Part shown: piece after piece, positions 1 through 64,000 of the stretch
Layout of the letters: every line of letters begins with the position of its first letter
How positions within the stretch are numbered: position 1 is the stretch's first letter
Assembly (NCBI GenBank): GCA_018606645.1
Contig: JAGVRI010000011.1
Coordinates: 65,346-129,345 of the forward strand
DNA from: Chloroflexota bacterium
Lineage (GTDB): Bacteria; Chloroflexota; Anaerolineae; JAAYZQ01
Reading direction: 5' to 3'
Length of the DNA: 64,000 bases
The notes under the pieces: generated by a model
What the model was told of the DNA's origin: nothing
Database searches by the model: none
What the model saw: the letters and a program-made list of their open reading frames with translations, nothing else
Program-made: the position numbers and the translations under genes

Positions 1-132
1 GCGTACCAGAGCCGGCCGTCGCCCCAAACTCGCTGCGATGCGACCAGCGGCAGGAAGGACCCCGCTTCCGTACAGGTAGGTATCGCCCTTGAACTCCCCC
101 AACCATCTGCGCGCCTGTTCTGCGTCCGTCAT
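1..132 (-). CDS. N-terminus of a truncated CDS, iron-containing alcohol/glycerol dehydrogenase-like (partial at window edge)
   Basis: Minus-strand reading from ATG at 132: MTDAEQARRWLGEFKGDTYLYGSGVLPAAGRIAASLGRRPALVR, resembling the N-terminus of Fe-ADH family proteins. Confidence 0.5.
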   Translation of the reverse strand, partial: MTDAEQARRWLGEFKGDTYLYGSGVLPAAGRIAASLGRRPALVR

Positions 133-342
133 GGCTGTCCACCCTCCCTAGATCATTGCCTCCAGTCCTATAGTACCCCAGTTTCGTCGGGCTGTCAATC
201 ACGAAAGACCAATTCTGCCAGGCATCACACCATAGTTTGACACTTTGCCGGGTATATGATTATGGAAAGCCTAATTATGTTATGTCAATGTCACACGGAA
301 AGAGGATTGTGTCCTAGCGCTTCGCAAGTGGCACCATGCGAC

Positions 343-371
343 TTGACAGATCACCCGAGTTACGGTATTAT
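343..371 (+). promoter_or_regulatory. sigma70-type promoter of arsR (TTGACA-N17-TATTAT)
   Basis: TTGACA 343-348, 17-nt spacer, TATTAT 366-371, just upstream of arsR ATG at 412. Confidence 0.75.
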
Positions 372-411
372 ATTGATATATTGACAATCGTCTATTAATG
401 GGCAGGCGATC

Positions 412-699
412 ATGGCGGTTGATTGTGTGGAATTCTGCAAGGCAATGGCTGATGATACCCGGCAGAAGATACTGCTACTGCTGATGGATGGGGACAAGTG
501 CGTGAGCGAGATTGCGGAAGCTTTTGATCTTTCTCAACCCACGGTATCCCACCACTTGAGCATCCTTAAGCAGTATCGATTGGTCACCAGTCACAGAAAG
601 GGCAAGCTGGTCATCTATCACCTGAACCGCGAGAACCTTGTGGAGTGCTGTGGGCTGCTCATGGCCAAATTCGATGTTCAAAGTGTATGCGAAGGATAA
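412..699 (+). CDS. arsR: ArsR-family winged-helix transcriptional regulator
   Basis: 95 aa; DDTRQKILLLL...CVSEIAEAFDLSQPTVSHHLSILKQYRLV HTH typical of ArsR; adjacent arsM. Confidence 0.85.
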   Translation: MAVDCVEFCKAMADDTRQKILLLLMDGDKCVSEIAEAFDLSQPTVSHHLSILKQYRLVTSHRKGKLVIYHLNRENLVECCGLLMAKFDVQSVCEG

Positions 700-762
700 G
701 ACCCATTTGGACCAGGTAATATCTATCTCACCGAGATATCAATATCACAAAGGAGTAAAACA

Positions 763-1671
763 ATGGATCAGGAAGTAACGAGTGAGCAGATCAAAGAAGC
801 GGTTCGTGATGCTTACGGGCAGATCGCCCGCCGTTTCATCGAAGAGCCGCAGGCCCCAAAGCAGAGCTGTTGCTGCTGTCCATCGACCGAGGTCAGTTGT
901 TGCAGTCCGTCAACGGCGCCCACGGCCCAACCAGCAGCTTCTCGCCTCTATGCGGCAGAGGAGCTCTCCGATCTGCCGGAGAGCGTAACCGAGACCTCGC
1001 TGGGTTGTGGCAATCCGCTCGCCGTTGCCGGACTCCGGTCGGGCGAGGTAGTGCTGGATCTGGGGTCAGGTGGAGGCATTGACTGCTTTCTCGCCGCCAA
1101 GAAAGTTGGCCCCGAGGGACGTGTCATTGGCCTGGATATGACGCCCGAGATGATCGACCTGGCCCGGCGCAATGCTCAGGAGCTCGGTATGACGAATGTG
1201 GAGTTCCGTTTCGGCCAGATGGAAGATATCCCTTTGCCCGACGAGTCGGTGGATGTCATCATCTCCAACTGTGTGATCAATCTCTCCCCTGACAAAGATG
1301 CCGTCTTTCGCGAAGCCTATCGCGTGCTCCGCCCTGGCGGCCGGATCTGTATTTCCGACATCGTGGTAGACGGTGATCTGCCTCAGTCCATCCGTCGCCG
1401 GCTGGATGCCTGGACGGCGTGCATCTCCGGAGCGATCGATGAGTCGGTCTATCTGGCCAAGATCCGGGCAGCGGGTTTTGAGCGCGTTGAGGTAGTTTCC
1501 CGCCAGAGAAACATCGTGGACGAGTCAATCGAGTGGGATGAATTGGGGACCGCTGGCGAGAGCGATGAGGACCAAGATGCCGAGCAGTACCAGGCCCACT
1601 CTGGTCTTGGCCTCAGCGACTGGGCGAGCAGGGTGATGAGTATCAAGATCCTTGCCTACAAGCCGGCTTGA
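763..1671 (+). CDS. arsM: Arsenite S-adenosylmethionine methyltransferase
   Basis: SAM methyltransferase motif VLDLGSGGGIDCFLAAKKVGPEGRVIGLDMTPEM; SNCVINLSPDK; Cys-rich N-terminal segment (SCCCC...SCC). Confidence 0.9.
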   Translation: MDQEVTSEQIKEAVRDAYGQIARRFIEEPQAPKQSCCCCPSTEVSCCSPSTAPTAQPAASRLYAAEELSDLPESVTETSLGCGNPLAVAGLRSGEVVLDLGSGGGIDCFLAAKKVGPEGRVIGLDMTPEMIDLARRNAQELGMTNVEFRFGQMEDIPLPDESVDVIISNCVINLSPDKDAVFREAYRVLRPGGRICISDIVVDGDLPQSIRRRLDAWTACISGAIDESVYLAKIRAAGFERVEVVSRQRNIVDESIEWDELGTAGESDEDQDAEQYQAHSGLGLSDWASRVMSIKILAYKPA

Positions 1672-1709
1672 GGGCATGATTTGAGTCCCTGACCTGCAAG
1701 GAGAGATGG

Positions 1710-3713
1710 ATGCCGAACCGATTACAGCACGAAACGAGCCCTTATCTGTTGCAGCACGCGGACAATCCGGTTGACTGGTACCCCTGGGGAGAAGAGGCTT
1801 TTGAGCGAGCGAGGAGGGAAGACAAACCAGTCTTTCTCAGCATTGGCTACTCCGCCTGCCATTGGTGCCACGTTATGGCTCATGAGTCATTTGAGGACTC
1901 AGCGGTTGCGGCGATCCTCAATGATCACTTTGTCAGCATCAAGGTGGACCGCGAGGAGCGGCCCGATCTCGACCAGATTTATATGATGGCCGTCCAGGCG
2001 ATAACTGGTAGCGGTGGGTGGCCGATGTCGGTCTTTCTCACTCCCGACGGCTACCCATTCTATGGAGGGACCTATTTCCCACCGTATCCGCGTTACGGCC
2101 TGCCTTCCTTCCCCCAGATCCTGTGGGCCATCGTCGATGCATGGCAAAACCGCCGCGAAGAACTGATGCGTGGAGCTCACCGTCTCATTGAGGCCCTCCA
2201 GCAGCAGACGTACGTGACCGGCTTGCAGGTCAGGGAACTGGATCCAAATGTCCTCCACTCCGCCTTTCGTGCTCTACACCTAAGCTTTGACCCGTCTTAT
2301 GGAGGCTGGGGTTCTGGGCCCAAGTTCCCCCAGCCCATGGTCCTCGAGTTCTTGCTACGGTATCACGCCTGGGCCGGCAACGGTTTGGCGCTGAAGATGG
2401 TTACCCAGACCCTGTAGGCAATGGCCCGAGGTGGGATGTACGATCAGCTCGGTGGCGGGTTTCACCGCTATTCCGTGGACAATCGGTGGCAAATCCCGCA
2501 CTTTGAGAAGATGTTGTACGATGAGTCACAACTGGCCCGCGTCTATCTGCACGCCTGGCAGGTCACCAGCAACGAGTTCTTCCGTATGATCACTGAGGAG
2601 ATTCTGGATTATGTCGTGCGGGAAGTGACCGACCCGGCCGGCGGCTTTTACTCAACCCAAGATGCCGACAGCGAGGGTGAGGAGGGCAAGTTCTTTCTCT
2701 GGACGCCGGACGAGATCGGCGAGGTCTTGGGCGACAAGGCCGAGACCTTCATGGTTGCCTACGGCGTCACCCCAGGCGGCAACTTTGAGGGCAAGAACAT
2801 CCTGCAATTCGTCGCCGACCTCGAGCAGCGCCCTGCCCTGGCCGAGGCACGTCGCAAGCTTTTCGACGCCCGCGAGCAGCGCATCCGCCCCGGTCGTGAT
2901 GAGAAGGTTCAGACATCGTGGAACGGGCTGATGCTGGCCGCCTTTGCCGAAGCGGCGCGGGCCCTTGGCCGCACGGACTACCGCCTGGTGGCTGAGCGCA
3001 ACGCGGATTTCCTCTTGCAGGAGCTAAGACAGGAGAATGGACGGTTGCTGCATGTGTGGACTGCGGGCGAGGTCGGGTTCAACGGATACCTAGAGGATTA
3101 TGCTTGCCTGATAGAGGGCCTGCTGGAGCTGTATCAGACCACCTTTGAGCCCCGCTGGTTCATGGCCGCCCGAGAACTGGCCAAGACGATGATCACCCAC
3201 TTTCAGGCTCCCGGAGGAGGCTTTTACGATACCAGCGACGACCATGAGACCCTGATCATTCGCCCTCGCGACCTCCAGGACAATGCTACGCCCTCGGGCA
3301 ATGCCATGTCCATCACCGCCCTGCTCAAGCTGGCCGGGCTCACGAATGACATGCGTTATGTCGACATCGCTCACCAGGCATTGACAGAGATGCAGCCGAT
3401 GATGGCCCAGTATCCGCTGGGCTTTGGCCAGTGGCTCCAGGCGTTGAGCTATGCCCTCTCGCAACCCCGTGAGATCGCCATTGTTGGGGATCCGCAGGCT
3501 CCTGGCACGCAAGCTCTACTGCGCATTGTTCGCGACGGCTACCGGCCCTTCCAGGTAGTAGCCTTGGGGGTGCCCGCCGCAGAACCCCTCGCCATCCCAC
3601 TACTGCAAGGCCGCGGGCTAGTGGATGGGCAAGCCGCAGCCTATGTCTGTCGCAATTTCACCTGTCAGGCGCCGGTCACGCAGCCAGAGGGGTTACGGTC
3701 ACGGCTGGAGTAG
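1710..3713 (+). pseudogene. DUF255/YyaL-type thioredoxin-domain protein interrupted by a single in-frame TAG (2415-2417)
   Basis: ORFs 1710..2417 and 2421..3713 are in the same frame and together give one full-length protein ([58 protein letters not shown]). Confidence 0.8.
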
Positions 3714-3735
3714 GGCTCACCCACCACAAACAAAT

Positions 3736-3774
3736 CTAGAACCCGAAGGCTCACAACAAGCCTTCGGGTTCTAG
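3736..3774. terminator. 15-bp perfect hairpin between convergent genes (candidate bidirectional terminator)
   Basis: ctagaacccgaaggc-tcacaacaa-gccttcgggttctag; no long T-tract. Confidence 0.65.
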
Positions 3775-4005
3775 CGTAGTCCAGTACCCGCACGGCGTGA
3801 GTTCAGTCATATATTGCACTGTATATCAAACCACGCCACACCTTGCCATTGTGCACAACAGGGCGCGATGTCACGGCACCAGCCGGGCTGCAGGTATGAT
3901 GCCTTGCGTATCGGATTGTGCACCCCACTCCAAAAACTGATCGGTGACAATGCACAGCCTGGTGGCTGAACGCAATTCAGTTCTCTAACCCCGACCTGGC
4001 GCGAT

Positions 4006-5550
4006 CTACCTGCCGTTCTCCCAAATCGATAGCTTTTTTTCGTAGCCAATGAGCTTCAGGCCAGTAACGGCTGCAATGTTCGGCTCCATGGCCCGAAGGT
4101 CTTCTTCGCTCAGGTCTCGGATATCGTCATGGCCAGAAAGCATGGTCAGGATCTTGAGCTCTTCGGCGGTGGCTTTGATGAAATTGGCCAGCCGTTGACC
4201 GGCCTCGACCGGGTTGAGCCGGGCGCGCAGTACAGGATCTTGAGACGTGATGCCGTACGGACACCGGCCGACATGGCACGCCATACACGCCCGGCACCCC
4301 ATCGCGATCTCGGCCGCCGCACCAAACCCTACACCATCGGCTCCCATAGCCAAGGCTTTGTAGGCATCCAGACCGTTGCGCATTCCACCCAAGATGAAGA
4401 GTTTGACTTTGCGATGGACCCCCAGGTCTTTGAGCGCTCGCACTGCCGGCGGGATCAGGGCCACGGTTGGAATGCCCACCCCCTGAGTCACCACCGCCGG
4501 CGAAGCCCCTGTACCGCCCACGAGGCCATCTAGCGAAATGGCATCGGCTCCCGCCTCCACACAGGCCGCCACATCCTCGTACGGCCGGCTGGGTCCCAGC
4601 TTGAACAGGATCGGAACCTGATAGTCAGTAATATCGCGCAGGAAGGCAACCATGCGCTTCATGTCTTCCAGATCCTGGACATCGTAATAGCGACAAGGGG
4701 AGAGCGCATCGCTGCCGATGGGAACCCCTCGCACCGCGGCGATTTCCTCGGTGACTTTGGCTCCCAGCAGGTGACCGCCCATACCTGGCTTGGCTCCCTG
4801 GCCGATTTTAATTTCAACCCCATCGCCGGCACGAACATAGTCGGCGGAAACTCCCCATCGCCCTGTGGACCACTGGACGATCAGATAGCCACCCGGCTCC
4901 CATCGCCTGAGTGTTCGTTCTTCGTTCTCATAGCCCTTGATCAACCACGTTTCATCCCGAACCAATCCACCCTCGCCGGTGTTGCTGATGATACCCGTCA
5001 TCGCCGCGCCGATGGCCAATGCCATCCTGGCCTCCTTCGACAAGGCACCGAACGACATAGCAGGAAACAGGAACGGATAGCGCAAGCGGATCGGCCTTTC
5101 GCAAGTGTCCTCACCGATCACGACCTCCAGGTTGCACTCTTCGCGGTACTTGTCACGGGGAGCCGGAGATGCGATCTGGGAAGGCACGACGGTAATGTTA
5201 TCAAAACTGGGCCAATAGCCGCCCATCGTTCCAAAGCCGCGCAACATATACTCGCCAGTCAGCGACTTGTAATGGATCTCTTCCACTTGAGGAAAGGTCC
5301 ACGGCGAGCGGACCAGGAACTCTGACTCGGCAGGGTTAATGCGAATCGCATCCTCTGGACAGAACTCGGAGCAGATCCGACATCCAACGCAGGCATTGTA
5401 GTTCTGGACGCGCACTTGACCAAGCTGGTCAATGGCGTAGACGTCATAGGGACATACCTCAACACAGGTAGCACATTTACCCGGCATCCTGGCGTTGATG
5501 CATCGGTCCTTCATGATCGTTACGCAGAAGGTTCCGTTTACTGGTGGCAT
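4006..5550 (-). CDS. Glutamate synthase central/FMN-binding domain protein with N-terminal 2x[4Fe-4S] ferredoxin
   Basis: 514 aa; MPGKCATCVEVCPYDV, CVGCRICSEFCPEDA; FPAMSFGALSKEARMALAIGAAMTG, NTGEGG, IKIGQGAKPGMGGHL typical of GltS. Confidence 0.85.
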   Translation of the reverse strand: MPPVNGTFCVTIMKDRCINARMPGKCATCVEVCPYDVYAIDQLGQVRVQNYNACVGCRICSEFCPEDAIRINPAESEFLVRSPWTFPQVEEIHYKSLTGEYMLRGFGTMGGYWPSFDNITVVPSQIASPAPRDKYREECNLEVVIGEDTCERPIRLRYPFLFPAMSFGALSKEARMALAIGAAMTGIISNTGEGGLVRDETWLIKGYENEERTLRRWEPGGYLIVQWSTGRWGVSADYVRAGDGVEIKIGQGAKPGMGGHLLGAKVTEEIAAVRGVPIGSDALSPCRYYDVQDLEDMKRMVAFLRDITDYQVPILFKLGPSRPYEDVAACVEAGADAISLDGLVGGTGASPAVVTQGVGIPTVALIPPAVRALKDLGVHRKVKLFILGGMRNGLDAYKALAMGADGVGFGAAAEIAMGCRACMACHVGRCPYGITSQDPVLRARLNPVEAGQRLANFIKATAEELKILTMLSGHDDIRDLSEEDLRAMEPNIAAVTGLKLIGYEKKLSIWENGR

Positions 5551-5598
5551 GAGATCCTCCTTTCGGTGTGTGGCATGTCAGCTCGTTGTGGAATGCCC

Positions 5599-6267
5599 CT
5601 ACCTGGTTGGTTTGCTCTTGTAAAAGGGCCTTTCCGATAAGCGCACGATCTTCTGAAAATCGGCAGGATCGGCCTGGATGCCGTATTCTTCCAGGTAACC
5701 ACGCAACTTGGCGACATCGTCCGGCATCATCTCTTGAACACGCGTATTGTGTCCCAGGCTGGCCCATTGACCCCGGATATAGATATTGCCCCGAATCAGA
5801 TAATTGCCCAGGTTTTTTCCTGCGTCGCCAACGATGATCAAGTCGCCAGCGAGCATATAAGTGGCCACTTCATCCCCCACATCCCCGGCGACGAGGATCG
5901 TGGCTCCTTTGTTCATCACCGCTGTAAAGTCGCCAGCATGGCCGTAGACAACGATCGTCCCCCCGTAGCAATAGGCTCCCGCGCCATAGCCACAGTCTCC
6001 TTCGACTAACACGTACCCACGCGTCATATTGTCGGCTAGATAGCGGCCAGCATTGCCCGTCACTCGGAGTGTCGCTCCGTCGTTCAGTACTCCCAGATAG
6101 TCGCCGCTGTCCCCGTGAATGGTGATCTTGCCGGTCTTCAACCCCCCGCACAGCCCGTGCAAGTGCGCGGCATTCTTGATAACGATCTCGCCATCGGAGA
6201 GGCACGATTTCAGCTCCGCGCTGACGGTGCGCAGGTCTTTGTCCTTAGCATTGAGTACACGTGACAT
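5599..6267 (-). CDS. GXGXG-motif protein (glutamate synthase alpha C-terminal domain homolog)
   Basis: MSRVLNAKDKDLRTVS...GLCGGLKTGKITIHGDSGDYLGV...GYVLVEGDCGYGAGAYCYGGTIVVYG; start moved to Met at 6267. Confidence 0.85.
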   Translation of the reverse strand: MSRVLNAKDKDLRTVSAELKSCLSDGEIVIKNAAHLHGLCGGLKTGKITIHGDSGDYLGVLNDGATLRVTGNAGRYLADNMTRGYVLVEGDCGYGAGAYCYGGTIVVYGHAGDFTAVMNKGATILVAGDVGDEVATYMLAGDLIIVGDAGKNLGNYLIRGNIYIRGQWASLGHNTRVQEMMPDDVAKLRGYLEEYGIQADPADFQKIVRLSERPFYKSKPTR

Positions 6268-7426
6268 GGCAGATCGCTTCCTCCGCTTGCAATGATTCAG
6301 TTGCCCTCGCCACTTCGTACAGACGGACAAATGTTCGTTTCGCCTCGACCCGTTTCCGTGGCTCGGTTAGGGCATCAAGCATCATGACCATCAGGCTGTC
6401 AAAAGCCTGAGCTCGCTTGCGCCGCTCCTTTTCCTCGCTGGCCTGGCGGAGCGCCGCCTGATTGACTTCCTCACTGGCTTCCAGCAACCCAAAATCGATC
6501 GCGTTGCGCAGGCAGATTTCGCCGGCCAGAGTCCGGGTGATCACGGTGCAGAACCCCTCTTTCGCGCCAACGGTGCCGACAGCCAGGTCGGCTGAGTCGC
6601 CGAGATAATCGTCACAGCGCGCGCACCCACGCCGGGTGCAGCTCTCCACTTTCCACAGCGGCACTTCCTTGTTGGAACTGTCCCACAAGGTAACCAAAAG
6701 GCGATCATCTCGGGGCCGGACCTCCAGGCGTTTCACTTTCTGGAGGTCTATACCCAACTCCTCGGCCAGCACACTGTTGATCGTCGTGGGGTGGTATACG
6801 CCAGTACAGAACATTGCAATACTTAACCGTGCTGTCTTGCGGTACGGAGCAAGCCGCTCGTTCGTCGTAGATCGTAGCTTCCTCAGCGCCTGGCTCACAC
6901 AAGGGGTGCCCACAATGGCCAGGTCCTGCAGCTTCCTGCCAAAGACAGCATCATTCAGTATGCTGAGGGTAGGCGCCCATAGGTAGGGCATTGCCAATGT
7001 ATCCATGATCTCGCCAACAGTGGTCAGGACCTTGGGAACCGCCTCGAGTCGCCAGGGATCCATGTCGGTGAGGATGGCTCCGTCGATGAGGCCCGCCGAA
7101 AGGGCACTCACCAACAAGTACCGGATCACATCGCTTGGCTCGCCAGACTGAACCACGCCCCGTGTTCTGACCGAAACCACACGCCACGGCCTCAGGGTAG
7201 GCCACTCATCCTCCAGGCGTGGACAGGCTTCCTCGCAGAATTGTGGGCAAAACGAGCAGCTATCAAGTGTACCCCAAGACAGTCCTAGCGTTTTCTCCCT
7301 TTTCTCCAGAGCAGGAGACTCGTCGCTACCCCAGAACAACATGCCTTTGGCACACAGGGCAACACACTGCCCACAGCCAGCGCAGCGCTCCAGGGCCCAG
7401 ACCTCCTTCTCTAAGCGTTTCGACAT
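6245..7426 (-). CDS. FrhB/FdhB-family (coenzyme F420 hydrogenase/dehydrogenase beta-like) iron-sulfur protein
   Basis: 393 aa; CAGCGQCVALCAKGML N-terminus, VGTPCVSQALRKLR, CTRRGCARCDDYLGDSADLAVGTVGAKEGFCTVITRT. Confidence 0.8.
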   Translation of the reverse strand: MSKRLEKEVWALERCAGCGQCVALCAKGMLFWGSDESPALEKREKTLGLSWGTLDSCSFCPQFCEEACPRLEDEWPTLRPWRVVSVRTRGVVQSGEPSDVIRYLLVSALSAGLIDGAILTDMDPWRLEAVPKVLTTVGEIMDTLAMPYLWAPTLSILNDAVFGRKLQDLAIVGTPCVSQALRKLRSTTNERLAPYRKTARLSIAMFCTGVYHPTTINSVLAEELGIDLQKVKRLEVRPRDDRLLVTLWDSSNKEVPLWKVESCTRRGCARCDDYLGDSADLAVGTVGAKEGFCTVITRTLAGEICLRNAIDFGLLEASEEVNQAALRQASEEKERRKRAQAFDSLMVMMLDALTEPRKRVEAKRTFVRLYEVARATESLQAEEAICHVTCTQC

Positions 7427-9255
7427 CGTCGTCCTCCCGTACTTCGAAGTGAAGTTGTACTCAGTTTTGCGACATCCGTCGCAAAGGAGCGTATGGCGTC
7501 GCTATAGGTTTCTCCACTCCCGCGTTTGAACCACTGGATCCGCAACCGCCTCGAATCGAAACCGGATTCGTCCAGAAGTTCCCGAAGCCTCGCAAACCGT
7601 GTTTGGGCCCGTTCGCTGCCCCAAACATAGCGACAGTCGCCAGACGAACAACCGCCTAGGAATATGCCATCAGCCCCGTTCAGAAAAGCCCAAAGAATGT
7701 GAAGTGGATCGATCCGCCCGGCGCACGGCACCCGGATGATCTCAATGTTCTGGCTGCTGTAACGCAGCCGGTCGTAGGGCAGATCGTCATCCTCGTAGCT
7801 GCACCAGTTGCAGCGAAAACCGAGAATCCGAGGGCCATCCGGTGGTTGAGCAGCCAACACCGTTTCGATCCGAGAGATAAGTTGCCGATCTGCAAAGCGG
7901 TCAATTTCAATGGCCTTCGATGGACAGCTTGCTACGCAGAGCCCACACCCCTGGCACCGTTCGCGATCAATGTGCGTCACGAACAGCACATTGCCGTTTT
8001 TGCTCTCGGCGCGAATCGCTCCATACGGACACAGGCCAATACAGGTTCCACACCCGGTGCACAGAGCCGCATTGACGCTGGCGGTGGGACCTTCTGCCTC
8101 GTAGAAGATCAGAACATCTGGATCGTAGCCGAGTCCCTGAAGCAAAGAACGCAGCAAAAAGAAACGGTTTCTGCTAATCTTGCTGCCGTCTTGAAAGCGA
8201 CAGTGGTCATCCCGACACGGGATCATTGCGATCCGTTCGATCCCCATGCTAAGGGCTTTGAGAAAGAACTCGGGCGGGGTCCGCCCTACACAGGGCAGGC
8301 AGATAGGCATAAAACCAGACACACCGAGGATCTGCTCGATCTCGCTTGCAGACGGTGTGCTTCCTCGGCAGGTCAAGGCAATTGCCTTGTAGCCGTTGGC
8401 GCGAACAGAGGACTGGACGTTCCTGGCCAATGAGGCAAAGTCATAGTAGGCTGACTCAATCGCGCCTGCGGGGCAAGCACTGTAGCACAGCCCGCACGCC
8501 TGGCACTTTTCGAGGTTGATTTTGGCTGTCGTTGCCCCAGGGTCAATGCTGATAGCGTCATACGGGCATACGGTCGTGCATATACGACAACCACCACAGT
8601 GATCGGTATTCAATCTGAGGACAAAGCGACTCCAAACCTCCAGAGGCCGTGTATGAATAGAGGTCATCAGCGCTGCCGCTCCCTTGCCCTCTCGGACATC
8701 CTCATCGCTGACAACCTCCACCGAAAGGAAACTGGGCATGGCGGCCACAGAGGATCCGAGCATGCTTTTGTATTGCTGCAGGAGATTGGCGTCCAAAGTC
8801 TGCACGAGAGACGATAGCTCCTCGGAGTGGGTGTCCACCCATACGATCAGATCAAGACCCCTGGAGAGATTCGGCATCCATCCATTACTCTCGCCCGCTG
8901 ACGCATCTGGCTCGAAAAAGTAAACGGCCTTTACGGCAGCATCAGTCTCCCCGAGCAAGTGTCCCACTTCTTTGGCCAGCCCGTAGAAAAAGTAGTCATA
9001 GACAGTTCTGTCGCCCCGCGCCAGCGCATTAACGACAGCGTTATGTCCCTGCAGGCGAGCTCTCTTCTCGCAGAAATCAAGGGTTCGAAGGATCATGTCC
9101 CGGCAAACAGAGGTACTGGCCTTGCGTTCAGAAGGCTCCCTCATGGCCGGGATCGGAGGAACAAAGACATGCCCGTCTGTCACCTGCTGAACCACAGGTT
9201 TTCTCCTTCTGGCTAGCGCTCCCATACCTTGATCGGACGGTGGTGGATCGAGCAC
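7411..9255 (-). CDS. Multidomain iron-sulfur protein: N-terminal unknown domain plus two [ferredoxin + MvhD-like] modules
   Basis: 614 aa; four CxxCxxCxxxC(P) clusters; two MvhD-like stretches (CRGS..CLPCVGRTPPEFFLKAL..CRDDHCRF and CNWCSYE..VPCAGRIDPLHILWAFLNGADGIFLGGCSSGDCRYVWGSE). Exact start uncertain. Confidence 0.8.
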   Translation of the reverse strand: MLDPPPSDQGMGALARRRKPVVQQVTDGHVFVPPIPAMREPSERKASTSVCRDMILRTLDFCEKRARLQGHNAVVNALARGDRTVYDYFFYGLAKEVGHLLGETDAAVKAVYFFEPDASAGESNGWMPNLSRGLDLIVWVDTHSEELSSLVQTLDANLLQQYKSMLGSSVAAMPSFLSVEVVSDEDVREGKGAAALMTSIHTRPLEVWSRFVLRLNTDHCGGCRICTTVCPYDAISIDPGATTAKINLEKCQACGLCYSACPAGAIESAYYDFASLARNVQSSVRANGYKAIALTCRGSTPSASEIEQILGVSGFMPICLPCVGRTPPEFFLKALSMGIERIAMIPCRDDHCRFQDGSKISRNRFFLLRSLLQGLGYDPDVLIFYEAEGPTASVNAALCTGCGTCIGLCPYGAIRAESKNGNVLFVTHIDRERCQGCGLCVASCPSKAIEIDRFADRQLISRIETVLAAQPPDGPRILGFRCNWCSYEDDDLPYDRLRYSSQNIEIIRVPCAGRIDPLHILWAFLNGADGIFLGGCSSGDCRYVWGSERAQTRFARLRELLDESGFDSRRLRIQWFKRGSGETYSDAIRSFATDVAKLSTTSLRSTGGRRCRNA

Positions 9256-18300: not shown

Positions 18301-19084
18301 TGCTCTCTCCCGCATCCGGATCAGAAAGCCGCTGATCCACCACATCACCAATCTGGTCGTGATGAACGACACGGCCAATCTTACCCTGCACTTGGGCGCT
18401 CTGCCTATCATGGCGCATGCGGCGGACGAGGTGGCCGAGATCACGCAGGCAGCCAGTGCCCTGGTCCTCAACCTGGGAACGTTGACTCCCGCCCAGGTTG
18501 AAGCGATGCTGATCGCCGGGCGCAAGGCCAACGAACTTGGCATCCCGATTGTGTTGGACCCGGTGGGTGCAGGGGCCAGCCAGTTGCGTACCCAGGCCGG
18601 GCTCGAGCTGCTAAGCCACCTGCGAATTGCGATTGTCCGGGGGAATTCGGCTGAGATCGGTGCGCTGGGTGGTGTTGGCGGTCGGGTCAGGGGCGTCGAG
18701 AGTGTAGAGGGGGTTTCTGACCCGATTGCTGTAGTCCAGACGATGGCCCAGACCTGGGGCAGCGTGGTGGCAATCACCGGCAAGCAAGATGTGGTGTCGG
18801 ATGGACGCCGTGTCATCGGGGTCAACAACGGCCATTCCTGGCTGACCACGGTCACCGGCACCGGTTGCATGGCCACTACAGCCATTGCCGCCTTTGCTGC
18901 CGTGGAGCCAGACTATCTGGTTGCAGCGGTGGGTGGCCTCGCTAGTTTTGGTCTAGCTGCCGAACGAGCGGCCGCAGAAGCCCACGGCCCAGCTACCTTC
19001 AAGGTTGCGCTGCTGGACCAGGTCTATCATCTGACGTCGGAGCAGTTGACCACCGGTGCACGAATTGTGGTCTTACAGGAATAG
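18281..19084 (+). CDS. thiM: Hydroxyethylthiazole kinase
   Basis: PLIHHITNLVVMNDTANLTLHLGALPIMAHA; ITGKQDVVSDG; TGTGCMATT. Confidence 0.95.
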   Translation: MNRQIADALSRIRIRKPLIHHITNLVVMNDTANLTLHLGALPIMAHAADEVAEITQAASALVLNLGTLTPAQVEAMLIAGRKANELGIPIVLDPVGAGASQLRTQAGLELLSHLRIAIVRGNSAEIGALGGVGGRVRGVESVEGVSDPIAVVQTMAQTWGSVVAITGKQDVVSDGRRVIGVNNGHSWLTTVTGTGCMATTAIAAFAAVEPDYLVAAVGGLASFGLAAERAAAEAHGPATFKVALLDQVYHLTSEQLTTGARIVVLQE

Positions 19085-20130
19085 TGATCTCAAGGAGCCA
19101 AGAGATGCGCGTCTCTGAACTGGGGGAGTTCCCCTTGATCGATCGGATCGCCGAGATAGCCGCCGTCAAAAGACCCGATGTCATTGTCGGTATCGGCGAT
19201 GACGTAGCCGTGTTAGAGACCCAGGAGGAAGGATGGCTGCTGGCCAAGGTGGACAGCCAGGTGGAAGGGGTGCATTTTCGGCGAGACACCATCTCTCCCC
19301 GTCATCTGGGCCGACGGTCCCTGGCGATCAATCTGAGCGATATTGCTGCTGCCGGGGGGCGACCTCAGTTCGCCCTGGTCTCCCTGGCCTTGCCACCCAG
19401 CATCGAGGTAGGTTGGGTGGATGAACTCTACCGGGGGTTGCGCGAGGAAGGAGACCGCTATGGCGTGGCCATCGTCGGGGGAAACCTGGCGCGTTCTCAA
19501 GGTGGAATTTTCGTGGATGTGTTTGCCCTGGGACGGGTGCAGCGGCCGCACCTGCTTCTTCGTTCGGGGGCCAAACCAGGAGATCAAGTCTTGGTCACCG
19601 GCACGTTGGGCGATTCGGCAGCCGGATTGAGCCTCCTCTCGAACCATTCCCTTTCAGTTCCGGCTGAGGATCGAGAATTTCTGCTGGCGCGCCACTTTAC
19701 GCCAACGCCTCGCCTGGCAGAAGCCCAGGTCATCGCCGGTTCAGGGAAAGCGACGGCCATGATCGACGTCAGCGACGGTCTGAGCAGCGATATCGGCCAC
19801 ATCTGCGATTGCAGCCAGGTGGGCGTTCGCCTGTGGGCGGAGCGGCTGCCGGTCTCGCCGGCAGCCCGATCGGTGGCCCGGTCAACCCACCAGGCTCCCT
19901 GGCACCTGGCCATCGATGGTGGAGAGGACTATGAGCTGTGCTTTACCGTTCCGGCTGAAAATGCAGAAGAATTGATCCACGCTATCCAACAGGAGACGGG
20001 CACCTTGGTAACCGTAGTGGGCCAGATTCTACCAGCAGATGAAGGCCGCTGGCTGGTGCTGGAGGATGGAAAGCAGGTTCCGCTGGAAGCCAAAGGATGG
20101 GACCACTTTGAACAGTTGATAAAGGAGTGA
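19084..20130 (+). CDS. thiL: Thiamine-monophosphate kinase
   Basis: IVGIGDDVAVL, LAINLSDIAAAGGRPQFALVSLALP, GGNLARSQG. Confidence 0.95.
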   Translation: MISRSQEMRVSELGEFPLIDRIAEIAAVKRPDVIVGIGDDVAVLETQEEGWLLAKVDSQVEGVHFRRDTISPRHLGRRSLAINLSDIAAAGGRPQFALVSLALPPSIEVGWVDELYRGLREEGDRYGVAIVGGNLARSQGGIFVDVFALGRVQRPHLLLRSGAKPGDQVLVTGTLGDSAAGLSLLSNHSLSVPAEDREFLLARHFTPTPRLAEAQVIAGSGKATAMIDVSDGLSSDIGHICDCSQVGVRLWAERLPVSPAARSVARSTHQAPWHLAIDGGEDYELCFTVPAENAEELIHAIQQETGTLVTVVGQILPADEGRWLVLEDGKQVPLEAKGWDHFEQLIKE

Positions 20131-20134
20131 TAAA

Positions 20135-20650
20135 ATGAGAAGCCAAACACGTCAAGTCGCCCAGGCAGTAATCCTGGTCGCGATCGGGGTGGCGCTCTCG
20201 CCCTTTACCTCGTTCCCGATCGGGATCGCGAAGGTGAACCCGACTCAGCACTTTGTCAATATCGTCGGGGCAGTTCTTTTGGGACCCTGGTGGGCACTGG
20301 CCATTGCCGCCATCATCGGGGCCATCCGCAACGCGTTGGGGGTGGGCACTTTGCTGGCTTTTCCCGGTGGGATGATCGGGGCGTTCCTGGCTGGCTATGC
20401 CTACCGCCTGAGTCGCAACATCTACCTGGGCGCTCTGGGAGAGATCGTGGGCACAGGGATCCTGGCGGCCCTTGTCAGTGGGTGGCTGGTCGCTCCCTTC
20501 CTGATGCACAAGACAATGGCCGTGGGCCTCTTGATCGCTTCCTTCCTGGGAAGCACCATTGTGGGAACAGTGCTGGGAGTGCTGGCGCTCAAAGTCCTGG
20601 AACGGACAGGGTATGTAGTTCTCAAAAGGAGTAGCGACACTGGTGAATAG
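20135..20650 (+). CDS. thiW: ThiW, predicted ECF S-component for thiazole/thiamine precursor
   Basis: 171 aa membrane protein; PFTSFPIGIAKVNPTQHFVNIVGAVLLGPWWA; position in thi operon. Confidence 0.85.
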   Translation: MRSQTRQVAQAVILVAIGVALSPFTSFPIGIAKVNPTQHFVNIVGAVLLGPWWALAIAAIIGAIRNALGVGTLLAFPGGMIGAFLAGYAYRLSRNIYLGALGEIVGTGILAALVSGWLVAPFLMHKTMAVGLLIASFLGSTIVGTVLGVLALKVLERTGYVVLKRSSDTGE

Positions 20651-22268
20651 GCCGTTGGTTGAGGTACACCACCTCTATTACCGGTATGCAGCTTCGAGCC
20701 CTGATTGGATTCTCCGCGATCTCAACCTGCGGATCCATGCGGGGGAGTATGTCCTGCTCGCTGGCGCCAGTGGATCTGGAAAATCCACGCTGTGCCGCGC
20801 CTTGAACGGACTCATCCCCCACTTTTACGAGGGGGTCATGGAAGGCCAGGTGACAGTGAGAAACCTGGATACCCGATCCTCCACCGTGGGCGAGCTATTT
20901 GCCCACGTCGGCATGATCTTCCAGAACCCCGCAGCTCAACTCTTTTCTGAAACGGTTGTCCAGGAACTGGCGTTTGGGTTAGAGAGCCTGGGATTGGCGC
21001 GTCAGGAGATCAACCGTCGCTTAGAAGAGAGTGCAGAAATGGTGGGAATCGGCCATTTGCTTGACCGGAATCCCCAGCATCTCTCCGGTGGAGAACAGCA
21101 GTTGGTAGCGATTGCCGCCGCCATGGCTCTCCATCCTGAACTGATTGTGTTGGATGAACCCTACGCCAGCCTGGACCCGGCCAACGTCCGCCGCATCCGA
21201 TCGGCGTTAAGCAGAATCCATCAGAGCGGGACGGCCATCGTGATCTCTGAACATCGGCTTCAACACGTCGTGGCCGATGTCGACCGCATGTGTGTCCTGG
21301 ACCGGGGGCAAATTGTGCTGGACGGCCCACCCCGAACAGTGTTATCCGAAGAGATCACTGCCTTTGGGCTGAACGCTCCGACGGTGGTGCAGATGGCCAA
21401 AGCCATGGGCCTGTCCGACGTCCCTCTCACCGTCGAGGAGTTCAAAGACGCCATACCGGCATTCACCACGGAGCCGGACCTCGGGCCCAATCCCCCGGCT
21501 GCCGAAGCACACGGTCCATTTCCTGTATTGCAGACCGAGAACCTCTGGTTTTCCTTCGAGAAAACCCCTGTCTTGCGTGGCATCAACCTCACCCTTTACC
21601 CGGGCGAGTGTCTGGCGCTGGTCGGCGCCAATGGCTCCGGAAAGACCACGCTGATCAAACACTTTAATGGTTTGTATCGCCCTCATCATGGACGAGTATT
21701 GGTACTCGACCAAGATACGCTCCGGACCAAGACATCGCGACTGGCCTCCCACGTTGGACTGGCCTTTCAAAACGCCAACGACCAGTTCTTTAGGTTCCAG
21801 GTCCGGGATGAGATCGAAGTGGGAGCCCGCGCTTTGAAGCGCTACAACAAGCACTGGCTTGATGAGTTGACCACATTGTTCCGCCTGGAGCCTCTTCTCG
21901 AGCGCTCTCCGTATCGGTTGAGCGAGGGGGAAAAGAAACGAGTTGCCTTTGCCGCCGCTCTGGCCGCCCAACCTGAAATACTAGTCCTGGACGAACCAAC
22001 TACGGGTCAGGATTGGCCTTTCCGCCAGGCATTGGGCGAATTCCTGCGAGATTTGCAGGCTCGCGGTCAGACTATCGTCATGGTGACCCATGATCTGGAA
22101 TTTGCTGAGCAATATGCCTGCCGCTGGGTGCTTCTGGCCGGCGGGGAGATCCTGACGAATGGACATTCCTGGGAAGTAATGGGCAATGAGCCCGCCATGC
22201 AGCGTGCCGGATTAGAACCGACCGAGGCATTTCAGATCCGGAAGGCCTTTCTGGAGAAAGCGCGATGA
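20643..22268 (+). CDS. ECF transporter duplicated ATPase (two ABC domains in one chain)
   Basis: Two Walker A motifs (GASGSGKST, GANGSGKTT) and two signatures (LSGGEQQ, LSEGEKKR). Confidence 0.9.
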   Translation: MNRPLVEVHHLYYRYAASSPDWILRDLNLRIHAGEYVLLAGASGSGKSTLCRALNGLIPHFYEGVMEGQVTVRNLDTRSSTVGELFAHVGMIFQNPAAQLFSETVVQELAFGLESLGLARQEINRRLEESAEMVGIGHLLDRNPQHLSGGEQQLVAIAAAMALHPELIVLDEPYASLDPANVRRIRSALSRIHQSGTAIVISEHRLQHVVADVDRMCVLDRGQIVLDGPPRTVLSEEITAFGLNAPTVVQMAKAMGLSDVPLTVEEFKDAIPAFTTEPDLGPNPPAAEAHGPFPVLQTENLWFSFEKTPVLRGINLTLYPGECLALVGANGSGKTTLIKHFNGLYRPHHGRVLVLDQDTLRTKTSRLASHVGLAFQNANDQFFRFQVRDEIEVGARALKRYNKHWLDELTTLFRLEPLLERSPYRLSEGEKKRVAFAAALAAQPEILVLDEPTTGQDWPFRQALGEFLRDLQARGQTIVMVTHDLEFAEQYACRWVLLAGGEILTNGHSWEVMGNEPAMQRAGLEPTEAFQIRKAFLEKAR

Positions 22269-22927
22269 CCATCCGACTCGATCCCCGCACCAAGCTCTTG
22301 CTGGCCGTCCTGTACGCTGCCTGGATCATGACGACCCGGTCTCTGCCATGGCTCCTGGCAGAGCTGGGTCTTCTGTGGCTAGGAGTCGTTCTGGTCAGAG
22401 AAGGACGCACCTACCTGAAATGGCTCCGAGTCTTGATGGCCATGACCATCGCCTGGTTTCTGATCGCCTGGTGGGCCTTCGACCTCATGGCTGCAGTCAC
22501 TGCTAGCCTGCGATTGCTGTCTCTGTCTTCTACCTTCTTCCTTTTCTTTCGGACTACGTCGCCCTATGATCTGAGCAATGCGTTGGTCAAGTCGGGCCTG
22601 CCCTATGAGGTCGCCTTTGTGTTTCGCACATCGCTGCAATTTGTGCCGGTCATCACGCGTAAGGCGCGGAATATCTTTGACGCCCAGCGATCACGGGGCA
22701 TTCCCCTTGAACCAGGCTGGGCCGCCCTGCGCCACTACCCCGCCCTGATGACGCCTCTACTGATTCAGGCGTTTCAACTGGCCGACGAGCTGGCAGAGGC
22801 CCTGGAAGCACGGGGCTTCAGTCGGCCAGGCCGTACATTCATGCAGGATTATCGACTCCAGGCTGTTGATTGGGCCGTGCTGTGCGGGGCGGTCATTCTA
22901 TTGCTGGCTATCATATTGATTCCATGA
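22265..22927 (+). CDS. ECF transporter transmembrane T component
   Basis: [46 protein letters not shown]. Confidence 0.9.
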
Positions 22928-22938
22928 AGGAGGTTTCG

Positions 22939-23745
22939 ATGAAAAAAGCACTGACTATCGCTGGATCCGATTCAGGAGGCGGGGCCGGCATCCAGGCCGA
23001 TCTAAAGACTTTTGCCGCCAGGGGCGTCTACGGCATGAGTGCTCTGACCGCTATCACCGCTCAAAACACGGTAGGCGTGCAGGGTGTGTTCGAATTGCCA
23101 GCCTCTTTCGTGGCGCAACAGATCGATTCGGTGATGGCCGATATCGGAGCGGATGCCTGGAAAACAGGAATGCTGTCCAATGCTGAGATCATCCAGGTCG
23201 TGGCCGATCGGGCCAGAAAGTACCAGGTAGAACGTCTGGTTGTGGACCCGGTGATGGTCGCCAAGAGCGGCGATCCGTTGTTGAGATTGGAGGCTCGCGA
23301 GGCTCTGATTCGCGAATTGCTCCCGCAGGCCTATGTGGTGACCCCCAATCACCACGAAGCCCAGGTACTGACCGGCCTTGAGATCCACACCTTGGATGAT
23401 ATGCGGCGCGCGGCTCAAGCCATCTACCAACTCGGAGCCCGCCATGTTGTGGTCAAGGGAGGACATCTATCCAACCCTGAGGCAGCCATTGATGTATTAT
23501 ACGACGGGCGGTCGTTTCACGAGTTCACCGCGCCCCGCCTCGAAACGCCCCACACCCATGGCACCGGATGCACGTTTGGCTCGGCCATTGCAGCCGAGCT
23601 GGCCAAGGGACACTCGGTGCAGGAAGCGGTCCAGATCGCCAAAGCCTATGTCACTGCGGCCATTCGGGCCGCAATGGGCTGGCAAATCGGCCATGGCCAC
23701 GGCCCTCTGGATCACTTTCTTGGGCAGGTCATTGCCCTCCCGTAA
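22939..23745 (+). CDS. thiD: Hydroxymethylpyrimidine/phosphomethylpyrimidine kinase
   Basis: [44 protein letters not shown]; start trimmed to 22939. Confidence 0.95.
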
Positions 23746-23773
23746 CGTGGCAAGCCGATCGAGCCCCAGGAAT

Positions 23774-23802
23774 TTGACTCTCTTCCTCGTTGCTGCTATA
23801 AT
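23774..23802 (+). promoter_or_regulatory. his operon promoter (TTGACT-N17-TATAAT)
   Basis: -35 23774-23779, -10 23797-23802. Confidence 0.8.
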
Positions 23803-23837
23803 TGACAAAAATGTGTGGGAAAGCAGGAACGGAAAGG

Positions 23838-23948
23838 ATGTCACGCCAGGGAAACGTCCTTGAGCAGACCTCAGTTCGTCTAGGTATGGCCGGGAAACCT
23901 GCCTTCCTGTTTCCCATCCATCATCACGAGCGCGGGGATAAGACCTGA
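23838..23948 (+). CDS. his operon leader peptide, MSRQGNVLEQTSVRLGMAGKPAFLFPIHHHERGDKT (internal ATG start at 23886 possible)
   Basis: Short ORF absent from the track; three consecutive His codons CAT CAT CAC at 23919-23927, downstream of promoter and upstream of terminator/hisZ. Confidence 0.8.
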   Translation: MSRQGNVLEQTSVRLGMAGKPAFLFPIHHHERGDKT

Positions 23949-24016
23949 CGCTGGAACCAGGCGTATCCCATCCGGTAATCGGTTGCGGAACCCGATCGAA
24001 AGTCAGGCTTATCCCA

Positions 24017-24046
24017 AAGACTAGTCAGCAGACTGGTCTTTTTTGT
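24017..24046 (+). terminator. his attenuator terminator
   Basis: aagactagtc-agca-gactggtctt followed by TTTT, about 40 nt before hisZ start. Confidence 0.85.
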
Positions 24047-24084
24047 TATTTATGGGATGTGTAGCGGACAGAAGGAGCAATCGT

Positions 24085-25398
24085 GTGAAAGACGGCCGTG
24101 AGTTGTCGGTACCCGAAGTTCGAAGCCAGATCCCCCATGGGGTGCAGGATCGCTTCATGGTCGAAGCCGCACGCCGACGTCAGGTCGAGGCAGTGTTGCG
24201 CGAGCAATTTTGCCGCTGGGGATATCAGGAGGTCATCACTCCCACCTTTGAATATTATGACAACCTGACGGTGGGCGCCAGTCCCGACCTACAGCAGGCC
24301 ATGTATCGCTTCTTTGATCGGGACGGGCACACGTTGGCCCTGCGCGCCGATTTTACGCCTCAAATTGCCCGTACGGCTGCGACCAAGTTGTACGATCAAC
24401 CGATGCCGTTGCGCTGCTTCTATATCGGTAGCCTCTTCCGCTATGAGGAACCCCAGGCAGGCCGTAAGCGCGAATTTACGCAGGCTGGTGTCGAACTGAT
24501 CGGCGCCGATACCCCGGCTGCCGATGCGGAAGTGGTTGCTTTGTCTGTCGCTGCGCTCGAGACCCTGAACTTGCCGAATTTCCAGGTAAACTTGGGTCAG
24601 ATGGCTTTCTTTCACGCTGTGACAACCGGGCTGTCCCCAGAGTCTGTAACCGCCATTCGAGAAGCTATCGACCGCAAGAGCACCGCTCGGCTGGCCAGGG
24701 CCTTGGCTGCGCCCGATGTAACCACTTCCCAACGCGAACTCCTGGCCCGCCTGTCTGATTGGGTGGGTGAAACAGAGGTCCTGGAGGAAGCAAGGGCCCT
24801 CAGCACAAGCCTGCCCGAGGCCGCCGCAGCGATGGCAGCCATCGACCGCTTGGCCGATGTCTATCGCCTTTTGCAGGTCTACGGTATCGGCCACCGGGTG
24901 ATCCTGGACCTCGGCGAAGTGCGAGGCATGGATTACTACACTGGCATTACTTTCCGTGGCATGGTGCCCGGCCTGGGCTGGCCGGTCCTGAGTGGCGGAC
25001 GATACGACAATCTCATCGCCAATTTCGGGCGTTCGTTACCGGCTGTCGGCTTTGGTCTGGGCATCGAACGGGTGCTCTTGGTCCAGAGTCAACATGGGAT
25101 GACCGGTCCCTCCATCATTCCCCATCTGCTCGTTCAAGGCTGTGATCATTCGACCTGTTACCATCTGGTCCAACGCCTTCGAGCGCGAGGCTGCCGCATA
25201 GAAGTAGACATCCTAGGGTTGAGCGGGCCCGAGTTGCATCACCTGGCTCGCCAGCGAGGCATCTCCCGGACGTTACGCTGTGCCGGCAAAGCATGGGTGC
25301 TATCCGATGAGCGAGGAGATCGCCTGTTGACCGAGAGCGAACTGTGGCAAGAAGTCGAAGCCTGGCTTGCGGGAGAATCACTCCCTGGAAGGAGATAA
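24085..25398 (+). CDS. hisZ: ATP phosphoribosyltransferase regulatory subunit
   Basis: HisRS-like: TPTFEYYDNL, RFFDRDGHTLALRADFTPQIAR, EVRGMDYYTGITF; GTG start with SD GAAGGAG. Confidence 0.9.
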   Translation: MKDGRELSVPEVRSQIPHGVQDRFMVEAARRRQVEAVLREQFCRWGYQEVITPTFEYYDNLTVGASPDLQQAMYRFFDRDGHTLALRADFTPQIARTAATKLYDQPMPLRCFYIGSLFRYEEPQAGRKREFTQAGVELIGADTPAADAEVVALSVAALETLNLPNFQVNLGQMAFFHAVTTGLSPESVTAIREAIDRKSTARLARALAAPDVTTSQRELLARLSDWVGETEVLEEARALSTSLPEAAAAMAAIDRLADVYRLLQVYGIGHRVILDLGEVRGMDYYTGITFRGMVPGLGWPVLSGGRYDNLIANFGRSLPAVGFGLGIERVLLVQSQHGMTGPSIIPHLLVQGCDHSTCYHLVQRLRARGCRIEVDILGLSGPELHHLARQRGISRTLRCAGKAWVLSDERGDRLLTESELWQEVEAWLAGESLPGRR

Positions 25399-25402
25399 GC
25401 GG

Positions 25403-26089
25403 GTGAATCCATTGACGATTGCGCTGCCAAAAGGGCGCCTCCTGGATCCAGCCGTAGATCGATTCCGCCGCCTGGGCTGGAATTGCCGCCTGGACAACGG
25501 ATCGCGCCAACTGCTGTTCACTGAAACCAGACGCGTCCCGGCTTCGGAGGGCCTCCACGCGGAGCGGTGCGAGGAATTAATTCGCTTTCTCTTGGTCAAA
25601 CCCGCCGATGTTCCGGTCTATGTCGAATATGGCGCGGCGGATCTCGGGATCGTCGGGCAGGATGCCTTATGGGAGAGCGGGCGGGATGTATATGAGCCTT
25701 TGCTCCTGAGCTTTGGTCACTGTCGTCTCGTGCTGGCTGGGACTCCTGCGCAGCGAGGTCGAAATTTCCGTCTGGCCACCGGTCTCCGTGTAGCGACCCA
25801 ATACCCACGTCTGACACGCGATTATTTTCAGAAACAAGGTCTATCCGTGGAACTGATCCCTTTGAGCGGATCGGTAGAACTCGCCCCGCTGGTGGGTCTG
25901 GCCGACCTCTTGGTGGATATCGTGGAAACCGGACGTACCTTGGATGAAAACGGTTTGATAGAACTGGATCAGATTGCAGCCTCTCAGGCAACGGTGATCG
26001 TGAACCGGGTGACCTATCGCTTACGCTTGAGCGAGGTGCGACAGCTCCTGTCCAGCCTGAGATCCGTCGATCAAGGAGAGATACCATGA
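25403..26089 (+). CDS. hisG: ATP phosphoribosyltransferase, short form
   Basis: VNPLTIALPKGRLLDPAVDRF; YGAADLGIVGQDAL; DIVETGRTLDENGL; GTG start. Confidence 0.95.
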   Translation: MNPLTIALPKGRLLDPAVDRFRRLGWNCRLDNGSRQLLFTETRRVPASEGLHAERCEELIRFLLVKPADVPVYVEYGAADLGIVGQDALWESGRDVYEPLLLSFGHCRLVLAGTPAQRGRNFRLATGLRVATQYPRLTRDYFQKQGLSVELIPLSGSVELAPLVGLADLLVDIVETGRTLDENGLIELDQIAASQATVIVNRVTYRLRLSEVRQLLSSLRSVDQGEIP

Positions 26090-27465
26090 CCCTTCGCATC
26101 TTTCAGGGCTACGGCTCAGCCCGGGAACATATCGCTCGGTTGCGGTCCGCAGAAGAGCTCTCGGTGCCGGAAACCGTTGCCGCCCGACTACGGGCCCTTT
26201 TTGGTCGGGAGATTTCACCTCAGGAGGCAGTTGCCCAGATCGTGTCCGATGTCCGACGGGGAGGAGATGCTGCCCTGCGCGATTACACGGAAAGAATTGA
26301 TGGCGTCTCCCTCGATCGGTTCATCCTGGCCGAAGAGGCGATCGAGGCCGCTTACAAAGCAGCGCCCTTGAATCTGCGAGAGGCCTTGCACTCCGCTGCT
26401 GACCGCATCCGCTCTTTCCACCAGCGAGAGCCGTGTCATTCGTGGCTGTCCTGGGAGTCCGAAACGGTCATCGGACAACGGGTGATCCCGCTGCAACGGG
26501 TGGGCGTCTATGTACCCGGCGGTACTGCTTCGTACCCTTCGTCGCTGCTCATGTCCGTGATCCCGGCCCAGGTCGCTGGTGTGAAAGAGATCGTGGTGAC
26601 TACCCCAGCCAGCCCCCAGGCTTCCCGGTCAGCGGCAGGAACACCAGGTCCCATGATGGCCATCCTGGCGGCGGCTCATGTTGTTGGCTTGAGCCGAATC
26701 TACCTGTTGGGTGGTGCGCAGGCCATCGCCGCACTCGCCTATGGCACCGAGAGCGTACCTCGGGTCGACAAGATCGTGGGCGCCGGCGGTCTCTTTGTCA
26801 CCCTGGCCAAGAAACAGGTCTACGGGGATGTAGGCATTGATGGATTGAACGGCCCAACCGAGACCTTGTTGATTGCTGATAATACCGCCAATCCGGCGTG
26901 GGTCGCTGCCGACCTGCTGGCCCAGGCAGAGCATGATCCCCTGGCCACGCCGCTGCTGATCACGCCCTCCATGGAGCTTGCCAGGGCGGTACAGAGTCAA
27001 GTGGCCGTCCAGCTAGCGTCACAGGCACGGCAGGCAATGATCGAACAGGCATTGCACGGACAGGGCGCGATCCTGGTGGTGGATAGCGTCGAACAGGCTC
27101 TTGCCTTGGCAAACGAATACGCACCGGAACACTTGTGCCTTCTGGTTGCCGATCCCTGGTCTCTCATTGGCCAGGTCCAGAATGCTGGTGGGATATTCCT
27201 CGGCGAAAGCACCTCAGAGGCGTTGGGGGATTATGTCGTCGGTCCCAGTCATGTGATGCCCACCCGGGGCACAGCCCGTTTCGCCTCACCGTTGCACGTC
27301 AAGGACTTTGTCAAGGTCACCAGCATCTTTGCCGTGGATCCGGTCACCGCTCGCCAGTTGGCTCCAGCCGCGCGGGTCCTGGCAGAAGCGGAGGGCTTGA
27401 CCGCTCACGCTGCCGCCATCGCCGCTCGCGAGTCACCTGAGATACCTCGCCACCTGCCAAGATGA
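26086..27465 (+). CDS. hisD: Histidinol dehydrogenase
   Basis: RVGVYVPGGTASYPSSLLMSVIPA, GPTETLLIAD, AEHDP, GDYVVGPSHVMPT. Confidence 0.97.
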   Translation: MTLRIFQGYGSAREHIARLRSAEELSVPETVAARLRALFGREISPQEAVAQIVSDVRRGGDAALRDYTERIDGVSLDRFILAEEAIEAAYKAAPLNLREALHSAADRIRSFHQREPCHSWLSWESETVIGQRVIPLQRVGVYVPGGTASYPSSLLMSVIPAQVAGVKEIVVTTPASPQASRSAAGTPGPMMAILAAAHVVGLSRIYLLGGAQAIAALAYGTESVPRVDKIVGAGGLFVTLAKKQVYGDVGIDGLNGPTETLLIADNTANPAWVAADLLAQAEHDPLATPLLITPSMELARAVQSQVAVQLASQARQAMIEQALHGQGAILVVDSVEQALALANEYAPEHLCLLVADPWSLIGQVQNAGGIFLGESTSEALGDYVVGPSHVMPTRGTARFASPLHVKDFVKVTSIFAVDPVTARQLAPAARVLAEAEGLTAHAAAIAARESPEIPRHLPR

Positions 27466-27486
27466 GCCAAGTGATGAGGACAGAAC

Positions 27487-29244
27487 ATGAACATTGAATC
27501 TCTGATCCGTCCCCATATCCAGGAACTGGAAGCCTACGAACCCCCTGATTGGGAGGCCCTGGCCCTCCGCGCCCAAGTACCTCCTGGTCAATTGATTCGG
27601 CTCGATGCCAACGAAAACCTGTATGGTCCATCGCCGCGCGTGATCGAGGCGTTGGGCCGCTTTGACGGCTATCAGTACTACCCCGACTACCGGAGCCTGA
27701 TCCCGGCCATCGCCCGGTACGCTCATGTCGCCCCTGAGCAAGTGGTGTTGGGGAACGGAGGCGATGAACTCATCGATCTGGTGGTGCGTCTCTTTGTCGA
27801 ACCGGGTGATGGCGTAATAATTTGCCCACCTGCCTTCAGCATGTACGCCGTAAGCACTCGCGCTCACCGTGGGAAGGTGATACCCGTGCCGCGTCACCCC
27901 GATTTTTCGCTGGACGCGGATGCCATCGAGTCTCTTGTTCAGAATCCGCCGGCTGAGGCATCACCTCGGCTTTTGTTCATCACCTCGCCGGGCAACCCCG
28001 ATGGCCGGGCCATCCCGCTGGAGACCGTTCAGCGCCTGCTGGAACTGCCGGTGGCCGTGGTGGTTGACGAAGCGTACGTCGAGTTTGGTGGGCAGAGCGC
28101 AGTGTCGCTGCTTCCCGCCTACCCGAATCTCATCATCTTGCGGACCTTGAGCAAGTGGGCCGGCATGGCCGGACTCCGCCTGGGCTATGCTCTGGCTTCG
28201 CCCCAGGTTATTGATGCGCTGGCGCGAGTGCGCTCGCCTTTCAATGTGAATATGGCGGCGGTGATCGCCGCCCAGGCTGCGCTGGAGGATGCTGCTTATG
28301 CCCAGCATGTCATTTCGTGTATCATTGCGGAGCGGGAACGGCTGGAATCGGCCTTGGCCGGGCTCCCCGGTGTCTATCCGGTCCCCAGCCAGTCGAACTT
28401 TGTGCTGTGCCGTTTCACGGACCACTCTGGTCCGGAAATCGCCGAGAGGCTGGCCGCACGGGGCATTCTGGTGCGCACCTTCTCCGATCCAATGTTAGCA
28501 GACGCGGTCCGCATCACTGTCGGCCGTCCGGAGCAGAACGACGCGCTGCTGACTGCGTTGCGAGAAATTCTGAACATCGAACCGTCGCTCCCCCGCGCAA
28601 GTCTGGAACCCTCAGCCGCATCCACGGCTGCGCTCACCTCTCTGGGCGGCCAGACGCAGTCCCGACAGGCCAGGATCACGCGTCAAACCCGGGAAACCGA
28701 GGTCACCGTCGCTCTGGATCTGGACGGACGCGGGCGCTATGAGATCGACACTGGCCTGGGCTTTCTCGACCATCTCCTTGCGCAGTTGGCCGCCCATGGC
28801 CTGTTCGATCTCACCGTGCAGGCACGGGGAGATCTGGAAATCGATGAGCATCATACCGTGGAGGATGTAGCTATCGTCTTGGGACAAGCCCTGGACCAGG
28901 CATTGGGGGACCGCCGTGGCATTACTCGTATGGGTCACGCCTACGCCCCCCTTGACGAAGCGTTGGCTCACGTGGCAATCGATCTCAGCGGACGTCCCTA
29001 TGCGGTCATCAACGCCCAGTTTTCCTTGGCCCGGATCGGGACATTGAGCAGCGACCTGGTGATCCACTTTCTTGAGACGCTCGCGTTCCATGGGCGCTTG
29101 ACTCTGCATGCTCGTCTCCTTTCGGGCCGGAACGACCATCACAAAGCAGAGGCTCTGTTCAAAGCCTTGGGCCGGGCGCTGGACGCAGCGACACGCCTCG
29201 ACCCCCGCCGTCAGGGGATTCCGTCGACCAAAGGAGTGTTATGA
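27487..29244 (+). CDS. hisCB: Fusion: histidinol-phosphate aminotransferase + imidazoleglycerol-phosphate dehydratase
   Basis: 585 aa single ORF: HisC ([32 protein letters not shown]) then HisB ([53 protein letters not shown]). Confidence 0.95.
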
Positions 29245-29245
29245 C

Positions 29246-30796
29246 ATGCGAGCGATCCTCAGTGTATACGACAAAATCGATATTGCCCTGCTCGGCCGCG
29301 GTTTGACTGAATTGGGATTCCAGATCTATTCAACCGGCGGCACCGCTCGCGCCCTAGAGGCTGCCGGCGTGCCAGTCTTTCCGGTGAGTGACCTGACCGG
29401 CTTCCCGGAGATTCTGGGAGGGCGGGTCAAAACGCTGCACCCAGCTATCCACGGTGGCATTCTGGCGCGCCGTCATGTGCCGGCCGATCTGGAAGAACTG
29501 GCGCGGCACGGTCTGCCTCTGGTAGATCTGGTGGCTGTCAACCTCTACCCGTTTGCCGAAACAGTGGCCCAGCCGGATATCTCTCTGGAGGCGGCCCTGG
29601 AACAGATCGATATCGGCGGGCCAACCATGCTGCGCGCCGCCGCCAAGAATTTTCCGGCTGTTGTGCCGATCTGCGATCCGGCCGATTATCGCCTGGTTCT
29701 CGAAGAGCTGCGAAAGCCTGGTGGATTGGATCCAGCGTTTCGGCGTCATCTGGCCAGTAAGGCGTTCCGCCATACCGCCGTCTATGACTCGACCATTGCC
29801 GCCTATCTGGGTGGAGAGGAATGCTGGCCTGGGGAGATGCCGTTAGGGTTGCACAAGGTGCAAGACCTTCGTTATGGCGAGAACCCTCATCAGAGGGCAG
29901 CATTCTACGCCATCCCCCAGCCAGGGCGGACTCCGGTGGGCCTGGTCGCCGCCCAACAACTGCAGGGCAAAGAGCTCTCCTACAACAATATTTTGGATGC
30001 GGATGCGGCGTGGGCCGTGGCCAGCGATTTTCAGCCGGCCACCGTTGCGATCATCAAGCACATGAATCCGTGCGGCCTGGCTTGGGCCGAGGACCCGGTG
30101 ACCGCGTACCATCTGGCACTGGCTGGTGATCCACGGGCTGCCTTCGGTGGGATCGTGGCAGTCAACAGCCCTGTCGATCAGCGGTTCGCCCAGCATCTGA
30201 TCCAGCGTTTCTATGAGATCGTGCTGGCTCCTGACTTTAGCGCTGAAGCCTTGGATATGCTGGCTTCACGCCCCAACCTCCGCGTTCTGAAGCTGCCCTT
30301 CTGTTCTAGCCATGGCCTGGCCTGGCGAAGCGTGGCCGGAGGGCTATTGGTCCAGCAGACGGATTGGGTGGACGCTGATGAGGTGCGGCGCGGACAGGTC
30401 GTCACCCGGCGCGCCCCAACCGAGGAAGAATGGACAGCACTGGATTTTGCCTGGCGTGCCGTCCGCTATGTGAAGTCGAACGCGATCGTCCTCGTTCAGA
30501 GCCAGCAAGGCTCCGGATCACACTCCCTGGCTCTGGTGGGCATGGGAGCGGGTCAACCTTCTCGGGTGGCCGCTGTCGAGATCGCGGCCCGACAGGCTGG
30601 ACCACGGGCGAAAGGGGCCGTCCTGGCCTCCGACGCCTTTTTCCCGATGCCAGATGGGGTACAGGCTGCGGCCCAGGCTGGCGTGCGAGCCATTGTCCAG
30701 CCCGGAGGTTCTCAGGGGGACCCGGAAGCCATCGCCGCTGCCGATGCCGCCGGCATGACCATGGTCTTTACCGGCAAGCGCCATTTTCTCCATTGA
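29246..30796 (+). CDS. purH: Bifunctional AICAR formyltransferase/IMP cyclohydrolase
   Basis: MRAILSVYDKIDI, LGGRVKTLHPAIHGGILARR, LRYGENPHQRAAFY, IKHMNPCGLA. Confidence 0.97.
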   Translation: MRAILSVYDKIDIALLGRGLTELGFQIYSTGGTARALEAAGVPVFPVSDLTGFPEILGGRVKTLHPAIHGGILARRHVPADLEELARHGLPLVDLVAVNLYPFAETVAQPDISLEAALEQIDIGGPTMLRAAAKNFPAVVPICDPADYRLVLEELRKPGGLDPAFRRHLASKAFRHTAVYDSTIAAYLGGEECWPGEMPLGLHKVQDLRYGENPHQRAAFYAIPQPGRTPVGLVAAQQLQGKELSYNNILDADAAWAVASDFQPATVAIIKHMNPCGLAWAEDPVTAYHLALAGDPRAAFGGIVAVNSPVDQRFAQHLIQRFYEIVLAPDFSAEALDMLASRPNLRVLKLPFCSSHGLAWRSVAGGLLVQQTDWVDADEVRRGQVVTRRAPTEEEWTALDFAWRAVRYVKSNAIVLVQSQQGSGSHSLALVGMGAGQPSRVAAVEIAARQAGPRAKGAVLASDAFFPMPDGVQAAAQAGVRAIVQPGGSQGDPEAIAAADAAGMTMVFTGKRHFLH

Positions 30797-30834
30797 TGTC
30801 TGTTTGCCAGAGGCTTTTCTTCGCAGGAGGCGCA

Positions 30835-31467
30835 GTGATCGCCATCATCGACTACGATATCGGCAATTTACGGAGTGTTCAGAAAGCTTTGGAGCGAGTG
30901 GGAGCAACAGCTAGCATCACCCGTGACCCAACAATGCTTCATGCCACCCAAGGGATCGTCTTGCCCGGCGTGGGTGCCTTTGGCGACGGGATGGCAAACC
31001 TGAGGGCACAGGGCTGGATAGAACCCTTGCTGAACCAGGTACGCGGCGGCAAGCCCTTGCTCGGTATCTGCCTGGGGATGCAATTACTGTTCGCCGAAAG
31101 TGAGGAGATGGGGCATCATGCCGGCTTGGGGCTGTTGCGAGGTCGAGTCGTGCGCTTTCCAGAAAGCGGATTCAAGGTACCTCATATTGGCTGGAATCAG
31201 TTGCACTTGAAACGGGTTCAGGGGACTGCTGCGCGGCTGCTGGATGGTATTCCTGAAGGAGCCTATGCCTATTTTGTGCATTCGTATTATGCAGTTGCGG
31301 AGGACCCCGACGACATCCTCGCAACGACCGAGTACGGCGTCGAGTTTGCCTCGGTCGTGGGGCGCGGATCGGTGTTTGGGGTCCAGTTTCATCCGGAGAA
31401 GAGCCAGGAGATCGGACTGCGCCTGCTTCAGAACTTTGTGTCCATCACGACAAGTCCAGGGCAATAA
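30835..31467 (+). CDS. hisH: Imidazole glycerol phosphate synthase glutamine amidotransferase subunit
   Basis: IAIIDYDIGNLRSVQKAL, LGICLGMQLLF, FGVQFHPEKS; GTG start 30835 with SD GGAGG. Confidence 0.95.
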   Translation: MIAIIDYDIGNLRSVQKALERVGATASITRDPTMLHATQGIVLPGVGAFGDGMANLRAQGWIEPLLNQVRGGKPLLGICLGMQLLFAESEEMGHHAGLGLLRGRVVRFPESGFKVPHIGWNQLHLKRVQGTAARLLDGIPEGAYAYFVHSYYAVAEDPDDILATTEYGVEFASVVGRGSVFGVQFHPEKSQEIGLRLLQNFVSITTSPGQ

Positions 31468-31503
31468 ACTGAACGCCTGACCCGGGCAAAGGAGATTCAG
31501 ATC

Positions 31504-32265
31504 GTGATCATATTCCCCGCCATCGACCTGCGTCGCGGTCGGTGCGTCCGACTGAGACAGGGGCGCGCTGAGGACGAGACGGTCTACGACGAGGATCCGG
31601 CATCTGTGGCTTGCCGCTGGGTGGATCAGGGAGCCGAGTGGCTCCACGTGGTGAATCTCGACGGGGCCTTGGCGGACGATCCGCTGTTTGCCTCTGGTTG
31701 CCCATGGCCCCTCAATCTACAGCGGCTGGCAGAAATCCGTGCCGCAGTGCCTGGGACCCCTATCCAGTTTGGCGGCGGCATCCGTTCGATGGCCGATCTC
31801 GAACTGGCTCTGGAGGCTGGCGCGACCCGAGTCATCCTGGGCACCATCGCCATCGAAAGCCCAGAGTTGGTGACCGAGGCAGTGCGCCAGCTTGGCAGCG
31901 AGCGGATTGTCGTTGGTATCGATGCCCGTCAGGGCCGGGTAGCCACCCATGGCTGGAAACAAAGCAGTGCGTGGACGGCCAAGGACCTGGCACAGGCCAT
32001 GCGTGCGCGGGGCGTGGTCCGGATCGTGTACACCGACATCGCCCGTGATGGCATGTTGACTGGAGTGAACATTGTCGATACCGTGGCCCTGGCCCGCGCT
32101 ACCGGACTGAAGGTAATCGCTTCGGGAGGAGTTGCCTCACTCCACGACATCGCTCAGCTCAAGGCTCAGGCCAGCGCCGGGATCGAAGGCGTGATTGTCG
32201 GCCAGGCCCTGTATACGGGCGCCGTATCACTACCAGAAGCCATTCAGTTAGCAAGAGAGGAATGA
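31504..32265 (+). CDS. hisA: Phosphoribosylformimino-5-aminoimidazole carboxamide ribotide isomerase
   Basis: [47 protein letters not shown]. Confidence 0.97.
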
Positions 32266-33044
32266 ATCAGATGTTGGCCAAGCGCATTATTCCATGTCTC
32301 GATGTAAAGGATGGTCGCGTCGTAAAGGGAGTCCAGTTTGTCAACTTGCGCGATGCCGGCGATCCGGTCGAGCAGGCAATGGTATATGATCAAGAGCGAG
32401 CCGACGAGTTGGTGTTCCTTGACATCACTGCTTCTTCTGAGCGGCGGCAGATCATGCGCGACGTGGTGCGTCGCGTCGCGGAGGCGGTGTTCATCCCGTT
32501 CACGGTGGGCGGGGGGCTGCGGACGGTCGAGGATATCCGGGACATGTTGATGGCCGGGGCTGACAAGATCTCGATCAACAGCGCAGCCGTCCGCCGACCA
32601 AAGCTGATTTCAGAGGGCGCCAAACGATTCGGCAGCCAATGCATCGTCGTCGCCATCGATGCCAAGCGAATTTCCCTGGAGGATCGCCAGCCCTCTCGAT
32701 GGGAGGTTTATATCCACGGCGGCCGCACCCCCACCGGTCTGGACGCGGTGCTCTGGGCTAAAGAAGCCGAGGATCGAGGTGCCGGGGAAATCCTCCTCAC
32801 CAGCATGGACGCCGATGGCACGCAGAACGGCTACGACATCCCCCTGTTGCAGGCTGTGTCCCAGGCCGTCAAAATTCCGGTGATCGCTTCAGGAGGCGCC
32901 GGGAAACTGGAACACTTTTATCAGGCCCTGACCGAGGGCAAGGCCAGTGCCGCCCTGGCCGCTTCGCTGTTTCATTATCAAACGTTATCCATTGCAGCCG
33001 TCAAAGAGTATTTGGCCGCCCGGGGCGTGCCGGTGCGGAGGTAG
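32262..33044 (+). CDS. hisF: Imidazole glycerol phosphate synthase cyclase subunit
   Basis: [44 protein letters not shown]. Confidence 0.97.
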
Positions 33045-33049
33045 AAGGA

Positions 33050-33682
33050 ATGGACGACGAGAAACCCGACATTCGCTGGGACCAGAACGGATTGGTCCCC
33101 GCCATCGTGCAGGATGCAAATACAAACCAGGTGTTGATGCTGGCCTATATGGACCAGACTGCCCTGGATCGCGTACTCGAGACGGGTGAGAGCTGGTTCT
33201 GGAGCCGCAGCCGCAGCGAGTTATGGCACAAGGGAGCCACCTCAGGCCATACCCAACAGGTCGTTGAAATTCGATACGATTGCGATGGCGACGTCCTATT
33301 GCTCCGGGTCATACCAGCCGGCCCGGCCTGTCACACCGGCCATCCGACCTGCTTTTACCGGAGCCTGACCCCCCCGCCGTCTTCCGATGAACATCCCCCT
33401 TCGGAAGGAATACTCAGTCGTTTGGAGGCGGTGATCCATGACCGCCAGGCCAACCCCCGGCCCGGATCGTACACCTGCCGGCTCCTGGAAGCCGGTCTCC
33501 CCACCCTGCTCAAGAAGGTAGGCGAAGAAGCGATCGAAGTGATCGTAGCCGCCCAGAATGAAAGCAACGAACGAATGGTCAGCGAACTGGCCGACATGGT
33601 GTATCATACCCTTGTGCTGCTGGCGGCCAGAGGCCTGTCCTGGGCCGATGTAGAAGCAGAACTGGCACGCCGGTTCGGCTGA
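33050..33682 (+). CDS. hisIE: Bifunctional phosphoribosyl-AMP cyclohydrolase/phosphoribosyl-ATP pyrophosphatase
   Basis: [46 protein letters not shown]. Confidence 0.96.
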
Positions 33683-35356
33683 TTAGATCAGGTCCTCATC
33701 CCGCATGGCACTCCAACCCCAGAAGTCACCTGTATGAGCCGTGCCATACCGGGCATGCATTTCCTCCAGCGCTTTACGGACCTCTTCGGTTACGGCCTGG
33801 CGCCGGCGGCCAGCCTGACGCGCGGCTAACAGACGGTTCAGAGCAAAGACATACGCTTTGGCGCTGGCCACAATGGTATCGGTATCGGCCCCCCGCCCCA
33901 GGAAAATCCGGCTTTCCACCTTACCCGTATCTCCCAGCGGCACATCGCCCCGGATCCGAATCGCAACCTTGGCCAATGCATCCACCCCTTCAGTGAGAGC
34001 CTGTACCGAGAACTCCACCAGTTCGTTCGGGATGTTCACCACGCTATCAATGGCTTTGAACGTGGCATCAATCGGGCCATTGCCCCGCTGCACTGCCCAC
34101 ACCGGTTCTCCTTCTGGTCCCTCGAGGCAGACCGCGGCAATCGGCAAAGTGTGAGTGCCACAGACTACCTGAACCTGCAGCAATTCATAGGTTTCTTCCA
34201 TAAAGACTGAGGTCTCGCCACTGACAATCCCTTCCAGGTCGCGGATCTCCAGTTCAGGCTTTTTCTTTGCCATCTCCCGGAACCGATTATAGACCCGCTC
34301 GAATTCGTCGTCGCTCAACGTATAGCCCAGCTCTCGAAGGCGGCGGCGTAGCCCTTCCCGCCCGGTCAGCAGGGGTACCTGAACCCTGGCTTCCACAATG
34401 CCAATCTCGTGCGGATCCAGCACCTCTTCCTCAGTCCGTCCCCGTAACACTCCATTTTGATACATCCCTGATGTGTAAGCAAACGCTTTGTCGCCGACAA
34501 TCGCCTTGTTCGGCTGCACCGGAAGGCCGGTGAGGTGGCTGACCAACTGGCTGGCCGGGTAGATGAGCCGGGTGTCGAGATCCGTGTCCAGACCCAGCAC
34601 CTGCCGACGGGCGCGGAGGGTCATGACGATCTCTTCCAGGCAGGCATTGCCGGTTCGCTCCCCAATGCCGTTGACCGCACATTCGACCTGTCGGGCTCCG
34701 TTGAGCAATGCCTCCAATGCATTCGCCGTGGCCATTCCCAGATCGTTATGGCAGTGAACCCCGATCACCGCTCTGTCAATATTGGACACATTCTCCCGGA
34801 TTCCGCGGACCAGCGCTCCCCACTCAGAGGGCAGGTAGAACCCGACAGAATCGGCGATATTCACCGTCGTAGCCCCTGCCTCAATCACCGCCTCAAGAAC
34901 CCGATACAGGTATTCCGGGTCGGCGCGGCAGGCATCCGCCGCATAGTATTGGACATCATCCACATACCGGCGCGCGTAGCGGACGGCCTGTGCAGCCATG
35001 TCCAACGCTGCCTCGCGGCTCGTTTTCAATTTACCCACCACATAGGAATCGGACACGCCCAGTCCCACTTGAATGCGTGGGTGGGCGGCTCCCTTTAAAG
35101 AAGCCAGCGCCACATCAATGTCTTCCTCGCGGGCGCGGGCCATAACACAAACCACACTGTCCCGGATGCCGGTCACCAGCTTGCGCACCGTCTCAAATTG
35201 GCGCGGCGAGGAGACCGGGAATCCCGCCTGGATCACATCGACCTTCATCCGCTCCAACAGACGGGCAATTTCGAGTTTCTCTTCAGGATTCAGACCTACC
35301 GTAGGAGACTGGCCTCCGCCATAAATGGTTGCATCAAAGATTTTGACTTTTTCCAT
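33683..35356 (-). CDS. Isopropylmalate synthase-like protein with altered active-site signatures
   Basis: 557 aa, full-length LeuA-like with C-terminal allosteric-type region, but FDATIYGGGQSP replaces [12 protein letters not shown] and SGMYQNG replaces SGIHQDG. Confidence 0.85.
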   Translation of the reverse strand: MEKVKIFDATIYGGGQSPTVGLNPEEKLEIARLLERMKVDVIQAGFPVSSPRQFETVRKLVTGIRDSVVCVMARAREEDIDVALASLKGAAHPRIQVGLGVSDSYVVGKLKTSREAALDMAAQAVRYARRYVDDVQYYAADACRADPEYLYRVLEAVIEAGATTVNIADSVGFYLPSEWGALVRGIRENVSNIDRAVIGVHCHNDLGMATANALEALLNGARQVECAVNGIGERTGNACLEEIVMTLRARRQVLGLDTDLDTRLIYPASQLVSHLTGLPVQPNKAIVGDKAFAYTSGMYQNGVLRGRTEEEVLDPHEIGIVEARVQVPLLTGREGLRRRLRELGYTLSDDEFERVYNRFREMAKKKPELEIRDLEGIVSGETSVFMEETYELLQVQVVCGTHTLPIAAVCLEGPEGEPVWAVQRGNGPIDATFKAIDSVVNIPNELVEFSVQALTEGVDALAKVAIRIRGDVPLGDTGKVESRIFLGRGADTDTIVASAKAYVFALNRLLAARQAGRRRQAVTEEVRKALEEMHARYGTAHTGDFWGWSAMRDEDLI

Positions 35357-35431
35357 GACTTTCCCTCTCCATAATCTAACGTCTCACCGACTTTTTCATG
35401 GAATCCATCTTATAGCATCAAAGACACATTC

Positions 35432-35460
35432 ATTCTAGGCTATCCACACAAAAATGTCAA
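35432..35460 (-). promoter_or_regulatory. Promoter of the LeuA-like gene (TTGACA-N17-TAGAAT)
   Basis: -35 35455-35460, -10 35432-35437 on the minus strand, between cimA and the LeuA-like gene. Confidence 0.75.
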
Positions 35461-35481
35461 GGCTTTGAACGGACCGCTGGG

Positions 35482-37047
35482 TCATTCGCTTTTTGCGTTC
35501 AGCAGGGCGTACTCCAGGCTGTCAGCCAAAGCCTGCCAACTGGCCTCAATGATGTTGGTCGAGCTGCCCACCGTGCTCCAGACCTTGGAACCATCGGTCG
35601 AGTCAATGAGCACTCGCGTCTGGGCCGCTGTACCGGCCTCACCGTCCAGAATGCGCACCTTATAGTCGGTCAGGTGGACCTTGGCCAACTCTGGATAGAA
35701 AGGAAGCAGCGCCTTCCGCACTGCGGCGTCCAGAGCGTTTACCGGCCCATTGCCATCCGCCGCCGTATGCATGACCTCATTTCCTACCCGGACCTTGACC
35801 GTAGCCTCAGCCGCCATGTTACTACTATGGCTGCCCCGTACCAGCACATGGAAATCGAGCAATTCAAAAGGCGGCACATATCCCGGCCGGGTACGACGGA
35901 TGAGAAGTTCGACCGAACCTTCGGCACCCTCGAACTGGAAGCCCTGGTTCTCCAATTCTTTGATCCGTCGCAACACCTGGTGCGTCTGAGCGGTACCCCC
36001 GGCCAGTTCCAGGCCGAACTCGCGGGCTTTGTAGACGATGTTGCTCTTGCCGGCCAGCTCAGAAACCACGACCCGACTATGATTGCCGACCAGAACCGGA
36101 TCGATATGCTGATAGCTTCGTTCGCACTTGACCAGTGCGTTCACGTGCATACCACCCTTGTGGGCAAAGGCGCTGCGACCCACGTACGGCTGATGAGAGG
36201 GCAGGCTCAGATTGGCCAGCTCGCTCACATATCGGGCCGTCTCGGACAGAAGGCGCAACTGCTCGTCGGTAACACACTCATACCCCATCTTGAGCTTCAG
36301 AGCCGGGATAATCGAGCATAGATTTGCGTTTCCACACCGTTCACCGTAGCCGTTGATCGTGCCTTGTACATGCACTACCCCCATCTGCACCGCTGTCAAC
36401 GAGTTGGCGACCGCCGTCTCACTGTCGTTGTGAGCGTGGATACCGAGGGGAGCGGTCGTAGCACGTTGCACCTCCTGGACGATGGCGGCAATGGTCGAAG
36501 GGAGAGACCCACCATTCGTGTCGCACAGCACCAGCACATCCGCCCCCGCCTCCTCGGCTGCCGCCAGAGTCCTCAGGGCGTACTCCGGATCGGCCTGAAA
36601 TCCATCGAAAAAGTGCTCAGCATCGTAGATGACTTCTTTGCCCCGTTGCTTGAGATAGCGGACGCTATCGGCGATCATCCGCAGGTTTTCCTCGAGAGAG
36701 GTATTCAGGACGTGGCGAACATGCAAATCCCAGCTCTTTCCGACCACGGCCACGGTGCGGGTACCAGCAGTGATGAGCGCCTGGATATTGGCATCATCCT
36801 CAACCGCTGTGCCGGCCCGACGGGTGCTGCCAAAGGCAGCGATCGTCGCCTGTTTCAGATCCAGCTCCGACGCCCGTTCAAAGAACGCCATGTCCTTAGG
36901 ATTGGACCCGGGCCATCCGCCTTCTATATAGGCTACCCCGAGCCGATCCAGCCGCTGGGCGATCTTGAGCTTATCCTCAACCGAAAAGGAGATGCCCTCT
37001 TGCTGGCAGCCATCGCGCAGCGTCGTGTCGTACAAAATGATTCTCAT
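35482..37047 (-). CDS. cimA: Citramalate synthase
   Basis: [52 protein letters not shown]. Confidence 0.93.
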
Positions 37048-37075
37048 CCGCCGCTGCCCTCTCCTTTCAGCCGCA

Positions 37076-38167
37076 TCAAGTGCCGCTCCCCTGGGCGCTT
37101 AACGCACCGACCACCAGATCTCCCATCTGTTGGGTGGTCACCACGGGTTGACCTGGAACAGCGATGTCTGCCGTCCGATAGCCCGCTTCCAGAACCCTGC
37201 CCACCGCATTTTCGATTGCCTTGGCTTCCCTTTCCCTTCGCAGTGAATACCGACAAAGCATGGCAACACTCAAGATCGCAGCCAACGGGTTCGCGATGCC
37301 CTTTCCGGCAATGTCCGGGGCCGAGCCGTGCACCGGCTCGAACAAGCCCAATCGCCCTTCACCGAGTGAAGCCGATGGCAACATACCCATCGAACCGGCC
37401 AGTACAGAGGCCTCATCGCTCAAGATATCGCCAAACATGTTCTCGGTCAGGATCACGTCAAAGTCACGAGGATGTCGCATGAGATGCATCGCCGCTGCAT
37501 CCACCAGCATGTGTTGCAGCACCACATCGGGATAGTCTCGAGCCACCTGATCCACTACCCTCCGCCACAGCCGAGAGCAGGCCAGCACGTTAGCCTTGTC
37601 CACAGAGGTGACTTTCCGCTTTCGGCGTTGCGCAGCCTGAAACGCAATCCGAGCGATGCGTTCTACTTCGTTTCGGTGGTAGATCATCGTATCAACCGCC
37701 CGCTGATCGCTTTCCACCCGGGGTTCTCCAAAATAGATCCCTCCGGTCAATTCCCGGATCACAATACAGTCGGTGCCCTGGACGATCTCGGGTCGCAAGG
37801 GAGAAGCAGAGGCCAGGGCCGGATGCACCCACACCGGTCGCAGATTGGCAAACAATTCGAAGGTCTTGCGCAGGGCCAGTAACGCTTGCTCCGGGCGAAT
37901 CCTGGACCTGGGATCGTCGTACCGAGGATCTCCTACCGCTCCCAGAAGGATCGCATCCGCACTTTGACAGAGCGCCAACGTTTCGTCAGGAAGAGGGCGG
38001 CCAGTCTGATCGATGGCTGCCGCTCCCACCAACCCGTGCCGTAGCTCAACGTGCCATCCGAACCGCTCAGCGACAGCCCGCAACACCTTTTCCGCCTCGG
38101 CGATGACCTCCTGGCCGATCCCGTCACCGGGTAAGACGGCGATGACATATCTGGTTTGCTGCGTCAT
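37076..38167 (-). CDS. leuB: 3-isopropylmalate dehydrogenase
   Basis: [57 protein letters not shown]. Confidence 0.95.
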
Positions 38168-38697
38168 TGCCGAACCTCGTCCTGACTCACATTGGGTTTC
38201 CGGGCAGCCTTCAGCCGTTGACGGGTATATGGCACCAGGCCACCTGACTCGATGATCGCCATCATGAACGGCGGATACGGTTCCACCCGAAAAACCCGCC
38301 CCGTCGTCAGATTCCGCACCTGACCGCTTTCCAGATCGACCTCAATTTGGTGACCATCCTCCACATCTTGCACTGCCGCCGGGCACTCCAGGATCGGTAG
38401 GCCAATGTTAATGGCATTCCGATAGAAGATACGGGCAAAGCTGCGCGCGATCACGCAGCTTACCCCCGCTCCCTTGATAGCCAGTGGCGCATGTTCCCGG
38501 GATGAACCACAGCCAAAGTTCTCGCCAGCGACGATCACATCTCCCGGCTGCACCAGAGTAGCAAACTTTGGATCCAGATCCTCCAGGCAGTGGCGGGCCA
38601 GTTCCTCCATGACAGAAGTGTTAAGATAACGGGCGGGGATAATGACATCCGTGTCCACGTGATCCCCATATTTCCACACTCGACCGGTGATTCGCAT
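38164..38697 (-). CDS. leuD: 3-isopropylmalate dehydratase small subunit
   Basis: [34 protein letters not shown]. Confidence 0.95.
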
Positions 38698-38701
38698 ACA
38701 T

Positions 38702-39991
38702 TCACTCCAATTCTGAAGGATGAATGATCCGGCCAGCCACCGCGCTGGCAGCGGCTACTGCCGGCCCGGCCAGGTATACCTCGCTGTCCGGATGTCCCAT
38801 GCGCCCTCGAAAGTTGCGGTTGGTCGTGCTCACCGCTCTCTCACCCGCCGCCAGCACCCCCATGTGCCCACCCAGACAGGGCCCACAGGTAGGCGTACTC
38901 ACCGCCGCTCCCGCCTCGATAAACACCTCCAGCAAACCCTCGCGCAGCGCATCCAGGTAGACCTGCGGTGAACCCGGGATGATGATACAGCGCACGTCCC
39001 GATGCACCGATCGCCCACGGAGGACCTCCGCAGCCACACGGAGGTCCTCCAGCCAACCGTTGGTACAGGAACCGATCACCACCTGGTCAACCGGTACTTC
39101 CACAACTTGAGTCACCGGTCGGGTGTTTGCCGGGAGGTGAGGAAAAGCCACCTGGGGCTCCAGATGGCTCACCTCGATCTCGATCACCTGCTGGTACGTA
39201 GCGTCGGCATCTGGCTCATACACGCGATACGGCCTTGCCGCCCGCCCGCCCAGGTAGGCCAGCGTGGTCTGATCGACCGGGAAAAGCCCAGCCTTTGCCC
39301 CGGCTTCGATGGCCATATTGGCCATGGTAAACCGACCCGCCATCGGCAACGCCGCCACCACTGGGCCGCCGAACTCGATCGCTTTGTACCGCGCTCCATC
39401 CACCCCGATCTGTCCAATCGTATGGAGGATCAGATCTTTGCCTCCAACCCAGGGCTGGAGTTGACCGTGATACACGATGCGCATCGTCTCGGGCACCCGC
39501 ATCCAGACCCGTCCGGTGGCCATCGCCACGGCAATGTCCGTGCTGCCCATGCCGGTGGCAAAGGCTCCCAGGGCGCCGTAGGTGCAGGTGTGAGAATCTG
39601 CGCCAACTACCACATCCCCAGGCACAACCAACCCCTGCTCCGGCAAGAGCACATGTTCAATACCCATCCGTCCGACATCATAGTAATGCACCAGCTTCTG
39701 GGCATGGGCAAACTGACGGATGACAAGAGACTGCTGCGCTGAAGGAATGTCTTTGTTCGGCACAAAATGGTCAGCGACGATCACTACCCGGGCCGGGTCA
39801 AACACCCTCTCCACCCCCAGCTTCTCGAACTCTCGGATTGCCAAGGGGGCCGTGATATCATTGCTGAGAACCAGATCGACCGCTACATCAACGAACTGTC
39901 CCGGATGAACCTCCTCCAGACCGGCGTGGTCAGCCAGGATCTTCTCAGTTAGCGTGTGGCCCATCCCTCTTTCTCCTGGTCTCAGGTCCAC
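38702..39991 (-). CDS. leuC: 3-isopropylmalate dehydratase large subunit
   Basis: [68 protein letters not shown]. Confidence 0.95.
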
Positions 39992-41581
39992 TCAGTTCTG
40001 CCTGGCCGCTTCGCGACGGGCAGCGATAAGACGGTTCAGAGCAAACATGTACGCCTTGGCGCTGGCCACGACAATGTCCGTGTCAGAGCCACGCCCGCTG
40101 AACACGCGGCGTTCTACCCCGTTCTCTGTCACCGGTTCATCGGCCTGAATGCGGATCGTAACCCGACCTACCGCATCAATCCCCTCCGTCACCGCCTGGA
40201 TCGAAAACTCGATCAGCTCGTTGGGTTCGCCAATGACCCGGTTGATGGCTCGATAGACCGCATCGACCGGGCCGGTGCCATGATCGGCGTCACAGTAGAC
40301 TCGCCCGTCAGGCCCTCGGATGCTCACGGTGGCCGTAGGAATGCTGTGGTCACCACAGGTGACCTGGACGTGCTCCAGGTGATAGGTTTCCTCAAAGAAC
40401 ATCTGAACCTCATCGGCGACAATCGCTTCCAGGTCTCGGGTGTCCACTGTCTTTTTCTTGTCGGCTACCTCCAGGAAACGTTCGTACACCCGCTCAAACT
40501 GGGACTCATCCAACAGATATCCCAGTTCGGTCAGGCGATGTCGTAGCCCGGCGCGGCCTGAACGGGCGGAGAGCACGATCTCCGAGTCCGGCACGCCTAC
40601 ATCCCGTGGATTGATGATCTCATAGGTGGTCCGTTCCTTCAGAACCCCATCCTGATGGATGCCCGAGGAGTGGGCAAAGGCGTTGGCCCCGACGATGGCC
40701 TTGTTCGGTTGCACCGGGATACCGGTCAACTGACTCACCAGCCGGCTGACCGGATAGATGCGCCGGGTGTTGATCCGGGTTTCCAGGCCAAACAGATCGC
40801 GGCGGGTGCGCAGGGCCATGACCACCTCCTCTAGAGAGCAGTTGCCGGCCCGTTCGCCAATGCCATTGACCGTCACCTCTACCTGGCGTGCGCCGGCCCG
40901 CACCGCAGCCAGCGTATTGGCTGTCGCCATTCCCAGATCGTTGTGGCAGTGGACCGATAGCGTAGCACGGTGGATGTTCGGCACATGTTCGATGATCCCG
41001 CGAATCAGCCTCCCAAACTCATCGGGCGTACTGTAGCCGGTGGTATCTGGGATATTAACCACCGTCGCACCGGCGTCAATCACTGCCTCCACCACTCGAT
41101 ACAGGTATTCCGGTTCAGCCCGGCCTGCATCTTCGGCATAGTACTGCACATCCTCCACAAACTGCTTGGCATACCGGACTGCCTCTACCCCCCATTGCAG
41201 AGCTTCGTCCCGCGTGGTGCGCAGCTTATGTTTGATGTGAATATCAGAGACACCCAGCCCGGTATGGATGCGGGGGCGGGCCGCGCCACGCAGTGCTTCC
41301 GCCGCCACTTCGATATCCTGACGGTTGGCGCGCGTCAGACCGCAGATGACACATTCCCGGATTTCCTGGGAAATGCGCTGCACGGCCCGAAAGTCCCCCG
41401 GCGAAGAGATCGGAAACCCCGCCTCGATGACATCTACCCCCATTTCCTCCAGAGCGTGGGCGATCTCCACCTTTTCATTCACATTCAGAGCAGCTCCGGG
41501 CGATTGTTCCCCATCGCGCAGAGTCGTGTCAAAGATGATCACACGTTCGGTCCCGCGTATCGCATCCTCGGTCATAGGCAT
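39992..41581 (-). CDS. leuA: 2-isopropylmalate synthase
   Basis: [62 protein letters not shown]. Confidence 0.95.
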
Positions 41582-41609
41582 TCTCCTGACTCCAGTCTCT
41601 CTGAGAGCC

Positions 41610-42605
41610 TTATTTTGGATTGAGCCAGGGCATCATCGCCCGCAACTGGCGGCCGACTCGCTCGATCAGGTGCTCCCTCTCCCGCTGACGCATCGTATTG
41701 AAGAAGGGCCGGCCAGCCTGGTTCTCCAGGATCCAGGATCGGGCATAGCTGCCATCCTGCACCTCGGCCAGGATGCGGCGCATCTCTGCCCGCGTTTCTT
41801 CGGTAATGATCCGTTTCCCGGCCGTGTAATCGCCGTGCTCTGCCGTATCACTGACCGAATACCGCATGTAGCTCAGGCCACCTTGCTGGATCAGGTCCAC
41901 AATCAGTTTGAGTTCATGCAAACATTCAAAGTATGCGATCTCGGGCTGGTAACCGGCTTCCACCAACGTGTCAAATCCCGCCTTGATCAGCTCGGTGACC
42001 CCCCCGCACAACACTGCCTGTTCGCCAAATAGATCGGTCTCGGTCTCCTCGGCAAAGGTGGTCTCGATCACACCGGCCCGCGTGCAACCGATCCCCCAGG
42101 CATAGGCCAGCGCCACCGCTTTGGCCTGCCCGCTCACATCCTGGTGAACGGCCAACAACGCCGGGGTACCAAATCCCTCCTGATACAGCTCCCGCAAGCG
42201 ATGACCGGGTGACTTGGGGGCGATCATGCTGACATCCACATTCGCCGGCGGCACAATCTGATGATAGCGGATATTAAAGCCGTGAGCGAACATCAAGGTA
42301 TCGCCCGGGTTCAGATTCGGGGCGATCGCTTCCCGGTACAACGGGGGCTGAGCCGGCTCCGGCACCAGGACCATGACGATGTTTGCCCAGGCAACCGCCT
42401 CGGCCACCGGCTTAACCACCAACCCAGCCTCCTCGGCGGCAGCCCACGACCGACTCCCCTCGTACAGACCAACCACAACCTGACATCCGCTGTCTTTGAG
42501 GTTCAAGGCATGGGCATGGCCCTGACTTCCATACCCGATCACCGCGATCCTCTTGTCCGATAGAAGCTTTGGATCTGCATCCCGGTCGTAATAGATGTTA
42601 GCCAT
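41610..42605 (-). CDS. ilvC: Ketol-acid reductoisomerase
   Basis: [55 protein letters not shown]. Confidence 0.97.
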
Positions 42606-42637
42606 TGGTTATTCCTCCTTTATGTTAAATATTGGAT

Positions 42638-43168
42638 TTACTTACTTTCAGATGTGGCTTGCGGGGCATCATCCGGCTCATCGCTGTGGCCGTTCCCACC
42701 TCGCACCATGGCCACCCGGCCAGTCCGGGCCAGCTCTTCGATGCCGTACGGCCGCAGCAGGCCGATCAGTGAGTTCACCTTCTCCTCTGGCCCGGTAATC
42801 TCAACGGTTAACGATGTCGCACTGACGTCAACGATCCTGGCCCGAAACACATTCGCTAGTTCCATGATCTCAGTTCGCGTGCCGGCCGTAGCTTTGACCT
42901 TGATCAAAGCCAGCTCGCGGATCACCGTCGGCTGATGGGTCACGTTGAATACCTGAGTCACGTTGATCAGCTTTTCCAGTTGGTGGATCACCTGATCCAC
43001 CACGCGCTCATCGCCCTCTACCACAACGGTCATGCGCGAAATCCCAGGGGTTTCGCTATGCCCCACGCTCAAGCTCTCAATGTTGTAGTTGCGCCGACGG
43101 AACAACCCCGACACCCGGTTAAGCACACCTGGCTTGTCCTCCATCAACGCCACCACCGTATGCTTCAT
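42638..43168 (-). CDS. ilvN: Acetolactate synthase small subunit
   Basis: [47 protein letters not shown]. Confidence 0.95.
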
Positions 43169-43182
43169 CTTGTCCTCCTCGC

Positions 43183-44874
43183 TTAGCCCTGCTCAGATGC
43201 TTCAGGCCGCCGGATCATGGTGTGGATCGGCGCACCCGGCGCCACCATCGGATAGACGTTCTCTTCCTGCACGATCCGAAAGTCGATCAAGAACGGACCA
43301 TCGCTGTGAACCGCTCGGGCAATGGCTGGCTCCACCTCGCTCTTTTCCCGCACGGTCAAGCCTGGAATGCCGTACGCCGCAGCCACCTGGGCAAAATCGG
43401 GCCCCAGGAGTGGCGTGCCGGAATAGCGTCCTTCGAAGAACAACTGCTGCCACTGGCGAACCATGCCCAGATAGCCGTTGTTCAAAATAGCTATTTTGAT
43501 CGGTAGCTTTTCCTGGACCACCGTCGCCAGTTCCTGGATGTTCATTTGAAATCCTCCATCGCCAGCCGTTACCCACACCTGTTCGTGGGGCAGACCAAAT
43601 TGAACGCCAATGGCCGCTGGCAGAGCAAATCCCATGGTTCCTAACCCTCCGGACGAAATCAGAGCCCGGCGCCGATGGTGAATAAAGTATTGCGCTTCCC
43701 ACATCTGGTTCTGTCCAACATCCGAAACAACGACGACATTGCCCTGCGTCGCGTACCAGAGCTGGCGGATCACATATTGAGGGACCAAGTCATCAGACTC
43801 CCGCCCAAGTATGTCTCGCTTGGCCGAGTCTTCACGCCACTCCCCAATTCGAGCCAGCCACTCATCCCGATTGCGCTCCTCCACCAGTGGGATGAGGGCC
43901 GGCAGCACATCTTTCAGATCGCCCACAAGCGCCAGGTCCACAACCACGTTCTTGTTGATCTCGGCCGAATCAATGTCCACGTGGATGATCCGTGCCTGCC
44001 GGCCAAACTGACTGACCGGTCCGGTTAGGCGATCATCAAAGCGGCATCCCAGGGAGACGATCAGATCCGCTTCGCTCATCGCCAGATTGGTGTACGCTTC
44101 GCCGTGCATGCCAGCCATGCCCAGACAAAGGGGGTGCGTTTCAGGGATAGCGCCGATCCCCAACAGAGTCGTGACCACCGGAACATTCGCCTTCTCAACC
44201 AACTGGACCAGGGCATGTTCGGCGCCAGCCAGGATCACTCCATGGCCGGCAATCAGCAAAGGTCGCCGGGCCTCATTCAGCATCCGGGCCGCTTGTTGCA
44301 CCGGCGAGGAGATATCGTTTCTCGGGACCCGGTGACCAGGAAGATGCACCTCGTCGGGATATTGATACTCGCCCTGTGCCGCCTGGACATCCTTGGCGAT
44401 GTCAATCAGAACCGGGCCAGGCCGGCCGGTGCGGGCAATGTGAAACGCCTGCTTGATCACCACCGGCAGCTCTCGGATATCGGTGACCAGATAGTTGTGC
44501 TTGGTAATGGGCAGCGTAATGCCGGTGATGTCAACTTCTTGAAAGGCATCGGTGCCGATAAACGGCGTGGCGACCTGCCCGGTGATCGCCACCACTGGCG
44601 AAGAATCCATGTAGGCGGTGGCCAGGCCGGTAACCAGATTGGTCGCCCCCGGACCCGAAGTAGCCAGGCAGACCCCAACCTTCCCGGTCGCCCGGGCGTA
44701 CCCGTCGGCCGCATGCGCGGCTGCCTGTTCATGACGCATCAACACATGGTGGATCGGGTATTCAGGCAAGGCATGGTAGAGGTGGATCACCGCCCCACCC
44801 GAAATGCCAAAGACGGTATCCACCCCCTCGCGCACCAGGCTCTCCCATACCATTTGTGCTCCGGTCAGTCTCAT
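43183..44874 (-). CDS. ilvB: Acetolactate synthase large subunit
   Basis: [63 protein letters not shown]. Confidence 0.97.
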
Positions 44875-44894
44875 ATCCGCTCCTCCTTCACCAT

Positions 44895-46574
44895 CTACTG
44901 ACGCCCGATGGGATCCTTAAAGACTGCCCCGGTGCTGGCGGATGTCACAGCCTCAGCGTACCGTCGCAAGTAGCCAGACTTGACCGGTGGTTCCCATGCC
45001 GGCAATTCGGCTAGACGCCGTGCGATCTCGTCATCCGGGAGTTGGATGTGGAGAGCACGATTTGGAATATCGATCTGAATCAGATCCCCATCTCGGACCA
45101 CCGCCAATGGCCCTCGCTCGGCTGCCTCGGGAGAGATGTGACCGATCGCTGCTCCTCGTGTCGCCCCGGAGAAACGCCCATCGGTCAACAGCGCTACCCG
45201 ATCGTCCAGGTCCATTCCGGAAAGAAGTGAGGTGGGGGTCAGCATCTCCCGCATGCCAGGCCCGCCCTTGGGTCCTTCATAGCGGATGACCAGCACATCA
45301 CCCGGGTTGAATTGTCGGGCCAGGATGGCGGCGGTCGCTGCCTCCTCGGACTCGAATACTCGCGCCGGGCCGATGTGCTGCTGCATTTCGGGAGCGACGA
45401 CTGCCTGTTTGACCACTGCGCCATCGGGAGCCAGATTTCCAAAAAGGATGGCCAGCCCACCTTTCGGCGCGTATGGAGCATCCAAAGGCCGGATCACGGT
45501 GTCATCGCTGACAGTGACCGTAGATAGGTTCTCTGCCAGGGTATGGCCGGTCACGGTAAGCACCGTCCCGTCCAGCAATCCCCCTTCCCACAAGCGGCGC
45601 ATGACTGCCGGCACTCCACCAGCCCGGTGGAGGTCTTCCAGATGATGCCCTCCCGCTGCCGGACTCATCCGGCACAGATGAGGCGTCGAGGCGCTATAGT
45701 CGTTGATCTCGTGCAGGGGAATGTGGATCCCGGCTTCATGGGCAATAGCCAGGAGATGGAGCACCGAATTGGTCGAGCCGCCCAGCGCCATGTCCACCGC
45801 AAAGGCGTTGCGAAATGCAGCGGGGGTCAGAATATCCAGCGGTCGGACATCGCGAGCCAGAAGGTCCATAATCTGCATACCGGCCCGTTTGGCCAAAGCC
45901 AGTCGTTCAGCGTGGACAGCCGGTAGCGTTCCCTGTCCAGGCCACCCCATCCCCAGTGCTTCGGTGAGACAGTTCATCGTGTTAGCCGTGAACATACCAG
46001 CGCAAGAGCCACAACCTGGACAGGCTGCCCGTTCCAGCCGATCGAGTTCGGCCTCAGACATCTCGCCTCGGGCAACCGCTCCCACCGCCATGAACACGTC
46101 GGCCAGGTCCACAGCTCGACCGTCCAGGTGGCCAGCCAACATCGGTCCGCCGTTGACTACGATCGTCGGCACATTCAGACGCGCCGCGGCCATCAGCATA
46201 CCAGGAATCACTTTGTCACAGTTCGGGATCAGCACCACGGCATCGAAGGCATGAGACTCGACGAGGACCTCGACCGAATCGGCGATCAATTCCCGGCTGG
46301 CCAGCGAGTACTTCATGCCAGGGTGGTTCATCGCCAGGCCATCACACACTCCGATCGTATTGCATTCAAAAGGAGTTCCCCCTGCCATCCGGACGCCGGC
46401 TTTGACCGCCTCAGCCACCTGACGTAGATGCACATGCCCGGGAATGACTTCGCTGTAGGAGTTGATGATCCCGATAAACGGTTGCTTCATTTCCTGATCG
46501 GTGCACCCCAAAGCCCGGAGTAACGACCGATGGGGCGCCCGCTCTCGACCTCGTTTCAAAGCATCACTGCGCAT
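44895..46574 (-). CDS. ilvD: Dihydroxy-acid dehydratase
   Basis: [64 protein letters not shown]. Confidence 0.97.
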
Positions 46575-46603
46575 GTTTCCTCTCCTCGCCGACCACAGGA
46601 TAT

Positions 46604-46632
46604 AAAAAAGGCCTCCCGTTTGGGAGGCCTTT
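46604..46632 (-). terminator. ilv-leu attenuator terminator
   Basis: Minus strand aaaggcctccc-aaac-gggaggccttt with T-run, about 30 nt before ilvD start. Confidence 0.95.
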
Positions 46633-46655
46633 GCTTGTTGCTAACTCGAAAGGAT

Positions 46656-46781
46656 CTACGCAGGAATCCTCCCAAACACCAAACGCTCCTCAATAATAAG
46701 GCTAAGGAGCTCAATACCAAGGACAATGACCAAGGCAATGGTGGTTGGGAGCAGTTTCGCTGCGATTTCGCCCATTATCAT
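46656..46781 (-). CDS. ilv-leu operon leader peptide MIMGEIAAKLLPTTIALVIVLGIELLSLIIEERLVFGRIPA
   Basis: 41-aa ORF absent from track (below length cutoff); 8 Ile, 8 Leu, 3 Val; between promoter and attenuator terminator. Confidence 0.85.
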   Translation of the reverse strand: MIMGEIAAKLLPTTIALVIVLGIELLSLIIEERLVFGRIPA

Positions 46782-46822
46782 CTCTGGTTACTCAGTTCGC
46801 ACCTGCCATTATGAATGCCGCT

Positions 46823-46851
46823 TTTATACCACATCCCTGCAGCTTTGTCAA
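46823..46851 (-). promoter_or_regulatory. ilv-leu operon promoter (TTGACA-N17-TATAAA)
   Basis: -35 46846-46851, -10 46823-46828 on the minus strand. Confidence 0.8.
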
Positions 46852-46907
46852 ATCTGGCAGGGCGATGTTCAGTTCTTGAATCGGAAGACACAGGATTTGA
46901 CAAAGCT
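46841..46907. repeat. 14-bp perfect inverted repeat agctttgtcaaatc / gatttgacaaagct spanning both divergent -35 boxes
   Basis: Arms 46841-46854 and 46894-46907; exact reverse complements. Confidence 0.9.
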
Positions 46908-46925
46908 CGCGTTCTATGCTAATAT
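46897..46925 (+). promoter_or_regulatory. arg operon promoter (TTGACA-N17-TAATAT)
   Basis: -35 46897-46902, -10 46920-46925. Confidence 0.85.
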
Positions 46926-46951
46926 GCGCTTGAAAGGTAAGGGAGTATTTC

Positions 46952-47029
46952 ATGGACGAAGCAACTGTTTCGTTGACTCTGTTTAAATGCCGACGACCGG
47001 GGAAGGAGCCAGGCCACCTGTCTGGATAG
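46952..47029 (+). CDS. arg operon leader peptide MDEATVSLTLFKCRRPGKEPGHLSG
   Basis: 25-aa ORF with SD AAGGGAG; tandem CGA CGA Arg codons at 46991-46996; upstream of terminator and argG. Confidence 0.7.
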   Translation: MDEATVSLTLFKCRRPGKEPGHLSG

Positions 47030-47061
47030 GCTCAACTCGGCGTCGCTGCGAGAGACACAAT

Positions 47062-47095
47062 AGAGCCAGCCCCAGATAGGGGCTGGCTCTTTTTA
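47062..47095 (+). terminator. arg attenuator terminator
   Basis: agagccagcccc-agata-ggggctggctct followed by TTTT, 70 nt before argG. Confidence 0.92.
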
Positions 47096-47163
47096 TGCGA
47101 TGGAATTCCCATCGCACTTTTGTTTTAAAGAGAAAAATATAACAGATGGCCAGGAGGTGCAGC

Positions 47164-48435
47164 ATGAAAAGAAACAATAACCCGGTGAAAAAGACGGTCC
47201 TCGCCTACTCCGGCGGACTCGATACCTCGGTCATTGTCCCCTGGCTGCGAGAAAACTATGGATGCGAAGTGATCACCTTCACCGCCAACATCGGCCAGGG
47301 TGAGCAGGAACTGATCGGCCTGGAGGAAAAAGCCCTCGCCAGCGGAGCCAGTCGGGCCTATATCATGGATTTGCGTCAGGAGTTCCTGGTTGAATACGCA
47401 TTCCCGACCATGCAAGCCGGCGCCGTCTACGAAGGGATGTATTTATTGGGCACTTCATTTGCTCGACCTCTCATCGCCAAGTATCTGGTCCAGGTGGCCG
47501 AACAGGAAGGAGCCGACGCCGTGGCCCATGGGTGTACCGGCAAAGGCAACGATCAGGTCCGTTTTGAGCTGACGGTTCAGGCGCTCAACCCCTTCCTTCG
47601 CATCATTGCACCCTGGCGCGAGTGGGACATTCGCTCTCGCGAAGATGCCCTGGCCTACGCCCGCCAGCGCAATATCCCGGTGACGGCAAGCGAGCGGTCG
47701 ATCTATAGCCGCGATCGCAACCTCTGGCATTTGAGTCATGAAGGGGGTATTCTGGAGGACCCCTGGACCGAGCCCCACGAGGAGATGTTCCAGCTCACCG
47801 CTGCGCCTGAGGCTGCCCCCGATGCGCCCCACTACCTGACCCTAGACTTTGAGAAAGGCGTGCCGGTGGCCCTGGATGGGGAACCTCTGGGGCCAGTGGA
47901 ACTCCTCACCCAACTCAACGAACTGGGCGGCATTCACGGCGTAGGCCGCGCCGATATGGTCGAAAACCGCCTGGTGGGCATCAAGTCCCGGGGAGTGTAC
48001 GAAACCCCCGGCGGAACCATCCTGTATACCGCCCATCGCGGCCTGGAAAGCATCTGCCTGGACCGGGAAACTCTCCATTACAAGGAAATCGTCGGGCTTC
48101 GCTACGCCGAGCTGGTCTACTATGGCCTGTGGTTCACCCCGTTGCGCGAGGCACTGGCTGCCTTTGTGGCCAAGACCCAGGAGCGGGTGACGGGACGTGT
48201 GCGCCTCAAGTTGTACAAGGGAAACTGCACCGTCGTTGGACGCACATCCCCATTCAGTCTCTATCGGGAGGACCTGGCTACCTTTGGTCGTGACGACATC
48301 TACAACCAGGGTGATGCCGAAGGGTTTATTCATCTCTTTGGTCTGCCCCTTAAAGTCAAGGCCCTGATCGATCGGCAAAACGGAATCCCGCTGGAACTGG
48401 CAATCCCAGATTACTCCCATTTCAAGCGCGATTGA
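47164..48435 (+). CDS. argG: Argininosuccinate synthase
   Basis: [37 protein letters not shown] 47164 with SD AGGAGG. Confidence 0.97.
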
Positions 48436-48470
48436 GGAGTCGCCTCAGACGGGATGACACGAGGTGAACC

Positions 48471-49853
48471 ATGCTGTGGGGAGGACGATTCGAATCGCTG
48501 CCGACCGAGGCCATGCGCCGCCTGAATGACTCGTTTGCGTTTGATCGCCGTCTTTACGCGACGGATATCGAGGCGAGTATCGCCTACGCCAGGGCCCTGG
48601 CTCGAATTGGGTTGATCGCTTGCGAAGAGCTGCTCCAGATCACGGCTGGCCTGGAGCAGGTACGAGCCGAGTTCGACGCCGGTACCTTTCGAGCCCAACC
48701 CGACGACGAAGATATTCACACTGCGATCGAACGACGCCTGGCTGAACTCATTGGTCCGCTGGCCGGCAAACTCCATACAGGCCGGTCCCGCAATGACCAG
48801 GTCACCACCGATCTGCGCCTCTATCTCCTGGACGAGATGGACGCGTTGAAACCAAGGTTGGCTGAGCTGCAGTTGACCCTCATCGAAAAAGCCGAAGCCA
48901 GCCTGGATATTATCATGCCGGGCTACACCCATTTGCAGCCAGCGCAACCGGTGCTGTTCAGCCATTGGTTGATGTCCTATTTCTGGAAATTCCAGCGCGA
49001 TCAGCAGCGTCTGGCCCAGATAGCATCGCGCGTCGCCGTACTGCCGCTCGGCGCCGGCGCCCTGGCCGGGCATCCCTTTGGTCTCGATCGCCGGGCTCTG
49101 GCCGTCGAACTCGGATTCTCGGCTGTAGCCGAGAACAGCATGGACGCTGTCAGCGACCGGGACTATGCCGTGGAATTTCTCGCCTGGGCAGCGCTCCTGC
49201 AGGTCCATCTGAGCAATCTGGCCGAAGACCTGATTGTATGGGCTAGTCACGAGTTCGGCTTTGTGGAGATTGCCGAAGCCTATTCCTCTGGTTCCAGTCT
49301 CATGCCCCAAAAGAAGAATCCGGACTCGCTAGAGCTGATCCGGGGCAAAACAGGCCGAGTCATCGGCCATCTGACCGGACTGCTGATCACCCTCAAGGCT
49401 TTGCCGTCCACGTACAACAAGGACCTTCAGGAAGACAAGGAGGCCACTTTTGACGTGATCGATACCTTGCACCTGGAACTTCCCGTCATCACCGGGGTGA
49501 TCCGAACGCTGAAGGTCAACGCGGCCCGCATGGCCGAGGCGCTGGACGATGCCCTGCTGGCGACCGATCTATGCGATTACCTGGTACGCAAGGGGGTGCC
49601 CTTTCGTCAGAGTCACTACTGGGTAGGTCAGGTCGTCCGACGGGCTGCACAACAAGGAGTGAGCCTGCGGGAGCTGCCCCTGGTTGAATACCAGGCCGTC
49701 CATCCGGCCTTTGCCGATGATCTGACTACAGTTCTGGACTTTCAACGCTCGGTCGCTGCCAGGGATACCGAAGGCGGCACCGCTCCGTCGGCTCTCCGTG
49801 CTCAGATCGAGAGAGCCAGGGAGCTAATGATACAAACCAATTCAAATCATTAA
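48471..49853 (+). CDS. argH: Argininosuccinate lyase
   Basis: LWGGRFES, HTGRSRNDQVTTDLRLYLLDE, GSSLMPQKKNPDSLEL. Confidence 0.97.
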   Translation: MLWGGRFESLPTEAMRRLNDSFAFDRRLYATDIEASIAYARALARIGLIACEELLQITAGLEQVRAEFDAGTFRAQPDDEDIHTAIERRLAELIGPLAGKLHTGRSRNDQVTTDLRLYLLDEMDALKPRLAELQLTLIEKAEASLDIIMPGYTHLQPAQPVLFSHWLMSYFWKFQRDQQRLAQIASRVAVLPLGAGALAGHPFGLDRRALAVELGFSAVAENSMDAVSDRDYAVEFLAWAALLQVHLSNLAEDLIVWASHEFGFVEIAEAYSSGSSLMPQKKNPDSLELIRGKTGRVIGHLTGLLITLKALPSTYNKDLQEDKEATFDVIDTLHLELPVITGVIRTLKVNAARMAEALDDALLATDLCDYLVRKGVPFRQSHYWVGQVVRRAAQQGVSLRELPLVEYQAVHPAFADDLTTVLDFQRSVAARDTEGGTAPSALRAQIERARELMIQTNSNH

Positions 49854-49862
49854 GGAGGAACG

Positions 49863-50030
49863 ATGATGGTCGAGTGTCCAGAATGTGCGGCGGTTCTTGA
49901 TCTGACGTCCGATCTCGAACTCGGCGAGATCGTGGTCTGCCCCGACTGTGGAGTAGAGCTGGAGGTCGTGGGCCTGGACCCGGTCGAATTGGCGCTGGCG
50001 CCCGAGATCGAAGAAGATTGGGGAGAGTAG
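49863..50030 (+). CDS. lysW: LysW amino-group carrier protein, [55 protein letters not shown]
   Basis: 55-aa ORF absent from track; two CxxC zinc-ribbon pairs and C-terminal EDWGE; followed by lysX-type ligase. Confidence 0.95.
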
Positions 50031-50034
50031 TGCC

Positions 50035-50886
50035 ATGAAGATCGGGGTGTTGTGCTCGCGAGTGCGAGTGGAGGAAAAGCAGATCTTCACCGCCCTAGCC
50101 CAACGAGGGGTCCCATATGATCGGCTGGACCCACGGGAACTGGTCCTGGAACCCGGACGCAACGGATTGGAGAGGTACGATGCCGTTCTGGTCCGTTGTC
50201 TGAGCCATTCCCATGCCTACTATGCCACTCGTTGGTTAGAAGACCTGGGCATAAGGGCGGTCAGTTCCCATCAGGTGGTGGCAACGTGCGGCGACAAGTT
50301 GCTGACTACTGCTGCCCTGCAAGCGGCCGGACTCCCGGTTCCCCGGTCTGTGATCGCTTTTACCCCAGAGGCGGCTTTGCAGACCATCGAGAGTCTCGGC
50401 TACCCGGTTGTCTTGAAACCCCTTGTCGGATCGTGGGGCCGACTCTTGGCCCGCATCAACGACCGGGATGCAGCGGAGGCGCTGCTGGAACACAAAGCGA
50501 CCTTGGGCGGCACTCAGCACGGAGTATTCTATATCCAGGAGTATATAGACAAACCCGGCCACGATATTCGCACTCTGGTGGTTGGAGACAAGGTGGTCTG
50601 TGCGATCTACCGGCGCTCGGATCACTGGATTACGAATACAGCGCGGGGTGGAGAAGCGTTGCCCTGCCCTCTCACCCCGAAACTGGTGGAGCTGTCGCTG
50701 GCTGCAGCCCAGGCCGTCGGTGGGGGCATCGTCGCTGTCGATCTGCTTGAGAATCGGGAGGGCCAACTCCTGGTCAACGAGGTGAACCATACCCCCGAAT
50801 TCCACGGAGCCATGCAGGCCACCGAGGCCGATATTGCCGGCACAATGGTCGAATATCTGTGGCAGATTGCCAGGGGGAAGGCATGA
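50035..50886 (+). CDS. lysX: LysX/ArgX-type LysW-amino acid ligase (ATP-grasp, RimK family)
   Basis: [47 protein letters not shown]; directly follows lysW. Confidence 0.92.
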
Positions 50887-51920
50887 TCCAGGCCGCGATT
50901 GTAGGCGCTTCAGGCTATGTCGGGGGGGAGCTGCTGCGTCTGTTGCTGGCCCATCCTCAAGTTCAGGTGACACAGATCACCTCGGAAACCTATGCCGGCC
51001 AGTATGCCTATTTTGTCCACCCCAATCTGCGGGGCCGCACCGATCTCCGCTTTGGCCGTCTGGCTGACCTGAACCCCTGCGACCTGCTCTTTCTGGCCCT
51101 TCCTCATGGCCATGCCATGGAGCAGATCGAGGGGTTTGCCACCATGGCCGAGCGGATCATTGATCTGTCGGCCGATTTCCGTCTGAAGAATCCGAGTGAC
51201 TACCAGCCCTGGTACGAACGCCAACACCCGGCGCCGCACTGGCTGGACCGTTTTGTCTATGGCGTGCCAGAGCTTCATCGGGAGCAACTTGCCCAGGCGC
51301 ACTATGCCAGCGGCACGGGGTGCAATGCCATCGTCACCTTGCTAGCCTTATGGCCCCTCTATCGGCGCGGCGTAGTTCGTGAGACGGTGGTGGAGGTCAA
51401 AGTCGGTTCTTCAGAGGGAGGGCACGAGCCCAGCCCGGCTTCTCATCATCCAGAGCGATCCGGTGTCATCCGCACCTATGCGCCGGTTGGCCATCGCCAC
51501 CTGGCCGAACTGATCCAGGAACTAGGCCTGAACCCCCAGCAACCTGGACTGCACTTTTCCGTCACTTCGGTAGACATTGTGCGCGGAGCGTTGGCCACCT
51601 GTCACTGCCTGCTCCAGCATCCCCTGGACGAGCGCGATGTCTGGCAGTTCTATCGTGAGGATTATGGCGCTGAACCTTTTGTGCGCCTGGTACGGTCCAA
51701 ACGCGGTATTCATCGCTATCCCGAACCCAAGATCCTCTCCGGTTCAAACTACTGCGACATCGGGTTTGCCGTCGATCCCGCACAACAACGTTTGGTCATC
51801 ATCGCCGCCATTGATAACCTGATGAAGGGCGCGGCCGGTACGGCGGTGCAGGCCATGAACGTGATGATGGGCTGGCCAGAGACGCTGGCGCTGGACTTTC
51901 CAGGGCTTCATCCCATCTAG
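50883..51920 (+). CDS. lysY: LysW-linked N-acetyl-gamma-glutamyl-phosphate reductase-type (ArgC/LysY)
   Basis: [44 protein letters not shown]. Confidence 0.92.
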
Positions 51921-51969
51921 GGGAGCCAAGAGACTTATGTCGAGTATCTATCCGCCAAAGGAGGCAGAC

Positions 51970-52776
51970 ATGATTGTGGTGAAAATGGGGGGTAGTGATG
52001 GGGTGAACCTGGAGGCGGTATGCGCCGACATCGCCACCCTGGTGGGAGCCGGCGAGCAGATCGTCTTGGTCCATGGCGGTTCCCATGAGACCAATCTGAT
52101 CTCAGAAAAGCTGGGGGTCCCGCCCCGCTTTGTGACATCACCGTCCGGCCATGCCAGCCGGTACACTGATCGCCAGACGTTGGAGATCCTGGTCATGGTG
52201 GAGGCCGGTCGGATCAACAAACGGATCGTCGAACGGTTGCAGCAGTCTGGAGTCAACGCCATCGGGCTCTCCGGGCTAGATGGACGACTGCTCGAAGCGA
52301 AGCGAAAAGAAACCCTGCCGATCGTAGAGCACGGCAAGCGGAAGGTGCTCCATGGGGAATATAGCGGACAGATTGAGAGGGTGAATATCTCACTGCTACG
52401 GATGCTGTTGGAAACAGGGTATGTGCCGGTAGTTGCTCCATTGGCCATCAGTCACCGCCATGAAGCCTTGAATGTGGACGGTGATCGGGTTGCCGCCGCC
52501 ATCGGCTCGGCCTTAAATGCCCAGGTTGTGGTCATCCTTTCCAACGTACCTGGCCTGTTAAAGGATCCAACCAATGAAGCCAGCCTGATCTCCCAGGTGC
52601 CGCTGTCGCAAGCACAGGAGTACCTGGAGCGCTTCGCCCAAGGCCGGATGAAGCGCAAAATGCTGGGAGCCATTGACGCCCTGAAGAGTGGCGTAAAGCG
52701 GGTAATGATTGCCGACGGGCGGGTAGAGCACCCTCTGCAACGTGCCCTGGCTGGTTGGGGAACAGTGATCGAGTGA
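51970..52776 (+). CDS. lysZ: LysW-linked acetylglutamate kinase-type (ArgB/LysZ)
   Basis: [36 protein letters not shown]; start trimmed to 51970. Confidence 0.92.
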
Positions 52777-52783
52777 GGCGCCA

Positions 52784-53944
52784 ATGATGTCGAATCCTCT
52801 GATTGATCTCGAAGAGCGCTACGATAGCGGCATCTATCCCAAGCAGCCCCTGGTTCTGGTGCGGGGGGAAGGCGCACGGGTGTGGAGCCTGGACGGCCAG
52901 GAGTTCATTGACTGTGTGGGCGGCCATGGGGTGGCGAACGTCGGTCATGCCAATCCGGTAGTGATCCAGGCCATCACCGAGCAGGCCGGGCGGCTGATGC
53001 TCTGTCCGAACGGATTCTACAACGATCAACGGGCGCGTCTCCTGGCCGAATTGGTGCGCATCGCCCCGCCAGGGTTAGAGCGCGTCTTTCTCTGCAATTC
53101 GGGCTCTGAAGCGGTGGAGGCGGCGATCAAATTCGCCCGACTGAGTACGGGCCGGATCAAAATCATCGCTGCGATGCGCGGCTTTCACGGCCGGACGTGT
53201 GGTGCGTTGTCCGCTACCTGGAACAAGGCCTACCGAGAGCCGTTTGAACCGCTCCTGCCTGGTTTTGAATTTGTGCCGTATAATCGTCTCGACCGGATGG
53301 CCCAGGCCATCGATGACCAGACGGCTGCCGTTCTCCTCGAAGTCGTTCAGGGCGAAGGAGGAGTGATTCCTGGCGATGGTGACTATTTGCGCGGCGTGCA
53401 GGCCCTGTGTCAGGAGCGGGGAGCCTTGTTCATCGTGGACGAAGTGCAGACCGGTTTCGGGCGCACCGGGCGGATGTTTGCCAGCCAGCATCATAACCTG
53501 CAGCCGGATCTGATGTGCCTGTCCAAGGGCATCGCTGGAGGTTTCCCCATGGGAGCCGTGCTGATCGGTCCCAGAATCGGCAAGTTACCCGTCAAGTCCC
53601 ACGGGTCCACCTTTGGCGGCAACCCTCTGGCCTGTGCCGCTGCGCTGGCGACTATCCATTATCTCGAAACAGAAAACCTCCCAGAGAAAGCGGCCCAGGT
53701 GGGTGCACGGCTCTTGACCGGCCTGCGCTCCATTCACTCCCCTCTGGTTCGCGAAGTACGCGGGCTGGGGTTGATGGTGGGCCTGGAACTCAAGATGCCA
53801 GCCGGCCCCTACCTGGCTGCCCTCGCCGAACGGGGCGTACTGGCCCTTTCTGCCGGGACCAATGTCATTCGCTTCCTGCCGCCCCTTGTCATCACTGCTG
53901 AAGAGATCGATATGGTGCTTCAGCGCGTCGCGGAGGTCCTGTGA
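52784..53944 (+). CDS. lysJ: LysW-linked aminotransferase (ArgD/LysJ)
   Basis: Class III aminotransferase: [47 protein letters not shown]. Confidence 0.92.
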
Positions 53945-54993
53945 ACGACGAGGTCTCGTTTCTGCAAGAACTGGTGGCCATCCCCAGCCCCTCTGGGCAG
54001 GAAGATGCTGTGGCCTGCTTCTTGATCGATCAGATGGAAAGACGGGGATTCGACGCATATCGCGATGAGGCCGGCAATGTGATTGGGGTCCTGGGCCGCG
54101 CTGCTGCCGAACGGACGATTGTGCTCTTGGGTCACATGGATACCGTCCCCGGTCAGATCCCCGTACGGCGGGAAGGAGAACGTATCTACGGCCGGGGGAT
54201 CGTGGATGCCAAAGGCTCACTGGCTGCGTTTGTGCTGGCCGCAGCGCGGCTGCAGCCCTCTCTGACGAACACGCAGATCATGGTCATCGGGAGCGTGGAC
54301 GAGGAGGCTCACAGCCGGGGGGCGCGCCATCTGGTCACCACTCTGCCACCTCCCGATTACGTCATCATTGGCGAACCCAGCCACTGGCAAGGCATCACTT
54401 TGGGTTACAAAGGAAACCTGAGTTTCCACTACTGGCTCCAGCAACCGGCGGGACACAGCGCCGGCCCGTTCCCCAGTCCTGCTCAAAAGGCGATCGATCT
54501 GTGGAACCGCCTCATGGACCTGGCCGCCGAGTATAATAATGGCAGGTCAGGACACTTTACTACCCTGGATCCTGCGCTCCTGGAATTCGTTACCTTTAGC
54601 GATGGTCTCTCGGACAGGGTGGAGCTCAAGATCGCGGTGCGGCTGCCGCCGGGCCTGCCAGTTTCTGAGCTGCAACGCACCCTCCAGACCTGGTGCAATG
54701 GCGCCAAGCTTGAATTTTACCCCAGCGATCCGGCTTTTCAAGCAGATAAGCACACTCCCCTGGTGCGGGCGATGCTCCAGGCCATCCGTCAGCATGGCGG
54801 ACAACCCTCTTTCAAGCTCAAGACAGGCACGTCGGACATGAACATCGTCGGGCCGGCCTGGGGATGCCCGATCCTTGCCTACGGACCTGGAGACTCATCC
54901 CTCGACCATACTCCTCATGAGCATCTGGAGATATCGGAATTCCTGCGGGCTGTCGACGTTCTTACCCGCGCCCTGGAACTTCTGAACGGATAA
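53941..54993 (+). CDS. lysK: LysW-linked carboxypeptidase/deacylase (LysK/ArgE-type)
   Basis: M20 peptidase: [46 protein letters not shown]. Confidence 0.9.
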
Positions 54994-54994
54994 G

Positions 54995-56320
54995 TCACGG
55001 GATCAGTCGGTCAATAGCCCGCTGCACAGCCTTGCGGTCAGGTGGTAGCTCCAACGGCGGGTTCGCATACCGGGACCGCACCTCCTCCAGTGTCTGCTCG
55101 TGATAGCCCACTTTGAAGCGGGTGAATTTGAGGCCGTGGGCAGTAGAGATAACAATGACCCGATGCTCGGGTTGTATCTCCCCTCGTTCGATCAGTTTGA
55201 ACAACACCGCCAGGGCCACCCCCGTCTGGGGACAGCAGTACAGCCCGGCGCGATCGGCCCGGGCTGCCGCATCGGCCAGCTCCTGTTCAGTGGCCTGTTC
55301 CACGATCCCCTCAAAGGCGCGCAAGACCTTCACCGCCCGCTCATAGCTGACCGGCGCGCCGATCTGAATGGCGCTGGCCAGGGTCTTTCGCGCTACCACA
55401 GGCTGATACTCTTGAAAGCCGGTCAAGTAGCTCAAATACAGGGGATTGGCGTGGGCCGACTGGGCACAGGCGATGCGAGGCAGCCGGTCGATCAACCCCA
55501 ATTCGCGCATCATCAGTAACCCTTTGCCCAAGGCGCTGACATTGCCCAGGTTGCCGGCCGGAATAATGATCCAGTCAGGCACTTCCCAATCGAACTGTTG
55601 CACGATCTCGATGCCGACCGTCTTCTGACCTTCCATGCGCAATGAGTTCATCGAGTTGGCCAGATAGATGCTCTGATCGGCCGTCACCTGCTGGACGATG
55701 CGCATGCAACCATCAAAGTCCGTGTCCAGTGACAACACCACAGCCCCGTGGGCGATAGGCTGGACCAGTTGGGCCGTCGAGACCTTGCCTCGCGGCAAAA
55801 AGACGATGGCTGGAATCCCAGCCGCTGCGGCATAAGCCGCCAAAGCCGCTGAGGTATCGCCCGTCGAAGCACATGCCACCGCCCGAATGGGCTTGCCATC
55901 GGCGATCATCTGGCGCACCACCGAGATCAGGACCGTCATCCCCAAATCCTTGAAGGAGCCGGTATGACTATTCCCGCTCAGCTTGACCCACAGGTCGGGC
56001 ACTCCCACTTCCTTTCCAAGCCGCTCCGCCCAAAAACAGTTGGTATGCCCTTCATACATCGAAACCACGTTCTGGTTCTCTACCTGGGGGCAGACCCACT
56101 CTTTTTTCCCCCATACGCCGCTGCCATAGGGCCATTCGTTCGTCCGCGTCCGCTGATCAAACAACGCCTTCCACTCCGTCGGGCTGCGGTCCTTCAGCGC
56201 TTCCACATCGTGCTCCACGTCCAGCAGGCCGCCACACTCCTCGCACTGATAGATGACATCATAGATGGAATAGCGGCGGCCACATCCCCGAATGCATTCT
56301 AGCCAGCTATGGTAGCTCAT
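54995..56320 (-). CDS. thrC: Threonine synthase
   Basis: Zn-ribbon N-terminus, [38 protein letters not shown]. Confidence 0.93.
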
Positions 56321-56359
56321 CGGAATTATCTCCTCTCTCCCTGCAACATGGACCTCGGC

Positions 56360-57769
56360 TCAGTTCTCCAGAATCACCTGGCTATGGATCTGCCGGACGG
56401 CCTCAACGGCAAGCTCACTGCTGACGACCAGGGAAATGCTGCATTCCGAAGAACCCTGGGCAATGGCAATCACGTTGATGCCAGCCCGGCCCAACGCCCC
56501 AAAGATGCGGGCCGCAACCCCTGGTGTGCTCCGGATGCCGGCGCCTACTGCGGTGACGATCACCACATTGTCCAGGGACCACACCCGGTTGATGTCCCGT
56601 CGCGCCAGCTCCAGAGCCATTTCCTTCTCGATGGCGTGAACGACTGACGATACCGCCTGAGTCGGAAGTACGAAACAGATCGATTGTTCCGAAGACGCCT
56701 GGGAGATCATCAACACACTGGCCCCTTGACTGGCTACCGCCGCAAACGTGCGAGCGGCAATGCCGGGCACGCCCATCATCCCCCGACCTTCAACGGTCAC
56801 CAGGCTCATCCCTTGAATGGCAGTGACTGCCTTGATGGCGCCGGGCGAACTCTCGAGTTCCGGCACGATACGAGTTCCTGGACAGGACGGGTTGAACGTG
56901 TTTTTCACCCACAGCGGGATGCCTCGCTCAATGACCGGCCAGATGGTGCGGGGGTGCAGAACTTTGGCCCCAAAATACGCCAGTTCGCTGACTTCGCTTG
57001 CGGACAGAGCAGGGATAACCCGCGCTTCAGGCACGAGCCGCGGATCGGCGGTCATGACGCCATCCACATCCGTCCAGATCCATACCTCATCCGCATCCAG
57101 GCAGGAACCGAGGATGGACGCGCTGTAATCGCTGCCGCCTCGTCCTAGTGTGGTCGTCACGCCCTGTTCTGTCGCCCCAATGAAGCCGGTCACCACCGGG
57201 ATATTCTGGCTGTCCATCAAGGGGACCAGGGACGCCAACACCCGGTCGCGAGTCTTGTCCATCAGCGGCACGGCATTTTGGAATGTATCATCGGTGACAA
57301 TCAGTTCCGTCGCATCGACCGCTTCGCTTCGGAGGCTATGTTTCCGCAGCAATGCAGCCATGATACGGGCATTGATCCGTTCTCCCAGAGACGTAATTGC
57401 ATCCATAGCCCGTGGCGTGACCTCGCCCAAGATATGGACGCTCCGACAGAACGCCGCAAACTCGTCCAGATACTCATCCACCATCGCCAGCAGGCGTGCT
57501 CTCTCTCCGTCTGGGCTGAACAAAGAAGCCACGGTTCCGTAGTGGCGCGCGCGAAGATCGGTGACGATGGCACGATAGGTCTGATCGTCGCCGGCCGCAG
57601 CCGTAACTGCCCCGCGCGTCAAGGCATCGGTCACGCCATTCATCGCCGAGACAACCACTACCACTCGGTCCCAGCGCTGGGACTGTTCCAGGATGATGAG
57701 AGCAGCTTGAGCGAGTGCCTCAGGGCTGCCTACCGATGTGCCGCCGAATTTCATCGTCAGAAGCGTCAT
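56360..57769 (-). CDS. lysC: Aspartate kinase
   Basis: [45 protein letters not shown]-terminal ACT-like region. Confidence 0.94.
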
Positions 57770-58794
57770 CGATCCCCTCCCAATAGTTCTCGGCCCACCG
57801 CGCGGGCCACGGCTCGCAATTCCTTCATCAGTTGGGCAAACGACCCCGGAGTAAGAGACTGAGTCCCCTCAGACAGGGCTTGATTTGGATGAGGATGAAC
57901 CTCGACCAATAACCCATCAGCGCCAGCCGCCACCGCAGCCTTGGCAACAGCCCCGACCAACTCCCAACGTCCGGTGCTATCACTCGGGTCTACAATCACT
58001 GGGAGGTGACTCAATTGCTTCAAGAGCGGCACCGCATTGATATCGAGAGTGCTGCGGGTAGACGGCTCAAAGGTGCGGATCCCGCGTTCACACAGCATCA
58101 CCCGCTCGTTCCCGTGAGACAGGATATACTCCGCCGACATCAACAGCTCTTCTACAGTGGACATCATCCCGCGCGTCAGCAATACCGGCCGTTGCGCTTC
58201 GCCCACCGCGTGCAACAGGGCATAGTTCTGCATCTCCTGCGCCCCGATCTGCAGGACATCGGCATAGGTCGCCATCAGGGGCACCAACTCCGGGGTGTTT
58301 ACCTCAGCCACAAACGGCAAGCCGGTTTCCTCCCGGGCCGCAGCCAGAATCCGCAGTTCTTCTTCGATCGCACCTTGAAACCTGGACACGGGGGCGCCCG
58401 GTTGGAACGTGCCTCCGCGCAGTAGCTGCGCCCCTGCCTCTTTGACCATCCACGCCGCTTCCAGAAACGACTCATAGCCTTCCACCGCACCAGGGCCAGC
58501 CGCAACCACCACTTGTTTGCCCCCAACCCGGACACCATTGACGGAGACGATCGTATCCTGCGGATGGAACTCCCGGCTGGCCAGCTTGAACGGTTGCAGC
58601 ACAGGCACCGTTCGTTCTACGCCTTCCATTCGTTCAATCTGCGCTCGATCGATGGGCCGTCCATTGCCGATGATACCCAGAACGGTTCGTTCGCTCCCTT
58701 CTGAAAGATGTACCTGAACCCCCTGCTGCTCAAGCCGGGCGATGACATTCACAATCTGGGACCGTGTGGCCCCTTGCTTCATGATCACGATCAT
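57766..58794 (-). CDS. aroF: 3-deoxy-7-phosphoheptulonate synthase (AroF/type I-beta)
   Basis: [77 protein letters not shown]. Confidence 0.93.
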
Positions 58795-58797
58795 CGG

Positions 58798-59664
58798 TCA
58801 AGCCTCCTGGACTATCCCCTTGCCGATCGCACGGTCCTCCGGAAGCGGCGTCGTTGCCGCCGGATACGAGCCCAGGAGCTTGACAAAAGACGAACGGCGC
58901 AGGAGCCCCATCAACGCTGCCTCGCATTCCGGATCCTTGCAGTGGCCTTCAAAGTCCAAATAGAAGATATATTGCCACGGTCGGTTCACACGCGGCCTCG
59001 ATTCCAGCTTGGTCAGGTTGATCCGGCGCTTGGCAAACTCACCGAGACACTCATACAGTGCACCCGGCTGATGACGCGTACAAAACACCACTGACGTCTT
59101 GTTCCGCTGCGCACGCGGTGGATCTTCCCGACTAAGAATGAAGAATCGAGTATAGTTGTAAAACGAGTCCTCAATGCCATAATCCAGCTCAACCAACCCA
59201 TATAGCTGACCAGCCAGGCGGCTGGCAATGACCGCCACCCCTGGTTCAGGTGATCTGGCCAGTTCGCGAGCGCTCCCGGCAGTGTCGTAGGTGGTTTCCG
59301 GAACCCAGCCTTGGTTCCGGATGTACCGTTCGCACTGCGCCAGGGCATGGGGATGCGAACGAACGCGTCGGATGTCCACCAAAGAACTGCCCGGTGGAGC
59401 AAGCAGGGCATGACGTACTCGCAAGATGGCTTCTCCCCACACCCGCAGATCGTGGTCGAGCAGCAGATCGTACGCCTGATTGATCGAACCAGCGGTCGAG
59501 TTTTCCACCGGCAATGCCGCGTAATCCGCATCCCCCAGCTCAACGACCTCAAAAAGGTCTTCAAAATGACGACACGGAAGGGTTTCTACCTCCTGACCAA
59601 AGAACTGAAAAATGGCTTCCTCAGAATAGGCACCTCGTTCACCTTGGAATGCGATCGTGGGCAT
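58798..59664 (-). CDS. pheA: Prephenate dehydratase
   Basis: MPTIAFQGERGAYSEEAIFQFFG; LPVENSTAGSINQAYDLL; C-terminal ACT region; start trimmed to 59664. Confidence 0.94.
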   Translation of the reverse strand: MPTIAFQGERGAYSEEAIFQFFGQEVETLPCRHFEDLFEVVELGDADYAALPVENSTAGSINQAYDLLLDHDLRVWGEAILRVRHALLAPPGSSLVDIRRVRSHPHALAQCERYIRNQGWVPETTYDTAGSARELARSPEPGVAVIASRLAGQLYGLVELDYGIEDSFYNYTRFFILSREDPPRAQRNKTSVVFCTRHQPGALYECLGEFAKRRINLTKLESRPRVNRPWQYIFYLDFEGHCKDPECEAALMGLLRRSSFVKLLGSYPAATTPLPEDRAIGKGIVQEA

Positions 59665-59686
59665 ACCATCCCTCCCATATTGGAAT

Positions 59687-59728
59687 AAAAAAACAGCGAG
59701 CGTGGAATTGGTTGCTCCACGCTCGCTG
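59687..59728 (-). terminator. phe/thr attenuator terminator
   Basis: Minus strand cagcgagcgtgga-N9-tccacgctcgctg followed by TTTTTTT, just upstream of pheA. Confidence 0.95.
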
Positions 59729-59755
59729 AGTTCTTTTCGCTCGATCAGGCTGCTG

Positions 59756-59926
59756 TCAAGAACCTCCCCCTCGCGCGAAGCAACCGCCCCGCGTGGTGGT
59801 AAAAGTGAAAGTGGAGAAGCAGCCTGCAAAAAGCTCTCGACCGAGCAGGCGGGACGAGCCGCTGCCTTGCACGACATTGGCAAACAAACTGCTCGTTCGT
59901 CGATCGAACCGGCTCAGATCAACCAT
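59756..59926 (-). CDS. phe/thr operon leader peptide MVDLSRFDRRTSSLFANVVQGSGSSRLLGRELFAGCFSTFTFTTTRGGCFARGGGS
   Basis: Downstream Met of the 83-aa ORF 59756..60007; FAGCFSTFTFTTT codon run; SD AAGGG; lies between promoter and attenuator terminator. Confidence 0.8.
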   Translation of the reverse strand: MVDLSRFDRRTSSLFANVVQGSGSSRLLGRELFAGCFSTFTFTTTRGGCFARGGGS

Positions 59927-59953
59927 GCTCCCGCCCTTGTCGAAAGTGTCAGC

Positions 59954-59982
59954 ATGATAGCACGAAACGGAAAATGTGTCAA
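59954..59982 (-). promoter_or_regulatory. phe/thr operon promoter (TTGACA-N17-TATCAT)
   Basis: -35 59977-59982, -10 59954-59959 on the minus strand. Confidence 0.82.
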
Positions 59983-60087
59983 ACTTGAGAGCGCGATTGT
60001 GCCCCAACTTACCGACTACTGGCCGTTCATCGCCTACAATGCAGTTAATGCTGACACAGCCGATTTGTTTCGTGAGGGGGTTCGAAG

Positions 60088-60558
60088 ATGCTCAAAGAAG
60101 GTACATTGGCTCCGGATTTCACCCTGCCGTCCGACGGGGGTGGAGAAGTCACATTATCCCAATATCGAGGGAAAAAGGTCGTGCTTTACTTCTACCCCAA
60201 GGATCACACTCCGGGCTGTACGACGGAGGCGTGTGGATTTCGAGATAGCCATGCTGAAATCCTGGCCGCGGGGGCAGTGGTCCTGGGCGTCAGTCCAGAC
60301 CCGGTTAAATCCCATGACAAGTTCAAACTCCAGTTCAACCTGCCTTTTGCTCTTCTGAGTGATCCCGACCACCGCGTGGCTCAAATGTATGGCGCCTGGG
60401 GCGAGAAAAAGATGTATGGCAAAACGGCCATGGGCATCATTCGCTCTACCTTCATCATTGACGAGGAAGGCAAAATCATCAAGGTCTTTCCCAAAGTCAC
60501 TCCTGAAGGACACAGCGAACAGGTCCTTGCGGTTCTGAAAGCCTCCACTCCCTCCTGA
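60088..60558 (+). CDS. bcp: Peroxiredoxin, thioredoxin-dependent thiol peroxidase
   Basis: LKEGTLAPDFTLPSDGG, VVLYFYPKDHTPGCTTEACGFRD. Confidence 0.95.
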   Translation: MLKEGTLAPDFTLPSDGGGEVTLSQYRGKKVVLYFYPKDHTPGCTTEACGFRDSHAEILAAGAVVLGVSPDPVKSHDKFKLQFNLPFALLSDPDHRVAQMYGAWGEKKMYGKTAMGIIRSTFIIDEEGKIIKVFPKVTPEGHSEQVLAVLKASTPS

Positions 60559-60598
60559 GTTCCGCCGCGAGAGAACCCGACCCCGGAAGCGAAAAGCA

Positions 60599-60632
60599 GA
60601 GGGGGCCGACTGTCCATCGGTTCAGCCCCCTC
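60599..60632. terminator. GC-rich hairpin between convergent bcp and ferredoxin genes
   Basis: gagggggc ... gccccctc with inner ccga/tcgg. Confidence 0.55.
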
Positions 60633-60658
60633 AGCCTGGACCTTTTCTGATAACGGGT

Positions 60659-60934
60659 CTATTTCCTGGCGCTATAGCCTGGGCCCTCGGTGTAGAATGC
60701 CCGGTTCTTGGCGATAGCGTGGCGATACTGCTCCGGAACCTCGTCCTCAGGAAAGATCGCGTCGGATGGGCACTCAGGTGCGCAAGCACCACATTCAATG
60801 CACGTATCCGGATCGATGAAGTAGCTGATCCCCCACTCGGGATCACCTTCTGGACCAGGCACAATGCATTCCACCGGGCAGACTTCTGCGCAAGCCCCAT
60901 CCCGAATGCACAGCTCCGTAATCACGTAGGCCAT
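60659..60934 (-). CDS. 4Fe-4S ferredoxin
   Basis: CIRDGACAEVCPVECI ... CIECGACAPECPSDAI. Confidence 0.92.
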   Translation of the reverse strand: MAYVITELCIRDGACAEVCPVECIVPGPEGDPEWGISYFIDPDTCIECGACAPECPSDAIFPEDEVPEQYRHAIAKNRAFYTEGPGYSARK

Positions 60935-60992
60935 GGATGTCACCCCCTCTCTATTTCAGAATCGTTTATGCCGTCCAGCCGGTATTTTCCGA

Positions 60993-61862
60993 CTACATGA
61001 ACTCCGATCGTAATTGCTCCACTTCCTGCAAGGAGAGCTTGGTCAACGTTCGCAGCGCTAACGGCCCTTCTTTCAGCGCCACCACCTGTTCCTCATAGGT
61101 AGGCCGCTCTGTCTGATAGAACACGCCAAGCGGGATCCGATCCCCCCATTCCAGTGCCTTCTGGTAGGCAGCCAACCGATCGCGAGGATCATGTCCCGAT
61201 TCGGCCAGGTTGTACACTCGTTCCCGATACCAGTCATAGGTGTTCTTCCGGTTGAAGGTCACACACGGCTGCAAGACATCCACCAACGCATAGCCCCGGT
61301 GCTCGATGGCTCTGGCAACCAGGTCCGCCAGGCCTTTCGTATCTCCGGCAAACCCACGGGCAACAAACGTCGCCCCTGCCGCCAGGGCTAACGCCACCGG
61401 GTTCGCCGCCCCTTCCAAAGCGCCCTCCGGTGAAGTGCTGGTAATGAATCCTGGATCGCTCGTCGGTGAGTACTGGCCTTTGGTCAGCCCATAGATCTGG
61501 TTATTCTGGATCAGATCTACCAGATCAAGGTTGCGCCGGGCAGCATGGATGAAATGGCCCATGCCCAACCCCATGCTATCTCCATCCCCGTGGACGACCA
61601 GGACCTTGAGCCCGTGGTTGGCCAGCCTGATCCCCGTGGCGATGGGCAAAGGCCGGCCGTGGAGCGTCATAAAGCCGTTCACGTGCATATAATCCGGCAG
61701 TTTGCTGCCACATCCGATGCCGGTCACGATGAGCACCTCATGTGGCGCCAAACCAACCTGAACCAAAGCTTGCCTGATCGCAGCCAGGATGCCATAGTCT
61801 CCGCAACCGGGGCACCAGGTCGGCTTTACTGGGCTTGCGTAATCCTTGAGAGTGACTGTCAC
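60993..61862 (-). CDS. korB: 2-oxoacid:ferredoxin oxidoreductase beta subunit
   Basis: PTWCPGCGDYGILAAIRQAL, GIGCGSKLPDYMH, GDGDSMGLGMGHFIHAARRN. Confidence 0.93.
   Translation of the reverse strand: MTVTLKDYASPVKPTWCPGCGDYGILAAIRQALVQVGLAPHEVLIVTGIGCGSKLPDYMHVNGFMTLHGRPLPIATGIRLANHGLKVLVVHGDGDSMGLGMGHFIHAARRNLDLVDLIQNNQIYGLTKGQYSPTSDPGFITSTSPEGALEGAANPVALALAAGATFVARGFAGDTKGLADLVARAIEHRGYALVDVLQPCVTFNRKNTYDWYRERVYNLAESGHDPRDRLAAYQKALEWGDRIPLGVFYQTERPTYEEQVVALKEGPLALRTLTKLSLQEVEQLRSEFM

Positions 61863-64000: not shown

Follow-up and report, generated by a model that had tools for sequence, protein, structure and literature searches.

The classical attenuators of branched-chain amino acid (BCAA) synthesis, namely those of the proteobacterial ilvGMEDA, ilvBN and leuABCD operons, combine a leader ORF carrying BCAA codons with mutually exclusive RNA pairings (1:2, 2:3 and 3:4) and a U-run terminator ahead of the BCAA operon. 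Most documented cases of ribosome-mediated attenuation come from Proteobacteria and Actinobacteria. Leader-peptide systems outside these two phyla were essentially unknown in 2010, when a terminator survey added one such system in Firmicutes (PMC2965389). In Corynebacterium, the ilvB-II motif/ilvBNC attenuator possesses a BCAA leader peptide, an antiterminator/terminator switch and an anti-antiterminator stem (PMC10272879, PMC11857589). The ilvB-OMG motif, a uORF-bearing RNA found ahead of ilvB in several phyla, is now thought to represent attenuators (PMC10272879).

Here we analysed a leader ahead of ilvD in a 64,000-nt stretch of DNA (referred to below as the window) that is part of a 32-contig, 4.27-Mb genome assembly of a Chloroflexota bacterium. 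The leader shares with the proteobacterial BCAA attenuators the BCAA-codon ORF, the 1:2/2:3/3:4 set, the U-run terminator and the BCAA operon, but differs from those leaders in an extra hairpin inside the 1:2 stem, in an ORF that usually runs through region 2 and ends ~20 nt beyond the point at which the region-2 core begins, and in having no sequence or Rfam match. It also resembles the corynebacterial attenuator in the features given above, although the latter has a short leader (MTIIRLVVVTARRLP), precedes ilvB only, is found in one genus, is a two-stem motif (PMC10272879, PMC11857589), and differs in sequence and phylum. No Rfam family matched the leader at its gathering score, the ilvB-OMG, Leu, Phe and Thr leaders included; searches for ilvB-OMG were negative both for the window at Rfam thresholds and for the leader region up to E = 10, and no T-box (RF00230) was found in the window. 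Among attenuator families, Phe_leader (RF01859) alone gave a sub-threshold match to the leader (33.9 bits against a gathering score of 55), the likeness lying in the leader-plus-terminator shape and the difference in its Phe rather than BCAA codons. Text searches of the literature returned no attenuation paper on Chloroflexi, and an across-bacteria attenuation survey by Lopatovskaya et al. 2010 (doi 10.1134/S0026893310010164) could contain earlier examples. From sequence comparison, the BCAA attenuator of Anaerolineae appears to be an undescribed class-wide family, its mechanism being well known.

RESULTS AND DISCUSSION

The leader precedes ilv and leu genes and encodes a BCAA-rich peptide

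On the minus strand of the window, a promoter, the leader ORF and a terminator are followed by ilvD, which starts at 46574. The genes downstream, all scoring above an NCBIfam cut-off, form the BCAA biosynthesis operon ilvD-ilvB-ilvN-ilvC-leuA, encoding dihydroxy-acid dehydratase (44895–46574; TIGR00110, 769 bits), the acetolactate synthase large subunit (43183–44874; TIGR00118, 754 bits) and small subunit (42638–43168; TIGR00119, 207 bits), ketol-acid reductoisomerase (41610–42605; TIGR00465, 449 bits) and 2-isopropylmalate synthase (39992–41581; TIGR00973, 728 bits). The IlvD protein is 80–85% identical to those of Anaerolineae and Ardenticatenales MAGs, which indicates a Chloroflexota genome of this affiliation. 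The predicted promoter, which was absent from the original prediction, is consensus-like (minus strand, 46851–46823), with a −35 box TTGACA at 46851–46846, a 17-nt spacer and a −10 box TATAAA at 46828–46823 preceded by a TGn extended −10; it was unlisted in the promoter scan because the scan demands a T at the last −10 position. Judged by the promoter spacing, transcription would thus start near 46816, upstream of the leader ORF.

The leader ORF (minus strand, 46781–46656, 41 codons, stop codon at 46658–46656) has a weak Shine–Dalgarno sequence and encodes MIMGEIAAKLLPTTIALVIVLGIELLSLIIEERLVFGRIPA*, in which eight Ile, eight Leu and three Val residues account for 19 of the 41 positions, in agreement with the peptide originally proposed. 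This proportion (46%) was reached by no other ORF among the 367 of 30–60 amino acids in the six frames of the window. The BCAA control-codon run ATT GCC TTG GTC ATT GTC CTT GGT ATT GAG CTC CTT AGC CTT ATT ATT occupies 46739–46692 on the minus strand, directly behind region 1 (46751–46740), as had been noted.

The ORF of the window passes through region 2 and stops ~10 nt behind it, so that completed translation would itself cover region 2. Of 54 leaders compared, 49 had their stop codon at region 2 or beyond it and five had it before region 2; the commonest position was exactly 20 nt downstream of where the region-2 core begins (median 20), with the others mostly at 13–35 nt. This restricted placement suggests that a ribosome at the stop codon would usually cover region 2 in the homologues also.

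Codon use in the leaders differed from that of the window's genes, with a preference for codons that those genes use little (CTT/CTC, ATT and GTT). CTT made up 32% of the Leu codons compared with 6% in the window's genes and CTG 18% compared with 55%, whereas ATT accounted for 78% of the Ile codons compared with 28% and GTT for 38% of the Val codons compared with 12%. RNA constraints such as GAGCUCCUU may explain part of this bias. Classically, a single Leu isoacceptor reads both CTT and CTC and, since both are favoured here, Leu may be the main signal of the attenuator.

Mutually exclusive pairings in the leader RNA

The 1:2, 2:3 and 3:4 pairings that had been proposed were confirmed base by base on the minus strand. 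Region 1 (CTCCCAACCACC, 46751–46740) is complementary to region 2 (GGTGTTTGGGAG, 46680–46669) at 11 of 12 positions, with a single C.U mismatch; the duplex has a z-score of −4.2, none of 200 shuffles of the upstream strand being as good. Region 2, in its full extent GGTGTTTGGGAGG (46680–46668), is also the alternative partner of region 3: its segment TTTGGGAGG (46676–46668) is perfectly complementary over 9 bp to CCTCCCAAA (46627–46619), giving an antiterminator that spans 46676–46619. The intrinsic terminator 3:4 (46632–46607), situated between the leader ORF and ilvD, the first structural gene, is an 11-bp stem with the loop AAAC, followed by TTTTTTATAT, with the U-run at 46606–46601. The 2:3 pairing is mutually exclusive with the terminator, and the 1:2 protector pairing is mutually exclusive with 2:3. 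Nested in the 1:2 stem is an inner hairpin (GCUCCUUAGCCUUAUUAUUGAGGAGC; GCUCCUUAGCC..GAGGAGC, 46710–46685, minus strand), which was absent from the original prediction and is conserved in relatives.

The leader RNA folds at −77.1 kcal/mol compared with −62.9±4.7 kcal/mol for dinucleotide shuffles (z = −3.0), and its minimum fold in the absence of a ribosome consists of 1:2 plus 3:4. When folding was constrained by masking region 1 and leaving region 4 untranscribed, the MFE structure contained 2:3 in 66 of the 71 homologues as well as in the window. The terminator state dominated thermodynamically whether or not region 1 was masked. In the window, a rival local hairpin of region 2 with 46660–46645 is within ~3 kcal/mol of 2:3. 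With RNA polymerase at 46616, 2:3 has −24.3 kcal/mol compared with −21.7 kcal/mol for the best fold without region 3, and three bases further on the nascent terminator is favoured over 2:3. Given this local rival and a terminator state that is favoured once several 3:4 pairs exist, the folding models imply that antitermination in the window, like that of the classical model, must be kinetic; its efficiency may be lower here than in relatives.

The switch is conserved by compensatory changes

Inspection of the regions upstream of relatives' ilvD genes revealed the same leader at 19 distinct Anaerolineae loci, the window included. All share a BCAA-rich ORF and the inner hairpin GAGCUCC..GGAGC, together with region 2, whose typical form is GCGGUUGGGAGG, and a terminator that typically reads GCCUCCCAACCGGGAGGC. 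In a MAFFT alignment of these 19 sequences, 92.6% of the 2:3 cells were paired compared with 89.3±0.7% after shuffling, and five of ten pairs had changed on both sides; on these two measures only 0–1 of 500 shuffles were as good. Over 71 sequences, 84.8% of the 2:3 cells were paired and seven of ten pairs had changed on both sides. Compensatory variants of region 2 and region 3 include GUUGGGAGG/CCUCCCAAC, UUUGGGAGG/CCUCCCAAA in the window and GUCGGGAGG/CCUCCCGAC in L040. For 3:4 and the inner hairpin together, 11 of 18 pairs had changed on both sides in the MAFFT alignment; over the 71 sequences, in an alignment fitted to that structure, the figures were 17 of 18 pairs and 96.4% of cells paired, with covariation at all seven modelled pairs of the inner hairpin.

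Region 1 was misaligned when included, and 1:2 was therefore tested by duplex energies. Native partners in the homologues had a mean of −20.2 kcal/mol compared with −17.0 kcal/mol for swapped partners, and the pairing was better than shuffles (P<0.05) in 24 of 56 homologues, mostly near relatives. The 1:2 pairing is thus strong in the window and its near relatives and weaker in distant homologues.

Distribution of the element and the genes behind it

A covariance model was built from the inner hairpin and terminator of these leaders, region 1 being left out on account of its variable spacing from the inner hairpin. The model found one copy in the window's own genome (E 5e-20). At E<=0.01, a threshold at which ~4 false matches are expected in 397 genomes, it had a match in 254 of the 397 Anaerolineae genomes searched; specificity was judged from E-values together with gene context. 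In a phylum-wide search, 50 of 301 genomes had a match at E <= 0.001, and 22 of these were outside Anaerolineae.

Gene context was fetched for 40 matches, picked to include second copies and weak ones rather than as a random sample. Of these, 34 precede ilvD, ilvB, a leuA-like gene, ilvE, leuS or a periplasmic binding protein gene, with ilvD downstream in 16 and ilvB in 13. Individual matches lie ahead of a LeuA-like enzyme (L172), a branched-chain transaminase (L147), leucyl-tRNA synthetase (L157) and a periplasmic binding protein of liv-type transport (L177 and L180, the binding-protein assignment being below the Pfam cut-off). The remaining six have no clear BCAA gene downstream; among them are BCAA-type attenuators ahead of a rubrerythrin-like gene (L146 in G007) and of a ~140-amino-acid protein without a Pfam match (L149 in G048 and L150 in G013).

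Several relatives differ upstream of ilvD. In a close relative (L004/L085, ilvD 84%), the element is absent within the 283 nt of upstream sequence available. Many relatives (L006, L010–L012, L014, L053, L066, L094, L095 and L108), but not the window, carry between the attenuator and ilvD a further conserved hairpin that ends in a U-rich tail (..AAUGAYGCCUUUG..AGGC..UUUU); it has no Rfam match and may be a second terminator or some other regulatory element. Ahead of ilvD in two Dehalococcoidia (L016 and L023) the leader is very short and contains no BCAA ORF, with a TTGACA promoter-like site just upstream and the layout GGGAACGGC .. ACCGUCCC .. GGGGCGGU plus a U-run, which looks like an antiterminator/terminator pair.

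Proposed mechanism and alternative explanations

Taken together, the comparative evidence is best explained by a classical ribosome-mediated transcription attenuator, which very probably controls ilvD-ilvB-ilvN-ilvC-leuA. This reading, the one originally put forward, is supported by the NCBIfam-defined BCAA operon downstream, by an architecture kept through sequence change, as seen in the compensatory changes of 2:3, of 3:4 and of the inner hairpin and, among near relatives, in native 1:2 pairing, and by model matches elsewhere that lie mostly ahead of BCAA genes. In the proposed scheme, a ribosome would start the 41-codon leader on a transcript begun near 46816. When charged Ile-, Leu- or Val-tRNA is short, it would stall within 46739–46692 and mask region 1; region 2 would then pair with region 3 once the latter is transcribed, and RNA polymerase would continue into ilvD. 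When charged tRNA is plentiful, the ribosome would reach the stop codon and cover region 2, allowing 3:4 to form and transcription to terminate at the U-run. If the leader were untranslated, 1:2 with the inner hairpin at its tip would form, and 3:4 would again terminate transcription.

A different view of the ORF is that it encodes a small hydrophobic membrane protein, the hairpin merely terminating its short transcript and ilvD being transcribed from another promoter. The peptide is indeed hydrophobic, ~41 amino acids long and followed by a strong terminator. However, over 39 leaders I+L+V make up 75% of I+L+V+A+F+G+M+W, which is an Ile/Leu/Val-specific composition and not one of general membrane residues; the complementarity of region 2 to region 3 is kept by compensatory changes; L008 reads region 2 in a different frame while the RNA motif is kept; and where the gene downstream is that of DAHP synthase, the leader runs are of Tyr/Phe. 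On these grounds we rejected this view, which we regard as highly improbable. The conservation of 2:3 also bears on the idea that the hairpin is a constitutive partial terminator with unregulated readthrough and that the ORF is a relic. The thermodynamic dominance of the terminator state, with or without region 1 masked, would suit such an arrangement, but class-wide conservation and compensatory 2:3 changes would be needless for a mere terminator, and we give this idea almost no credence.

Switching of the hairpins by a ligand, tRNA or protein instead of translation (a riboswitch, a T-box or an RNA-binding protein) would be consistent with an RNA that folds alone and has three conserved hairpins. 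In one relative, a Chloroflexi MAG (L013), a T-box (RF00230, 110 bits) lies ahead of the same gene, ilvD, in place of the attenuator. Against this, the leader itself has no Rfam riboswitch or T-box match and no long invariant aptamer core, its conserved columns being the switch arms and the terminator, and the conserved BCAA frame, the position of the stop codon and the codon bias all presuppose a translated leader. A riboswitch or T-box was rejected on these grounds, and we consider non-translational switching improbable.

Leaders for aromatic amino acids and arginine

In Dehalococcoidia, weaker model matches were found in 38 of 246 genomes (E <= 0.1), many of them covering the terminator only. 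Most of the full-length matches examined were Phe/Tyr-rich leaders, such as MKNNFAPKYYYYYYFGRIKVRLGESL, MSNQAYSYYYFYFGFSTRPCEPGRAST and MLDQASSYYFYFWFGTLANGPGRRVT, directly ahead of the gene for DAHP synthase, which catalyses the first step in aromatic synthesis. Such a Phe/Tyr-rich leader ORF with a terminator directly ahead of DAHP synthase genes occurs among L206–L222, and L206 has seven consecutive Phe codons ahead of an AMP-binding (acyl-CoA ligase-like) gene. These aromatic leaders may be homologous to the BCAA element or convergent with it; the model score there comes largely from the terminator. In either case, the leader codon content appears to follow the pathway, as translation-sensing predicts.

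The window contains a further leader on the plus strand, that of the divergent argG operon (46897–47090), which comprises a promoter TTGACA-17-TAATAT (46897–46925), a 25-codon ORF encoding MDEATVSLTLFKCRRPGKEPGHLSG and ending near 47028, and a 12-bp terminator (47062–47090). The Arg run of its peptide (CGACGACGA codons) is kept in approximately nine relatives (L238–L242, L245, L249, L254 and L256 among them). The peptides mostly end in ..SG, where the RNA CCGUCUGG matches CCAGACGG of the terminator. This leader is probably an arginine attenuator. Behind argG-argH (50035–52776, plus strand) lie a LysX-type ligase gene (TIGR02144) and then ArgC/LysY-like and ArgB/LysZ-like ORFs, the latter two named by eye; this part of the divergent operon looks like a LysW-type lysine/arginine pathway. 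Elsewhere in the window, a TPP riboswitch was found at 15975–16103 (plus strand, 67.5 bits).

It is conceivable, although we hold it with some doubt, that Chloroflexota possess a phylum-wide interchangeable attenuator chassis, in which a GGGAGG/CCUCCC region-2/terminator half would be combined with BCAA frames in Anaerolineae or Phe/Tyr frames ahead of DAHP synthase in Dehalococcoidia, together with an arginine-codon attenuator ahead of argG.

Implications

The covariance model can be used for annotating genomes of mostly uncultured organisms, and short leader genes, which annotation usually omits, can be identified through the attenuator family. The family spans genes of BCAA synthesis and, in single cases, genes for transamination, for transport and for the charging of Leu-tRNA, and codon specificity appears to change where the operon is aromatic. 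A class-wide family in Chloroflexota bears on whether ribosome-mediated attenuation is old or has been re-invented repeatedly. If the interchangeable chassis were real, ribosome-mediated attenuation would be a general control of amino-acid synthesis in Chloroflexota.

Follow-up and report, generated by a model that had tools for sequence, protein, structure and literature searches.

A predicted arginine-tuned, ribosome-mediated attenuator upstream of argG in a Chloroflexota bacterium and its candidate relatives across the phylum

The argG operon and its leader

The window analysed here, a stretch of 64,000 nucleotides, comes from a Chloroflexota bacterium with a genome of 4.27 Mb; judged by argG, its nearest named relatives belong to the Anaerolineae (Chloroflexota). 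It carries a presumed arginine biosynthesis operon in the order argG-argH-lysW-lysX-argC-argB-argD-lysK, and the region between the promoter and argG has the layout of an attenuator. A preliminary description of this DNA had listed a promoter, a Shine-Dalgarno sequence, a leader ORF with tandem CGA codons, duplicated GAGCC arms and a terminator; inspection of the window sequence located every one of them where it had been placed, with the duplicate arms GAGCCAGGCC/GAGCCAGCCC recovered as a direct repeat. The features are as follows.

46897-46925, + strand: sigma-70-type promoter TTGACA-N17-TAATAT, with TG preceding the -10 box (sequence; TTGACA-like boxes also lie before homologous leaders)
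46939-46945, + strand: Shine-Dalgarno sequence of the leader, AAGGGAG (sequence)
46952-47029, + strand: predicted leader peptide ORF, MDEATVSLTLFKCRRPGKEPGHLSG*, 25 codons (sequence; homologous leaders)
46991-46996, + strand: putative sensor codons CGA CGA (Arg-Arg), the second 11 codons before the stop (leader comparison)
46991-47001, + strand: 5' arm of the outer 1:2 helix, including the Arg codons and pairing with 47036-47045 (folding)
47006-47016, + strand: region 1, GAGCCAGGCCA, a near-copy of the terminator 5' arm (direct repeat, folding)
47018-47033, + strand: region 2, CTGTCTGGATAGGCTC, spanning the leader stop, with region 1 or region 3 as its partner (folding, comparison)
47027-47029, + strand: leader stop codon TAG, inside region 2 (sequence)
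47036-47045, + strand: 3' arm of the outer 1:2 helix (folding)
47062-47095, + strand: strong intrinsic terminator made up of regions 3 and 4, with a T tract (folding, covariation)
47063-47079, + strand: region 3, GAGCCAGCCCCAGATAG, part of the terminator (folding, covariation)
47096-47116, + strand: second hairpin, TGCGATGG..CCATCGCA, kept in close relatives, with a weaker T tract behind it (sequence comparison)
47164-48435, + strand: argG, argininosuccinate synthase, the first gene under the predicted control (NF001770, 618 bits)
48471-49853, + strand: argH, argininosuccinate lyase (named by inspection)
49863-50030, + strand: lysW, amino-group carrier protein (TIGR01206)
50035-54993, + strand: lysX/argX, argC (lysY), argB (lysZ), argD (lysJ) and argE-like (lysK), the presumed remainder of the operon (by inspection)

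The second hairpin lies just past the attenuator terminator, and close relatives read GCGCGATGG...CCATCGCG TTTCGTTTT there; it may be a backup terminator or an mRNA stabiliser. Two further elements in the window are predicted regulators of other genes. The divergent ilvD operon has its own leader on the minus strand (46781-46607), MIMGEIAAKLLPTTIALVIVLGIELLSLIIEERLVFGRIPA*, rich in Ile, Leu and Val, in which ten bases of region 2 (46677-46668) are complementary to the terminator arm (46627-46618), and this leader is a predicted branched-chain attenuator. A TPP riboswitch occupies 15975-16103 on the plus strand.

Control by ArgR/AhrC presupposes an ArgR gene in the genome. The ArgR profile (PF01316) matched none of 60 genomes of the group, including the genome under study, and was positive in 9 of 14 control genomes.

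Competing pairings and the proposed switch

The leader of 169 bases folds with -69.7 kcal/mol, a z-score of -3.9 against dinucleotide shuffles. The hairpin formed by regions 1 and 2 is longer than previously described, as an outer helix (46991-47001/47036-47045), which begins at the Arg codons, encloses the region 1/region 2 pairing. The competing region 2:3 pairing comprises 8 bp, CTGTCTGG (47018-47025) with CCAGATAG (47072-47079, terminator 5' arm and loop), and adjoins the GGCTC/GAGCC pairing.

Comparison across loci supports these helices. Eighty-eight aligned elements were fitted to a covariance model, which favours the structure; in this alignment, changes on both sides were found in 11 of 11 terminator pairs, with 98% of cells still paired, and in three of six pairs of the inner 1:2 helix. 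Relatives have a comparable outer 1:2 helix in a different register, and because the register slides between sequences, column covariation of this helix by MAFFT alignment was unusable. The region 2:3 pairing is above chance in comparative tests: region 2 paired with its own region 3 at a mean of -14.7 kcal/mol, against -12.65 kcal/mol (sd 0.21) with region 3 from other loci, a comparison in which shared ancestry is still included. The lowest of 10,000 permutations reached -13.46 kcal/mol, and letter-shuffled sequences gave -8.8 kcal/mol. The proposal that the 1:2, 2:3 and 3:4 pairings are mutually exclusive is thus upheld by folding and covariation. The locus combines a predicted short leader ORF with a Shine-Dalgarno sequence and tandem end-product codons, an intrinsic terminator between this ORF and the first gene, and a protector (1:2) and an antiterminator (2:3) that exclude each other and are conserved with covariation.

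The switch was modelled by partition-function folding of the RNA up to the terminator loop in 16 core leaders, with footprint size and co-transcriptional folding simplified. Without a ribosome, region 2 lies on region 1 (0.67 against 0.15). A ribosome placed at the Arg codon shifts region 2 to region 3 (0.62 against 0.32), a value that falls to 0.13 when region 3 is shuffled; for the window leader with a stalled ribosome, the region 2:3 value is 0.87. When the ribosome is placed at the stop codon, the terminator forms in all leaders folded. The behaviour was not uniform, as five of the 16 leaders (L028, L036, L039, L054 and L112) did not switch to 2:3 with the ribosome on the last Arg pair, and in L010 and L115, and more weakly in L004, region 2 favours region 3 even without a ribosome. 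The suggestion that region 1 sits under the stalled ribosome holds in part: a ribosome stalled at the Arg codons blocks the 1:2 hairpin, mainly through its outer part, and the edge of the footprint falls just short of the inner arm.

Taken together, comparative sequence and folding evidence make it very likely that the element is an attenuator of the ribosome-mediated kind, which governs transcription of argGH-lysWX-argCBDE by sensing charged arginine tRNA. When arginine is scarce, the ribosome would stall at CGA CGA and block the outer 1:2 helix, so that region 2 could pair with region 3, the terminator would not form and the operon would be transcribed. When arginine is plentiful, the ribosome would reach the TAG in region 2 and cover regions 1 and 2, allowing the 3:4 terminator to form. 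In the absence of a ribosome, the long 1:2 hairpin would form, and the terminator as well.

Related leaders in Chloroflexota

The same element was found upstream of argG in relatives, with leader peptides such as MNICSTAIVNDIKRRPEEEPDCPSG, MNSYRHIAVPADNRRRPKEPVSPSG and MTSMNIASRRRNEEEPDHPSG*. Orthologous leaders with Arg codons and duplicated arms, proposed as the check on the arginine reading, occur in about 17 close relatives and in many distant ones. Of the Cys-Arg-Arg sensor proposed earlier, the RR or RRR part is conserved in orthologous leaders and the Cys is not. An intrinsic terminator was present within 300 bases in 49 of 116 argG upstream regions, and a short ORF with RR occurs in 41 of these 49 (the next doublet, LL, in 8) and one with RRR in 25; twenty shuffles of the same regions gave RR in 9-22 (mean about 13) and RRR in 0-6 (mean about 2). 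The distance from the second Arg codon to the stop is 11 codons in 14 of the 16 core leaders, and 10 and 12 in the other two. More distant argG leaders have different peptides and terminators and retain Arg runs; in the cultured Pelolinea submarina (NZ_AP018437.1), argG lies behind an RR leader and a terminator (L150), with a separate chassis. A fixed rule set the start of each peptide, and the argG locus L043, where the frame seems to be broken between the sensor and the stop, was excluded from the peptide evidence. In many Anaerolineae, no terminator or leader was found upstream of argG, so attenuator control is not universal, and no leader was found at the closely related argG genes of Bipolaricaulota/Acetothermia, where argG therefore occurs without the leader.

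CGA is read by an inosine-34 tRNA, and CGA pairs can be slow in some organisms, so the tandem codons could merely be slow, the leader then setting basal readthrough or sensing the general rate of translation rather than arginine. We regard this as very improbable, since all six Arg codons (CGA, CGC, CGT, CGG, AGG and AGA) are used as sensors across the family, which indicates that the sensor reads the amino acid and not one codon, and since other members of the family described below carry Lys, Pro or Gln codons that correspond to their genes.

A covariance model built from 15 argG leaders matched in 176 of 299 genomes of the class (E up to 0.1), and many of these matches lie away from argG. 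The window element scores 84 bits with model R1 and 73 bits with model R2. In its own genome, only the argG element and an element before a phosphoesterase and proS gave good scores; the best secondary R1 match there, C11:30336, apparently lies inside a coding region and was discarded. The common chassis consists of CCRGAC...GTCTGGnTAG across the leader stop and a terminator with CCAGAC or a similar sequence in its 5' arm or loop, and it was found across Chloroflexota; the window has its own variant, with CCAGGCC in region 1 and CCAGAT in region 3. Outside the class and within the phylum, leaders of this kind were found before argG (MTMLRFRRRTQPDDPSG), before homocitrate synthase (MQQHCSKQVKRAKKPDQRSG) and, with Lys codons, before a homoaconitase-like gene (MHSLFVKQVKQSKKPDSWSG*).

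The codon run differs between these leaders, and the gene behind them differs with it (representative gene identities were checked with NCBIfam). Arg leaders precede argC, often with AGG AGG (MYNWTVQLRRSPRHTPDQWSG*), as well as lysW-lysX (L188, L191) and carA (L192). Leaders with Lys codons lie before homocitrate synthase and lysX (MSVVLNADLTKKSKAKKPDLRSG, MQHIINETKKQKKEKKPDAHSG), and Pro leaders precede proS or a phosphoesterase (MPMRLPSPPEPEKPDRRSG), as in the genome under study, where the leader MTQYPGQPCLLSDARSG lies before a phosphoesterase with proS directly downstream of it (L208). Gln-run leaders with terminators lie before glnA in four genomes of one family (L331, L332, L333 and L334), namely MMIHTTVQQQQQQCHPGGVG, a QQQQQQ leader (L332), MITTLIASVNNQQQRLYPKSG and MSAMLIANANNQQQRPCPKSG*; all but the first were identified by visual inspection of the sequence. 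The first shows a matched change, with GGTTGGG as its region 2 and CCCAACC in its terminator. At seven loci (L291, L296, L301, L306, L313, L268 and L218), two elements stand in tandem, with Lys leaders at the five that precede homocitrate synthase or lysX; the genes at L218 and L301 are unclassified.

In a first set of leaders before known genes, the sensor amino acid strictly matched the downstream gene in 53 of 61 cases, against a permutation mean of 21.7 and a maximum of 35 in 20,000 permutations. These permutations ignore kinship, and the leaders had been selected with an RNA model whose initial training set was argG leaders. The combined set comprises 94 leaders, in which all 31 Lys genes have K, 11 of 13 Pro genes have P, and 36 of 50 Arg genes have R outright, with nine more as ties. 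The sensor residues peak at -10 to -14 from the stop for Arg, Lys and Pro alike.

Since the search model was built from argG leaders, the matches away from argG might be generic terminators beside unrelated short ORFs, the shared chassis being convergence or a search artefact and the argG attenuator alone being real. Some weak matches (L262, L264, L270, L271, L280 and L281) are indeed plain terminators; together with L266, where again the terminator is all that is seen, they were left out of the argument. As a general account, however, this is very unlikely, because a model trained on Arg leaders found gene-matched Lys, Pro and Gln runs far above permutation, GTCTGGnTAG lies over the stop in several classes, whether the sensor is Arg, Lys or Pro, and regions 2 and 3 co-vary.

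Another possibility is an arrest peptide: the ribosome would stall because its nascent peptide bound free arginine inside the tunnel, and not for want of charged tRNA; arginine-sensing arrest peptides exist in fungi (the arginine attenuator peptide). This seems hardly likely here, as no peptide conservation is seen outside the sensor codons and the RNA-constrained tail, and the same chassis carries Lys, Pro or Gln runs. In addition, the Arg leaders L193, L195, L200 and L206 stop before region 1 and the tail, and retain the CCGGAC...GTCTGG RNA, which is therefore conserved as RNA and not as peptide.

By the same very likely reading, the window element is the arginine-tuned member of a modular attenuator in use across Chloroflexota, in which one conserved RNA chassis (region 1, region 2 with the stop, and the terminator) would take Arg, Lys, Pro or Gln codons, placed 10-14 codons before the stop, according to the gene that follows. 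It is probable that a single ancestral attenuator of this kind, read by the ribosome and a translational counterpart of the T-box, spread in Chloroflexota through duplication and swapping of its sensor codons (Arg, Lys, Pro, Gln), reaching genes for biosynthesis and for synthetases, at some loci as a tandem pair, that it stands in for ArgR-type repressors, and that its sensors show whether an enzyme of the LysW pathway makes arginine or lysine. For the leaders and their chassis, we infer translation, stalling, antitermination, a response to arginine and common descent from sequence.

Regulation of the LysW pathway by arginine, suggested earlier, agrees with the operon layout and with relatives in which lysW-lysX lies behind an Arg leader and other lysX genes behind Lys leaders. 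No leader or terminator was apparent in the 350 bases upstream of argF in the relatives inspected (offsets for minus-strand short contigs may be off), and control would therefore lie at argG, argC, carA and lysW. Bacterial arginine biosynthesis is mostly described as repressor-controlled, and this group, in which ArgR was not detected, appears to use the translation of Arg codons for its control. The sensor codons would directly indicate the function of LysX/ArgX paralogs, whose substrate is difficult to establish by other means, and would predict regulation in uncultured lineages.

Two side observations concern particular leaders. In the argC leaders L193-L196, L198, L200, L214 and L256, the AGG AGG sensor doubles as a perfect Shine-Dalgarno sequence inside the ORF, with a possible effect on ribosome pausing. 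A metallophosphoesterase-like gene recurs behind the Pro leader, in the genome under study (L208) and at L222, L227, L232, L243, L248, L259 and L308; it had no NCBIfam match and was named from its sequence.

Comparison with known attenuators and T-boxes

The trp, his, leu and ilv leaders of Escherichia coli likewise combine end-product codons, competing 1:2, 2:3 and 3:4 pairings and an intrinsic terminator. In contrast to these, the stop codon here lies within region 2, and one RNA chassis is common to several amino acids, whereas the RNA sequences of enteric attenuator leaders are unrelated to one another. To our knowledge, arginine and glutamine are not among the usual amino acids of classical attenuators. 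The hcs gene of Thermus thermophilus reportedly has a lysine leader-peptide attenuator, in which a Lys-codon leader likewise stands before a homocitrate synthase belonging to the LysW pathway; that case concerns a single amino acid, in a different phylum.

The nearest case found in the literature is from Salmonella, where the speF leader orf34 contains two consecutive Arg codons and links alternative RNA structures to arginine-dependent expression (PMC6386406). It differs in that it controls an ornithine decarboxylase through Rho and RNase G decay, and is neither an intrinsic-terminator attenuator nor concerned with arginine biosynthesis (PMC6386406). A survey of Actinobacteria predicted leader peptides with terminators for trp, ilv and leuS, as well as Cys-codon leaders without terminators, and stated that the arginine, lysine and histidine operons there are not preceded by any conserved RNA element (PMC1262725). 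Our literature search, which took in only a minority of subscription papers, found no earlier transcription attenuator of this kind for arginine or glutamine, and nothing for Chloroflexota; the absence of an earlier report is therefore weak evidence. At both thresholds, no Rfam family fitted the leader, the T-box model did not match it, and the best sub-threshold matches lay mainly over the terminator.

A parallel in organization is the T-box, in which a codon tunes one chassis to many amino acids and which is found before genes for synthetases and for biosynthesis, at times as tandem copies. Modular design of this kind is known for T-boxes, and no counterpart among ribosome-read leaders was found in the literature searched. 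The T-box reads uncharged tRNA through a specifier loop, whereas here the translating ribosome would read the codon run of an ORF; if true, a single chassis adapted to no fewer than four amino acids would represent a modular attenuator of natural origin.

Follow-up and report, generated by a model that had tools for sequence, protein, structure and literature searches.

A predicted phenylalanine- and threonine-sensing variant within a class-wide family of leader-peptide attenuators in Anaerolineae

Which amino acids govern an operon that joins genes of the phenylalanine and threonine branches? The question arises in a Chloroflexota bacterium of the class Anaerolineae (contig JAGVRI010000011.1), in a 64,000-nucleotide stretch of DNA, hereafter the window, where a first-pass annotation had placed a Phe/Thr-sensing leader peptide ahead of genes for prephenate dehydratase, DAHP synthase, aspartate kinase and threonine synthase. 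Its coordinates and sequence agree with the window DNA, and family scans bore out the four genes (Table 1). They are ordered pheA-aroF-lysC-thrC, with neither aroH nor tyrA, and are tightly packed, with 3 nt between pheA and aroF, an overlap of lysC with the aroF stop, and 39 nt between lysC and thrC. LysW-type lysine genes (lysX, argC/lysY-like, lysZ, lysJ and lysK; 50035-54993, plus strand) converge on the thrC end, and thus the lysC of this operon probably serves threonine rather than lysine supply. Elsewhere in the window, a TPP riboswitch lies at 15975-16103 on the plus strand (RF00059, 67.5 bits).

Table 1. Features of the leader and its operon, in window positions
Feature	Position	Strand	Basis
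Promoter, TTGACA-17-TATCAT, TG ahead of -10	59954..59982	minus	consensus scan, 11/12 matches
Leader peptide ORF, 56 codons, MVDLSRFDRRTSSLFANVVQGSGSSRLLGRELFAGCFSTFTFTTTRGGCFARGGGS	59756..59926	minus	sole common-start frame through the run, ending before the terminator
Control codons 32-45, L-F-A-G-C-F-S-T-F-T-F-T-T-T	59792..59833	minus	sequence; stall scan
Region 1, caggctgc, 5' side of protector stem	59819..59826	minus	minimum-energy fold; pairs with 59753-59746
Region 2 of antiterminator, GGTTGCTTCGCGC	59773..59785	minus	2:3 pairing p=0.003; family covariation
gcagcctg, 3' side of protector stem	59746..59753	minus	minimum-energy fold
Region 3, GCGTGGAGCAACC, common to antiterminator and terminator	59710..59722	minus	pairing test; covariation
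Intrinsic terminator (3:4), 14-bp stem, 7-nt loop, T-run	59687..59728	minus	sequence scan and family covariation
pheA, prephenate dehydratase	58798..59664	minus	family scans; good ribosome binding site, GGGAGGG, 5 nt upstream of ATG
aroF-type DAHP synthase	57766..58794	minus	family scans
lysC, aspartate kinase with ACT domains	56360..57769	minus	family scans; start overlaps aroF stop
thrC, threonine synthase	54995..56320	minus	family scans
Divergent prxQ, thiol peroxidase	60088..60558	plus	gene scan

By sequence scan, the promoter is of a strong sigma-70 type, and the upstream DNA of relatives carries the same promoter type ahead of other family members. Comparison of three frames, with starts chosen among ATG, GTG and TTG, gave a leader that runs from the ATG at 59926 to the TGA at 59758-59756 on the minus strand. 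It is a short ORF, predicted to be translated, with a regulatory codon run between the promoter and the structural gene. The 14 codons of this run include four Phe, five Thr and no Tyr, the Phe and Thr counts being those originally reported. The ribosome binding site of the leader is poorly spaced, with GGGAG one base ahead of the ATG, and the arrangement in G058 is similar. Toward its C-terminus the peptide resembles the leaders of G048 (...SGRCFAPGRFCQK) and G001 (...TGRCFALRRVCQK). Ahead of the first structural gene stands the terminator CAGCGAGCGTGGAG-CAACCAA-TTCCACGCTCGCTG-T7 (59728-59694, minus strand), the stem of which is perfect.

The alternative pairings proposed for this leader could be reproduced. 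Region 2 pairs with the 5' arm and loop of the terminator over exactly 13 positions, two of them G-U, and none of 300 shuffles equalled this pairing (p=0.003). When the leader is folded to minimum energy (whole-leader z=-5.7), caggctgc does pair with gcagcctg. Extending the 2:3 test, which is independent of the covariance model R1 described below, to 44 curated leaders revealed 36 in which the pairing beats shuffles (p<0.05 each; combined p about 5e-38). The 1:2 helix beside region 2 reached p<0.05 in only 15 of the 44 (combined p 7e-8), and we thus do not count the protector stem among the conserved features of the family. Covariation was computed on an alignment of 33 of the curated leaders. 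In the 2:3 helix 25 cells changed on both sides, compared with 7.9 in shuffles, and in the 3:4 helix 40 compared with 13.1 (0/500 shuffles in each case). The shuffle control leaves sequence relatedness in; slid controls, which remove it in part, scored far lower than the real helix for 2:3. The antiterminator shares the 5' arm of the terminator and the two are mutually exclusive, both with compensatory changes. Given this exclusivity, an attenuator should show covariation in both helices, as is the case here, and this confirms the attenuator anatomy put forward for the locus.

To follow the effect of a ribosome on this switch, the RNA freed by a ribosome at each codon was folded through the end of region 3, with upstream RNA ignored. 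In the window leader, the probability of 2:3 pairing is 0 when no ribosome is present and close to 0 when one sits upstream of the run. It climbs to 0.43 at Leu32 and 0.55 at the first Phe and stays at 0.98-1.0 from Ala34 through the second-last Thr. It then falls, to 0.75 at the last Thr and 0.22 at the Arg that follows, and reaches 0 shortly thereafter. The productive stall region therefore covers all Phe and Thr codons of the run, and stalling at these regulatory codons frees the antiterminator in silico. A Thr leader found before lysC..thrC in the related genome G001 behaves in the same way, which indicates that both codon kinds are placed where stalling would matter. In three other leaders (L034, L040 and L048, from G007, G020 and G057), the 2:3 helix forms even without a ribosome in the simple fold model; thus the protector state is not general.

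Relatives were found by a PheA search, after which their upstream DNA was read; the records are mostly named Anaerolineae or Chloroflexi. Most PheA relatives carry the same design. Its usual form is a Phe/Tyr-rich leader before aroH-pheA-aroF-tyrA, GVYFYYYYFPF and RAFFFAYYFYAYFYG being examples of its runs. In the 44 curated leaders, the distance to the terminator is about 90-125 nt from the beginning of the codon run and 17-38 nt from the leader stop. The covariance model R1, which spans region 2 to the terminator and was built from 33 sequences, matches 168 of 397 genomes of the class at E<=0.001. The comparative genomics suggested for this leader thus recovered the same architecture across the class, together with Thr enrichment where lysC-thrC follows. 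The window itself matches at E=1e-15, a partly circular value since it is one of the 33 model sequences. Outside the class, five matches at E<=1e-5 were obtained among 261 genomes across the phylum, all with aroH-aroF downstream and with leader runs including SAYYFWFWYF and HSFYRYFYYF. Against Rfam 15, no family, the proteobacterial Phe and Thr leaders included, reached its gathering threshold at this element, either in the window or in sampled members. The T-box model (RF00230) gave no match at the window, and the same model does detect a T-box in G311. We regard these elements as a large, class-wide set of ribosome-mediated attenuators in Anaerolineae, apparently undescribed. Tyr codons are usual, though not universal, in the runs of this family; having none, the window leader is classed as a variant. 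This refines the first-pass reading: the scaffold ordinarily carries Phe and Tyr codons, and the surprise is Thr in the place of Tyr.

If the run is the sensor, its codons should follow the genes behind it. We counted codons over a fixed 23-codon region in 83 leaders with their downstream genes listed, picking the leader frame by its Phe plus Tyr count; in the window and in the Thr leader of G001, Thr entered this count as well. With phylogeny ignored, Phe codons are more frequent with pheA (mean 4.2 vs 2.8, p=0.010), Tyr codons with tyrA (4.1 vs 2.7, p=0.006) and Thr codons with lysC plus thrC (5.0 vs 0.64, p=0.0008, n=3). The highest Thr counts belong to the G001 lysC leader (6), the window (5), G007 (4) and G074 (4), the other 79 having at most 3 (mean 0.66). 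The three leaders known to precede lysC-thrC thus hold the top three Thr counts, the third being tied; a few others have up to 3 Thr with no lysC-thrC found nearby. The same correspondence is seen in individual loci. Leaders of tyrS (L131, L136, L148 and L158) are Tyr-rich with 0 or 1 Phe, G074 has FAYYYYYYGP before aroH-tyrA, and a leader without Tyr in G251 stands at a pheA-aroF locus that likewise shows no tyrA. In the window, too, the regulatory codons match the products of the operon.

Several further leaders deserve description. Two of the Tyr leaders, L131 and L158 (G008:C550 and G043:C32), precede an unusual protein of about 670 residues, which from its sequence we take to combine an N-terminal B3/B4 tRNA-editing-type domain with a tyrosyl-tRNA synthetase-like part. 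In G001, the leader QQCHMHHPHARGAP (L165; G001:C111:42176-42281, minus strand) is rich in His and has a GCGTGG-type terminator in the style of the family; the gene directly after it is presumably hisS, for histidyl-tRNA synthetase, as judged by its sequence. A weaker R1 match (E=4e-4) in G074 (L169; G074:C118:750-874, minus strand) comprises a Gln/Asn-run leader ORF, LPYQNNNQNNNRYPHVV, a terminator and an antiterminator recognized by eye, CCTCACGTC with GGCGTGAGG. It lies about 70 nt upstream of a tRNA-Lys gene, with tRNA-Asn and tRNA-Gln further on, and could attenuate this tRNA cluster in response to Asn/Gln. A pattern search of 59 relatives gave no convincing second case of this kind.

As to the threonine codons, the set includes just one further genome from the family to which the window belongs, G001. 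There, lysC and thrC make up an operon apart, which has a Thr leader, SYTTTTGTPATGRCFALRRVCQK (run SYTTTTGTPATG), divergent from prxQ, the same gene as at the window leader, and pheA-aroF has a Phe/Tyr leader. In the window, pheA-aroF sits between the prxQ-divergent leader position and lysC-thrC. The tyrA gene of the window genome is found on another contig, with aroH-aroF, behind an FFFYYY leader. This second attenuator (L123; G000:C4:230150-230268, minus strand), with the leader SSWSFFFYYYAQSFG, stands before aroH, DAHP synthase and tyrA. The window operon without tyrA thus has a leader without Tyr, and its lysC-thrC is accompanied by five Thr codons.

A second candidate fusion occurs in G007. 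Downstream of its aroH-pheA-aroF-tyrA come lysC and thrC in the same orientation, and codons for Tyr, Phe and Thr are all present in the leader (LTYIYYFTYFTT). Between tyrA and lysC, however, there are 284 nt that include an inverted repeat, which makes co-transcription of lysC uncertain there. This long repeat (GTAGTGACGACTTTAGTCG...CGACTAAAGTCGCTACTAC; L034, about 3900-4190) is possibly a mobile one. A similar run (LTYNYYFYFTYMTT) is present in G074, a member of that genus, on a contig that ends after aroF. The window and G007 have codon runs (TTC ACT [TAT] TTT ACC) that may go back to a common ancestor, so these two cases are not fully independent. In G311, hom-lysC..thrC is preceded by the Rfam T-box (L097:11561-11790, minus strand), with ACC, for Thr, aligned at the specifier. 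Together with the Thr leaders, it indicates that threonine control of lysC..thrC genes recurs by different means. Apart from this T-box, the loci examined in further relatives had no Thr-type leader upstream of lysC. In families f29 and f36, where thrC and pheA are neighbours, the loci examined had no attenuator upstream of thrC. Among the matches listed for the class, no fused pheA-lysC operon was seen beyond the window genome and G007.

Could the leader be read otherwise? In another frame (LLLHFHFYHHAGRLLRARGRFLTAA) it would encode a His/Phe/Tyr run, again with a plausibly placed stop and with a tail like the GRLLHA tail of the G007 type. That frame, HFHFYHH through the run, was ruled out, as it has no ATG, GTG or TTG start and offers only the CTG at 59822; the frame used here agrees with the tails of the closest relatives (SGRCFAPG and TGRCFAL), leaving the other barely credible. 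Leader translation being a prediction, one might also suppose a real terminator controlled by another ligand or a protein, or one that terminates constitutively and partially. We consider this very improbable, given the lack of an Rfam match, the covariation of both alternative helices, and a codon run whose position relative to the hairpins is conserved while its content varies with the operon.

The threonine codons might instead be filler left after the loss of Tyr, with no regulatory role, in an attenuator that senses Phe only. Four Phe codons alone would suffice, Thr is not the usual signal of a pheA leader, and isolated Thr codons do stand beside Phe runs elsewhere (two each in L053, L054 and L056). 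Five Thr codons far exceed the mean of the other leaders, however, and high counts coincide with lysC-thrC; moreover, G001 carries a Thr-only run on the same scaffold before lysC..thrC, the last three Thr codons of the window fall within the productive stall region, and the G311 T-box again couples these genes to Thr. A Phe-only attenuator is therefore unlikely. On comparative grounds, it appears close to certain that the window element is a ribosome-mediated attenuator, and a response to Phe is very likely, as predicted. A response to Thr as well is likely, because Thr codons accompany Thr genes and fall within the productive region; the Thr-linked leaders number three, two of them perhaps of shared descent. 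The dual sensing first proposed is well supported in comparative terms by the codon–operon match and the Thr-only paralogue, and also by the stall scan, its threonine half being the more tentative.

In all, a ribosome-mediated transcription attenuator sensing both Phe and Thr is the best explanation and a likely one, and we infer stalling, readthrough and the response to each amino acid in the following putative model. Transcription would start near 59947, with a ribosome trailing RNA polymerase along the leader ORF. A shortage of charged tRNA-Phe or tRNA-Thr would stall the ribosome within codons 33-45, breaking the protector stem and freeing region 2; 2:3 would then pair, block the terminator and allow transcription of pheA-aroF-lysC-thrC. 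With both amino acids plentiful, the ribosome would pass region 2, so that 3:4 pairs and transcription terminates. In the absence of a ribosome, region 2 would be held in the leader fold, leading to termination as well. The leader belongs to the class-wide Phe/Tyr scaffold, with Thr standing where relatives have Tyr, and its operon lacks tyrA and is fused with lysC-thrC.

Multivalent leaders as such are already known. As is generally known, the thr operon leader of Escherichia coli, thrL, has Thr and Ile codons, and it resembles the window in being a two-amino-acid leader with an intrinsic terminator and the same stalling logic. It joins amino acids of one pathway family, whereas the window, which matches no Rfam leader family, joins the aromatic and aspartate branches over a fused operon. 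The equally familiar pheL/pheA attenuator of E. coli likewise has a Phe codon run before prephenate dehydratase, but differs in sequence and arrangement. In the present elements region 2 falls within the leader ORF and the stop precedes the terminator by the 17-38 nt given for the curated set, and in the window Thr codons are added. Closer to home, the homologous Phe/Tyr leader of aroH-pheA-aroF-tyrA in Anaerolineae shares scaffold, region 2, terminator and position with the window, but not its Thr-for-Tyr run or its lysC-thrC in place of aroH and tyrA. The G001 Thr leader (tail TGRCFAL) shares the scaffold and the divergent prxQ; its run, in contrast, is Thr only, without Phe. The G311 T-box controls the same threonine genes, yet binds uncharged tRNA directly, without a leader peptide. 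In Acholeplasma, the uORFC-13-1 motif, a Phe-coding upstream ORF with a terminator, was proposed before the DAHP synthase gene aroF (PMC8632094); it comes from another phylum, differs in sequence and concerns a single amino acid. Our search of the open literature, which covered few subscription journals, found nothing relevant on Chloroflexota attenuators or Phe/Thr leaders. The earlier remark that no described Phe+Thr leader was known to its author is in line with this, although absence from open papers is no proof of novelty. The Phe and Thr combination and the attenuator family appear to be new.

In summary, Chloroflexota probably harbor a phylum-wide, undescribed attenuator family whose codon run is rewritten per operon (Phe/Tyr, Tyr, Thr or His), the window being a natural two-input Phe and Thr version associated with operon fusion. 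The system is directly amenable to reporter fusions, and its comparative set of more than 150 genomes comes from a phylum for which we found no leader-peptide attenuators described in the open literature. It would add a two-input leader uniting two unrelated pathways, and offers a natural experiment in the reprogramming of a regulatory RNA, in which the structure is kept constant and the sensed amino acids follow the operon.
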